Shown here piece after piece: positions 1 to 64,000 of a stretch of 64,000 nucleotides of DNA. Positions within the stretch are counted from its first letter, which is position 1; the number at the start of each line of letters is the position of its first letter. Below the pieces are notes generated by a model. The model saw nothing but the letters and a program-made list of their open reading frames with translations, ran no database searches and was not told where the DNA came from. This DNA comes from Acarospora socialis (taxonomy: Eukaryota > Ascomycota > Lecanoromycetes > Acarosporales > Acarosporaceae): contig JAMYGW020000018.1 in assembly GCA_025617375.2 (NCBI GenBank), forward strand, positions 36,001 to 100,000, written 5' to 3'. The translations under genes and the position numbers were made by a program.

Positions 1-762
1 TGGCTGCAAAAGCAGGCGAACGATGTGGTCCTGCCCTGCCGTCGCTGCTGCGTCAAGCGTGTGAACACACCAGCTATCGAATTCAGTATCAGTGGAGTAC
101 TCAAGCAGCAGTAGCACAGCGTCCTGGTGGCCCTGTCTCGCAGCAGCCTGTAACGGTTGGGGAAAAGGATAAGGTCTCTCAAGAACAGGTCTGACGCCCT
201 TAGTAAGCAGCGTTTTCATTAGATGAATGTTACCGATGAAAGCTGCTGCTACGAGGGCAATATTCATACTCTCCTCGGGATTGGGTTCCATCTCGCCGCC
301 TGGCTTGAGAAGGTCAATCACATCACCCATATATCCATCGCACGCTAATGCCGCACACAAAGCGTGGATGTACTGAGACTCTTGCTCTTCGCTCAGCGGG
401 TGCCCTTGGACGTCCTCGATCACCGCAAGCGTTCGAGTGATCAGCATGGACAGTTGGTTCCGACCAGCGCGATCGGCTTTGGTCTTTGCAACCGACAGTT
501 TGGTGATAAACGATTCCGACATATACGTAACACGGCGATATCTATTACGGTTCACCGCATCGCTACTTGCGAATATGGCGCGCGAAATCTCGCGATCGAA
601 CAGCCCTGCCACCTTTATTTAGCAATGAAGCCAGCGAGTCAAATTGTCGAGTTGCCTACTGCTGACCAGTCTGAGCCTGACCGCCTTGTACAATCCCACA
701 CAAGCAACCATTTCTTCCATGACCGACTGAAACGGTAGCACCGGTAGTGCCATGATGTCCAT
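1..762 (-). CDS. Ankyrin-repeat protein, 3' part beyond window
   Basis: Two exons, complement(1..605, 660..762); the protein runs off the left edge. The 54-bp intron (659-606) has GT...CAG ends and a GCTAA branch site. Removing it bypasses an in-frame TAA and joins the frames exactly. The N-terminus carries a helix with the pattern VGLYKAVRLRLVSRLFDREI, which I recognise from a group of ascomycete ankyrin proteins. From about residue 155 there are ankyrin-like helices, such as ALQAAARQGHQDAVLLLLE-type and LDAAATAGQDHIVRLLL. These suggest a cytoplasmic or nuclear protein-interaction scaffold; no enzymatic domain is visible in the part seen. The start is the ATG at 762; a second ATG lies three codons downstream. 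It is divergent from the P450 gene. The family is seen in sequence; the function is inference. Confidence 0.72.
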
Positions 763-1762
763 TCTGAGAGCTTCCGCACCTGAAAAGGTAGGTAGAATAC
801 ACGCTTGCCCAAGTCGAGTGACCGTCCTGTGCTGCTTGAAGGGATCCGAACTCTAGGCTGCGAACGAGGAGCCCTGAGGATGAAAGATAGATGGTCGTAG
901 AGGCCTATTAGGCTACCGCGTGTTAGAAGCACTATCAACAAGCTGCTCTGGTCCCTCTCAAAAGGAGTCTGTACTTCTAGTGAAGATACCCAGGTTGTTA
1001 CGCGTTTGCGAACCCTAGAAGCTCACCAAGTCCGTGGCTATTATACCAGTCTCCTTCATATCGGCTGGAAGAGTGAAGTACGAAGACTCGCACCATGAAG
1101 GTCAGGGGTCGCTGTTTTGAGGGAGGAGGCGGCGCAGCACTGCTTGAGCCATCCAGATTTGGGTAGCTTCGTACAGCAACTGTTGTTTTTGCTCAACAAC
1201 AACGTTCGTCTTTCTTGCTAAGCAGGCCATGGCTAATGCATCCATAGCCAGCCCTTCGCTGATATTATTCGTGCAGCAAGGTCAGGTTGGTGGATCGAAT
1301 TGCCAGTTGATAAAAACGATAAGGTACAAAGTATGTCATATTGATGACTAAGACAATTGACCAGGCCGTGGCAAGGGACGAGTAACGGCCAAGCTACTCA
1401 ACCCAAAATATCTCGACTTAAATATTTCTTCTGCGGATCAATGTAAAGGGATAGACCCCTGATTATGGTTCATATCTGTCTATTCCTATAGTGTTCAGCC
1501 GAGGCGGGTTGAAGATACTCTACCTGGGTAGGTATCCTGTCCACGAGGTACTTGTACATGCGGTACAGATCGAACCGCCGGTCTGGCACATGCAACACAA
1601 CAATGCACGCAGCGTGATGCGACAGCTCTCCCGTTTCAAAGTTTCAAGTTCTGTTCCTAACTGACTTTCATCTCTTCTCTCTTCACTCTCTCCACACACT
1701 GTTTCCTGTCAGGTGTCGAGTTTCCATTTACTTTCTGCTCCAACAAGCTCACTACGTGCGCG
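763..1762. other. Divergent intergenic region
   Basis: This 1.0-kb stretch separates the ankyrin gene (-) from the CYP505 gene (+), so it should hold both promoters. I see no convincing coding exon, RNA gene or repeat. A pyrimidine-rich stretch just before 1763 is typical of fungal 5' leaders. Confidence 0.5.
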
Positions 1763-4700
1763 ATGGGAACGCCAATTCCGACTCCGCCGGGCCTACCTCT
1801 CTTGGGCAATATCAACGATATTGACCCGGAGAACTCGATAGCGAGCTTGATGCATTTGGCGGAATTGTACGGTACAGGAAACACACTCGACCAACACTGC
1901 TGACGCGTGCGCTGATTGTATTTCCCCAACAGGCCCGATATACAAGGTCACGCTTGGCGGCCAGGAGCGTATTATCGTTTCGAGTCACGAACTGCTGGAT
2001 CAGATCTGCGACGAACGGCGCTTCTTCAAAGCAGTCTCGGGACCTCTGGAGCAGATTCGAAATGGAGTCCATGACGGTCTTTTCACTGCTTATCCCGAAG
2101 AGCACAACTGGGGCGTAGCGCATCGGGTGTTGATGCCCGCATTTGGCCCGTTGATGATTCGGTCCATGTTTGATGGCAAGGCCAAGTTGCCTCCGGCGAA
2201 GATGCATCGCTGACCACTTGAATGCAGAAATGCATGACATCGCTACCCAACTGGTCTCGAAATGGGCACGGTTCGGTCCAAGTCACCGCATCAACGTGAC
2301 TGAAGACTTTACACGCCTCACTCTTGACTCCATCGCTTTGTAAGTGAGCTGTACGGGCTTCACCGTTAAGCATTCCACCATGCTTCTCCTAACGATTGAC
2401 TTTACCAGATGCGCCATGGATACGAGGTTTAACAGTTTCTACAAAGATGACCTCCATCCCTTCGTTCACGCAATGGTGGGCTTCTTGCAAGAGTCTGGTC
2501 TCCGAGCAAGGCGACCGGCATTTGCAAACTACTTCATGCGCCAGTCTCAGCAACAGTACGACAGCGATATCAAGCTCATGCGCTCGGTGGCGGAGGAGGT
2601 TGTGGCCGAACGAAGACGACACCCGTCAGATAAGAAGGATCTGCTAAATGCAATGATCAAAGGCCGTGATCCCAAAACAGGAGAAGGCTTGACAGACGCG
2701 ACTATCTACAACAACATGATCACATTTCTGATAGCCGGTGAGCGCTCTGGCGTTTCAACGAAGTGTGTCGGGCTTCGCAATGCTAAACTTGCCCCTAGGG
2801 CATGAAACGACTTCAGGGCTTCTTTCTTTCTTGTTCATGTATCTGATGAAGACACCGGCTGCCTACCAAGCGGCCCAAGAAGAGGTCGACAAGGTTATCG
2901 GCAGAGGACCGGTCACAGTCGAGCATATGTCGAAGCTGCCATACATTACTGCTTGCTTGCGGGAGACTCTTCGACTGCAACCGACTGCGCCTGCTTTCTC
3001 GACTCAGCCGCTTGCAAGTACCAAGGATTGGCCGGTGTTGCTGGGTAATGAGAAGTACGAAGTCATGCCTGGACAAGTTCTCGTAGCTCTGCTGCCAGGG
3101 GTCCACCGAGACCCGGTAGTCTTTGGCGATGATGCCGAGGCGTTCCGCCCCGAACGTATGCTCGACGAGCGTTTCGAAAAGTTGCCGAAGAACGCGTGGA
3201 AGGTATGACCCGTTGGTTCTGGCCGCAAAACTATTACCTTTACTAATTTTCTCCTCCAGCCTTTCGGCAATGGGGTCAGGGCCTGTATTGGCAGACCATT
3301 TGCATGGCAGGAAGCCCTCCTCACCACAGCCCTCCTCTTGCAGAACTTCAACTTCCATTTAGACGATCCTAGCTACCAGCTCTCGATAAAGCAAACCTTG
3401 ACGATTAAGCCAAAGGACCTGTTCATGTATGCCACGCTCCGCGGAGGAATCGATCCAGTTCAACTGGAAAAGACCATGTTCAGCGGCGGAAGTCAAGGAG
3501 GTCAGGTGTCATCTAAAGATAAGAAGATTGAGAAAATGACCGTCTCTGGCGGCGAAAAGAAGCCAATGTCTATCTTCTACGGATCTAACACCGGAACGTG
3601 TGAGGCCTTGGCCCAGACGCTTGCAAACGCTGCGTCAGGTCACGGGTACAGCGCTCGGGCAGCCGCATTAGACTCGGCCACGGATGCTTTGCCTCGCGGC
3701 GAACCAGTTGTGATCATCACGGCAAGCTACGAGGGCGAGCCCCCGGACAATGCCGCGCATTTCATCCAGTGGTTGCGAAACCTGAAAGGGTCGGAGATTG
3801 AGGGCGTTCAGTATGCTGTATTCGGATGTGGACATCGTAAGTATGCCCTTCTCGCATCGCGAGATTTCACACCTCTTGAACACGTGGTCAACCCTTCACG
3901 CCTTGAGTCTTAACATATTTGTCGTACTTCTCGCAATCGGTTCAAGAACATACCTGCGACGATTTGTGAAATTGAGCTGACCGCGCAATTTGTAGGTGAC
4001 TGGCAAGCAACATTTCAGAAGATTCCCAAGTTAACAGACGAGTTGCTGAATGCTAGAGGAGGAAAGCGAGTTGCAGAAAGAGGTTATGCTGACGCTGCTG
4101 CGGGGGACATGTTCAACGACTTTGATAAGTGGGAAGATCAAGTACTCTGGCCCTCGATACGCAAGGTTTTCGGAGATAACGATGCGAATGCGGAAGAACC
4201 ATCGGGGCTCGATGTGGAGGTCACAGCCTCCGTTAGAACTTCGAGCCTCCACCAAGACGTAAGAGAGGCGATCGTCACGGACACCAAAGCCCTTACTGCG
4301 GAGGGAGAGCCACCCAAGAGGCATATTGAGATCAAACTTCCCACAGATATGACGTACCGGGCTGGGGACTATCTGGCAATCCTGCCCCTCAATCAACCCC
4401 CCATCATACGGAGGGTTCTACAACGATTTGAGCTGCCTTGGGATGCGAAAATTACCATCAAGCCAGGCCAGAACACTGTATTACCCGCGGGGGAACCGCT
4501 CTCGGTGTTCGGCTTGTTAGGAGGCTACGTTGAGCTAAGTCAACCAGCAACTCTCAAGGTAGATCTCTTCCTCCAGGCACGGCGTAGCTGATTCTTGCAG
4601 AATGTCATCGCTATCAGCAAGCTGGCCTCCAACGAAGCGACCAAGCACGATCTCCAAACACTGTGTGGCGACTCGTTCAAGACTGAAATCACCGACAAGC

Positions 4701-5473
4701 GCGTTAGCCCACTCGACCTCTTGGAGAGGTTTCATGACATTCGAATGCCATTTGGCGACTTCCTGGCAATGCTTCCGCCTCTGCGTATCCGGCAGTACTC
4801 CATATCCTCCTCGCCGTTGGCAGATCCCACTTCGTGCACACTCACATACAGTGTTCTAGACCTGGAAGCACTTGCCGGTGGTAAACGATTCATGGGCGTG
4901 ACGTCTAATTACTTATCCATGTTGGAGAAAGGCGAGCGGATTCACGTCGCGGTCAAACCAAGCCACCAGGCTTTCCACCCACCATTAGATATCGCCAACG
5001 TCCCACTGCTGATGGTCTGCGCCGGCACCGGTCTGGCGCCCTTCAGGGGTTTCGTCCAAGAAAGAGCCAAGCAGATTGAGGCTGGCCGCCAGCTGGCGCC
5101 TGCTCTTCTCTTCGTTGGATGCAGATACCACGACCGGGACAGGCTGTACCCGGACGAGTTCGACGAGTGGGAGCGTCTCGGTGCCGTCGACGTCCGCTAC
5201 GCATTCAGCCGCGAGCCTGACAAGAGCAAGGGCTGCAAGCGTGTCCAGGAGAGGCTGTGGAACGATCGCAAGGACGTCGTTGCATTGTTCGATGCTGGAG
5301 CAAGGGCCTATGTTTGCGGCTCTAGTGTGGTCGGCGAAGCGGTCAAAACGGTGTCGAAGAAGATTTATATGGATATTGCACAGGAGCGTGGTCGACCGAA
5401 GACGGAGGAAGAGACTGAGGCCTGGTTTAGGGATATCAGGAATGAGCGATATGCCTCGGATGTCTTTGCTTGA
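1763..5473 (+). CDS. CYP505-type self-sufficient cytochrome P450:P450 reductase (fatty-acid hydroxylase)
   Basis: Eight exons: 1763..1871, 1933..2175, 2228..2339, 2409..2737, 2799..3202, 3260..3836, 3996..4558, 4601..5473. All junctions keep frame, giving 1069 aa, the length expected for CYP505/P450foxy fusions. There is no membrane anchor; the protein starts with a Pro-rich [11 protein letters not shown] motif. P450 domain: I-helix AGHETT at 264-269, ExxR (ETLR) at 320-323, heme loop [10 protein letters not shown] at 401-410 with Cys408 as the heme ligand. Reductase domain: FMN motif YGSNTGT at about 506-512, FAD motif RQYS at 843-846, NADPH motif CAGTGLAP at 919-926. By family it hydroxylates fatty acids at subterminal positions using NADPH, in one soluble polypeptide. 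Intron 2 is GC-AG. No stop or frameshift is seen. The start fits the family N-terminus. Confidence 0.95.
2176..2227 (+). other. GC-AG intron (intron 2 of the CYP505 gene)
   Basis: The 52-bp intron begins GCAAGG instead of GTAAGG and ends in CAG, with a GCTGAC branch-like site about 15 bp before the acceptor. Splicing restores a Phe-Asp-Glu-Met-His-Asp sequence expected in CYP505 proteins. Without splicing the frame hits a TGA. GC-AG introns are a known minor class spliced by the normal spliceosome. Confidence 0.85.
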
Positions 5474-6152
5474 AGGAAGGGTTTGTTACCAAATCTTAAC
5501 TTTCTGGGCTGGGGCTTGGTAACTCCCAGCGGCGACTCTTTCGAAAGATAGTATTCACAACGTTCGAATCGATAGATCCCAGCAAAAATATGTTGCCGTA
5601 CTGACATTGATGTGTGCATCGCATGCCTGAAGAAGACATGATTATTATACCCATTGGTCTGCCGGAGCTGTCTCTAGAGCCTGGCAGGTATTAGGATTAA
5701 TAGGCAACGCGCTAGGAGACTATCTGACTCGTGTGACTGGCGCAGCGGGGTGATTTTGATTCCGAGGAAGCATAAAAGTGCGCATCGGCGCACTTTATCG
5801 CCATCTTTGGACGCTCCACTAGACTCCACTGGACTGATATCGAGCATCTCTCCATCTATATACGAGATATACGTTAACCCGAACCTACCAACACTATCAC
5901 CCTGAACTCCTCTTCCTTGACAACAACCTTCCCCGCCTCCCGACCCGACCGGCTAACCACGCATAACCAAGCCAGAGCAAGAGCCTGCCATATGCAAGTA
6001 ATCGCGCAAAGACCGAAACTCCCCTCCCCTTTGCCCAGCCCTCCCCGACCTCCACGCCCAAAAACCCCTCCATTCCGATCCCACCTCCAACTCCAACCCG
6101 ACTCTCACCCATTCCCTCCCCTCCACTCCGTACTTCATATCCCCACTCCTAC
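5474..6152. other. Convergent 3' intergenic region
   Basis: This region lies between the 3' ends of the CYP505 gene (+) and the small gene at 6153-6536 (-). It holds a pyrimidine-rich block at 5890-6150. The plus-strand open frame there is proline-rich by composition and is antisense to the small gene, so I do not call it. Nothing else is recognised. Confidence 0.5.
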
Positions 6153-6536
6153 TTACTTATACTTCCCACCCAACCCCAACGGATTCCCCGCCGTCTGCTT
6201 CCTCCCACCCACAGCGCCCTTCTGCCCGCTCAGGCCCAACGGATTATTCGCCGTCTGGCTCCTCGCCCCTCCCGCGCCCGCCGCGTCGCGCACCTCGTTG
6301 CCCATCTCGCGTGTGCTGTCGCCCCAGTTGTGCGTCGTTTTGGCGACGCCGTCGCTGACGCCCTTGACGCCGCTGTTGACTCCTTTGACGCCGTTGTTGA
6401 CGCCGTCGCTGACGTTCCGGCCCGCTTTGTCGACGGTGCTGCCGAGGCCGGAGACGAGGAAGCCGGCGGTTTGGCCGGCGCTGGCGATGGTGGTGTTTAT
6501 GGTGCGCGTTAGCGGGTTGGTGGAGGGGGAGGACAT
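6153..6536 (-). CDS. Small LEA-like / hypothetical protein
   Basis: An intronless 127-aa frame from the ATG at 6536; the frame stays open to an upstream ATG at 6647 that would add 37 Ser/Pro-rich residues. I prefer 6536 because the upstream extension looks like leader composition. The middle holds imperfect repeats of the type GVNNGVKGV / GVSDGVAK. These are amphipathic 11-residue-like repeats resembling LEA or apolipoprotein helices. Two copies of a NPLGL(S/G)G motif lie near the C-terminus. There is no signal peptide or membrane segment. By composition it could be a stress or hydrophilin-type protein, but no function is shown. GC-rich codon use argues that the frame is real. Confidence 0.6.
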   Translation of the reverse strand: MSSPSTNPLTRTINTTIASAGQTAGFLVSGLGSTVDKAGRNVSDGVNNGVKGVNSGVKGVSDGVAKTTHNWGDSTREMGNEVRDAAGAGGARSQTANNPLGLSGQKGAVGGRKQTAGNPLGLGGKYK

Positions 6537-7054
6537 GGTGCGGGGTGGGGCGTGGGGGCTTTGCGAGATGGGGAGGTGGAGAGGTGGGGTGTTGCGTTGT
6601 GTTTCAATGGATGTGGTGGGCGGATTGATGGTGGACGTGAGATTCAAACTGTTGTTGTATCAGGGTTAGGATTACAGACCGTATAGGGGTTGATGGTGAA
6701 GGATGGGACTGACGTCAGGGATTCGCCCTTTAGCTTGTGGAGGATACCCTTGATGCTCACTCAGCGTGGAAGCCAACCACTGTACATACGCGTCGACGCA
6801 TCTTGTGCCGTCAATGAGGAGGATCATATCGCATGAGATTACGCTTGTCACCAAGGTTTGGATTTAGTCGATTTCTCACAAGACTATCAGTAAAGACGTG
6901 ATTGTCGGTACAACTTAACTGTACTTGTACTTTCTGTCGACTCATCATAAGATCTACCTAATCGCAACGTGACTTCGGTGTTGATTGACATTGAAAACCC
7001 AGCCGCTCAGCAGACCCATCACTCTCAAAAGATATTGCTCTCCAAAACTCTAGG
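6537..7054. other. Intergenic region
   Basis: About 0.5 kb between two minus-strand genes: the promoter side of the LEA-like gene and the 3' side of the secreted-protein gene. No RNA gene, repeat or exon is recognised. Confidence 0.45.
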
Positions 7055-7708
7055 TCATGTCTGCGCATCTGGTGGATAATAAGCCCCAATTGAGAAACCT
7101 TGACCCGCAGTTGACCCAGGACGACTCCCCGCGAACCCAGGACGAATCCCGCTGGACCCAGGACGAATCCCCGCGGACCCAGGCTGGGTCGAGTACGGGT
7201 TGTGCATGATGGCGATGAGCACGGGTCCCAACTGTGCGGACCCTCCCCCACCGGGGCCCTGTGGTGACGGGTTGATCTCCATGTTGCCCACACATCTGTT
7301 CACCACGTCACGGGCGGCCTCCCTGACATCGTCCCAGAGGAGGTGGGCGACTTGGGGCCCCGAGGGCATACGGACATGGATGCGGCAGTCGCCCAACCAC
7401 GTCGATCGCGGCAAGTGGAGGTCCGAGTTTGGGTCCCCGACCGTGGTCAGCGCCGTGTTGAGGACGATTCTCCCCGAGCCCGGGTCCAGACCGTAGTCTC
7501 TGGGTACGTGGGAGGACGGCAAGCGCGCGATGGCGGCGCCGCAATTGTGTGCCGTCGGCTTGTTGGGGGTGAGCTCGGCGGGAAAACAGTTCAAGACGGG
7601 TACGAGGGAGGGATTCAAAAGCGTGCTTGTTGCGAGTGGGGCGAGGAGGAGAAGGACAGTTGTGAAGAGGGATTGGTGAAGGAGGCATACGTTATAAAAC
7701 AGGGCCAT
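7055..7708 (-). CDS. Small secreted cysteine-containing protein with repetitive C-terminus
   Basis: Intronless, 217 aa from the ATG at 7708. The frame extends upstream to 7813, but starting at MALFYN places a hydrophobic signal peptide (LLLLAPLATSTL region) at the N-terminus, so I choose 7708. The mature part has a pattern common in small secreted ascomycete proteins: NCGAAIARLP early, GDCRIHVRMP in the middle, VVNRCVG late, with paired cysteines likely forming disulfides. The C-terminus ends in four tandem RPG(S/F)(A/S)G(I/S)-like heptads encoded by 21-bp DNA repeats. The likely location is extracellular. An effector role is possible, but nothing in the sequence proves it. No named domain is recognised. 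Confidence 0.68.
   Translation of the reverse strand: MALFYNVCLLHQSLFTTVLLLLAPLATSTLLNPSLVPVLNCFPAELTPNKPTAHNCGAAIARLPSSHVPRDYGLDPGSGRIVLNTALTTVGDPNSDLHLPRSTWLGDCRIHVRMPSGPQVAHLLWDDVREAARDVVNRCVGNMEINPSPQGPGGGGSAQLGPVLIAIMHNPYSTQPGSAGIRPGSSGIRPGFAGSRPGSTAGQGFSIGAYYPPDAQT
7114..7197 (-). repeat. 21-bp coding minisatellite, four units
   Basis: Four consecutive 21-bp units (plus strand starts at 7114, 7135, 7156, 7177), each beginning ACCCAGG and differing at a few bases. They encode the Pro-Gly-Ser heptads at the C-terminus of the secreted protein. The unit length is a multiple of three, so copy-number change would keep frame. Confidence 0.85.
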
Positions 7709-8785
7709 GGTGAGAGGAAGATGAGAAAGGATGAAGAAAGCTTGACTCTCGAGAATGTGTAAGGCTTTTGCAAGAGTCCCTCTGGTTTGAATGCCTTGTT
7801 TCTGAGCTTCCAACTCTGTTTTGAAAGCAGCACAAGGCGCATGGATGTGGAGACTGTACTTATACGAAGTAAGCTGCCTCGCGTTCCAGCGCCTCGCGTT
7901 GCATCGCCGTCAGTAGGAAGCTGAAACCCACTTTCCAGCCGGCAAATGTGTCACATGTACGCTGGTATGGATGTAGTAGAAAGGTAGGGACGGATATCGC
8001 TTGATGCGATGGGGCGCAGTTCTTGACGCTCATAGCGAACAGACGCGGATATATGGACGAAGAAGACCGCATGTCAATGATGGATAATCTGGTTCGATGA
8101 TACTATGTACTTGATCCTGGTGATGCCGTCGCATTTCATGAACAACACTACCATTGTGCCACCTCTCTCCCGAGATGATTGTGGAGGTCACCCTGACACA
8201 TGATCTCAGGCGGGGCTCTTAGGTCCTCATGAAGAGAAGAGATCTTTGAGGGATTAGAACCGATTTAACAGTTCGTATTTAAGACATTGACCTGGGCATC
8301 CTCTGGAACTCGGCCCTCTGATTGGAGCCTTTGTGAGAGTAGACGTTATGGATATGCTTCGGCTTTGGATCGTTTCGAATCTACGCATTAAGGTAGATGT
8401 CCGTAGAAGTTCGCTTACATAATCAAATAGAACGCTACCTAGTAAAGAGGTATTTGTACAAAGTACGAAGTACCTTTGTACAGTAACTTACATACCTGCT
8501 AGCTTTCTGCCATCTTTGTCTCGACGACTCACTAAAAGGAGTCAACTAACGATTGTAGCAACAAATAATAACAACAACCGTCCGTCCTTAAGACTCGACA
8601 GGTGTTAGCCATTTTCCTTCTCGCAGCTCCCCTCCAGCATTTCTTCGATGATCGACTGTCTACTCCCTCACAGTAACCATAAGTGATTCTACTGCAGGTA
8701 TCTCGAATCTCACTTTGTTCTAGTTGTTCTAGGAAGCTTTGAAACGAAGAGAGTAACAAGCTTTTGTCTTCCCCCTTTAGGTATC
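7709..8785. other. Divergent intergenic region with a small inverted repeat
   Basis: This region holds the promoters of the secreted-protein gene (-) and the glycosylase gene (+). At 8455-8466 and 8470-8482 there is a near-perfect inverted repeat (TGTACAAAGTAC / GTACCTTTGTACA) separated by 3 nt. A pyrimidine tract followed by TTTAG at 8770-8780 could be the acceptor of a 5'UTR intron. No other gene is recognised. Confidence 0.5.
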
Positions 8786-11700
8786 GTGTCAATGTATCAG
8801 GATCTTCCGCGTTGGACGGGATCAACCTCATTGATTAAGTCACACAGCACTGATCGAGACTCATCTGGGATGCGGACGCCAAGTCCACGTCGATTCAAGG
8901 ACAACAGCAGGCCTGATATATCCAAAGCCAACACTCGACAACATGCTGCTCCCGAATCACCAACAGAGAAATTCCCGTTTCCTCGGAAAGTTCAATCGAC
9001 TCTGAATGTCGCTGAGGCTGACAGTAGCGATGGAGAGCTCTCAACGACGTCGAATGATACCGAGGATCCCGCTAGTTCGAATCGCAGCGAACATCCGCTC
9101 ACGAAGGTCTACAGCGAATACGATCTCAAAGGCTTCACCCCGCAGGATTTGGACCTGTTGCTGACCCTTGCTCCTGCCGACCAGCTACCAATACTAACCA
9201 CGTCCGAAGTCAAGGCAGATGTGGCTTCTAGCCTCCCGGATAGACACTCAGCAATTCGCACAGCCATCAAACGTTATGTCATCTTTCACAAGTTCAACCA
9301 AGACCCATATGCTTCGCATACTACCTCTCAGCGAAGAGATTTCGAAAGGAACGTTTACGACTACGCTCGAGCCTACGGCCTTGGTAAACAAGAGGCGTCG
9401 AGCGAGGTTCGCAAGGCACGGATAATTGGTGGGGCACCCGAAGATGATTCCGAAGATTCTTCCTTTGGTTCTGAGGTTGATGACACTTCGACGATCTTGA
9501 GCCACTTGGCCAAGACTACCTTCTCGTTGCGGGACATACAAATGGAGGGGAAAAATAGTAGCAAGGATGATGAACCGCAGAGGCCGAAACAAGTCAACAA
9601 AGCGCGGAAGAAAACCAGAAGAGGGAAGGAAAGGAGTGGAGAGGAGCATAACACCGCACCTACTAGAAATACCGCTGCCGATGCGGACCATGATGGGAAG
9701 GGTACACCGGGCAAGGCCAAAGTGAAGTCAGCGAAATCACAAGCGATAGAGGTACCAAGTTCATCAAGCTCAGTCCCAGCCACCGAAAGCCAGAGCAGTA
9801 GGAGAAAGCGCAAGCGGATGAACGTTGAGACCACCGGCGATACTACGAATCAATCAATGCGGGGGTCGAAGAAGTCCAAGCATTTCCAACGATCCAACAA
9901 AGAGCAACCTACCGCCTCGATGAGCCGACCTACTTCCGACAGTACCGCTGAAACAATGGACATGGACGTGGTACATGAGAAGGATGCAGATAAGCCACAG
10001 ATCACTTTGACGTTGCCCAAGGATACTGAGAAGGCAGCTAAGAGGCAGGAGAAGATGAAACGCCGACGCGAAAAACATGCGGCAGATCCGAAAGACGGAC
10101 TTCATTCAGCTACTAAGAAACCTGGGGAGGACAAACCACATGGCATTGATGTGGCGCAGCTTCCAGCAGCAAAGATGATCGATACGAAGCCATCGAAATC
10201 GGAAAATTCTCCCGCACCAAAGAAAAGAAAACGCAACAGAAGGAAGAGCAAACGCGGTGACAGCGAGAGCAGAGTCGATGCCGGAGCGTCCAGCAGCAGG
10301 CCAGAGGATCAGGCAAGTTCGAAAGAGCATGGCTCAAACGACCCAAAGTCCGAGCAAGAAGCGCATCAGAACTTCTTGAGAGCCAACACATATGACCCAC
10401 AAGAGAGTACATTGACTGCAGACAAAACACCTCGAGAGCTTGCGGAGGCGGAGGGAAAGCAAGCCAAGTTCATTGAAAAGCTTGATGCTCTGAAACAGTT
10501 CTCCGACGAAATACAGCTACAACTCTACGATGACGGCAAGTACGCCAATACGGATAAGCAGACCAAGGACGATTTGAAGGACCTTAAGGAGGAAAAGACA
10601 ACAATGGAAGAGATGGTTATCGATACTCCCAAGATCGACAAAGGTACCAAGAACAAAGAGCAAAAGAAGGCAAGAAGGAGTAAGACCAAACAGGACAAGG
10701 CCGCAAAGGATGAAGAGAGCGGCGGTGACTACAAACGCGAAATCGGTAACACCAAAAGCCCTAGTACCAAAGTTAAGGGAAGGAAGAAAGGCGCGGAAAA
10801 GCAAGGGAGCGTCTCACCCAACGAACAAGTGGGTTTTCAATAGCCAATGATTCGCCAGATATGACTACTGGTGATGAGGATGTGTCTGTATCAATTGCGG
10901 GCCCAGTACCGACCAATAATGCATCAACTAAAGATGCCAACGAGATATACAACTGCATTGACGTGCTTCCATATTCTCTATCTCTATCGAAAGTCAATGC
11001 TATCCCAGATATCGGTTCGACCCAAGAGATTGATCCAAGGTCTACCACGTTTGTCGAGGAGAGTGTTTCCATTGGCAAGAAATCCTCTGCATTACTTAGC
11101 CCTCCAAAATCGCCAGTTGCATGCAAGGCTACGGACATGAGCGGAGAGTATCAAGAAATAGTCTCTATACCTGCCTCCGTCTCTCCGCTTACACCAATCA
11201 AGTCGCAAGATGCACTTAGACCTATGGACATGCAGTCAATATGTACATCATCGCGGAAACCCTGCCGTCGATCAGCATCCAAAACATCGCCCTTCTTCCC
11301 CAAGATCACCACTTCATGCATACCGTTTCCGCCCCTGAGGGCACCGGCTTTCGGCCTTATTCAAGAGAAACTCTCCCACGATCCATATCGGTTACTCATT
11401 GCAGTCATCTTCCTCAACAAAACAAAGGGTCAGACCGCAGTACCGGTGTTTTGGAAGGTCATGGAGCGTTACCCCACACCTAAGGATCTCGCAGCTGCGG
11501 AGCAGACGGAGTTGGTAGAGATGATCGGTCATTTGGGGTTGCAGAACCAAAGAGCTGCAACGTGCATCAACCTCTCGAAGAAATGGATCGAGCAAGTGCC
11601 CTGCAAGGGGGTGCGGTACCGCCGCTTACATTACCCCAAGAAGGATGATGGGAAAGATATTCAGTGCAATGGCCCGCCTATCAGCGATGATGACGCGAGA

Positions 11701-12189
11701 TCTGCATGGGAGATCGCGCATCTGCCGGGTATTGGTCCTTACGCCATTGATAGCTGGCGAATATTCTGCAGAGATAAGCTTCGCGGTCTCGCAACTGGTT
11801 GGAACGGTGAAGGGGCAGCATCTCGAGGTTTTGAGCCCGAGTGGCGCAGAGTAGTGCCTCTGGATAAAGAGTTGAGAGCATTTTTGAGGTGGATGTGGCT
11901 ACGACACGGGTGGGATTGGGATCCATTGACTGGAACGAGGACGTTGGCCAGCGACGATCTGATCCTGCAAGCGACTAGAGGTGGTACAGCACACGAGAGA
12001 GGTGACGGCAACTGGGTTCTAAAACCCCAAGACGGAGAGGTTGAGCCTTCGCTTATCCAGCTACGGGGAGATGGGGAAGAAGCAATTCAAGTGGTACACA
12101 GTCACGGGGAGTGCATCCAGGATACAGAGATCTGTAGTGGAGGACATTGTAATATGTGGGCGGTCCAGACTGTTGATTTTTCCATTTGA
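8786..12189 (+). CDS. MBD4-like HhH-GPD DNA glycosylase with long disordered N-terminus
   Basis: I model this as one gene with an intron ending in CAATAG at 10843: join(8786..10745, 10844..12189), 1101 aa. A donor at 10764 would also keep frame. Without an intron, one frame stops at 10843 and the next opens at 10861, a gap too small for two genes. Residues 1-110 are low complexity. About 115-215 is a folded-looking segment (FTPQDLDLLLTL...). Then come about 440 residues of Lys/Glu/Ser-rich disorder with many KKRKR-type nuclear localisation signals. The C-terminal glycosylase domain has LNKTKGQTA, the helix-hairpin-helix LPGIGPYA at about 947-954 and a VPLDK motif whose Asp (about 994) matches the MBD4 catalytic Asp. 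By family it removes T or U from G mismatches in DNA, in the nucleus. No methyl-CpG-binding domain is visible. The start at 8786 or the Met two codons later are both possible. Confidence 0.8.
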
Positions 12190-12879
12190 GTAAACTTGCA
12201 TTGCCCCGTGTAACAGAATGTACAGGATTTCGGCGGTCCCTTCAATGTTATAGTGTATATATCAGTTCTACATGCTCCTTAAGGGTCGAAGACCTCCAAT
12301 GACAAGGCACCTTCACCCACATGCCAAGAGCAATCCTCAAATTGCATACATCATTGATTCTGGGCGCAGCAAGGCGGTGTAATGACCTTCTGTGAATCTC
12401 GAACAATTTCTGCCCAGCAAGGAGCTTGGCAGTCTTGATCACTATCAGTGGCACAAATTCCCTGCAACATCAACCAAGGGATATCAACGGATATCGACTT
12501 TCAAGGTAAGGCCTGCTATATGCGGAAGTACACATATGAATACCTCACTTATACCGACGTATGTATCCAGCCAAGACTCGTGCCAAGCTGACAACGGCTA
12601 CTCCCTTTCCGCCAAGAGATGTGCTTATGTCGATCACGACGTTTCACAGCAACAACAATTCCTTGGGCTGGATGCCCGCCATTATCGCCTGTGGTATATT
12701 CAATGGCTCCGTGCGACATATTCAAGGATGCGGGAACCCATGTACGGACCCGCTCCGGAGTCTTGGTCTTGGCATTATGCATGCAGGTGGACTTCCTTTG
12801 CGTTATCGCCCCTTATCCCGGCGGCTGTGTACGCGTCCACGCAAGCGGTGCACTCTGCACTGGACATAGTACAAGAACA
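12190..12879. other. Intergenic region
   Basis: Between the glycosylase (+) and the MFS permease (+). Long plus-strand open frames cross this region and the start of the permease, but they lie in frames that conflict with the permease exons and have no family signature. I treat them as chance. Nothing else is recognised. Confidence 0.45.
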
Positions 12880-14484
12880 ATGGAAGCCCCGGACGAGAGC
12901 AATCCAGTTGACATCTTCACAGAGAGATGGTCCGACTCCAAACCATTCTTCTTCGCGGGGTGAATCCCAGCGAGAAAAGTTTCGAAGACCAGCCGACTCC
13001 GGACGTAACTGTCAACCCGGAACCCATCCAGACCTATTCAATTCCGGGATGGCGAGCCTACGGGGCGGCGCTCGGAGGCCATCTAATGATGGCGAATTGC
13101 TGGTGAGATTAACCCTGCTTTGTCTGGCCGGTGGCCGGCGATATGTAACTGACGATATAGGGGCCTGATCACAACATACGGTGCTTTTCTGCCCTATTAC
13201 CAGGACCATCTCTTGCCAGACACCGACGACTTCTTACTGAGCCTGATCGGGAGCACTCAGTCGTTCCTCGTCCTTCTGTTCTCCGGGTTCGTCGGTCGAT
13301 TGCTCGATGCGGGCTTTCATCGGTCAATCGCCATCACTGGCTCGAGTCTTCTGACGGTCGGTACTTTGACTCTCAGCTGGACTAGTGGTGACGGCGGCCA
13401 AGGCGAAGGTAACTATGGTCTGATATGGTTGACTTCTGCATTCATCGCCGGGCTCGGGGAAGCTTGCTTTTTTGTTTTCTCTTCACAGAATGCCGCAGCG
13501 TGGTTTCCACGCTCGAAAAGTCCGGCCGTGGGCTTTACATCTTCCGGAGCAGCTTTGGGTGAGCATTCCCGGAGCCTAACCCATGGCATCGCTGACTGGA
13601 TGCAAGGCGGCCTTGTGTATCCTCTGATGTTCAAATACACTATCGGCAAGCACGGCTTTCAAGTCGCCGTCTGGTGTCTGTTCGGTGCGGTCTCCGGTAC
13701 ATCGTGGCTTGCAGCTCTATTATCGGGTCGAAACCCGGATACGCGACCGCGGAAAGTCGAGAAATATCTGAGCCTCGCGCCTTGGTGGGACACGTCCGCT
13801 TATGCAAACCCATGTTATCGATGGTATACTGCTGCCACCTGTCTCGTGTTCTTCGGATTCTATTCCCTGCCGTTCTTCGTTGGAGTCTGGGCGGAGGAGA
13901 GGGGTCTGGGATGCAAAGAAGATATCCTAGGGGGAACAGGAGTTCACCTTTGCAAGCACCACTTCCAAACGTTCTGGTTTGTATCCATTATGAACGGATG
14001 CAGTTTCCCCGGGAGGCTGGGTGGACCTGCAATTGCTCATAGGTACGTGCGACGACACAGTCACGGTGGACAACCATCGCTGACCACACTCAGGTTCGGA
14101 GCTCTCAACGTTTATATATTCTCCGCCGCTGCTACTTCCATATTCTGTTTCCTTTTCTGGCCACTGGCTATCAACACCGCCGGCGCCATTGCGTTCTGCG
14201 TCTTATTTGGTGTATTTGGAGGTGCCGTGGTCGCACTACCCGCGGCCTGCGTGTCGGAGATACTGGCCGGGAAGCAAGAACGGCTAGGGCAATGGACAGG
14301 CATGTCGTTCACATGTAGCGCGGCATGGTCTCTCGCAGGTCCCGCCATAGTCGGAGCCCTAGTCAGCCAGTTCGGTATCCTCGCTCCGGGGTTGTGGGGT
14401 GGGTCATCGTTGCTGCTTGCCGCGCTGTGTATGGCGATTGCGCGATACCACGCAGGGCGAGAAGCTCGAATGAACGACGATTGA
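12880..14484 (+). CDS. MFS transporter, monocarboxylate-permease-like
   Basis: Proposed exons: 12880..12929, 12971..13102, 13161..13558, 13607..14042, 14094..14484, giving 468 aa. Introns 2-4 are solid (GTGAGA/ATAG, GTGAGC/CAAG, GTACGT/CAG); the last two are in-frame and would otherwise insert non-family sequence. Transmembrane segments start at GWRAYGAALGGHLMMANCWG, with about 12 hydrophobic helices following. The pattern (GLITTYGAF early, GAALGGLVYP, MNGCSFPGR after the loop, two six-helix halves) fits fungal monocarboxylate-porter-like permeases; the substrate is unknown. The first exon is uncertain. The ATG at 12880 reaches a TGA at 12961 unless a weak 41-bp intron (12930-12970) is removed or one G is restored in the GGGG run at 12957-12960. 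Confidence 0.75.
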
Positions 14485-15206
14485 CATGGCCTGGCGTTCC
14501 TTCAGATGCAGCGTGTGGCCTTTCTATCGATAAGACGCACCTATACATAACTTAGACCAGATAGACACTAGATCATTGCAGCGATTTATCATACTACATC
14601 GTTTCTACTCGCTCCCAAATAGTAATATAGCGGTGATATTCTCATCATCCTTGTAGTTGTGTACCTCAGTAAATCTGCCTGAAGTTCCTGAGGGTGTCCA
14701 TGCAGGGTGAGGTGGCCCAAAGAGAAGCGGCCAAGTCGACCGCGCAGCACCCCGGGATTCAGTCCGCAACTCAGTCCGTAGTTGGTGGAAAAACATCTCC
14801 AACTTTTCTCAATCAGTGAAGCGACATAACCAGTGCGACGTGAGCCCGATTTCTGCTCTGCTCTTCAAGTCTTATTACCCTACCTTGGATTCTTTCCTTA
14901 TCAGCTCGCTGCGCAGCTGCGCAGCTTCATATGGCCTTCCACCGTCAATCGTTCACATCCGTTTCAAGGCACACTCCAACTGACAGCAACATCGATCCTT
15001 TCACTCATCTCTTATTCGCCGTGGACGCCTGCTCTACCTGCTGGTCTAGGTTAGCCGCGCCCGCCACAATTCACCTAAGCGCTTGAGAACCCGCACCACT
15101 GCCATCATCCCAGAGCACATCAACTACAAGCCGCGATCCCTTAAGCGCTGTGCCACCTCTACTAAACCCTCAATCCTACAAACTATCATTCGCGTATACA
15201 CCGGCC
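14485..15206. other. Intergenic region
   Basis: Promoter region of the large gene at 15207, with long pyrimidine-rich leader-like stretches after 14860. No RNA gene, exon or repeat is recognised. Confidence 0.45.
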
Positions 15207-17786
15207 ATGCCATCGAAGACCCTCGAGAAGGATCGCGATCGTGATCGAGAGATTTCAAAGAAGGATCGTCACCGATCATCTCGCTCCTCTCACAAGAAAA
15301 CCACCAAAGACCGTGAGAAAGATTCAACCAAGCCCGCCAGATCATCAACGACCAGCACTCCGACACCGAAGCGAAGGTCTTCAATGCCTATACCTGAGCT
15401 GGAACGAAGAGCTTCCTCCTCCTCCCCTTACGGCTCGAAAACATCCCTACCGTACCCGAGCTTTTCCAAGGCGCATAGCAAGGAAGCGGTTGGCAGCAGA
15501 GAGAATGTCATACCTCGCAGAATGGCATTGTATACACCTGACCCGACGGACTTGGACGCCAGGAAAGAAGGAGTTGTTGAGGGGACAAGAACTCATGTGG
15601 TGGTGAATGATCCTGGAGGTGAAGCTCCGCCTAGCCCTCCTTTGACGACAGTGGCGCCGGATATCAAGAGGGAGAACAGTAAGGGAAGCTTGAGGAAGGT
15701 GACGGTAGAGTTGGAGCAAGAGTTGGAACCGGAGAGTAATATTGTGGTTGATGAAGGCGTAACCGAGATGCGGCCGCGGATTTCCAAGTCCAAGAATAGC
15801 CTACGACGGTTGGCGAAGGAGGATGGCAGCTCAACGACGCGACGATCCAAGTCTAGTAGCACGGCTGCGAAGCCGAAGCGCAACCTGTTCCCCACGGTGG
15901 AGGACTCGTCGTCGTTCACCAAGAGTACTGATTCGTTGTCTCCGGCACCTTCGTCCGCGACGGGTACGGCGACGGTCACTGATTCCGACGCAACCTCGAT
16001 CGCTCCGACATATCAAAAGGTGCAACAGCAGCAAACGCCAGACGCTGATGACGAACAGTCGCCTAGCATTGAGGTCGAGTGTCCAACACCGAGGGACGCA
16101 GTATTTCCCTCTATCGACTCCTACCGCAAACATACACCGATTGTAGATGTCCCTATGCCAGGTGGTCAGACTACGAACTATTACACCTCACCAATGCCAC
16201 CGCCACCACCACCTCCGCCTATGATGCCAGTGGAAATACCAAGAGTTGACTACCTATTGCAGAACGGGGGGCTACCGCACAATGTGGCGAGAACGTTTCT
16301 GGGCAAGCCCAGTGTTCCCCAATCGTATCAGCAATACGCGTCTCCGCAACTACCGGCAGCCGCCGCAGCAGAAGTCGAGAAGATATTTGCTCCTTTCAAC
16401 CGGTTATTAGATGACTATACTAATGTTATGTCAAAGAACGGATCTCTGGCGGTGGCAACCGGTTACCGCTCTGTGGCTCGACGACTACTTGACAGGCTGG
16501 AAGCTGTCTTCTCCCGCGATATATCTACAGAATCTTGTCATTGTGTAATATGCCAGACAGGTCCATCTTCTTCACACCTGAGCGAGTACGAGCAAGGAGT
16601 CAGCTGGGGTGAAGTGCTGGAGCTTGTGTCTGGACGCCGAGACCTGCCTCAATGGCCAGCCTTCTCCATGGAACCCTCTCCTGTCGGTCTTGGTATTTCA
16701 ACTCTCGAGCGCAGGACGCCGATGCAGAAACTTGACATTGACGTGCCAGAAGAGTTCCGTGAACACTATCTACAGCAGTCACGAAAGACCAAACAGTCGG
16801 TGGACCGATGGCTTGCCAGCCAGCCTCAACAACCCAGCAACCCGCCGGCAGAAGTGGATGACGAGACTCTGACATTTGCCATGCTGACTCACCTGATCCC
16901 AGAACAGAGGTCGATGTTTACCGCGTTGTTGGGATCGGTGTGCAGTCGGCCGCCTTCAAGAGCGGCAACACCGTTAGAGAGACCGAGACCGGAGTTTCTC
17001 GTAAGGACAGGACTCGCCATCCAGCGTTTGTATCGATTATCAAAGCCGCCACGCGATCCCGAGTCGGCGATTTATCTCCTCAACAACCCGACATTGCATA
17101 ACGTTCTAACCACAATAGCCGCGATCAGCGACGACGAATGGGAAATCCTCACTTCCGGGCGATTTGATGGATTCTTGCGAAGCGGAGCCGAAGACCAAAC
17201 TCCTCACCACGTAGCAACCGCAATGCTATCCCGAACGCCATCCCGAGGCCCTAACTCCCTAAGCCGCACGACCACCCCCTTTAATGCCGCACTCGGACAG
17301 ACAAACGGATCCTTCCGCGCTTTCACACCGCACGATCCCGCTCTCTCCCGAGGCCCAACACCCGCACCCGCCAGCGTCGGCGCGCCCGTCACCCTCGACG
17401 AAGAGACCGAGATCGGCGTCCTCGCCGAAGTCGAACGCGAAATCTACCTGGGCATGGAAGCGCTCGAGGACGCGTTCGAAGCGCTGCACTGCAAGGCCGA
17501 AGCTGTCCGTCAAGCGCTACGGCAACGTGGCGCTGGACTATCCATGGCTAGCCAGGCGAGACGGGGATCAATGGGCGTAGAAGTCAGGCTCGGGACGCCG
17601 GCTATGGGCGGAGGGGTAGGGGTGTCGTGGGAGAGCGAGACGGATGATGGGATCGACGATGGGATATCGGAGCTCGCGCCCGACGATTCGGCTAGTAACG
17701 TGTCGAGGAGTAGGGTGCGGAGGCCGAAGAGGAGGAACGAGAGGAGGACGCCGGCGCCGGTGGAGGAGGAGGAAGAGAGTGGGTGA
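15207..17786 (+). CDS. Conserved fungal protein of unknown function, disordered ends
   Basis: Single exon, 859 aa from the ATG at 15207 (an in-frame ATG at 15150 would add 19 residues). Residues 1-320 are Ser/Lys/Arg-rich, opening with a KDRDRDRE charged run. A proline run (MPPPPPPPPMM) precedes a conserved-looking core that starts PRVDYLLQNGGLP. The core continues with a helix-rich part including LLDDY, ATGYRSVARRLLDRLEAVF and a CHCVIC motif that could bind metal. The rest alternates disorder with helices, including a segment ending HCKAEAVRQALRQ, and finishes in an acidic tail. I recognise the core as conserved among filamentous fungi but know no established function. There is no signal peptide or membrane segment. 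Nuclear or cytoplasmic localisation is inferred from the basic tracts. Confidence 0.8.
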   Translation: MPSKTLEKDRDRDREISKKDRHRSSRSSHKKTTKDREKDSTKPARSSTTSTPTPKRRSSMPIPELERRASSSSPYGSKTSLPYPSFSKAHSKEAVGSRENVIPRRMALYTPDPTDLDARKEGVVEGTRTHVVVNDPGGEAPPSPPLTTVAPDIKRENSKGSLRKVTVELEQELEPESNIVVDEGVTEMRPRISKSKNSLRRLAKEDGSSTTRRSKSSSTAAKPKRNLFPTVEDSSSFTKSTDSLSPAPSSATGTATVTDSDATSIAPTYQKVQQQQTPDADDEQSPSIEVECPTPRDAVFPSIDSYRKHTPIVDVPMPGGQTTNYYTSPMPPPPPPPPMMPVEIPRVDYLLQNGGLPHNVARTFLGKPSVPQSYQQYASPQLPAAAAAEVEKIFAPFNRLLDDYTNVMSKNGSLAVATGYRSVARRLLDRLEAVFSRDISTESCHCVICQTGPSSSHLSEYEQGVSWGEVLELVSGRRDLPQWPAFSMEPSPVGLGISTLERRTPMQKLDIDVPEEFREHYLQQSRKTKQSVDRWLASQPQQPSNPPAEVDDETLTFAMLTHLIPEQRSMFTALLGSVCSRPPSRAATPLERPRPEFLVRTGLAIQRLYRLSKPPRDPESAIYLLNNPTLHNVLTTIAAISDDEWEILTSGRFDGFLRSGAEDQTPHHVATAMLSRTPSRGPNSLSRTTTPFNAALGQTNGSFRAFTPHDPALSRGPTPAPASVGAPVTLDEETEIGVLAEVEREIYLGMEALEDAFEALHCKAEAVRQALRQRGAGLSMASQARRGSMGVEVRLGTPAMGGGVGVSWESETDDGIDDGISELAPDDSASNVSRSRVRRPKRRNERRTPAPVEEEEESG

Positions 17787-18907
17787 GGTGGTTGGCACGA
17801 GAGCTGGTGTGGGATGGGATGTCATGGGATGGGATTGGGTGGCGTACCGAATGTTGGGTTTGGGGGTGTCCATTTCGCTAGTGCTACGTCGATTGCGTCG
17901 GGGTGAAGGGTTCTCTGGGTCTCTCTGGCACATAACTACCATACAGACATGTGAATAGTTTTGGTGAGGTAGCTAGCTAGCGGGTCGGCGTCTGCAAGGC
18001 AGATATGGGACGATGCTTGGCGCTGGACGGCTTTCGTGGGTCAAGAACGTTTTGCCAATGGCTTTTGATCCACTATCCGGACTGGAAACCCGGCTGGCAA
18101 AAGTGGTACGCTTACCTAGTGCTGTACTCAAATCTGGCGGGCTTTACCGCAGAGTAACTTCCGTACCTTGACCTACTAGTAACTACGTAGTGACATTTAA
18201 AACTCATTTACACCATATGCGATTGGATGGTAAATTGTGCAGTGCTATTGCAAGCCCAAGGAGTCGACTTCAGATCACCTCAAAATATGCATCAATTCTC
18301 TACAAATTTCAAACTATACAACAATTTCATGTATCAAGTTGAGTGTCCTTCGTAGCTATAAAGCTGCACGAGGACAATAACTTGAAGGTTATCAACATCT
18401 ACAGTTCAGATCCATCTCCATCAGCTTTGTTCCTGTTTCTTGTTCTTATCTTCTGCTTTCTTTGCTCATCGTTGTCTCCATCTTCATCTCAGTGTGCAGT
18501 CTCATCCTTATCTTGATCTTCATCTCCATCATTCCCCCAACATTTATATTTAACACGGCTCTACCCTTCGGGCAGGAATTTGGGCCTCTTTCCTCCTCAC
18601 TTCTGTTCAAAATCCACTTACCTCAACTCTCAACACTTTGGCTACCTCGGTACGAAGAGAAGTACCACCACTTCAGCGCTTATCCAGCCAATCAATATAA
18701 TGGTCTCTGTAGGAAGGCCCTACAGAGCCAAGTTCACAAGTGTCACACTACCTTTGAGTAATCGAAAACGAGTTTGGATGCTCTGAAGTACCTTTGATGC
18801 ATAAGTTGTACTGTGGTGCACGCAAACTATCAGATTGAGCTTTGATAGGCTTGGTGAAACTTTGAGTTGTCGTAAGCCGTTGTGGTGAAATACTGATTAT
18901 GTGGTGC
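17787..18907. other. Intergenic region before the transposon nest
   Basis: Gene-free stretch of about 1.1 kb. 18420-18540 is a low-complexity CTTCATC-type pyrimidine region. A plus-strand open frame (18462-18761) crosses it but looks compositional. The sequence still contains CpG and GpG dinucleotides, unlike the nest that starts at 18908. Confidence 0.5.
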
Positions 18908-18918
18908 CATGAATCTCA

Positions 18919-18961
18919 GGATGTCTCAGGACAGGATGTCAGGACAGAACCTGCTAACCAA
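18919..18961 (+). repeat. MULE left terminal inverted repeat
   Basis: 43 bp starting GGATGTCTCAGGACAGGA and ending CTGCTAACCAA. It matches the reverse complement of 47641-47683 at 40 of 43 positions. The three differences are two CpG and one CpC (other strand) transitions, all in this copy. Confidence 0.9.
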
Positions 18962-19176
18962 CTTAGACATGAAGAAGGAGATTATGCAGAACTAAATTCA
19001 TAGATAGAAAGCTAGAATTTAGACTGTGAATTAGAATCAGATTAACAATAATTCTACTCATTATTATTGTGAAGATAGAGCATGAACAGAAAAAGAAAAA
19101 TGTATATAACTACAACATATCATATAGAAACTTGTAGACATTAATAGAACAATTTACTATATAAACTACATACAAA

Positions 19177-20922
19177 ATGAATCAAATTCTGTCTTTCAGT
19201 CTCATAATTGCACCTGAAGTTCTCAAAGACTTTCAGAAAGTTTGCAATTCAATTTTTCAAGAGCATTTAATCAAACTCTATAAAAATGAAGAAGTCAGTA
19301 ACAAGAAAACAGAAAGATAAAGACTTCTAGACTATGTTTTTAGTCAGAAATATGTTTTCATCACAGAAATTAGCAAGACAAACTGCATCATTCTTAACTG
19401 TGTTCATCATCACAAGAAGACTCAAAACAGTCAGTGACTGATGAAGAACAAAAGAAAGAAAAAATAGACATTTGTCAAGCAGAAAAACTGCAAGTATTTG
19501 ATCTATATATCTGTTAAAGAGATCTCTCATAGTTAAAGAAGAAGAACATGACTTATTGACATTACAGATGACAGTCACAATCATTCTTTCATGTTTAATT
19601 CATTTCAATATTTTTCTCATCTTTCTCAAAAGTCTGAATTCAATAGAATCATGCAACTGATCTATACACACTGTGCTATGTCAATGTTCTATGTATAGTC
19701 AGCTTGAATACTCAATCTTAACAATTTAAACATAAATAGAAAGAAGTTTTATAACTTAATATGCTCAAAAGAAATCAAAACAAAAACAGAGAAAGTGAAT
19801 ATGCTACTTATCAGTTTAGTTCTGCAACAATTTCATGTTTAACTTCTTGAAAAGTATGAAATAGATTTTCTTACTCAGAAAAAAAACAGCTCAAATTGTT
19901 CAGCAGATCTTCTTCTGCTCAATGAAGTAGATAATTTTAGCTAGATATTTTGTTAACAATTGAATGCTGAAAGTGAATGCAACATTCAATACAAATAAGC
20001 TTCACTTATTTCTTTTTGTCATCATTAACATCATCAACACTGATTTAACATTTTTCATTGCTTTCTTTCTTATAATCTTCAAATTCTTCAAGTTCTTCAC
20101 ATTTGTCAAGAAACAAATGCAGTTTCTTATGTAATATGACTGTTCTGAGTCTAGAATTGTTGTGAAAGATCAGATCAAAGATTTAATAATCTTTATGATT
20201 CAGATGAAGAAACAATGATGATGAGATGAAAAAGAAGAAGAAAAAGAAGAAGAAAAAAACTGAGTTATTCTGCAACTGTATGAGCAACATGTCATTTAAA
20301 ACATAAGAAAATGAGTGCTTCAATCAGAAAAATATAACAAAGAGAAGTATAACAAACTTACTGATTATATATGAAATTATGTAAAGTTTAAATCTATGTC
20401 TGAGATTGAACAATGATGAGAACAACTATTCATGAAGTTGAAGATTGTAAAATAAAACTATCTTTTTGAGAATTGAGTTTCTAAAGAACATCAGTTTGTT
20501 AAAATATACATTAAGAGATATTCAAATTTTGATGTCAACTTCACTCAGTGTGTTGAAAGCTATCATAACATCATTAAGAAAAGTCTTACTTGACAGCTTT
20601 CTGTCTTGAAAGTATGCACTAAATTGTTAAATCAGTTTAATAAACTTACTTAAAGACTTGTAGAAGAAGAAGATCATAGTTAAATCAATATATTTTATTT
20701 TATTGACAGAAAGATCTTTCAAATCATGCTGAATTGCATTATTCACTATGTTCTAGCTCTTCTTGCTTCAAAGTGAAAGCAGATAAAGACATAAGCATCT
20801 TAAATCAATAAGAAGAAAAAGAAGAAATCAGAGAAATCTGAATGTTTGTTAATATGTGAACTATTCATAAAATATAACTTATCTTGTTGTCACTGAATGT
20901 ATTCAGCAATTTCAGAAGACAT
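19177..20922 (+). pseudogene. MULE transposase, N-terminal and catalytic part (decayed)
   Basis: Reading from the ATG at 19177, with several stop codons and frame changes, gives recognisable MULE sequence. An N-terminal DNA-binding-type region is followed by a MULE core, around 19980-20170, with FSIAFSY-like and FTFVKEQMQFLMY-like strings and a VVVGDQ-like remnant. Near 20880-20905 there is a SWIM-type zinc motif remnant (LSCCH-stop-MY, from an LPCRHWMY-like original). The frame is cut exactly where a copia LTR begins (20923). Most stops are TGA or TAA produced by C-to-T or G-to-A change. No active protein can be made. Confidence 0.75.
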
Positions 20923-21133
20923 TGTTGAGAAGTGTGGTGTTCTAGCTGCTTTTATAGTCTTAGTTGAAACTAGTGTCAGAAATTGCTCATTACTCATATA
21001 GTTTGTGTGACAGAACATGTGAATTGACAATCTCTACAATTCACATTGATCATGATTAAGTCAATGATGTACATTTCACTAAATAGACAGTTAGTTAGCA
21101 GTATAGCACAAATATTCTTTTTATCTTTCAATA
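20923..21133 (+). repeat. Copia 5' LTR
   Basis: About 211 bp starting TGTTGAGAAG. The same sequence occurs at 46411-46620 (+) and, inverted, at about 42497-42707. The exact 3' boundary is uncertain by about 6 bp. Confidence 0.75.
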
Positions 21134-21179
21134 AATTCAATAAATTATGAGCTCAGATTAGCAAAAAGCTTTTTAGAGA

Positions 21180-21460
21180 AAGTGCATACTGTTCTAGTGT
21201 TTTGACAGCTTAATATGAGAACTTAAAGATTGAGCAAAACAAACATTATTGATTATCAATACAGAGCTCTAAGATTGAGCAAAAACAACATTCTTGACAG
21301 CTTGATACAAAATTAAAACAAACACTCTTGATTATCAATACAGAACTTAAAGATTGAGCAAAATAACATTCTCAACACTCAATACAGAGCTTTAAGATTG
21401 AGCAAAACAAGACTTACTGACAACTTGATACAATGCTCAATGATTGAGCAAACAAGCACA
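21180..21460 (+). repeat. Tandem GATTGAGCAAAAC-containing leader repeats of copia
   Basis: Several irregular units of about 50 bp share AAAGATTGAGCAAAAC and a TTGACAGCTTGATAC segment. They lie between the copia LTR and gag. A second, inverted copy is at about 42170-42450. Confidence 0.75.
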
Positions 21461-21564
21461 CATACTTCTTCTTTCTCTTATTTACATTATCTTCTTCTGT
21501 ACATCTTAATACTTCATTTTATTCATTTTTTATATTATGTGCTGACTGTCATCAAAAGCTACAT

Positions 21565-22740
21565 TATGAATTTTAACAACTTTTTCACAAAGCAACAACT
21601 CATTTCAATTCTCAGTCACAAGAACTGCAATCAATGATTTACTCTCATGAGAAAATGACTGATAAATGAAGATCTGTAATACATCATTGAGATCTCAGTG
21701 ATTAATACTTCTGTCAGTAGCTTCTTCTTTTTACTTAGCTATCTTGACTTCAAAAGTCAGAAGTCTGACACAAAAACTCTGTATTAACTCATCATCTATA
21801 TCAGTATAAATGATCAGAAATACATTACAGACAAGATTAATGTAAAGAATGCTTGAGATGTCTTGAAGTTCAAATACAAGAAGAAACTGCAGATCACTGA
21901 AAGATAATATTTGATGAAATTTATTGAATACAAAATATCAACAAATGTATTCATCAATGAAGCATAAACACATCTCAGTAAGCTGAACAGAAAAATTGCT
22001 GCAACTCAGTTTGATATAACTGATCTATTTAAGTCTGAGCAACAATTTTAGATACTTCTTTAAGCATTATTTAAGAATTACACAGTAATTCACAACACAA
22101 TCAACATTTAAAACATTTCAAACATCAAGAGAAGTCTGCAGAAGCTTCAAGAGAAAAAGATACAATTAAAGACTGTTGAGACTGTCTTATAAACAGATTG
22201 ACATAAAGAGAAAAATCTGACACATTTATATCAGCATGATGTGAAATATCATTATTGAAGATCATTAAGCTCTGACAATGACTGTTCTTCTCAGCATAAA
22301 TCAGTTAAATGTTTTCTCTGCTGTAATTTTCATCATATTTGAGACTGTGAATATCTTTTCACTGCTCATAAGAACATTGAGTTAAGAAAGTTATTTGTTT
22401 CAATTGCAATCAAGTCAGTCAGAAAGTCAGACAAGTTGTCTGCAAACAACTTACATTATAAAGACAAGATAAGATTCAAGTACAAAGACAGAAAGTATAG
22501 AGCTTTTGATGCTAAAACTAAGAAAAACAATGACTTATTCTCATCTGAGTTCAATGCAGAGAAAAACAATGAGATTGTCACTTTGTTCAAGAAAGCTATC
22601 AGTAAAATATTTAGCTTTAAATGAATTGTGAATTTTAAATGCTTTACACACATAATTAATCAATGTCAACTCTTCAGTGACTCTTTGATACACATACAGT
22701 GTCAAAGAATTAAAGTTGAAAGAAAACACTTATACTCTCA
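21565..22740 (+). pseudogene. Copia gag-protease remnant
   Basis: Frame with scattered stops from the ATG at 21565. It includes a Ty1/copia gag (strings such as KINVKNA and LKFKYKKKLQ), then a CX2CX4HX4C zinc-knuckle remnant, a Lys/Ser-rich linker (open from 22436 to 22624), and a copia-type aspartic protease remnant with the DS(G)AS motif altered to DSEAS or similar. It is truncated by the junction with chromovirus A at 22751. Confidence 0.65.
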
Positions 22741-22751
22741 CTACTGTAAAG

Positions 22752-23075
22752 TGTTACAGTCAAGTCAGAATAAGCTAAAAGCAAACTGATGTGTATATGT
22801 GAAGAGTGTATGTTCAGAGAATATCTAAATAATAATTATGTAACAGCACAACAGCTTGACAGTGAGCAGATGAGCTGAGAACTTGATTTCTCAATGTTGA
22901 GATGATGAGCAGACTCACTATATAGTAAAATTGTTTTTCTTATGAAAATAATCATGTTCAACTTAAATAACTATCTAAGAGTTAAAGATCAGAATCATTT
23001 CAGATCAACTGTTATATCAATAAGCACAAACTCTTAATTCTACATATCTGAGAAAGTTCAGATTAGAATGTTACA
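22752..23075 (+). repeat. Chromovirus A 5' LTR
   Basis: 324 bp, TGTTACAG...GTTACA. Same length as the 3' copy. Confidence 0.85.
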
Positions 23076-26000
23076 CTTTAAACATTCTTACAATATAACA
23101 AGTATGATGTCTGACACACAGAAGAACATCTCAATCTTGTTTTTGAGATAAGCTCAAGTAAACTCATCTTTATCATCTACTTTAGATAGAATGATGACAC
23201 AATTAGTGATAATGTCAGTTCAGATCATATAACTATCTCTGAATACATCTAAGATACAGATATCAGATATTTTTGATGAAGAATAAGAAAAGTTGTGAGT
23301 CTTTGTGACTAAATTCAATCTGTATATTGAATTTAATCAATTAAAGTTTCAAATTGATCAAGAGAAGACACTATTTGCAATAATCTATCTCATGAATGCA
23401 GTCTTCAACTGAGTTGACTTCAAGCTGCATGAGTTTCTAGAAAAGAAGTACAAAGAATGCAACACAGATGTGAAGTCTATGTTTAATGACTATAAATGAT
23501 TTAAAAAAGAACTCAGAAAAGTCTTCAGAGTGATTAATGAAGAGAGAGCAGCAAAGAAACAAGTTTATATTTTACAACAGAGTGAATCAGCAGCAGTATA
23601 TGTCACAGAGTTTCAGTGATTAGTGATACTTATCAGATAAAATGATGAAGCACTTATCTATCAGTACTATTGTGAGTTGAGAAAGTTCATCAAAGACAAA
23701 ATAGTTTAAATAAAACAATCAGACAATCTTCAGAGAATGATTAATCTGAGTATCAATATTAACAGTCATCAATGAAAATGACAGATGAAACAAAAAAAAT
23801 ATTGAATGTTATCTATGATAGAAGATCAAGAAGAAAGCTTTCAATCATGAACAAAATGATATGTTTCATCAATAAAACATAGAGAAACAAATTCTATATA
23901 TCTTAATATAATTAAGAAGCATCATCAGAAGTCATAAAAAACTAAATAAGTGAAGTCTGAATATCAGATAGAGTGATTCACTAAGTCTTAGATGACATTG
24001 TGAAACAAAATATAAATATGTTACAACTGCAGAAAACTCAAATATCTTGTTCAAGAATGCAACAGATCTCAGATGAAAAGAAAAAATATTGCAGTGATAG
24101 TCAAGAAAAATACATGCATAGTGCACAACACTCTCAGCTAAACAGTCTGCTACAATGACATGTGCAGAGTACATATAAACATAAAAAACAAAGTCAGATA
24201 ATATCTTCAGAAACTATACAAAGACATAAGAGACAGATACAACACAATGAATCAATTAATCTACAAAAAAGAACTAACTATTTTTACAAAAGAATATATC
24301 AAGAAGAACATTCTTGATGTTAAGATTGAAGAGATCAATACTTGAGAAACTCAGATAGAAGAAAACTACAGTGATAACATCTGACAAGCACTGAATTTGA
24401 ATGTGAATCAAAAGAAGATCAATAAATAAAAAGTCAATATAAGACTAAAGAAAGCATATCAGCACTTAGAGAATCAACACAAGACATTGAAAGAAGACAA
24501 GCTTCAGTTTGAGAAACAAGAACTTAAACAAGAAATACAAACTTAAAAATGAAAAGCAAAATGCAAAAGTGCAGAAGAAAAAAAGACATATAATCAGCTA
24601 AATGAGCTGATGATAGCTGTTAAAGACAAATGTTTCAGCAGTGATGATGCAGTATTGCTGAAATTTCTTGTGTGAAAAACAAAGAGTCACAAAATTGAGA
24701 TACACTTACTCAAAGAATATATTACACAGAATAAAGACAGATGAATCTTCAGTGAAGAATATATATTATCTGAATTTCTGCAAAGAATAAAAGTCTTTGA
24801 GAGTCAATTGCAGATGAAATACAATCAGTATGAACTCTGACTACATTTGAAAAGACACATTGAGCAGTACAGTCTAAAGTATGCAAATTTTATGATTGAA
24901 AGAAAATCAAGATGATTTCAGAAACTTTGAAGACAAACTGAACAATTAAATGAGTCAAAAAATAAAAAGCTCTCTTAACAAGACTAGAGAACAAGAAGCT
25001 AGCAGCATCTCAAAGACATGACAATGATCATCAAATATGAATCAAAATCACAATCAATAAACATCAAATCAACACATTAATGAATTTTGAAGTGAACAGT
25101 AACATTATGAACTGCAAAATAGTCAATCTGTTGAAATTAGAGACACAGTGAGCATGCTGTTCATTTAACATACAAATAATAAATGAAATCATTGAAAGAA
25201 TCAACAAGAAAGTCTGTGTGAAAGTCTCAATTCTTGAAAACTCACAAGAGATAATGTTTGATGTTATGAAATCAATCAAATATGATACAATGCTAGAGAT
25301 GTCTTGATTGCACAAAAAGAATTCAAGAATCAATTGAATTACAAAAGAGATATACACAATTAAAAACACATATGAGATTCTCAAACAATCAAAGATGAGC
25401 TTATCAAAACATAAGTCATAAAATCATAAAATATTGCTATTAAACAGAAAGCAATCTAAGTAAATGTCATTATACTTAATGAGCAAGAATCAACTCAAGA
25501 AAGTTAAAACTTATCTTGACAAGAATCTCAAGAAAGAATTCATAAAATCATTAAAATCATCAGCAGAATATTCAATTCTGTTTGTATCAAAGAAGAATGA
25601 AAAAAAACAACTATGTATTAACTACAGACAACTCAACAAGATAACTCACTGAGACAGTTATCTCTTATTGTTGATAAAAGAGTTGCAAGATTAATTAAAC
25701 AAGATTAAGTGATTCACAAGTTTAGATCTTAAGAATGTCTACTATTAAGTCAAAATGAAGAAAGATGAAGAATGAAAAACAGCATTTCACACAAGATATA
25801 AACATTATAAGTATACTGTTATGTCATTTGAGCTAAAAAATGCTTCAGTCATTTTTCAGAGATTAATTAACAACATATTAAGAGAATATCTCAATGATTT
25901 TGTAATCACATATCTTAACAATATTCTGATATATTCAGAAGATCTTGAAGAGCACTGTGAGCATGTGTGCAAGATACTGACAAGACTCAATGAGTGAGTT

Positions 26001-28021
26001 CTGTACATGAAAAAGTCAAAAAGCAGATTTAAGATCAAGAAAGTTGAGTTTTTAAACTATATAATTTAATCTGAACAGATCAAGAAGAATTTAAAGAAAA
26101 CAGAAGCAGTCAGAAATTAATTAATATTAAAATGAATCAAGAAAGTACAGATCTTTCTAAAATTAACAAACTACTATTAAAAGTTTGTATCAAACTATGC
26201 AAGAATTGCAGAATCACTAATGTGTTTGACACACAAAAACAAAAAATAACATTGAAATAAGAAGCAGAAGAATGTGTTTCACATATTAAAGAAAAGTTTT
26301 AGCAAAACAACACATCTGAGAATACTCAATTCAGCATATAAGAAAATACTGAAAATTAATGCTTCAGATTTTGCAGTAAAAGTATGTCTATATTAAATTG
26401 AGAAAGAACAACAGAAACTCATAGTGTATCAATTTAGAAAGTTATCAGAACTCAAGAAAAGATATGAGATTCATGATAAGAAACTTCTTGTGATAGTGAA
26501 GACATTGCAAGATTAAAGATCTTATCTTACAGAAATAAACAAGTCAATTCAGATCTATATGAATCATAAGAATCTGAGAAACTTTGCAATGACAAAACAA
26601 CTCAATTGACAACAAATTCATTGAATGAAGCAGTTAACAGACTATGAATTTTAAATTCATTACAGAAAAAATAATGAGAATAATAAAGCAGATATCTTGA
26701 GCAGACAATCTGATTATGAAGATGTACAGACAGTATACATTGAAATTTTAAGCAAAGATGACAGAGAAATTCTCACAAAAAACTTAACAGCAATACATAA
26801 AATAGAGTAAGCTTTCTTGACAGACAAAGAACTCATTAAAATATGTCACTACAGCAAAATTGATGAGTATTTAAAAGTCAAATACACAGAGAATCTTGTG
26901 CAGAGAAGATGCAATGTTAATAATTTTAGAAATTGAGTCATCAAGATGATCACTGTGTGTGATTCATGCTGAAGAAATAAGATCAATTAAGATAAATGAT
27001 ATAACAAAGTAACACAACTAAACACATCAGATACATCATGAAAGTCAGTTATCATGAACTTCATTATGAAGTTATCATTATCAAAGAACTCAGCATGAAG
27101 AGTGAAATTTAACAGTATATTAATCATAGTAAACAAATTAATCAAGTATACAATGTTCATTTCATTCAGAGAAACTGCAACAGCATCAGTATTGATGTAC
27201 ATTATACTGCAGAAATTAATTAACAATTATGAACTATCAAAAGAATTTATCATCAATAGAGACAAACTGTTTACAAGCAAATTTTGAGAAACACTTACAG
27301 CAGAACTCAGAATAAAACATAAAATGTTAATGATATATCATTTACAGACAGATGAGTAAAGCAAATGAATGAATCAGACAGTAAAGACATACTTGAGACA
27401 CTACATCAATAAAAGTCAAGATGACTGAGTATGACTGTTATCAACAGCACAATTTGCATACAACAACACTAAGAATGAGATCACAGAAGAAATGTCTTTC
27501 TATATGAATTATAACTACAATTTGAAGATATAACAAGATCTCAAAAAACATAAATTACAAAGTCAGAAAGCAATTTTGAACATCACTCAGATGAAGAAAC
27601 TGCATCAAGATCTAATGAGATGAATTGAACAGCAGATGAAACAAATGATAAAGACAAAATAATTTGAAGAAGAAAAAAAGATATACTTAAAAATGAACAA
27701 TATACAAATCAAAGAAAAAAGCAAGAAGCTGAAAAACAGAAGTCATTGAATCATTCAAGATTATATGAAACATCAAGAAATTAAGTTATGAGCTAGACTT
27801 ACTTAAGAAAATGAAAATACACTCAGTATTTCATGCATTCATGTTACAGCACTGCAATCAATTCATATCACTTCAAATCATTGAAACATCTGTCAAATTT
27901 AACAAAGAATATAAAGTCAAGAACATTTTAAAAAAGAAAATGATTAGTGAGAAAGTTCACTATCTCATAAAATGAAAAGATTACAATATCTCAGAAAATA
28001 TCTGAAAATCTAAAGAGAATC

Positions 28022-28504
28022 TCAAGAACTGTGCAAGAACACTTCAATGTTTTGAGAAAAAAAGTCAATATTAGCTTAGAAGAATGACAATATTGAGTTA
28101 ACAAGTTGTAATATTGTTTGAGAATCTTCATTCTCAGTCTCATCATTATCACTATTAAGTTCAGCAGCAAGACAGTCAGTTTTCTGTGTGATATGATGAT
28201 TTATTTGATTCAAAGTCTTTTGAAAACACATCATCTTGACAGTAAAAACATCAAGAGCTGCATTTGCATCACTTATTTTCTTTTGAAGAAAAAGATGAGT
28301 TTTGTTAAGAGACTCTCACAAAACTGCAACATACAGATAACTGCAACAAGTATACTTATCACATTTTGATCTTTCATCAATCATGATAAAACAATTGAGA
28401 CTGCAAGCAGTACAGAATTCACAAGAGAATGTGATGAGACTATCACTGAGTTGAATTTTCTTTGTGATTCTTAGATGATTGAAATTTTTAAAAAGCATTG
28501 TCAC
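28022..28504 (-). pseudogene. Antisense Zn2Cys6-like ORF in chromovirus A
   Basis: 161 codons on the strand opposite gag-pol, between the chromodomain and the 3' LTR, overlapping the chromodomain's end. The first part is open from 28504. The cysteine region reads SCEFCTACSLNC, then CDKYTCCSYLY, so two of the six cluster cysteines have become Tyr here. It is collinear with the better preserved copies at 29378-29857 and 36590-37108. Confidence 0.55.
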
Positions 28505-28576
28505 TGATGATGAACAATGTGAATACTCTCACTTATATAAACTCTAAAGAACTAGCACCTGAGAAGAGAAGAATGA

Positions 28577-28900
28577 TGTTATAATCAAGTCAAAATGAAC
28601 TAAAAGCAAACTGATATGTACATGTGAAGAATATATGTTCAGAGAATATTTAAACAGCAGTTACATAATAACACAACAGCTTGATAATGAGCAGACAAGC
28701 TAAGAACTCAATTTCTCAATGTTGAGATGATAAGCAGACTCACTATATAGTAGAACCATTTCTCTTATGAAAACAATCATGTTCAACTTAAATAACTATC
28801 TAAAAGTTAAAGATCAAAATCATTTCAGATCAACTGTTATATCAATAAGCACAAACTCTTAGTTCTACATACTCAAGAAAGCTCAGATTAAAATATTACA
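28577..28900 (+). repeat. Chromovirus A 3' LTR
   Basis: 324 bp, TGTTATAATC...ATTACA, preceded by a polypurine tract. Confidence 0.85.
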
Positions 28901-28941
28901 CTTTAATAGTGATATTTCACATCATGCTGATATGAGTATGT

Positions 28942-29302
28942 TGTAATGTTCTAACCTGAGATTTCTCAGATATGTAGAACTAAGAGTTTGTGCTTATTGA
29001 TATAACAGCTGGTCTGAAATGATTCTGATCTTTAACTCTTAGATGATTACTTAAGTTGAACATGATTGATTTCATAGAAAAATTGATTCTACTATATAGA
29101 ATGAGCTTGATGTTTCTGCATTGAGCACTCTTGATGTCTTGATGTCTTGATGTTGAGAAATTGAGTTCTCAGCTTGTCTGCTCATCATTGAGCTGTTATG
29201 CTGTCATGTAACTGTCACTCAGCAGTTCTCTCTGTACACACTTTAAGCAAATCTCTGATCACAGACTCATGAGTTTTTTTCTTTTCAGATATGATCATAA
29301 CA
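28942..29302 (-). repeat. Chromovirus C/D 3' LTR
   Basis: 361 bp, reverse orientation; the plus strand reads TGTAATGTTCTAAC...GATCATAACA. Confidence 0.85.
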
Positions 29303-29377
29303 TCATTTTTCTTTCTTAGATGCTAGTTCTCTAGAGTTTATTTAAGCAAAAGTATATAACAACTTTCATTATCAGCA

Positions 29378-29857
29378 ATGATGCTTTCTAAAAATTTCAA
29401 TTGTCTAAGAATTACAAAGAAAATTCAACTCAGTGGTAGTCTCATCATGTTTTCTTGTGAATTCTGTACTGCTTGCAGTCTCAATTGCTTTGTCATGATT
29501 GATGAAAGATCAAAATGTAATAAGTGTACTTGTCACAGTTGTTCATGTGTTGCAGTTTTGTGAAAGTCTCTCAACAGAACTTGTCTTTTTCTCTGAAAGA
29601 AAATAAATGATGTGAATATGACTCTTGATGCTTTCACTGTCAAGATGATACATCTTCAAAAGACTTTAAATCAAACAGATCATTGTGCTGCACAGAAGAT
29701 CAACTGTTTTGCTGTTGAACTTAATAGTGATAATGATGAGATTGAGAATGAAAATTCTCAAACAATGTCATAACTTATTGACTTGATGTTGTCATTCTTC
29801 TGAACTAATATCAACTTCTTTTCTCAAAATGTTGAAGTGTTCTTGCACAGTTCTTGA
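29378..29857 (+). pseudogene. Antisense Zn2Cys6-like ORF in chromovirus C/D
   Basis: 160 codons opposite to the element's gag-pol and in frame from the ATG at 29378 to the TGA at 29855; open to 29563, then a few internal stops. After a basic start (KNFNCLRITKKIQ), the cysteines are spaced C-x2-C-x6-C-x9-C-x2-C-x6-C (CEFC...C...CNKC...C). This meets the GAL4-type Zn(II)2Cys6 consensus. The second half is helical, then acidic (NSDNDEIENEN). Extra Cys residues next to the cluster are probably former Arg codons (CGN to TGY). Its role is unknown; it overlaps the sense chromodomain end. Confidence 0.6.
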
Positions 29858-31319
29858 GATTCTCTTTGAGTTCTCAGATATTTTCTGAGATGTTATAATC
29901 TTTTCATTTGACAAAATAGTGAACTTTCTCATCAATTATTTTCTTTTCTAAAATGTTCTTAACTTCATATTCTTCTTTGAGTTTGACAGATGTTTTGATG
30001 ATTTGAAGTGATATGAACTGATTGCAATGCTGTAACATGAATGCATGAAATACTGAGTGTATTCTCATTTTCTTGAGTAAGTTTAGCTCATAGCTTAATT
30101 TCTTAATGTTCTATATGATCTTGAATGATTTAATGTTCTTGTTTTTCAGCTTCTTGCTTCTTTCTTTAGTTTATATGTTGTTCATTCTTAGATATATTCT
30201 TTTTTCTTCTTCAAATAATCTTGTTTCTGTTGTTTGTTCTGTCTGCTGTTCAATTTGTGTTGTCAGATCTTGATGTAGTTTCTTCATTTAAGCAATATTC
30301 AAAATCACTTTTTGATTCTGTGATTCATGTTCTTTGAGATCTCATCATATCTTTGAGTTGTAGTCATAGTTCACATAAAAAGATGTTTCTCTTGTGATTT
30401 TGTTTCTTGTGTTGTTGTATGCAAACTGTGCTGTTGATAACAGTCATACTCAGTTGTCTTGACTTTTGTTGATATAGTGTCTCAAGTACATCTTTACTGT
30501 TTAATTCATTCACTTACTTTATCTGTTCATCTGTAAATAATATATCATCAACATTTTGTGTTTTATTCTGAGTTCTGCTGTGAGTGTTTCTTAAAACTTG
30601 CTTGTAAACAGCTTGTCTCTGTCAATGATAAACTGTTTTGATAGATTATGATTGCTAATCAATTCTTGCAGTATGATGTATGTCAATACTGATGCTGTCA
30701 CAGTTTCTCTGAATGAAATGAATATTGTGTACTTGATCAATCTGTTCACTATGATTAATATGTTATTGAATTTCACTCTTCATGCTGAGTTCTTTGACAG
30801 TGATAGCTTTGTAATGAAGTTCATGATAATTGATTTTCATGATGTGCTTAATGTGTTTAGTTGTGTTACTTCATTATATTGTCTATCTTGACTGATCTTA
30901 TTTCTTCAGCATGAGTTGCACACAGTGATTATTTTGATGATTCAATTTCTAAAATCACTAATGTTGCATCTTCTTCACACTAGATTCTCAGTGCACTTGA
31001 TTTTTAAATGTTCATCAACTCTGCTGTAGTGACACATTTTAATGAGTTCTTTATTCATCAAGAAAGCTTGCTTCATCTTATACATTGCTGCTAAGTTCTT
31101 CATGAGTACTTCTTTATTGTCTTTGCTCAGAATTCTAATGTGTATTGTCTGTATATCTTTGTGATTGAGTTGTTTACTCAAGACATCTGCTTTGTCATTC
31201 TTATTATTCTTTTTGTAATGAATTTGAAATTCATAATCTGTCAACTGCTCTGCTCAACAAACTTGTCATTAATTGAGTTGCTTTGTTGTTGCAAAGTTTC
31301 TCAGATTCTTGTAATCTGT

Positions 31320-31700
31320 TGTTATGATCAAGTCAGAAAGAACTTAGTGTTATGATCAAGTCAGAAAGAACTTAGAGTGAACTGATGTGTATGTGAAAAA
31401 GATGTACATTCAAGAAGATGTTAAACAACAGTCATGTGACACTTCAACATGCTCAATGTGCAGACAGTGAGCTGAGTGAGCTGAGACTTGATGTGCTCAA
31501 TGTGCTTAATAGTGAGACTGACAAGATCAGCAAGTGAACTCACTATATAGTAGAGTCATTTTTCTTATGAAAACAATCATGTTCAACTTAAATAACAATC
31601 TAAAAGTTAAAGATCAGAACTGTTTCAGACCAGTTGTTATATCAATAAGCACAAACTTTTAGCTCTACATACTCAGAAAATCTCAGATTAGAATGTTACA
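31320..31700 (+). repeat. Chromovirus B 5' LTR
   Basis: 381 bp. The first 29 bp (TGTTATGATCAAGTCAGAAA...) are tandemly duplicated at the LTR start. Confidence 0.87.
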
Positions 31701-34374
31701 CTTTGAACACTCTTACAATATAACAAGTACAATGTCTGACACACAGAAGAATGTCTCAACTTTGTTCTTGAGACAAGCTCAGACAAACTCATCTTTATTA
31801 TTTACTTCAAATAGAATGATGACACAATCAGTGATGATGTCAGCTCAAGCTATACAACTACTTCTGAGTGCATTAAAGATACAGATATCAAATATCTTTG
31901 GTGAAGAGAGAGAAAAGCTGCAAATCTTTGTGACTAAACTCAATCTGTACATTGAATTTAATCAACTGAAGTTTCAAACTGATCAAGAAAAGACACTGTT
32001 CACAATGATCTATCTTGTGAATGCAGTCTTCAATTGAGTTGATTTCAAACTGCATGAGTTCTTAGAAAAAAGATATGAAGAGTGCAACACAGACACAGAG
32101 TCTATGTTCAATGACTATATATGATTTAAGAAAGAATTAAGAAAAGTCTTCAGAGTAGTCAATGAAGAGAAAGCAGCTGAGAAATAAGTTTATATCTTGC
32201 AACAGAGTGAATCAGTGACAGTATATGTTACAAAGTTTCAGCAATTAACAGCACTTATCAAATAAAATAATGAAGCACTCACCTACCAGTACTATTGTGA
32301 GTTGAGAAAGTTCATCAAAGACAAAATAGCTCAAGCAGAACAATCAGACAATCTTTAGAAAATGATTGATCTGAGTATTAATATTGATAGTTGTCAGTGA
32401 GAACAACAGATGAAACAAAAAAAATATTGAATGTCATCTATAATAGAAGATCAAGAAGAAAGCTTCTGACTGTGAGTCAAGCAATATATTTCATCAATAA
32501 GATATAGAGAAACAGACTCTATGAATCTCAATATAATCAAGAAGTACTGTCAAAAGTCATGAAAGACTAGATGAACAGAGCATGAATGTCAGTCAGAGTG
32601 ATTCACTAAGTCTTAGATAACATCACAAAATGAAATATGAACATGTTACAACTGCAGAAAACCTGAACACCTTGTTCAAGAATGCAACAGATCTCAGATG
32701 AAAAGAAAGAATATTGCAGTGACAGTTAAGAAGAATACACACATAGTGCACAACATTTTCAGCTGAACAGCCTGTTACAATGACATGTGCAGAGTACACA
32801 TAAGCACAAAAGATGAAGCTGAATGATATTCTCAGAAACTGCAAAAGAACATGAAGAATGAATATGATGTGACAAGTTGATCAGTCTATGAAAAAGAATT
32901 AGCTATTCTTATCAAGAAAAGAGTTCTTGATGCTGAGAAAGAAAACAATGTTCTTAAAGATGACATTGAAGAGACTGATGATCATGAATCTCAGATTGAT
33001 GAATCTTGAATATTTTCTGACAGCAATACACTTGTGAGAGAAAGTTTGAATAATGTTGAGACAGAGTTCTCAAGAAAGTACCAAACAAAGATCAAAGAGA
33101 AGCTAAGTGCTCAGAGAAAAAAGACATCACACAAGAATGCAGAAACACAAAAAGTATGTAATCAGCTGAAAGAGCTGATGACAGCTGTTAAAGATGAATG
33201 TTTCAGCAGCAATGATGCAACATTGCTCAAATTTCTTGTTTAAAGAACAAAAAGTCACAAAATTGAAATATACTTACCTGAAGAATATACCATGCAGAAT
33301 GAAGACAGATGAATCTTCAGTGAAGAATATATATCACTCAAATTTCTGCAAAGAGTAAAAGTCTTTGAGAGTCAGTTGCAGATGAAGTACAATCAGTATG
33401 AATCTTAACTACATTCAGAAAGATGCATTGAGCAGTATAGTTTAGAGTATGTGAATTTTATGATCAGAAAAAAACTCAAATGATTTCAAGAACTTTGAAG
33501 ATGAGCTGAATGATCAAGTGAGTCAAAAAATGAAGAGCTTTCTCAACAAGACTAGAGAATAAAAAGCTAGTGATGTCTCAAAGACAAGACAATGATCATC
33601 AAATATGAATCAAAATTATGATCAATGAACATCAGATCAACACATTGATGAATTTTGAAGCAGACAGTAATATCATGAATCAAAAAACAATCAACATGTT
33701 GAAATTAGAGACACAGCAAGCACACTGTTCATTTAACATACAAATGATGAACAGAGTCATCAAAAGAATTGATGAGAAAACCTGTGTGAAAGTCTCAATT
33801 CTTGAAAACTCACAAGAGATAATGTTTGATGTTATGAAATTAATCAAATACAATGCAATACTAGAGATGTTCTGATTACACAAAAGAAATCTGTGAATTG
33901 ATTGAGTCACAAAAGAAATATGCACAGTCAAAGATGCATATGAGATTTCTGAACAATCAAAGATGAGTTTATCAGAGCATAAGTCATGAAATCATGAAAT
34001 ACTGCTATTGAATGAAAAGCAATCTAAGTGAATGTCATTATACTCAATGAGTGAGAATCAACTCAAGAAAGTTAGAACTTACCTTGACAAGAATCTCAAG
34101 AGAGAATTCATAAAATCATCAAAATCATCAACAGAATATCTGATTCTGTTTGTATCAAAGAAGAATGACAAGAAATGACTATGTGTTGACTACAGACAAC
34201 TCAATGAGATAACTCATCAAGATAGTTATTCTTTACTGCTGATAGAAGAGTTGCAAGACTGACTAGACAAGACTAAGTGATTCATGAGCTTAAACCTTAA
34301 AAACACCTATTATCAAGTCAGAATGAAAGAAGATAAAGAATGAAAGACAGCATTCTGAACAAGATACAGACACT

Positions 34375-34689
34375 ATGAGTACATCATCATGTCATTTTGA
34401 ATTAAAAAACACATCAATCACCTTTCAGAGATTGATCAACAACATGTTGAGAGAATATCTTGATGATTTTGTGATCACATATCTTGATGATATTCTGATA
34501 TATTCAGAAAATCTTGAGAAATACAGAGAGCATGTGTGCAGAGTATTGACAAAGCTCAATGAGAGAGTCTTGTATGTGAAAAAGTCAAAAAGCAGGTTCA
34601 AAATCAAGAAAGTTGAGTTTCTGAACTATGTGATTCAATCTGAACAAATCAAGAAGAATTCAAAAAAGACAAAAGCAGTCAGAAACTGA
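34375..34689 (+). pseudogene. Chromovirus B reverse transcriptase fragment
   Basis: A 104-aa open stretch of the RT palm. It contains TFQRLINN and YLDDILIYSE, with the catalytic aspartates present. Glycine and proline codons expected in the family (GGN, CCN) have become Glu or Ser, matching loss of GpG and CpC. Confidence 0.85.
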
Positions 34690-36589
34690 TCAACATCAAA
34701 ATGAATCAAGAAAGTACAGGTCTTTCTAGAGTTAATGAACTATTATTGAAAGTTTGTATCAAATTATGCAAGAATTGTGAAATCATTGATGCATTTGATG
34801 CACAAAAGTGAAGAATAGCATTGAAATCAAGAACAGAAGAATGCATTTCACACATTAAAGAAAAGTCTTAGCAGAACAGCACATCTGAGAATATTCAATT
34901 CAGCATGCAAGAAGACACTGAAAACTGATGCTTCAGATTTCACAATAAAAGCATGTTTATATTAGATTGAGAATGAGCAGTGAAGACTCATAGCATATTG
35001 ATTCAGAAAACTATTGAGACTCAAGAAAAGATATAAGATTCACAACAAGAAACTTCTTGTGATAGTAGAAGTGCTACAAGATTGAAGATCTTATCTTGCA
35101 GAAACAAATAAGTCAATTCAGATCTACACAGATCACAAGAATCTGAGAAACTTTGCAACAACAAAGCAACTCAATCAATGACAGATTTGTTGAACAGAGC
35201 AGTTAGCAGACTATGAATTTCAGATTCATTACAAGAAGAGTAATGAGAATGATGAAGTGAATGTCTTGAGCAGATAATTTGATCATGAAGAAGTACAGAT
35301 GATACATGTTGAAATTTTAAGCAAAGATGACAAAGAAATTCTCATGAAGAGCTTAGCAGCAATGTACAAGATAAAGCAAGCTTTCTTGACAGACAAGAAA
35401 CTCATCAAGATGTGTCATTACAGCAGAGTTGAAGAACATCTGAAAGTTAAACACACTGAGAATCTAGTGTGAAGAAGACACAACATTAGCAATTTTAGAA
35501 ATTGAATCATCAAAATGATCACTGTGTGTGATTCATGTTGAAGAAACAAAGTCAACTGAAACAAGCAATATGACAAAGTAATGCAACTGAACACATCAGA
35601 TGCATCATGAAAGTCAGTTATTATGAACTTCATCATGAAGCTATCACTGTCAAAGAACTCAACATGAAAGATGAGATTCAACAGTATATTGACAATAGTG
35701 AATAGATTGATCAAGTACACAATGTTCATTTCATTTAAGAAAACCACAACAGCACCAGTATTGATGTACATCATACTGCAAGAATTGATTAGCAATCATA
35801 AACTATTAAAAGAGTTTATCACTAACAGAGACAAGCTGTTTACAAGCAAGTTTTGAAAAATGCTCACAGCAGAACTCAAGATAAAACACAAGATGTTGAT
35901 GATATATCATTCACAGATGAATAAACAGAGCAAATGAATGAATCAGATGATAGAAACATACTTGAGACACTATGTCAACAAAAGTCAAGATGACTGAGTA
36001 TGACTGTTGTCAATGACACAGTTTGCATACAACAATGCAAGAAACAAGATCACAGAAGAAACACCTTTCTATGTGAACTATGACTATAACTCAAAGATAT
36101 GATGAGATCTCAAAGAACACAAATCATGAAGTCAAAAAGTGATTTTGAATATTGCTCAGATGAAGAAACTGCATCAAGATCTGATGAAACAGATTGAACA
36201 GCAGACAGGATGAATGACAGATGCAAGATCATTTGAGAAAGAAAAAAAAATATACTTAAAAACAAACAATATGAGAACTAGAGAAAGAAGCAAGAAGCTG
36301 AAGAACAAGAGCATTGAATCATTCAAGATTATATGAAACATCAAGAGATTAAGCTATGAACTAGACTTACTCAAGAAAATGAGAATACATTTGATATTTC
36401 ATGCATTCATGCTACAGCATTGCAATCAGTTCATACCACTTCAAATCAACAAGACACCTGTCAAACTCAATGAAGAATATGAAGTTGAGAACATTCTAGA
36501 AAAGAGAATGATTAGTGAGAAAGCTCACTATCTCATAAAATGAAAAGATTATGATATCTTGAAGAATATCTGAGAACTCAGAGAAAATC

Positions 36590-37108
36590 TCAAGAACTGT
36601 GTGAGAACACTTCAATGTTTTGAGAAAAGAAGTCAATATTAGCCCAGAAGAATGATGACATGAAGTCAACAAGTTGTGACATTGTTTGAGAATCTTCATT
36701 CTCAGTTTCATCATTATCACTATCAAGTTCAGCAGCAAGACAGTCAGTCTTCTGTGAAGCACAATGATCTGTTTGGTTCAGTGTTTTCTGAAGACATACA
36801 ACTTTTGAGAAAAGAGTGGCAAGCTCAGTGTGCTTAGTTGTCAAGACATTGTTTGTCTTACTCACTTCTTTCATCATCTTTGATATTTTCTTTCAGAGCA
36901 AAATACAAGTTCTATTGAGAGACTTTCACAACACACTGACACACAGATGACCATGACAAGTACACTTATCACATTTCAGTCAAGATTTCATTACAAAACA
37001 ATCAAGACCACAAGAGGCACAGTAATCACAAGGAAATGGGGCTAGAACACCATCAAGTTGAATTTTCTTTGCAATTCTTAGGTGATTGGAATTTTTAGAA
37101 AGCATCAT
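36590..37108 (-). pseudogene. Antisense Zn2Cys6-like ORF in chromovirus B
   Basis: 173 codons on the strand opposite gag-pol, in a single frame from the ATG at 37108 to the stop at 36590, with three internal TGA codons; the last 96 aa are open. The cysteine pattern is C-x2-C-x6-C-x8-C-x2-C-x6-C (CDYC...C...CDKC...C) after a basic start (KNSNHLRIAKKIQ-like). Next come a helical stretch (LATLFSKVVCLQKTLNQ) and an acidic segment (AELDSDNDETENED). It is the best preserved of three collinear copies and lies in the least mutated part of the nest. Confidence 0.65.
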
Positions 37109-37183
37109 TGCTGATGACAAATGATGTGAATACTCTCACTTATATAGACCCTAGAGAACTAGCACCTGAGAAGAGAAGAATGA

Positions 37184-37565
37184 TGTTACAGTCAAGTCAG
37201 AAAGAACTTAGTGTTACAGTCAAGTCAGAAAGAACTTAAAGCAGACTGGTGCATATGCAGAAAAGATGTACATTTGAGAAGATGTTAGACAACAGTCATG
37301 TGACACCTCAACATGCTCAATGTGCAGACAGTGAGCTGGGCAAGCTGAAACTCAATGTGCTTGATGCACTTGATGGTGAGACCAATGAGGCTGACAAGCA
37401 AGCTCACTATATAGTAAAGTTGTTTTTCTTATGAAAACAATCATGTTCAACTTAAGTAACAATCTAAGAGTTAAAGACCAGAACCATTTCAGACCAGTCA
37501 TTATATCAATAAGCACAAACTTTTAGCTCTACATACTCAGAAAATCTCAGATTAGAACATTACAT
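37184..37565 (+). repeat. Chromovirus B 3' LTR
   Basis: 382 bp with the same tandem duplication of its first 29 bp (TGTTACAGTCAAGTCAGAAA...). A polypurine tract lies immediately upstream. Confidence 0.87.
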
Positions 37566-40500
37566 CTGTGTAGATCTGAATTGACTTATTTGTCTCTGTG
37601 AGATAAGATCTTCAGTCTTGTAATGCTTTCACTATTGCAAGAAGTTTCTTGTTGTGAATCTCATATCTTTTCTTGAGTTCTGATAGTTTTCTAGATCAAT
37701 ACACTATGAATTTCTGTTGTTCATTCTCAATCTGATATAGACATGCTTTTACTGTGAAATCTGAAGCATCAGTTTTCAGTGTCTTTTTGTATACTGAATT
37801 GAGTATTTTCAGATGTGCTGTTTCACTAAAACTTCTCTGTAATGTGTGAAATGCATTTTTCTGTTTTTGATCTCAGTGTTATTTTTTGCTTTTGTGTGTC
37901 AAATGTGTTAGTGATTCTGCAATTCTTGCATAGTTTGATACAAACTTTCAATAATAGTTCATCAATTCTAGAAAGACTTGTACTTTCTTGATCTGTTTTG
38001 ATGTTGATCAGTCTTTGACTGCTTTTATTTTTTTTGAATTCTTCTTAATCTGTTCAGATCAAATCACATAGTTTAGAAACTTAACTTTCTTGATTTTGAA
38101 TCTCTTTTTGACTTTTTCACATACAAGACTTTCTCATTGAGCTTCACTAATATCTTGCACACATGTCTGCAGTGCTTCTCAAGATTCTCTGAGTATATCA
38201 GAATATCATTAAGATATGTGATCACAAAATCATTGAGATATTCTCTCAATATATTGTTGATCAATCTCTGAAAGATGACTGATGCATTTTTCAATTTAAA
38301 TGACATGACAATGTATTCATAGTGTTCATATCTCATTCAGAATGCTGTCTTTCATTTTTTATCTTCTTTCATTCTTACTTGATAATAGATGTTCTTAAGA
38401 TCTAAGCTTATGAATCACTTAGTCTTGTCTAGTCAGTCTTGCAACTCTTTTATCAAAGATAGAGAATAACTGTCTTGATGAGTTATCTCATTGAGTTGTC
38501 TGTAGTTGACACATAGTCATTTTTTGTCATTCTTTTTTGATATAAACAGAATTGAGTATTCTGCTGGTGATTTTGATGATTTTATGAATTCTTTCTTTAG
38601 ATTCTCATCAAGATAAGTTCTAACTTTCTTGAGTTGATTTTCACTCATTGAGTATAGTGACATTCACTTAGATTGCTTTCTGTTCAATAGCAGTATTTTG
38701 TGATCTCATAACTTATGCTCTGATAAGTTCATTTCTGATTGTTCAGAGATCTTATATGTGTCTTTAATTGTACATATTTCTTTCATAACTCAGTTAATTT
38801 TCAGATCTCTCTCACACAATCAGAGCATTTTTAGCACTGCATTGTATTCAATTAATTTCATAACATCAAACATTATCTCTTGTGAATTTTCAAGAATTGA
38901 GACTTTTACACAGATTTTCTCATTAATTCTTTTGATAACTTCATTTGTCATTTGTATGTTGAATGAACAGTGCACTCACTGTGTCTCTAATTCTAACATA
39001 TTGACTGTTTTTTTATTCATAATATTACTGTCTGCTTCAAAATCTATTAATGTGTTGATATGATATTCACTAATTGTGATATTGATTCATATTCAATAAT
39101 CATTGTCTTGTCTTTGAGACATCACTAGCTTCTTACTCTTTAGTCTTGTTGAGAAAGTTCTTTATTTTTTGACTTGCTTAATCATTTAACTCATCTTCAA
39201 AGTTCTTGAAATCACTTTGATTCTCTTTTGATCATAAGATTTGCATACTCTAGACTATGTTGCTCAATGCATTTTTTTGAGTGTAGTTGAGATTCATACT
39301 GATCATACTTTATCTGCAACTGACTCTCAAAGACTCTTACTTTTTGCAGAAATTCAAATAATATATACTCTTCACTGAAGATTCATCTGTCTTTATTTTG
39401 CATGATGTTTTCTTCAGATAAGCATATCTCAATCTTGTGATCTTTTGTCTTTCAAACAAGAAATTTTGACAATGCTGCATCATCACTGTTGAAATATTCA
39501 TCTTTAACAGCTGTCATCAGCTCTTCTAGCTGATCATATGTTTTTTGTTCTTTTGCATTCTTGCATTGTGCTTTTCATTTTCAAGCTTGCATTTCTTGCT
39601 CAAGCTCTTGCTTCTCAAATTGAAGCTTTTCTTCTTTCAATGCTCAGTGTTGATTCTCAGAGTGCTGATATGCTGTCTTTAGTTTTATATTGACTTTTCA
39701 TTCATTGATTTCTTTCTGATTCACATTCAAATTCAGTGCTTGTCAGATGCTATCACTGTAGTCTTTTTCTATCTGAGTTTCTCAAGTATCAATCTCTTTA
39801 ATCTTGACATTAAGAACATCTTTCTTGATATATTCTCTTGCAAGAGTAGCTAATTCTTTCTTGTAGTTTAATCAATCTGTTGTGTCATGTCTGATTTTAG
39901 TATCTTTGTTGTATAACTTCTGAAGATATCATCTGACTTTATTTTTTGTGTTTATGTGTACTCTGCACATGTCATTGTAGCAGATTATTCAGCTGAGAGT
40001 GTCATGCACTATGTGTGTATTCTTCTTAACTGTCACTGCAACATTTTTTCTTTTTATTTGAGATCTGTTACACTCTCAGACAAGATGTTCAGATTTTTTA
40101 CAGTTGTAATATGTTCACATTTCATTTCACAATGTTATCTGAGACTTAGTGAACCACTCTGACTGACATTCATACTTCACTCATCTAGTCTTTTATGACT
40201 TCTGATGATGCTTCTTGATTGTATTGAGATTCATAGAGTTTGTTTCTCTATATCTTATTAATAAAATATATTGCTTAATTCACAATCAAAAGCTTTCTTC
40301 TTGATCTTTTATTATAGATGACATCTGATATTCTTTTCATTTCATTTGTTGTTTTCACTGACAACTATTGATATTGATACTTAAATTAATCATTCTCTAA
40401 ACATTGTCTGATTGTTCTGCTCAAACTATCTTGTCTTTGATGAACTTTCTCAACTCACAATAGTATTAATAGATAAGTGCTTCATCATTTCATCTGATAA

Positions 40501-41054
40501 GTGTTGCTAATCACTGAAACTCTGTGATGTATACTGTTGCTGATTCACTCTGTTGCAAGATGTAAACTTATTTCTCTGCTGCTCTTTCTTCATCAATTAT
40601 TCTGAAGACTTTTCTTAGTTCTTTTTTAAACTGTGCATAGTCATTGAACATAGACTTCACATTTGCATTGCATTCTTCATACTTCTTTTTCAGAAACTCA
40701 TGCAGCTTGAGATTAACTCAATTGAAGACTGTGTTCACAAGATAGATTGTTGCAAACAATGTTTTCTCTTAATTGATTTGAAACTTTGACTGATTGAATT
40801 CAATATATAGGTTGAGCTTTATCATAAAGACTCACAGTTTTTCTTGTTCTTCATCAAAGATATTTGATATCTGTATCTTAGATGCACTCAGAGATAGTTG
40901 TATTGCTTGAACTGACATCATCACTGATTGTGTCATCATTTTATCTGAAGTAAATAGTAGAGATAAGTTCATCTGAGCTTGTTTCAAAAATAAGATTGAG
41001 ATGTTCTTCTGTGTGTCAGACATTGTACTTGTTATATTGTAAGAGTGTTCAAAG

Positions 41055-41415
41055 TGTAATGTTCTAATCTGAGATTTCTTAAGTATGTAGAACTAAAAGT
41101 TTGTGCTTATTGATATAACAACTGATCTGAAACAGTTCTGGTCTTTAACTCTTAGATGATTACTTAAGTTAAACATGATTGATTTCATAAAAGAATTAAT
41201 TCTACTATATAAAGTGAGCTTGATGTCTCTGCATTGAGTATTCTTGATGTTTTGATGTTTTAATGTTGAGAAGTTGAGTTTTCAGCTTGTCTGCTCATCA
41301 TTGAGCTGTTATATTATTATATGACTGTCACTCAGCAGTTCTCTCTGTACACACTTTGAGCAAAATCTCTGATTACAGACTTGTGAGTTTTTTTCTCTTC
41401 AGATATGATTGTAAC
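41055..41415 (-). repeat. Chromovirus C/D 5' LTR
   Basis: 361 bp, reverse orientation; the same length as the other copy and highly similar on reading. Confidence 0.85.
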
Positions 41416-42496
41416 ATGTGTTAAGTTTTTCTTTTTGTGTCAATCTGTTCACAAAACAGTCTCAACAGTTTTTAATTGTAACTTTTTCTCTTGAAGCTTC
41501 TGCAGACTTCTCTTGATGTTTGAGATGTTTTGAGTATTGATTGTGTTGTGAATCACTGTGTAGTTCTCAAATAATGCTTGAAGAAATGTCTAAAATCATT
41601 GTTCAGACTTGAATAGATCAGTCATATCAAACTAAGTTGCAGCAATTTTTCTGCTCAGCTTACTGAGATGTATTTATGCTTCATTAATAAATACATTTGT
41701 CAACATTCTGTATTCAATAAACTTCATCAAATATTGTCTTTCAGTGATCTGCAGCTTCTTCTTGTATTTGAACTTCAAGATGTTTTAAACATTTTTTACA
41801 TTGATTTTGTCTGTAATGTACTTCTGATCATCTGCACTGATATAGATAATGAGTCAGTATAAAGTTTTTGTGTCAGACTTCTGACTTTTAAAATTAAGAT
41901 TGCTGAGTAAAAAGAAAAAGTCACTGATAAAAGTGTTGATTACTGAGATCTTAATAATGTATCAAAGATCTTCATCTATCAGTCATCTTCTTATAAAAGT
42001 GAATCATTGATTGCAGTTCTTGCAACTGAGAATTAAAATGAGTTGTCACTTCATGAAAGAGTTGTTGAAATTCATAATATAGCTTTTGACAACAGTCAGC
42101 ACATAATATAAAAAATGAATAAAATGAAGTATTAAGATGTACAGAAGAAGATAATGTAAATAAAAGAAAGAAGAAGTGTGTGTGCTTGTTTGCTCAATCA
42201 TTGAGTATCATATTAAGTTGTCAATAAGTCTCATTTTACTCAATCTTAAAGCTCTATATTGAGTGTCAAGAATGTTATTTTGCTCAATCTTTGAGTCTTA
42301 TATTGATGATCAAGAGTGCTTATTTTGATCTTGTATCAAGCTGTTAAGAGTGTCATTTTGCTCAATCTTAAAGCTTTATATCAATGATCAATAATGCTTG
42401 TTTTACTCAATCTTTGAGTTTCTGTATCAAGCTGTCAAGATATTAGAACAGTATGCACTTTCTCTGAAAAGCTTCTTGCTAATTTGAGTTCATAAT

Positions 42497-42707
42497 CTAT
42501 TGAAAGATAAAAGAATACTCATGCTATACTGCTGACTAACTGTCTATCTAGTGAAACATACACTGTTGACTTAACTGTGATCAATGTGAGTTATAGAGAT
42601 TGTCTATTTACATTCTCTGTCACACAGACTATATGAGTAATGAGTAACTTCTGATGCTAGTTTCAACTAAGACTATGAAAGCAGCTAGAACACTGTACTT
42701 CTCAACA
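42497..42707 (-). repeat. Copia E2 LTR (inverted)
   Basis: About 211 bp; read on the minus strand it starts TGTTGAGAAG at 42707 and is collinear with 20923-21133. The inner boundary is approximate. Confidence 0.7.
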
Positions 42708-45700
42708 ATATTGATATTTTATCTGTTCTGTTCATGTATGAGATTGATGAGATTACTTCATCAACAATTTTATTCTCAATCAAAAAAAGTCAATCATCAA
42801 TCTTCATATTCACTCAAACATCAATCATTATCTCATCAACTATCAGCAAGAGCACAGAAGAAATAAATATAAAAGATTACTTTTATGAACTGATCAATGC
42901 TGACAATAGAAGTTGAACAAAACAGATTTAAACAATAAAAATTTTGATGATATTGATCAGATGAATCTCAGCAATAACTTAGTCTCTGTTTTCAACATCA
43001 GATTGAATTCAATTTATGATAACATGTTCTGCACAGATAGTGATCTATTGAATGTTTTAAAAACTTAACTAAAATGCACATCAAAGCACAACTATTTACT
43101 GCTGATAAAGAAATGTGATGTTAAAAAGCTGTGTTAACTTTATGTCAATTTAAGTTGAACATGAAATAAGTTTATTAAAGAAACTGATCTGAAGATGCAT
43201 TCTGATGTACAACTATGATATGAAAATACTGTTGTGAATGACAAGAATAATTACAAAAAGTTTATGAACAAACTCAAAGATCAGAGTTCTATAACTGTGC
43301 AGTATGAGAAGAGATCAATTGTGAAAAAGTAGTGAGTAACTTGTTCATTAAAGAATTTGCTCTGCAATCTAAATTATGCAGTGATTTTTGCTGAGTGCTA
43401 CTGCTTTTATGAGCAACTATAATGTTGAAATAATCTGTGACAAATCACAAGTTCAATGAATCAATTGTGATAGATGTAATTAATGAATAAAAGAGATTCA
43501 ATGAATCTTTTAAGATGAAGATAATCAATTAACTGATGTTATAAAACATATTCAATGAATCTTGAACAGAAATGCTGACAACAATGCAATGTGCACTTAA
43601 ATTATCTATCATGATCAAAGTAACTATAAGATTAAGATTGACAAGAACAAGATTATTCAGTTATTTAACAACATGAACAATTTTGACATATATAATAACA
43701 TTCATTAGCATGACTTCAGCACAAAATGTGTTAGAAAGACTTAAAGTAATAAAATGAATATGAGCATCTTTTTCTAAAAAGAGTTTTCAAGAATACTCAG
43801 AGCACTCATGAGCTGAAACATGAGATTTTTAATTCTGAGCACTTTAAGCTGAATTTAGTCAAATCAGTTCAGCTCTGAGCTGCACTTTTAACTTGTTGAT
43901 TCATCATGATCAAGAAAACAGAACTTTTAATAAAATTCTAAGTGAAGATAGCACAAATAAATGTTTATCTTCACAATTAAACAGTAACTGATTTCTTGAT
44001 CAATGATAAACAAACAACTTTGAAGAAAATCTTCATTCATGTGCAGCTGTTCATTGATCACATTTATGTTTGAGATTGCAAATGCTACTTCTATGTCAAT
44101 CTCAAGTTGTTGTCAAAGAGCAGACAGAACAAGTTCATGAATTAAGAATGAGTGAAAATTTTCATGAACTATATAAATAAAATCATAAAGCAGTATCTGC
44201 TTTGAACTTCAGATCTTAAGTAAATCATCAAGAGTTATGCTGTGAAGTTCACTAAGAATGAAAAGAAAAATAATGTTGATCTCAAACTGCAAAAACAAAT
44301 GCTGAACATTCTGTCTGAACAAAAGTCAATTGAATAATTATGAAAAATGCAGTCATCATGAATTCTGCAGCATTTACAACTCTGTTTACTGTCTTTAAGC
44401 AAATTTACAGATTCAGATTTATGAGTTTAAATAATAAAGAAGAATTTAAATTAATTACAGACAATCTTAACACATTCTCATCAGATATTCATATGATGAA
44501 TAAATTAACTGTAATCAACTCAAACAGATCATAGACAAGTAAATAGAATGAAATCAAGCAGTTTTTACACATTGAAGTTTCTGTCAGCAAAGCATTGAAT
44601 ATTTTAACTGAGAAAGTCAAGACATTCTTGTGTGTTGAGATTTTGAAGAGAAAATGAGATGATGACAATAAAGACTTTGATGAACTCATAATTAAGATAT
44701 TATGAATTATGTTAATATTCACAGTATTTATTACAGATAATAAAAAAGATACTGAGAACATCAGATCTGACATTCTCATATTTGTTATCTATGTTGAAGC
44801 AGTGAAAGACTTAGTTTGAGAAAAGATGTAAAAAAATATTATTCATGCAAAATTAACAGCTCTGACAGTCAACAGAACATGAGAAGAGATTGTGTCATCA
44901 AAGAATGTAAATATAGTGATCAGTAAATGAATGTTCAAATTTAAACTGAACACTGATGAATTTCTGAACAAATTTAAAACAAGAGTTATAGTGAGAGATT
45001 TTTTACAAATATATAACATTGATTATGAGAACATCTTCACATTTATAATTAAGTTTAACACTCTTTGAGTTTTTCTTGTCATTGTTGCTCTTAAGAATCT
45101 TAAATGTCATCAAGTAGATGTCAACAATATTTTCATGAAATTCTTTCTTAAAAAAATCATCTACATAATAGTTTTTTCTGAAGTTCAAGTTACATTTAAC
45201 TGTGCACTGCATATACTGTGTAGTTTTTATAATCTGAAGTAAGTTACACAAAACTGACATAAATGATATATCACTGATCTGTACAAACTAAACTTTCATT
45301 AAAGTAATATTAATTTATATTTTCTCATTAACAGCATCAAAAAAATCATACTGCTTTTTTATGTGAACAACATGATTATGATCTCAGTAAGTTTGATATA
45401 CATTTTCTGATTTAAGAAAATTCTTGTAAAGATGTTCAAAATTAAAAATTTGAGAAAGACACAGAAAATTCTTGACATACAAGTCACACACAATCACAAA
45501 AGAAAAACTCTATATCTAAATCAGACTCACTATGTAAACAAGATGTTGAGAGATCTTCATATGTAATTCAATAAGCACAAGATCACAACAATCTCACTCA
45601 ATGAATATGATGCTCTTCATCTCATTAGCTCAGCTGATCAAAGAATAAATCAAAAATAGTATCAACATGTAATTGAAAATCTAATGTATGTAATGATTCA

Positions 45701-46405
45701 TACTTGACTGAACATTGTCTTTATTTTAAATTAACTAAGTCAGTATTTTAGTGATTCTGCAGAACATCATGAACATGTATTTAAGAAACTGTTGTAATAT
45801 GTGAAATTAATTATTAATTTTAACATTGTGTACAGATTCAATGAAAGTCAAATCATACTTGAAAACTTCAACTCTGACTATGCATCAGATAAACAAGATT
45901 GAAAATCAATTTTGAGACATGTATACATGCTTGAAGATAAATCAGTGTTATGAACAAATCAAAAACAAAAATTTATTATCATCTCAATCACAGAGACTGA
46001 ATACATAATCATATCAATATGTGCAAAAACTAAGATCTGACTTACACAGATGCTGCAAAACATGAATATAAATAAATATCTTGAAGACAATTCATACTGT
46101 GTGAACATCAAAAAAAATGAAGTTCATTGAACAGTCTCATCTTTTCAGTTCAAAAGAGACAATCAGATTGTCTTGATTCTGATTAAAAATGCATATGTGC
46201 ATGAGCAATTAAAACATATTGACATTATCTATCATTATATTTGTGATCTGCACAAACCAAATCAAATTAATGTGAATTTTGTACTCAGTCAAGACATAAT
46301 GACTAATGAACTAATTAAGTTCTTATCTAAATGAATCTTTAAGTGCTTTGTTGAACAACTGAGATTTACTGTTAATGAAAGTCAATAGATGCAACATCAT
46401 CAAGT
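42708..46405 (+). pseudogene. Copia F pol remnant: integrase, RT, RNase H
   Basis: Stop-rich plus-strand sequence with recognisable order. Integrase-core and post-integrase sequence is at 43200-44500. RT is at about 44810-45450: a long segment matches copia RT, with HQVDVNN and a YVDD-type site now YVNN. RNase H follows: NLMYVMIHT, then SDYASDKQD, TETEYIIIS and DNQIVL..KHIDI to about 46250. The C-terminal tail ends at a TAG just before the 3' LTR. Confidence 0.7.
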
Positions 46406-46410
46406 AAAAG

Positions 46411-46620
46411 TGTTAAGAAGTGCAGTGTTCTAGCTGCTTTCATAGTCTTAGTTGAAACTAATGTCAGAGATTGCTCATTATTCATATAGTCTGTGTGACA
46501 GAGCATGTGAATAGACAATCTTTACAATTTACATTGATCATGATCAAGTCAATGATGTACATTTCACTAGATAGACAGTTAGTCAGCAGTATAGCATGAG
46601 TATTCTTTTATCTCTCAATA
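46411..46620 (+). repeat. Copia F 3' LTR
   Basis: About 210 bp starting TGTTAAGAAG, same orientation as 20923. MULE transposase sequence follows directly. Confidence 0.75.
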
Positions 46621-47031
46621 GATTCAGTAATTGTTCTCAGTGAATAAACAATTGTATTTAATTCAGCAGAGTCAGATCAGAATGTAAAGAAATGTTGTTG
46701 TTACAAAAGACAAGATCAAGAAAAGAAGAATCAGTTTCACAATGCTGATAAAGACATAATTTTAAAATCAGCATTAGCAGTGACTGAAACAAGAAAGACA
46801 CTCAATTCTCAGAATTTCAAACACTTAGTCTTGTTGTTTGAGAAACAAAGCAAACATCTAATCACAAACATGCTTGAGCTTGTGAAGCAGAGAGAGCATT
46901 TTAATTTTGTCTCACAACTACTCAAGATTCTTTCTGCAAGCACTCTTTGTCAGTTTAAGATGAAAGACAACATCAGAAAGAAAGTCATGATAAGTTTTGA
47001 GATTGCTGAGACTGAGATTCATCACAAGTGA
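46621..47031 (+). pseudogene. MULE transposase, C-terminal part (decayed)
   Basis: Directly after the copia 3' LTR, the plus strand resumes with a basic, helix-rich C-terminal tail. An open stretch at 46780-47031 includes LNSQNFKHLVLLFEKQ and LVKQREHFNF. It resembles the tail that follows the SWIM motif in fungal MULE transposases. This places the copia insertion inside the transposase gene. Confidence 0.6.
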
Positions 47032-47039
47032 ATACTGAC

Positions 47040-47640
47040 AGCAACTTCTCAGATCAGCAACATGTGAATGCTATCATTCACAGTCACATCTGATTCTTTT
47101 CTTTCTTCTTTTACTTCTGCTTTCTTTATTGTTCTTCTTCATCTTCTTCTTCTTCATCTTCTTCTTCTTCATCTTCTTCTTCTGCTGCTTCTTCTCTTTC
47201 TTTTTATGAGTAGATGATTTGTGACATCTCTTCTTCTGTCTCATTCATTATTATATTCTTCACTTTACTTCTACTCAACAACTCTTCAATGAGTACAAAT
47301 TGATTTTCTGAGTGTGCATTGAGACTCATGATCAAAAAGATAATGAATGAGAAACAGAAGACAGTGAGAATGATGACAGTGAGAACAAGGAAAGCAACAA
47401 AGAAAGCAACTTCAAAGTTGACAGCAACAGTGAGATTCTTGAGCACATTGAGATCAGTGAGAAAAGAAAAGAAAAAGACAAAGAAGAACATTTCACAGCT
47501 TGTTTCAGGATATGCTGAGAATTTCATGTTAGCTATATGTAGTTCACAATAAATGCATAATTAGATGTTAAAACTTAACTATTGCATGCCCCCCTTGCTA
47601 ATCACAGACCTCCTGTTTTACTCTTGATGTTTTACCTGAA
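47040..47640 (+). other. MULE right-end region with acidic coding remnant
   Basis: 47132-47205 is a CTTCTTCATC-type microsatellite. From about 47330 to 47560 one plus-strand frame reads as an acidic Glu/Asp/Ser-rich tail with few stops, possibly a second MULE ORF or the end of the transposase. The composition returns to normal from about 47580, just inside the right inverted repeat. Confidence 0.45.
47132..47205. repeat. CTTCTTCATC-type microsatellite
   Basis: About 74 bp of imperfect TTC/ATC trinucleotide repeats with a roughly 12-bp higher-order period, near the right end of the MULE. Confidence 0.85.
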
Positions 47641-47683
47641 TTGGTTAGCAGGTCCTGTCCCGACGTCCTGTCCTGAGACATCC
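47641..47683 (-). repeat. MULE right terminal inverted repeat
   Basis: 43 bp that is the reverse complement of the left repeat apart from three transitions. It retains the CpG sites (CCGACG) lost in the left copy, so it is the better preserved end. Confidence 0.9.
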
Positions 47684-47695
47684 CACATGAATCTC

Positions 47696-47964
47696 CAGTC
47701 CTCCCCTGCCCCTTCAGTTGCCCATCTTCATCCCTCCATCTTATCAAGACAACAGCTCCCTTTCAGCGCTTGTTGAATCTTTGATACTCAACTCTCCAGG
47801 CTCATCAACTCTCGCTGTCTGTGTTTGCTATTGATTCCAATACTGGAGTACAAAGTACAGAGCTACACTTGAAGACTTGCAGCGCTTTGCAGTTGATCTG
47901 CCATACCCTCTGACCTTTTTTTGATTCTAAATGCTCAAGCATACAATTTCTTCTTGCCTGACAA
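47696..47964. other. Intergenic region right of the nest
   Basis: Normal composition, pyrimidine-rich; likely the promoter and leader of the gene at 47965. The MULE right end lies only about 270 bp upstream of that start codon. Confidence 0.5.
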
Positions 47965-48630
47965 ATGGAGTCTCTCTTCCTTGCAACAGCACACCTCCCA
48001 CCAACTCTCTACCGCATTGATTATGCCAAATCACAGACCAGCTTCAATCCTTCAGAGGGCTTCATCGCCTCCAATTCTACCGCTCCGCCGCTCCTTGAGT
48101 CTGCATCTCTCCGTGCAGCCCTTGCCTCCCACGCAAGCTGGGTACGGGTCCCGAGCCCTTTCATTTCCACGTTTGCCGACGAGCGTCACGCGCGCAACTG
48201 GGCGTTAGCCCGCCGAGACGTCTCGGCTCGCATGATGGTGATTGACACAACACGCTTGCCAGGCCGGCAGGTCGTGCGTGCTGTCGATGCCTACCGGAAA
48301 TTCGGAATAGAGGTGTCGGCAACAGCATGGGATGAGGACGAGTATCTGTGTCTGAACAGAATCCCAGCCGCGGCGGTGAAGAGGGAAATTGGACATGACG
48401 AGTTAGTGGACGCCCGGGAACGAGGTGAGAAATCTAAACTCGGCATGGAAGGGTGCTAAAGAATTGCAGAGAGAGAGGCGCAGCTGGAGCAACAGGGGCA
48501 TTGGTGGAGGGTTTATAATGATCCGCACTATCGTCACGACGCCGAGCTCGGCTGGTATGATTCTGACGACGAGGCGGAGCTGAGAAATACCAACGACGAC
48601 ATCATAAAGATGATCGAGGGTGACTGGTAG
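47965..48630 (+). CDS. DUF7587-like protein of unknown function
   Basis: Two exons, 47965..48424 and 48470..48630, 206 aa. The 45-bp intron (GTGAGA...TTGCAG, with GCTAAAG as branch site) keeps frame and replaces an early stop by a longer C-terminus. The protein begins MESLFLATAHLPPTLYRIDY, then SQTSFNPSEGF and a WVRVPSPFISTFADERHARNW block. This matches what I know as the fungal DUF7587 pattern (LYR.D...S.T.....GF, then SPFIS). The C-terminal exon is acidic with HWWRVYNDPHY and YDSDDEAEL. There is no signal peptide. The function is unknown; this family is common near fungal accessory regions. Confidence 0.75.
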
Positions 48631-50147
48631 CTGAGACATGACTTGGGATCTGGGCGTGTCATGGTTATCCTATACTATTACACCTTCTTTCATTCTGACC
48701 TTACAGAACCTCATTGCAGTCGTGGGTTGACTCACAGAGCCATGCCGATATTATCTTTGCGAGTCTGGCAGCAAATTATGTCCATTTCTCTACATATATT
48801 TTCCATCTCAGCATCAAGGCCTACGCTGAGTTATTATACTGCTCACGGTTTTTTGGGATGCCCCTGCCTGCTCTTGTTACTCAAGCATCATGCTAACCTC
48901 TCAATCTGGTTTGAGGTCCTTGGATCTCGGTGCAGGCAGTGCCTCGGACTAAATGTATGTAGCCCGAGGCCAAATGTCAGATGTCGTGGCACACTCTAGC
49001 GAAGTCAGTACTCAGACATCTGCAATTCTCTGACAAACTTATATATAACATCAACATGGATACAGTCAAAGGATCGTCTCAATGAATGTTCTGATCTATT
49101 GTAGACCATTGTTTACACTCATACTTGGCCACAGTGTGTCACGACATCTGACAATTGCCCTCGGCCTTGCAACCTTTCGCGAGTGATATCGTACGCCAGA
49201 ATGAATCAACTAATCTGCCAGGGCCTACGAGTAGCTAGGCCCGAACTAGGATATCTGGGACTTTACAGTACGGATGATGCATACTTGACCCTACTGCCGT
49301 AGCGACATCCCACCGCTCCTCATCCTAGACCTACCAATAACTTATCATATCTCGAAAGTGCCACTCCGTGTGCGAAGCGACACCTGACCGCCCACGGCCA
49401 TGATGTTTCCGGACAAAGACGGTCGAACGAAAGGCCCAGAATATGTCCGTCAGGCAATGAAGCGCGACGCGGGGGACGGGTGTGGACGGGATGAGGTGGG
49501 TGCGGCGTGTTGTAGAGGGGGGATGGGGTTGGGTTTTGGTGGATTGAGGTTGAGATTGAGAATCGATAGGGGGGGTTAGATGGTCGGCAAGGGGAGAAGG
49601 TGAGAGATTCGGCCTGGGTTGTGACTACGCGGTAGATAGATCATTGACTTTACTATATCCCGTAAGAGACCAACCTGGTGGGTGAAGTGTGAGCGGGAGG
49701 AGAGGGAGGTAAGTAGAAGTGAGGATGTGTAGCCAGAGATACAGTAGATGGGCATGTAGAGATTGACAAATGTAGGCTAGGTAGGCGGTAGGATGAGGTG
49801 ATTGAGAAGACGATGGGAATGGAAAGGAACACTTGGCCAACGTGATGGTGTAAGGTAGTAATCAACAAAGTGCTGTACCAGTGAGTAAGAATTTCGATGC
49901 ATTCCATTACTTGACTGTAGACTCAAACCAACGGTCCAACTGCGTGCTCATGCAAGGCAACCTTCTTATCAACGCATTGTACAGTCTCCGTTCCTCCATT
50001 ACCTTCCCTTCTATTGAATTGAGGAGTATGGTGCGAAAATTTCTTTATGACGACTAAGGATATAGCTGTTCGTCAACACGCGCGACATTGTCCAACCCAA
50101 CGACAAGCGCAAAGTCACTTCTTGTAGAGCTGCATTCTGTCCCTTGT
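48631..50147. other. Gene-poor convergent region
   Basis: 1.5 kb between the 3' ends of the DUF7587-like gene (+) and the gene at 50148-51526 (-). 49470-49620 is G-rich on the plus strand. Short open frames exist on both strands without any signature. Nothing functional is recognised. Confidence 0.5.
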
Positions 50148-51526
50148 TTACTCGGAGCAACTCTCCGGATAAGGATCAATGCCATCGACCTCTGATTGGT
50201 CTTCGTCTGTACCGTTGGTTCCAACGTCGTCTTCATCTTCGTCCTCATTCCCTTCCTCATCACCAGGCCCGTCCTCATCCTGACCCTCACCCTCACCCTC
50301 ACCTTCACCATCACATAGACCCTCGTCCTCATCCTCATCCTCGGTCTCGGTCTCAGTCTCGGTCTTCTCCTCGTCACCCCGAGCCTCATCGCGGAAATGA
50401 CCACGCCCGTCCGAATCCGAATTTGGCGCTCTCTCCTCTGAACTCCGATTCCAAGTCCACTTTCCCCATCTCGCATTCCTCTCCGCCTCGTAGTTTGCAT
50501 CGTTGATCGACTAATACTTCCCCTTCCACTTCGAAACCTGATCGCTGAGATCATGGATGAAAGATGGCCCCGGCGTCAACAGTCCCATTATCGTAAACGT
50601 CCCGACAGGATCCCAATACATAGAACCGGTGATTTTGCCATGTCCCAGAAACGTAAACTCCGCAACATTCTCGTGCCCATACGTCGTCTCGCCTTCTCCG
50701 GTCTCGCGGCCTCGCCAGTGGAACTTAACCGTGCGGTCTGTCGCCGTCAAGACGGAACGGGAGCGGAGCGTGCCTTCGATATTACCGAAGTCGAAGGAGC
50801 CCCAGAGATGGGCACCCGTCGACGACAGAGCAAGTTTCAGCACGAGCGGATTCGGACAGTCCCACCCATCCAAAACCCCGGGTGCGGCGATCCGATAGGA
50901 ACCGCATCGCTCGATTGGTGGCAGCGGAGCCGACCTCTGCCCAGTGAGATCAGCAGCAGCCTCCGAGGATGCAGAATGGCGGGTCGATCATCTGCATTAA
51001 ACATTACCTTCTTGGACGTAGTCTTGCGAACCTCCGCAACCACGTCCTCTTCCTCCCTCTTCCTCTTCGTGCGCTTCAAATCCTCCGCCGCCCTCTCACG
51101 CTCCTTCTCCGCGTAGTACTCCTTTCTCGCCGCGGCATTCTCCGCCGCGAATCGAGCCACCAGGTCGCGTTCCAACCTCAGATGGCCTTCGGGAACGGTG
51201 AGCGTACCATTGTTCGCTTCGAAGGCGGCGAGTAATGCTCTTTTGGCCGGGCCCTTCGCCTTGAAGGGCTTGAGGCCATAGTGTACGAGTTGTGCTTCGT
51301 AGAAAGCGCCTGTTGGATCTTTATGGGGTGGCGGTTGGTGGACTCGTGGCTTGCCTTGCTTCGTGAGTACAGGGCCGGGGTCGATATAGGTTAAAAGCTC
51401 GTAAAGACGATCGCTCGCACATCTTGCGTGTCTGTTGACTTCCAGGTTGTGCCCGTCATGCGTAAACGGTGGAGAGGAGATCGGTGAGGCGAGGATTCGG
51501 TCGTGATAACTAGAGTGGCAAGACAT
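50148..51526 (-). CDS. Conserved fungal protein of unknown function with in-frame TAG
   Basis: Exon 1 is 51526..51008; the 71-bp intron 51007..50937 (GTAATG...GGCAG) keeps frame; exon 2 starts at 50936. Read strictly, the protein stops at TAG 50513-50511 (314 aa). The same frame stays open for 120 more codons to a TAA at 50150-50148. That extension encodes YEAERNARWGKWTWNR, then an acidic Glu/Asp/Gly tail, and looks coding. A 48-bp in-frame intron (5' GTATTA, 3' GAG) could also remove the TAG but has a poor acceptor. The N-terminus is basic and helical (KGPAKRALLAAF; Lys/Glu-rich coiled coil). The C-terminal half is beta-rich (HLWGSFDFGNIEG, TFTIMGLL). The function is unknown and probably intracellular. 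Confidence 0.62.
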
Positions 51527-51569
51527 GGCCTACACGGAGTTACATACACAGTGTGACGTAACGTACTCC

Positions 51570-52027
51570 GTACTCGTAGTGGTCAAAAGTCCCGGTGATT
51601 TCATGGATTCTCACCAGAATACATGGTTTCACATATATATCAAGACACACAATCAGCCTGAAAATTCTAGAAATCACACAGATGCTAGATTATTACTGGG
51701 GAAACAACCTCCACATTCAAAATCTACGGAATAAACTTGTCATTTCATCAAAATTTGTTACTGAAATCAAAAGACCAAAAAAGATCTGCTTGAATTGGTA
51801 TGAGAAACCACTGTTTGTGTTTGTTGTTGCACTTTGTCCAGTTTGTTTTTGATTACAGCACATCTTTGATATAGTTTTGGGTGGACAGATCATAATATTT
51901 TATGAATAACTATCACCAGTGTGAATTATATAATCAGATATATTGTGGTTGAACGGTAGACTCGTGAAAACCGTGTGTTCTGGTGAGAAATCACGAAACC
52001 ACCGGGACTTTTGACCACTACGAGTAC
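51570..52027. mobile_element. MITE-like element with ~60-bp inverted repeats
   Basis: Inverted repeats at 51570-51629 and 51968-52027 share GTACTCGTAGTGGTCAAAAG and continue for about 60 bp with a few mismatches. TA dinucleotides at 51571-51572 and 52025-52026 could be the Tc1/mariner-type target duplication. The 340-bp AT-rich interior has no coding capacity. Left-end differences are mostly loss of CpG or CpC. A further GTGACGTA inverted match lies just outside both ends. It sits 44 bp upstream of the start codon of the gene ending at 51526. Confidence 0.75.
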
Positions 52028-52375
52028 TACGTCACAAGGTCGCGAGGCGCAAGTCGCTATTCTGCCGGTGCTGTTCAACATCGAAGATTGAGAGTTCCTA
52101 CCTACAGTTACTCAAAGACGCTACTCCAAATCCATGTCACCTAAACCAGAAGTGGTTTGCATAACGCTTGAGACATGAGAGCAAGCTGGGGCGTCCCCAT
52201 GTTCCGGAGCATGATGCTCAGAATGCAGACTTCCCTAAATCTCGACATAATCCGAACGAACGTATATAGTCCATTATTAGGTACAACACAATGAGAGTCG
52301 GCATCTATAATACAAGCCCCAGAATCCCACACTCATCGATCCACCATCTCTCCATATCCAATCACTTTAGACAAT
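52028..52375. other. Intergenic region
   Basis: 3' side of the FAS1 gene and flank of the MITE. No gene or structure is recognised. Confidence 0.45.
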
Positions 52376-53660
52376 CTAAACATTGATGAAAGCTCCACCG
52401 GCGGCGAAGAGGGCGGCAGCGCCAATGGCACCGGTCCTCATCGGCATGGCGGCGGCGGACTTGGAGGAGGATTTGGCACCACCCGCGGCGGCGGACAACT
52501 GAGCGGCACCGGCACCGCCGGCAATGACGGAGGTCGGGGTCGCGACGCCGGAGGTGAAGGGCACGTCGGTGGCGGACGAGGCGCCGGAGAAGGCGGCGGA
52601 TTGCGAGGTCGCGCTCGCGACGGGCGTGGCGGTCGTCATGTTGGGGTTCAGGACGCTGCGAGTGTGGATTAGCTTGTTTGCCCTTGACGGAGGGACTCGG
52701 TCGGAGGAAGATACTTGTCAATGACGTGCACGACACCGTTGGCGACCAGGATGTCGGGCGTGATGACCTTGGCGGAGTTGACGAACAAGGAGCTGTTGAC
52801 CATGGAGACGGTCAGGCTCTCACCGTTCATGGCCTTGAGGCTGGTGCCGTTCTTCAGCATGGTCGAGTAACCGACGGTGCCGTTCACGACGTGGTACTCG
52901 AGGATGCGAGCAATCTCCTGGGTGGTCATGTTGGGCAGAGCCGAGCCGATGGCCTGGAAGGCGGCGTTGTTGGGCGCGAAGACGGTCACGTCCTTGGCGG
53001 TGTCGAGCGTCTGCACCAGCTTGGCGTTCATGAGCGCACCGGCGAGGGAAGTCAGGTTGGCGGCAACGGCGGTGGCGGAGACGTTCATCGGGATGGTGAG
53101 CAGGTTGTCGATGACGTGGATCACCCCTCCGGTGAAGTTCATGTCCTGTGGAAGAGGGATCAGTGTCGGACGCGTACTCGGTGAAAGTTACCACAACAAT
53201 AACATACAGCCTGCGTGACAGAGGAGTTGGCTTGCAGGCCCGAGAAGAACGTCACGTTTTTGCCGGTCATCAGAGCCTCGACACGCTGACCTCCAGTGAC
53301 GTTGGAGTACATGGGGTTGTTCAACATGGTCGGGATGAAGGACGTCATGTTGCCAATGGAGCTGGAGTTGTGCGTGCCATTGAGGACGTGGTACGTGAGC
53401 AGCGCCTGGAGCATGCCGGTGTTGTTGGTCATGGCGCTCATGGAGCTGTTGGACATCTTGCTGAAGGCCATGTTCGACGGGGCCAGGATGGTGATGTTGG
53501 TGGCATTGGACAACATCGAGACCAGTTGCGGGTTGGCCGAGACCGCGGTGGTGAGGCTTGACAGGTCCGGGTTGGATCCCAGAGCCGCTGTCAAGTTCAT
53601 CATTGACTGCGCGGAGGCTGTGGCGGCCAGAGCCGCGAAAGAAAGATGTTTGAATTGCAT
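52376..53660 (-). CDS. Fasciclin (FAS1) domain cell-surface protein, GPI-type
   Basis: Three exons, complement(52376..52655, 52715..53145, 53208..53660), 387 aa. The introns of 59 and 62 bp have GTAT donors and CAG acceptors and keep frame. MQFKHLSFAALAATASAQS is a signal peptide. Two FAS1 domains follow. The first is at about 20-150 (NITILAPSNMAF, LLTYHVLNGT); the second is at about 155-295 (GVIHVIDNLL, VTVFAPNNAAF, YHVVNGTVGY, GVVHVIDN). There are many N-glycosylation sites. The Ala/Ser/Thr-rich tail ends in a hydrophobic segment (GAIGAAALFAAGGAF) typical of a GPI signal. By family it is an adhesion or cell-wall surface protein outside the plasma membrane. The start is fixed by the signal peptide; upstream in-frame sequence is leader. 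Confidence 0.9.
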
Positions 53661-55828
53661 TTTGGGAAGAGTGATGGATCTGATTGCAACGCTGTGAAGA
53701 TTCAACGAAGGTGGATGGTTACGGGGGAAAGACTCGAGCAAAGATGTATGGCGAAAGGAAGCAGAAAGGTCTTAACTGAGATGAGAGAAGAGGAAAGAAT
53801 TTTACACGCGCCGTCTGCCTTGACCATAATAAAGACAGCGCCATTGCCAAGTTGCTGACGAGGCTAAGGATGAAGGGGAACTTTCCCAGTGGTTCATCAT
53901 AACACCAACCTGGAAGTAGACTGGCGGCGAATTGAAGGCGGGCCAGACCTCGTCAGTGTTTGGGTACTCCGTAATAGTACGTTTCTATAGGAAGATCTAT
54001 ATCGAACCGACCTATGACGAGGGTTCCCTGACCCCACAAGGCTCCAGAAAGGTAAGGTACTCGAAGTACCGCCATGCTGCTTGTAGACCAATTACCTCGC
54101 AGCGGTAACGACACATTGGGTGAAATCGTGCGCTGGGAGTAGTTAGATCGCTGGATTCCAAAGTGTTTCCATGACGTCCCAGAAATGCTAGCATCCAATG
54201 GCATTAGGGGCACCGGGACTGGGCAAAGGTCCAAGCGAGAAAGATTGATATTGCCAATCTTCTGGGCGACCAGTGTAACAATACAGAGAGGCCGGTGACG
54301 GCATTATCGAAATCTGATTGGATCTGAAGCCATAAATACCAGATCGGAGTGTTGTAGAACGGTCTCGATCCGTTCGACCAACGTAAAGTAATCTGCCAAG
54401 TGCCGTGCAGCTTTGATGACGTCTGCGATGAAGTCGGCGTCGAGGTACGAAGGTACTCTGTACCTGTAGATCATGACTGACTTCCGTGCGCAGCAGAAAC
54501 ACTGCGAGCACATTACTCAGCACTCGAGAGTAGAGTAGACCTTATCATTGACCAAAATATCTCGATCGATGAGTCCCTACCTCGCTCTGGCAGGATACTC
54601 TAGTACTACCCACAGTCCTACACAGTACGGAGGTAGATAAGTACTACCAAGTACTTGCTGTGCCTCAAAGCGAACCATGTGACGTGTGCCACAGCCACCT
54701 CCTTGTGCCAAACTGCTGTCTGCTGCAACTGGACCTGACCCGGTGAGCGTTTGGAAGCAGCGGCTCAGCCTTTGGGTTTGAGTTCGAAACCGACCATGCG
54801 CATGTTCGTGTTGACGTCATATGGAGTTGGTGATCGAGAGCGCCGTGCCGCTGTCACGTGACGATCATTGCCGCCAAGCGATAGGCGAGCGGGGCGAGCC
54901 TCACGCAGGTTGAACCGGTAATCTTGATTGTAGAGCCTTGCGCTGCAGTTGGAAGAGTCGACCACACGCATGTCTGAAGCATATCCTCTTGTCTCCAGAT
55001 CTGACATGTTCCCGAGTACCGTTGACCCACCATCGTTGCGGCCGGCCAGAGACCCGATGGCTTCAAGTCCGTCTTCGACCTCATTGAGCTCAAGCGCCAG
55101 TGTCCTCCTTCCGTAGGCCATCACACAACACGTTGGGGATGTGGCATCCAACGTGAACAGGTTATCTTCGGTCCGCGTGCCAAGCAGCTGGAAAGCGGAG
55201 GCTGTCGTACGGGAGGGGGTTACAACGCGTGGCGAGATAGTCCTACATGGGTAGACTTTCGGCGTGATAAGGGCATAGAGGTTGACCTGCCAGATGACCT
55301 GCCAGATCCGCGCAACGCTGTGCAGTGGCGATACGAGAAGGCTCCCAGCTCGCAGCTGCTTGAAGGTGTGGAAAATCTGGAAGGTCCTGAAGGCTGATTT
55401 CTACTTCACACATGTCAGCTCGCCATGCCGAATATCTTGTGTTCACCAGTTGTATGTGCAAATATCTCTGCTGCGAAAATGCCCGCTCTCCAAAGCAGAA
55501 TCAAGCCAAGGGACCTTTAACCCTTATATTGGAGAGCGAATTTGGCGGTGGCAGATTATGCCTCTCCTAGAAGTGAATGATATGGACGTGAATGAGTAAC
55601 ACATGTCGCGAGCACTTTTTGATTGATGTTGAACGCCGCGTGAATTTCTTCATGACGTGCCGTTGGAGTTCCGCCCAATACGTTTCGTCAATCACAATCT
55701 CATTGGACCATGACAACGTAAGGTGAGAGGAGTTGCCCTAACACTAGCGACGCGCCACCGTCCACCCACAGCACCTTGACCTTGCCAGTGAAAAAACAAC
55801 AAACTCCAGGCGTATAGTCAAAATCACC
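53661..55828. other. Large divergent intergenic region
   Basis: 2.2 kb between the FAS1 gene (-) and the gene at 55829 (+). An open minus frame at 54765-55151 (128 codons) has no recognisable motif and I leave it uncalled. 54590-54660 holds several GTACT-type short repeats. No RNA gene was found. Confidence 0.45.
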
Positions 55829-57230
55829 ATGTCTCAAGGGCCAAAAGGCGGTCCTACCAGCAAAAAGACAACGTTCAGCTTCCGCCAAGTGCCGTACACT
55901 CTCCCTCATATGAAGGCTGCAGAGCTGACAATGCTCCAACCCGATGACCTGATGGCAAAGCTCAGCAATTGCAACGCCCGTCTTCCGCCCAAAAAAGCAA
56001 GCTTGGAGTTCATCAGTGCGGCATTCAACGTCCTGTTTAATCGAATCCGGGGCGGCCAACGGGAAGCCAAGTGGAGGCAAGTTAAACGTCAGGTATTTAC
56101 GTGTATCCTACTCTCTACTTCAGGACTGATACTATCACAGTGGAAAGTGAACTTTGGTGCGTACAAGAGTCGCTCGAAGAAGAGGAAAAGCAGCAGAGCC
56201 AAAGTCCAACAGAAGGCACACACACCCGGGATTCAACAGAGTGTCGAAGCTTACAACAAGGAGAATGTTATTATCGACTCCCAGGACTGGTGGATATCAA
56301 GACGGTATAAGAGGAACTTCCAAAGTCTTGGGTTGCACAACTTCGGAAGCAACTTCATATCTATAAACCAGAACCATCCACGGGAGGATTTTACGCCCAG
56401 GGTTTTGATGCAAGCGTATGACGCCTATGTTAACCGCGCTCCAAACATCTCATCGGAGATCAGACAAGAAATGATGCATCGCGTAAGGCGCCCTAGTACA
56501 TCTTCAATTCGGCTCTTGCTAATCTTAAGTAGAAGAACTCTAAACGTGCGCAAGCATTTCTGCTAAAGTGTGGTAGACGGGCGGCGGCGGCCGAAGGTCG
56601 AGCGGAGAGGGAAGCCGCAGCCTGCTCAGCAGACAGCAGTAGTAACGACGGCGGGACGGAGACTGACGGGACGGAAACAAGAGGTGCAGGCGATAGTAGT
56701 GCCGAAGACACCGAAGACGATATGCAAGAGATTGTACCTGCCGCAGCCAGTTCCACCGCCAGCACGAGTATCGAAAGCCAGGGAGAAGGCCAGAATCCCG
56801 TTCAAAGCAGCAGTGAAGATGAAGGTGATAGCTCAAGCATCACAACCAGTAGCGAAACCGAGTCAGAGATCCAGGAGGTTATCAATGAAAGCCACGAAAT
56901 GTCGGACGGGCCAAGCGACAATGCCAACTACGACAGGATGAGTATTGATGACGACCGTGAGGATGATGAGGCGGGTTCCCGAAAGAGACATGTACGTATG
57001 CCCTGGAATATGCTGACGCTCCTGCTGACCATGACCAGCGTGAGAGCACTTCACCACTATCTACGCACGACCTCAATCAGTCCCAAGACACTCACCCGCC
57101 GCGAGCAAAGAGGTTACGCATGGCAAAATCCTGTAGCCCTACGAGGAGTAGCCCGAGTAGCACCGAACAGTATGGCCCAGGGCGGGATATCTTCTCAGCA
57201 TTGATGGATTACCTGGAGCAATTCCGTTAA
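55829..57230 (+). CDS. Unknown protein, basic N-half and acidic Ser-rich C-half
   Basis: Four exons: 55829..56092, 56141..56482, 56533..56991, 57039..57230; 418 aa. All three introns (47-50 bp) have GTATTT, GTAAGG or GTACGT donors and YAG acceptors, are phase 0, and give one continuous frame. The second intron has a TGCTAAT branch site. The N-terminal half is basic, with RSKKRKSSRAK as a likely nuclear signal and KENVIIDSQDWWISRRYKRN. Then an Ala/Glu-rich helix (AAAAEGRAEREAAA) leads to a Ser/Glu/Asp-rich acidic stretch (about 225-355). The tail is SPTRSSPSS-like and ends FSALMDYLEQFR. I recognise no domain. The mix suggests a chromatin- or nucleic-acid-associated protein, which is inference only. 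Confidence 0.65.
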
Positions 57231-57632
57231 GTGTGAAGTTGACACCGCATCGATGGTTTGAAGGGACAGTGTTGGAAGCTAGTACGATAAAAGAGTGTGA
57301 GCATCTCAGATAAAGGGCAATGCAAGGTAACTGAAGAGGCCGGCATTGCTTTTGAGGTCTAATGTAGAAGCTCACTGGCAAAAACGTGTGGAAAGAACGT
57401 GGTAGAATGGAAAAATATCACAGCGAAGGTATCGGATGTATTAAAAGTAAAAACGCATGGTAGCGACAGAGAGGAAACAAAGACTCCAAACGAGATCAGA
57501 ACATATGCGATGAGTTCTTTACCGATCCTTCTTCTCCTCCCATATTTTCTCATTGTCGCTTGTGCTATCTGATATCAAAACAATACTCGCCCGATATCTC
57601 TGCCAAGCTCCATCATGTACTCCTACTCCAGC
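57231..57632. other. Convergent 3' region
   Basis: About 0.4 kb between convergent gene ends. No exon or structure is recognised. Confidence 0.4.
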
Positions 57633-60519
57633 TCATCTCGGTGGCTGTTTACGCTTCCCCGGCCCATTAGCTCCTGGCGCCGCGGTGCCGTAAAATAGAT
57701 GTGGTGGAATAGGACTTGGGCGGTTACGGCGGACCCGACGTACTCGGTCCAGGCACTCGTCCTTGAGATGCCCACCGTACTCCGGCGGAAGTGTGACATG
57801 CCTGGGGAAGGAAGATCCATCGGCCGGAGGAATCGTATCATCATCTGGAGATCGCAGGTGAACATTCATCCCGGTGGGGAATTGGTAGGTTTGGGACAGT
57901 GTCTGCGGACTGTTATTGGTATGTAAACTCGTCTTGTGTTCCACAGCGAGGCCAAACCTTTCGATTTGCCTTTTCGATGGCCCAGAGTCCCTCGCAAAAA
58001 ATAATCATCTCTTTGTCGTGACCACGACAATTGACGATCTGCTCCACGTTCGCGAAGAACTCCACTCGCGTGCCAGGGAAGGCTTCCAGGCTGGGCCGTC
58101 GGTTTAGGCCACTCTCAAAGTAGGGATGCAGCAAGCTACAAATGCACCGTGGAAGAGAGTCCGGTAGGAAGACCTCTCGCCTATCGTACGGCCGCTGCCA
58201 CGGCTGGTTCCAGCGGTCGTGTGTTGTTTGGCCGCGTGGCGGTTCTCGCTTTTGTTGACGAGGGCCCAGAGGGATGGAATTGACACTTGCCGTCCAGACA
58301 GACGGTCCGCTACCTGATTGCCCACCTCGTGCGGCTTTACTGGCACCTGATGCTGACATGGAAGCTACCAGGGCTTCTTGCGCTCCATGTGGTGCTCTTA
58401 TCCGAGTCGCATCCGTCGATGTGAGATGGTTGTTGATCGCTACTGAACCAACAGACCCGGTCGATTCTGGGCCACGTCCTGTTAGCTGTGCACCGCTCGC
58501 TGCAGTAGGGCTGTGGGGAGCTGCCAGCACATTCTTCAGTTGTTGCGGGCTGGTGCCTCCATCATGAGCCGGCGATGAGTTGGCATGTATATCCGCTGGT
58601 CTGGACGCGGACAATGCTGTGGATAGCCGAGTTTGGATGCGCTTTATCAGCTGCCGGTCCTTTTCGTCCTCCGGATCGAATGGTCGCGGTTGATCTGCCG
58701 CTCCCTGGGACGTCTCACTCAGCTCGGGTTCCGGAGCTCTCAGGGGTGCGACGATTACCCCTTGAGTTGGTCCTTCGTTTCCCTGCTTGAAAGGCTTGCC
58801 CTTCCTTGGCCTCTTGCTTGGCCTTCCTTTGGTGTTGGGATGCACACCGTGGTAACCTTCTTCAAGCGCCGGCGCCCCCTCCCCGGTATCAGTCCGTGCT
58901 CGTTTCCCAGAATCCCGTCCGGTTGAACTAGGTTCTCCAGGCTCAGAGCGTTGGCGCTCGATCTCCTCTGTTCTTGAGCTCGAGATCGGATCTTCGCGAG
59001 GTACTTCTCCCTGTCCTGCTTCACCGTACTGCTCGACTTTCTGCCTTTCCAGGTCGTTGGGGGCTGACGTACATGTCTCGCTGCCAAGCTCCTTCTGATT
59101 TTCAGAGTCCTGTGGGTTTTGCTTTTTCTTGACCGCAGCGTCGAAAGCCAAACGGTGTTGTAATTGCACCCCGTCCACCCCCAAGGCTTTTTCGTATGCC
59201 GATACCTGCCCCTTGAAGAATTGCAACTCGCGCCGCAGCGCAGCGACCTCCTTCGAGACTAATTCAAACGTGGAACCATCTGGTAGCATCTGGTGTTCTG
59301 CAGCCGAGGCTACCGGTTCAGACACCTCACTAATTTCCCTTTCCACAGGAGGCGTGTGCTCCTGTTCAGATTCCTCAAGGTCAACTACGTGGGACACCTC
59401 CTCCGCCAATTGGTCGACGAGGTTCGGCGTCTGGTCCCTTTCTATCGAACGGCAGATCGACACGTCCTCTGTTGGTGGTTCTCCCGAGTTCGAAATGACG
59501 TTGTGGGACTCCTCGTTGACATCACTCGATGTCCGCGGTTGAGCACTCGACACCGAACCCGACGCATTGCGGAGCTGAGCATTCTTCTCGCGGTAACGTC
59601 TGAAGACTTCCCGAATTACCTCTTTACTAGGTCTATGAAAATTGGCTGTCCCCTGCCGCTGTCTTCGTTCGTCATCATCAAATTCTTTCTGGTCCTTCTT
59701 CGAGAGTTTTGTCTTTCCGGCTCGCTTGGCCCACCAAGCGTCCGGGTCGTCCTTGAGCTTCACAGGTCTTTGTCTTGGTTGGTTATTATGTGCCTGTTGA
59801 GAAGGTTGTAACGCCGTGGCTTGCGGCACTGTCGGCGAGGTCCTGGTATTTGCGACGTTGACAGTCGTCGTGGGATTTCTCCGAGGCGGACCTGTCGTGG
59901 CGGACTCTGTTACAGGGGCTTTTCCGCTGTGGTTCGGTTCGTCAGCAGTTGCGGTATCTATCGAGGCCTGAGGCACGAGGCGGGTTGAGGTTCGGGCTGT
60001 CTTGGCAGCCTTCGTGGCCGGCAGTGTTATGGTGGACCCCGCCGCTGGGACACTCGCGTTGGGCTTCGATACGAGTCCTTTCGTGGTTGGTTTCCGGACC
60101 GGGCCTCGCCGTGCGAGATGACGTCGCCACTGTTCGTCGTTGTATTCCGAAGCGGAGCTCTCTTCGCTCTCGGAGGACGATGCTGAAGACAACTCCGCTG
60201 CCTCAATTGAGCGGACAACCTTGGTTGTGCGAACCGGTAGGCGTTGGCCGATGTTAAACGCCGGGGTTTCTGCAGGAAGCCGACTGATGGCAATCTCGGG
60301 GGTCTCCGCAATCTCTCTGAGCTTTGACCGATCGTCTTGTCCGGTCGGGCTCGCCGGGATGCTTGGTGCCTGACTGCCTCTTCGCTTTTTTTGCGCAACA
60401 TGCGAAAGTGTGCAAGACTCTGGCTCGTAGGTCTCCGCTCGGTGTGGACCTTCTCTTGCCTTGTGGGTTTGTACCCGCTCTGGGGAATCACCCTCCTGTT
60501 TCACAGTTTGTGGCTTCAT
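57633..60519 (-). CDS. Large disordered protein of unknown function
   Basis: Model: complement(57633..57902, 57958..60519), 943 aa. The 55-bp terminal intron (GTTTGG...CCGCAG) is phase 0 and links a downstream coding-like frame; without it the frame ends at 57913 (868 aa). The start is the ATG at 60519; an in-frame ATG at 60570 would add 17 leader-like residues. Most of the protein is Ser/Pro/Glu/Arg-rich disorder with basic clusters (KGRPSKRPRKGK). One helical basic patch is at about residues 250-330 (DDPDAWWAKRAGKTKLSKKDQ then EVIREVFRRYREKN). A short coiled coil follows (VAALRRELQFFKGQVSAYEKAL). The conserved-looking end includes CICSLLHPYFESGLNRRPSL and RVEFFANVEQIVNCRG. No domain is recognised; it is possibly nuclear. 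Confidence 0.6.
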
Positions 60520-62330
60520 GGCTGTACTTAAGGCAAGGAAGAGTCGAGTCGGTATGAGGAGACAGTTCAAGAGGGTGTTCGAAAGGAGAACTACAGAGCA
60601 ATCGATTTAAAAGGTCAAACACAAGTAACGAACACGGTGGTCAAAGTGCCCTGAGCTTTCCTGCGGTGGGCATGGATCTTCAGGAGAAGCGCGACGACAA
60701 GGGCACGCGGTATTAGCTCGGTTGGAAGAGCGTTTTCTCCACGCTGCCGACGCCCCCGGTCACATAGCTAGCCGCTAGCTCCTTTTCCAACGGCTTCATC
60801 CTCATCGGCAACTTGCTGCTCCACTATCCTCCAGCGCTAGAAATTCTTCTCAGATGACGCAAGCATACACATCAAGTGCCTCCAGCTGTGCCAACCGCGA
60901 CAGAACGCTGCTTGCAATCTCAATATGTGCATATCAAAGAAATTCATCGGAGCAGCATTGTCAAGGCCGCACCGCGCTGGAGTCTGGCAACTGTGCTCGT
61001 GGTCCGGTCTCGGAAACCAGCGGTGCAAGGGTGACACGGGCTGAGGCGTTCCTTAGCTGCTCCAAAACTACCTAGTTCGAGTACAGTCCCGAGTCGGGAC
61101 CAGGGGAGCTTGTATTGGAGATGACATGAATACATAGTTACACTTGTGCCTGCTACGATGAAAACTGAGCGTCGAGGATCAGGCTTGCGTAATAGCCGAA
61201 CTGTGTTCACAGCATGAACACTCCAGCACGATCCATTCTCGCTGTCGACGACTTATTTTTCGTTGTTAAGGTGGACGTCTACGATGGCAGTCCGTAAATC
61301 AACTTCTACAGGCCCCCTAAGGACTGGTGCTCGTAGTGGTCCTAGTGATACCGGAGATACGTACCGAAAATATAGCTCGCTGTGGCTTGCGCTGACCGCC
61401 TAAGCCATGCCCCTGACCAGCTCCATTCACATTTTTGACATGAATCTCCTGGTCAAGGCGAAATTCCTCACAACGAAATGTCTCCCTCACGCGCCATACA
61501 AGGAACAGCTCCGATGCCGATTGCAAAGACCGTACAAGCCGGGGGACAGAAGCCCCTGCAGAGAACGCTCAAAATTTTCCATGGCTGTACCACCAGTCAC
61601 GCATAAGCCAGCCCCTATTTGAGCAAACGCGTACACCTAACTGGGGGTAACGTGTACCGCGTGGTTCTAGCTTACAGTCCCGGTAGGTAAGTGTTTATCC
61701 CAGGATGTAGACATTTACTCATTTCCCCCCACCCAGGAGGGATAAACACTTACCGACTAGTACTGTAGATTATAGCGCCTGCACCGACTTTGAGCTAAGC
61801 ACCACGGCGTGCAGCAGCCCAAACAGCGGTAATCTCGGGTCAAGATTCTAACTTTCGAAAACGAGCATTTTTGCGAAGCCAATACAAATATCACAAGAAT
61901 TTATGCACTTTACAGCCGTGGAAGTAGACATTGGATATGCGTATCCCGCCCGCAGATTGTTCAGCTCGAAGTTGCCATCGGGGTTCTCTTGTTGCAAGAA
62001 GTCTAGGCTTCTGTTTGAATGAGAGATGATGCTGTGACCAGTGAAAAGTGGCTAGAGCGCTCCATGGCCTAGGAACCATAAAATAGGTGTCGCTATCTAA
62101 GTGTATTCGTCTGACGGTTTCTGTTCTTAGTCAGCTCTTGATTGCTGTAGCGTTGAGAGCTATTGTTTGCTGAATGGGGGATGTTATGGTTATACCCTAG
62201 GCCTATTGACTTACCCTGCGTTCACTTGCCTAGAAGTCGTCGCTTAGGCCTTATATATATCCCACACAGTAGCTAGAATGAAATAACAACAGACTTCATA
62301 CATAAAACTTGACTTAGATAGTCACAACTC
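60520..62330. other. Gene-poor region with hairpin
   Basis: 1.8 kb without a supported gene. It contains the 5' flank of the large disordered gene, a partial tRNA-like A-box near 60710 without a matching B-box, and the strong hairpin at 61686-61754. Open frames are short and lack signatures. Confidence 0.5.
61686..61754. repeat. Perfect 16-bp inverted repeat (hairpin)
   Basis: GGTAAGTGTTTATCCC at 61686-61701 is repeated in inverted form at 61739-61754, separated by 37 nt. It is not followed by a T-run terminator and is not next to a gene. It shares an ACTTACC core with the repeats at 63.0-64.0 kb. Confidence 0.85.
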
Positions 62331-62585
62331 TGTTACAACCATACCCTGATGGGTATGAACAGACTGACTTGTACACTGAAACAGCATTGACAAAAGAGCT
62401 ACCAGGGAGAAGTCACATGACTGTGTGCATGCTCAATGACAAGATGATGAGCTAGATGCTTGATTGCTCAATGTTGAGATGATGAGCTGAATGCTCAATC
62501 ACTCAGCAACAAGACATCAAGCTACAAGCTATATAGTAGGATCAATTTTCTTACAAAATTGATTGTGTTCAACTTAAGTAACTGT
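62331..62585 (+). repeat. Truncated chromovirus-type LTR
   Basis: Begins TGTTACAACC and contains the segments CTCAATGTTGAGATGATGAG, CTATATAGTAGGATCAATTT and GTTCAACTTAAGTAAC. These match the chromovirus LTRs in the nest in the same order. It ends abruptly at about 62585, where the LTRs normally continue for about 100 bp. CpG-free like the nest copies. Confidence 0.7.
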
Positions 62586-62589
62586 AAGC

Positions 62590-62715
62590 CCACTCCGGTT
62601 CGTGGAGGGCTAGGACCCTCTCGCGAGACCTTGCGTAACTAGTATGCTTAGTAAGCCAGCCTTCGCGAAGGGATAAAAGAACACACTTTCCCTTTTGCAA
62701 AGGCTAGCAACAATT
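62590..62715. repeat. Cluster of short palindromes
   Basis: Within 125 bp directly after the truncated LTR: TCTCGCGAGA at 62619-62628, CCTTCGCGAAGG at 62660-62671, a CTCC...GGAG hairpin near 62593-62607, and CCTTTTGCAAAGG near 62691-62703. No gene overlaps them. Confidence 0.7.
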
Positions 62716-63039
62716 CTATCTATGCATCCCAACTCTTAAAGTCCATTATCACGTAACTGCCAAGACCAGTCTCACAGTGTTGAAGGCTTTGCTTTAGGAG
62801 ATGAGGGGTCGAGTTCTGTTGTGAATGATTGTGATTAATTAATATGGAATTGCTTTTCAACTTTGAAAGCTGAGACTGAAAGTTCTCGTCACGTTGCGTT
62901 GATGCTTGATGACTGTGACAAATAATGACAACAGCTTCTTCATTTGTTATTGACAGCTTGCATGTTTTGTTGCATTTCAAGAGACTGATCAAACAGAATG
63001 TTGCATGCTGCACAGAGGAATTCCTGCCTGCCCTGATGG

Positions 63040-64000
63040 TCATTGACAGAATTTGTGAGCCTTGAGCTTCAATGTTGAGTCACCGGGTTGAGTCTTTGTC
63101 GGGGTGGTGATGGTCATCTTATTTTCTGCCGTCATTGACTTGCTCGGCGCTGACATTGTCCATGCATGTGGGCACAACGTCAACTTACCCGGCCCTGACA
63201 TCAATGCATGCGGGTTCCACGGGCCGTGCACCTCGAGAACGATTAGACACTTGCCCAGCCCTGACCGCGATGCGACATAAGCCGCGTGGGCGGGCGAGAC
63301 TTACCCGGCGGTGACCACAGTGCGCACGGCGTTTGGGCGTGAGTGCGTGCACAGGCGGGTGAAACTTACCGTGTGATAACCCTCACCACAAGGATAATGC
63401 AAGGTCCCACAAGCCATGTCCGCCCTGAGGCTACCCGCCTGTGACGAACAGCTTTGGTGCCGAAGACACTTACCCACCTGTGATCGTGCTCAGACGTCCG
63501 ATGAGCTGCAGCTTACCTCACAGTGATTTGTGTCACACCAAGCGGCCCCCGAGCGAAGTGCACTTACCCTGCGGGACTCACCCGGGGGTGACCGCGGCCA
63601 CCAACCGCATGCGCGGGCGAAACTTGCCCGGCGATGACTGCGGTGCGCAGGCAAGTGCGGGTGTGCACGCGGGCAAGACTTACCCGGCGGTGACCACAGT
63701 GCGCATGGCGTTTGGGCGCAAGTGCAGGTGTGCACAGGCAGGTGAAACTTACCCTGCCACGACGGGCCCTCACACGCTTCGCGAGCCGCGGGCTTACCCT
63801 GTGACGAACGATCGGTATCAGCGTGATCAGTGCCGGGTCAGAAACATCGAGGGGTTGATGTACAAAGTGACCCCACCTGTGACAGACAACCTCAAAAGCG
63901 CACACCGACCCCGCGGTGAGAAGTCTCACGAGCTTCGGTCACCGGCTTACCCGGTGATGACCACGGCAATGATATCTCAAGACCATCCATCCAAGTGATA
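63040..64000. repeat. Irregular repeat array with CTTACCC..TGAC motif
   Basis: At least a dozen spaced copies of a motif close to CTTACCCGGCGGTGACCAC occur at about 40-70-bp intervals up to the window edge (for example near 63186, 63300, 63470, 63562, 63678, 63746, 63950). Longer near-repeats exist: the segment with GTGACCACAGTGCGC and GGCGTTTGGGCG occurs near 63311 and 63690. A 185-codon open frame (63441-63998) crosses the array but reads the repeats and is not called as a gene. Confidence 0.7.

What the first reader, a model, noticed from the sequence alone, without database searches (positions are those of the whole stretch)
28022..37108. Conserved antisense Zn(II)2Cys6-like ORF in all three chromoviruses
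Each chromovirus copy (A 28504-28022, C/D 29378-29857, B 37108-36590) carries, on the strand opposite gag-pol and between the chromodomain and the 3' LTR, a collinear frame of 160-173 codons. It starts M(M/T)ML(S/F)KN, has cysteines spaced C-x2-C-x6-C-x8/9-C-x2-C-x6-C in the two best copies, then a helical stretch and an acidic tail. That spacing fits the GAL4-type binuclear zinc cluster consensus. The B and C/D frames persist end to end with only TGA/TAA-type stops and no visible indel, although the copies were inserted at different times. An antisense DNA-binding-like protein in a Ty3 element could regulate the element or its host. I have a vague memory of cysteine-rich hypothetical proteins near fungal retrotransposons but know of no described function.
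Basis: partly seen in the sequence, partly recalled or inferred. Interest (0 to 1): 0.82.

Follow-up and report, generated by a model that had tools for sequence, protein, structure and literature searches.

The report
Antisense zinc-cluster gene in fungal retrotransposons
Jumping elements in this fungus carry, back to front behind their usual genes, an extra gene for a small protein with a zinc-cluster pattern that evolution has kept intact in some lineages, which makes the role of such backwards genes testable.

Summary
All three chromovirus copies carry a collinear antisense frame between chromodomain and 3' LTR. The frames have 2-4 internal stops, but the gene is real: 150 collinear copies were scored in the genome, three loci have uninterrupted 167-170 aa ORFs, and a protein database gave 430 relatives. 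Six cysteines with CX2CX6CXnCX2CX6C spacing occur in 136 of 149 relatives of 140 aa or more. PDB hits of two AlphaFold models were Zn2Cys6 domains in 9 of 9 and 9 of 12 rows, all weak. Transversions favour third codon positions of the antisense frame (1, 1, 17 in the clearest pair). A TATA-like box precedes the ATG in 71 of 72 copies. Most likely an accessory gene encoding a coiled-coil zinc-cluster regulator of the element. Against GAL4-type membership: Pfam's cut-off is missed, and basic residues between Cys2 and Cys3 are nearly absent, lying between Cys5 and Cys6 instead. An antisense gene at this place, brtn of Botrytis Boty, is already described; homology was untestable. New variant of a known kind.

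The parts
36590..37108 (-). copy B antisense frame, 173 codons with terminal stop, three internal TGA
36941..37030 (-). copy B six-cysteine cluster, C-x2-C-x6-C-x8-C-x2-C-x6-C (residues 27-56)
   Evidence: spacing conserved in relatives
36719..36928 (-). copy B stretch corresponding to the long helix predicted in relatives (approximate limits)
37139..37146 (-). TATA-like box TATATAAG, starting 38 nt upstream of the antisense ATG and outside the LTR
28022..28504 (-). copy A antisense frame, two internal stops, fifth and sixth cluster cysteines lost
29378..29857 (+). copy C/D antisense frame, four internal stops, six cysteines kept (middle gap nine residues)
36478..36630 (+). copy B chromodomain (PF00385, 24.6 bits, cut-off 25.1)
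36640..36642 (+). copy B pol stop codon; pol and the antisense frame overlap tail to tail by 53 nt
34179..34629 (+). copy B reverse transcriptase (PF00078 in two frames, 24.6 and 45.0 bits, cut-off 29.6)
34915..35214 (+). copy B RNase H (PF17917)
31320..31700 (+). copy B 5' LTR; target site duplication TCTGT at 31315-31319
37184..37564 (+). copy B 3' LTR; target site duplication TCTGT at 37565-37569; purine-rich tract about 37168-37183
22752..28900 (+). copy A element, LTRs about 22752-23075 and 28577-28900 (no matching target duplication seen)
28942..41417 (-). copy C/D element, 3' LTR about 28942-29303, 5' LTR about 41055-41417, with copy B inserted in it

Best explanation
A family of fungal chromoviruses (Ty3 elements whose pol ends in a chromodomain) carries a second gene on the opposite strand, between pol and the 3' LTR. 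A promoter with a TATA-like box just outside the 3' LTR drives it. It encodes a protein of about 165-175 aa: a short basic N-terminus, a Zn2Cys6-like binuclear cluster, a long coiled coil that should make it a dimer, and an acidic tail. Most likely it enters the nucleus, binds nucleic acid as a dimer through the zinc cluster, and adjusts transcription of its own element in trans, much as antisense factors of some retroviruses do. The window copies are decayed members. Shown: the frame, its spread, its selection, the cysteine pattern, the TATA-like box. Predicted: fold and coiled coil. Inferred: transcription, zinc binding, dimerisation, nuclear action, regulation.
For:: 150, 151 and 150 matches in three overlapping searches of the genome, each capped; 106 of 150 chromodomain hits have a listed antisense frame in the expected place; 12 more counted by eye; uninterrupted ORFs of 167, 170 and 168 aa in L079, L091, L092; over 72 copies, transversions with the rarer class in at least 4 copies fall 11, 8, 23 on antisense codon positions 1, 2, 3 (p=0.011); LTR control 32, 34, 24 (p=0.38); pol in its own frame 9, 2, 29; of 45 pairs of ten sequences, 34 depart from uniformity at p<0.05, 9 do not, 2 have no transversion; L082 against L086 gives 1, 1, 17; in 4 of 6 pairs tested the antisense frame has fewer replacing transversions than all 300 random placements (9 of 19, null mean 16.0, for L082-L086); no other frame does; all six cysteines invariant in 38 relatives (34-77% identity to the first); profile match to 8 host Zn_clus domains, 67% probability, E 5e-5; five controls with permuted non-cysteine columns 0.3-3.9%; 9 of 9 PDB hits are HAP1, LEU3, PUT3, Pho7 and 1cld (that all are Zn2Cys6 proteins, and 1cld LAC9, is recalled); 9 of 12 are HAP1, LEU3, Pho7 and GAL4; two are kinetochore complexes holding the Zn2Cys6 protein Cep3 (recalled) and one a mitoribosome. 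TATA-like box in 71 of 72 copies, shuffled mean 6.1, maximum 15.
Confidence: 0.55

Rival explanations
1. The gene is real and selected, but the zinc cluster and coiled coil serve protein contacts (with Gag, integrase or host chromatin proteins) rather than DNA recognition.
For: Basic residues between Cys2 and Cys3, present in the 8 host Zn_clus domains compared (net +2 to +5), are absent in 124 of 136 relatives. The protein is small and its tail acidic (net -4 to -8 in six members).
Against: 17 arginine-rich members have on average 2.41 basic residues between Cys5 and Cys6, so nucleic-acid contact by the other half of the cluster remains possible.
Confidence: 0.3
2. Only antisense transcription matters (double-stranded RNA that silences or tunes the element); the frame is incidental.
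For: Antisense transcripts may act through dsRNA in other elements, as discussed in PMC7264820 (passages). A TATA-like box is conserved.
Against: Transversions avoid replacing positions in this frame, and all six cysteines are invariant in 38 relatives.
Confidence: 0.06
3. A captured fragment of a host zinc-cluster gene, carried along without function.
For: Zn2Cys6 genes are common in this genome (68 hits), and the cluster resembles them by profile.
Against: Relatives at 28-40% identity share the architecture, so the gene is old, and it is under selection.
Confidence: 0.04
4. A chance open frame or a shadow of the sense pol gene.
For: The last 18 or so codons overlap pol, and the C-terminal extension of many relatives would lie antisense to the chromodomain.
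Against: The other 466 nt lie beyond the pol stop of copy B. In L082 against L086 none of the five other frames is depleted of replacing transversions, and they carry 4-20 stops in L082. One sense frame is mildly depleted in two other pairs (15 and 22 of 300).
Confidence: 0.02

Closest known systems
brtn, the antisense gene of Boty-like retrotransposons in Botrytis cinerea (Zhao et al. 2011, Virology 417:248; only its title in reference lists was seen, paper not held)
   Same: Extra gene on the opposite strand between pol and the 3' LTR of a fungal Ty3 element (passages of PMC7264820) whose gag-pol has a chromodomain (passage of PMC4227169); also mentioned in PMC8365987 (passages).
   Different: Whether BRTN has the six-cysteine cluster or is homologous could not be tested. 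One gene is called brtn-106 in PMC4227169; what the number means was not seen.
Zn2Cys6 (GAL4-type) fungal DNA-binding domain, Pfam PF00172
   Same: Spacing of the six cysteines, two short predicted helices at the CxxC motifs, a coiled coil behind; profile match to host members.
   Different: Below the curated cut-off; nearly no basic residues between Cys2 and Cys3, a basic patch between Cys5 and Cys6 instead.
Antisense additional ORFs of plant LTR retrotransposons (Grande gene23, RIRE2, Retand with the TRP28 domain, PvRetro13)
   Same: Position and orientation; proposed regulatory role, for Grande a nuclear protein (passages of PMC7264820, and PMC11963269).
   Different: The word zinc occurs in neither main text; no sequence comparison was made here.
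Antisense regulators of retroviruses such as HBZ of HTLV-1 (start of the abstract of PMC10186651 seen in the listing; that HBZ is a bZIP protein is recalled)
   Same: Works like: an antisense gene near the 3' end with its own promoter, whose product acts in the nucleus.
   Different: No relation by sequence is claimed or was tested; here the TATA-like box lies outside the LTR.

Membership tests
Zn2Cys6 binuclear cluster (PF00172) | six cysteines with CX2CX6CX(5-16)CX2CX6C spacing | tested here: met
   136 of 149 relatives of 140 aa or more; 0 of 745 shuffled sequences reach 6 of 6
Zn2Cys6 binuclear cluster (PF00172) | Pfam gathering score of 21 bits | tested here: not met
   best score shown 19.0 bits (P0006); best E among 34 and 38 members 0.0016 and 0.0013, scores of the other members not shown; no match for the three window frames
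Zn2Cys6 binuclear cluster (PF00172) | basic recognition stretch between Cys2 and Cys3 (its role is recalled) | tested here: not met
   no K/R in 124 of 136, one in 12; the 8 host domains compared have net +2 to +5
Zn2Cys6 binuclear cluster (PF00172) | fold of the cluster | tested here: inconclusive
Zn2Cys6 binuclear cluster (PF00172) | binding of two zinc ions and of DNA | not testable with these tools
   needs protein
antisense additional gene between pol and 3' LTR (brtn-like position) | ORF on the opposite strand between the pol end and the 3' LTR | tested here: met
   copy B: pol stop 36640, antisense frame 36590-37108, LTR from 37184
antisense additional gene between pol and 3' LTR (brtn-like position) | sequence homology to BRTN | not tested
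   BRTN sequence not available; paper not held
antisense additional gene between pol and 3' LTR (brtn-like position) | antisense transcription | not testable with these tools
   no RNA data
chromovirus (Ty3 with chromodomain) | gag, RT, RNase H, integrase parts and chromodomain in this order, LTRs with target duplication | tested here: met
   copy B: gag (21.5 bits, cut-off 24.1), RT, RNase H, H2C2, SH3_Tf2-1, Chromo (24.6 bits, cut-off 25.1), LTR pair, TCTGT duplication; the integrase core PF00665 and a protease were not listed at E 0.01 in the decayed pieces

The most novel reading that the evidence does not exclude
A subclass of zinc-cluster proteins with reversed polarity (the basic, nucleic-acid-contacting helix in the second half, CTRRGRPC, instead of the first) is carried antisense by a whole lineage of fungal chromoviruses. 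It acts as a dimeric trans-regulator of the element, and perhaps of the host promoters near which copies land: a fungal counterpart of retroviral antisense factors that arose independently.
Probability: 0.3. Interest if true: 0.82.

Novelty: new variant of a known kind. Interest (0 to 1): 0.62.

Why it matters
Antisense genes near the 3' end are known in several retrotransposons, but the review seen in passages says that their functions are not known (PMC7264820). Here such a gene has a recognisable cysteine pattern, a selection signature, a candidate promoter and hundreds of relatives, so its role can be tested directly with purified protein and strand-specific RNA data. If it binds DNA, fungal retrotransposons carry their own transcription-factor-like regulator. 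Annotators who meet these proteins as hypothetical proteins could file them with the element.

Tried and rejected
Alignment A1 mixed strands: loci from minus-strand hits are not turned round, so seven of its sixteen rows were read on the wrong strand. It was discarded, and orientations were set by hand. The 72 copies are part of what one search listed: copies A, B and C/D, 29 of the 30 loci L009-L038 (L009 is copy B itself and was dropped) and 40 more that I picked from the list. Viral contigs gave no relative (36 stretches matched a pattern, none confirmed). A PDB search by sequence profile listed 23 sequences, mostly coiled-coil or helical proteins and a weak protein kinase C match (1tbn, E 0.98), no Zn2Cys6 entry. 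NCBIfam (5 proteins) gave only matches far below its cut-offs. Canonical CpA RIP was my first assumption for the decay; speak against it. Chance frame, pol shadow and antisense RNA alone were set aside. A look for CGG half-sites in LTRs was dropped: only one GC-rich, little-decayed copy (L079) is in hand. Literature searches whose listings showed no description of a zinc-cluster antisense gene in a fungal retrotransposon: 20 of 64 papers listed; 20 of 317; 20 of 29; 20 of 40; 15 of 242; 15 of 19; 11 of 11; open-licence papers only, titles and abstract starts seen. The chromodomain count compares lists each cut at about 150 hits, so the 32 chromodomain hits left unmatched do not show absence; two of them (C13:12481 and C20:44650) lie in long open frames, and one, C18:63910, is copy A of the window, which has the frame.

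Full report
WHAT WAS CHECKED. B and C/D keep six cysteines in the pattern C-x2-C-x6-C-x8/9-C-x2-C-x6-C; A has lost the last two. Internal stops number 3, 4 and 2. The window is a stretch of contig C18 of an unnamed 31.1 Mb, 38-contig genome; 68 Zn2Cys6 hits in it suggest a fungus, most likely a filamentous ascomycete (inference).

ANATOMY. Copy B spans 31320-37564 with 381-nt LTRs and the 5-bp target duplication TCTGT. It lies inside copy C/D, which runs on the minus strand from about 41417 to 28942. In sense order copy B has gag and zinc-knuckle matches (both under the Pfam cut-offs), reverse transcriptase in two frames, RNase H, the integrase zinc domain, an SH3_Tf2-1 domain and a chromodomain. 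The pol stop is at 36640-36642. The antisense ATG at 37108 is 75 nt from the LTR, which starts at 37184; the frame ends at 36590, so the two genes converge and overlap by 53 nt. Many relatives carry a further 26 or so residues (SSWGF...) that would lie antisense to the chromodomain, so their conservation is best explained by the sense gene (inference).

HOW WIDESPREAD. A search with the copy B frame scored 150 of 365 candidates in the genome; all 150 rows have at least one stop. A search with a relative, P0030, found further families, five of the listed rows without stops in the matched part. Checked from ATG to stop, L079 (167 aa), L091 (170 aa) and L092 (168 aa) are uninterrupted, while L082, L085, L086 and L088 have one or two stops. 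L079 is GC 0.49 and little decayed; the 3' part of its pol has three in-frame stops before the pol stop. Of 150 chromodomain hits, 106 have a listed antisense frame in the expected place, and 12 more are matched by eye. Protein searches gave 13, 53 and 430 relatives (120 of the 430 were listed); 162 sequences were in hand. They are predicted proteins, so open by construction, and their genomic setting was not seen.

SELECTION. To avoid the C-to-T decay I counted transversions only. In 72 aligned copies, outside the pol overlap, transversions whose rarer class is in at least four copies fall 11, 8, 23 on antisense codon positions 1, 2, 3 (p=0.011): 3, 3, 11 in the C-terminal half (p=0.022) and 8, 5, 12 in the cysteine half (p=0.23). 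Controls: 3' LTR 32, 34, 24 (p=0.38); pol in its own frame 9, 2, 29 (p=4e-7). Those in two or three copies (4, 0, 3) show no third-position trend; singletons (3, 4, 10, p=0.078; 0, 0, 6 in the cysteine half, p=0.0025) lean the same way, so they are not a clean neutral control. Among ten sequences compared in pairs, 34 of 45 pairs depart from uniformity at p<0.05, 9 do not (five with L079, L082-B, L085-L092, B-C and B-A), and 2 have no transversion; the third position has the largest or joint largest count in all 43. The clearest is L082 against L086: 1, 1, 17. In six pairs tested by placing transversions at random, the antisense frame has fewer replacing ones than all 300 placements in four, fewer or equal in 8 of 300 in L085-L086, and 22 of 300 in B-C. 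One sense frame is mildly depleted in L082-L088 and L086-L088 (15 and 22 of 300). These pairs share branches and include the codons that overlap pol.

EXPRESSION. A TATA-like box lies between the LTR and the antisense ATG in 71 of 72 copies (shuffled mean 6.1, maximum 15), and TATATAAG or TATTTAAG recurs in the diverged loci L079, L082, L085, L086, L088, L091 and L092. The pattern also matches the sense strand in 51 of 72 and starts 38 nt from the ATG in copy B, so direction and start site are unproved.

MECHANISM. I take it as an accessory gene with its own promoter whose dimeric zinc-cluster product acts in the nucleus on the element's own expression. Shown: gene, selection, cysteine pattern, box. 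Predicted: fold, coiled coil. Inferred: everything else. The main rival is a protein-contact role, because the classical recognition stretch is missing.

WHAT IS KNOWN. [quoted passage not shown] PMC8365987, passages; PMC4227169, passages). The original brtn paper is not held. Retand antisense ORFs encode TRP28, said to be probably able to bind DNA (PMC11963269, passages). Two surveys of fungal LTR elements had no occurrence of the word antisense in the main text (PMC2864245; PMC3248453); a figure legend of the first names an additional ORF with unknown function. I saw no report of a zinc-cluster antisense gene in the listings, a search of open-licence papers only.

VERDICT. Observation confirmed, interpretation partly supported, new variant of a known kind.

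Noticed in passing
window 18001-48000: The AT-rich block does not carry the usual CpA signature of RIP. CpG is at 0.04 and CpC at 0.18 of expectation while CpA (1.52) and TpG (1.57) are in excess (flanks 0.94-0.96 for CpG and CpC). Over 72 copies, 157 adjacent polymorphic Y/R column pairs read TG 5529, CA 4281, TA 1127 and CG 4 times. This looks like C-to-T mutation at CpG and CpC; decay of methylated CpG is an alternative for the CpG part. In the passages of the RIPCAL paper that I saw (PMC2621366) no fungus is said to have this pair as its preferred target. It may explain why most stops are TGA.
   Followed up: partly
window 37147-37167 and L079, L082, L085, L086, L088, L091, L092 upstream of the antisense ATG: Between the purine tract and the TATA-like box a stretch like GGTGCTAGTCCTCT or GGCACTAGTCCTCT is conserved across diverged element families; its role is unknown.
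   Followed up: no
L079 (G000:C14:274805-278308): A little-decayed member (GC 0.49) with an uninterrupted antisense ORF and, beside it, the best-scoring chromodomain hit of the genome.
   Followed up: partly
window 28942-41417: Nested insertion: copy B sits inside C/D with target duplication TCTGT; the flanks of C/D read ACACA and ACATA, a possible decayed duplication; copy A shows no matching duplication.
   Followed up: partly
C-terminal extension of P0002, P0004, P0037 and others: The last 26 or so residues (SSWGF...) look more conserved than much of the protein; by position they would lie antisense to the chromodomain, a trap for anyone reading conservation on the antisense strand alone.
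   Followed up: partly
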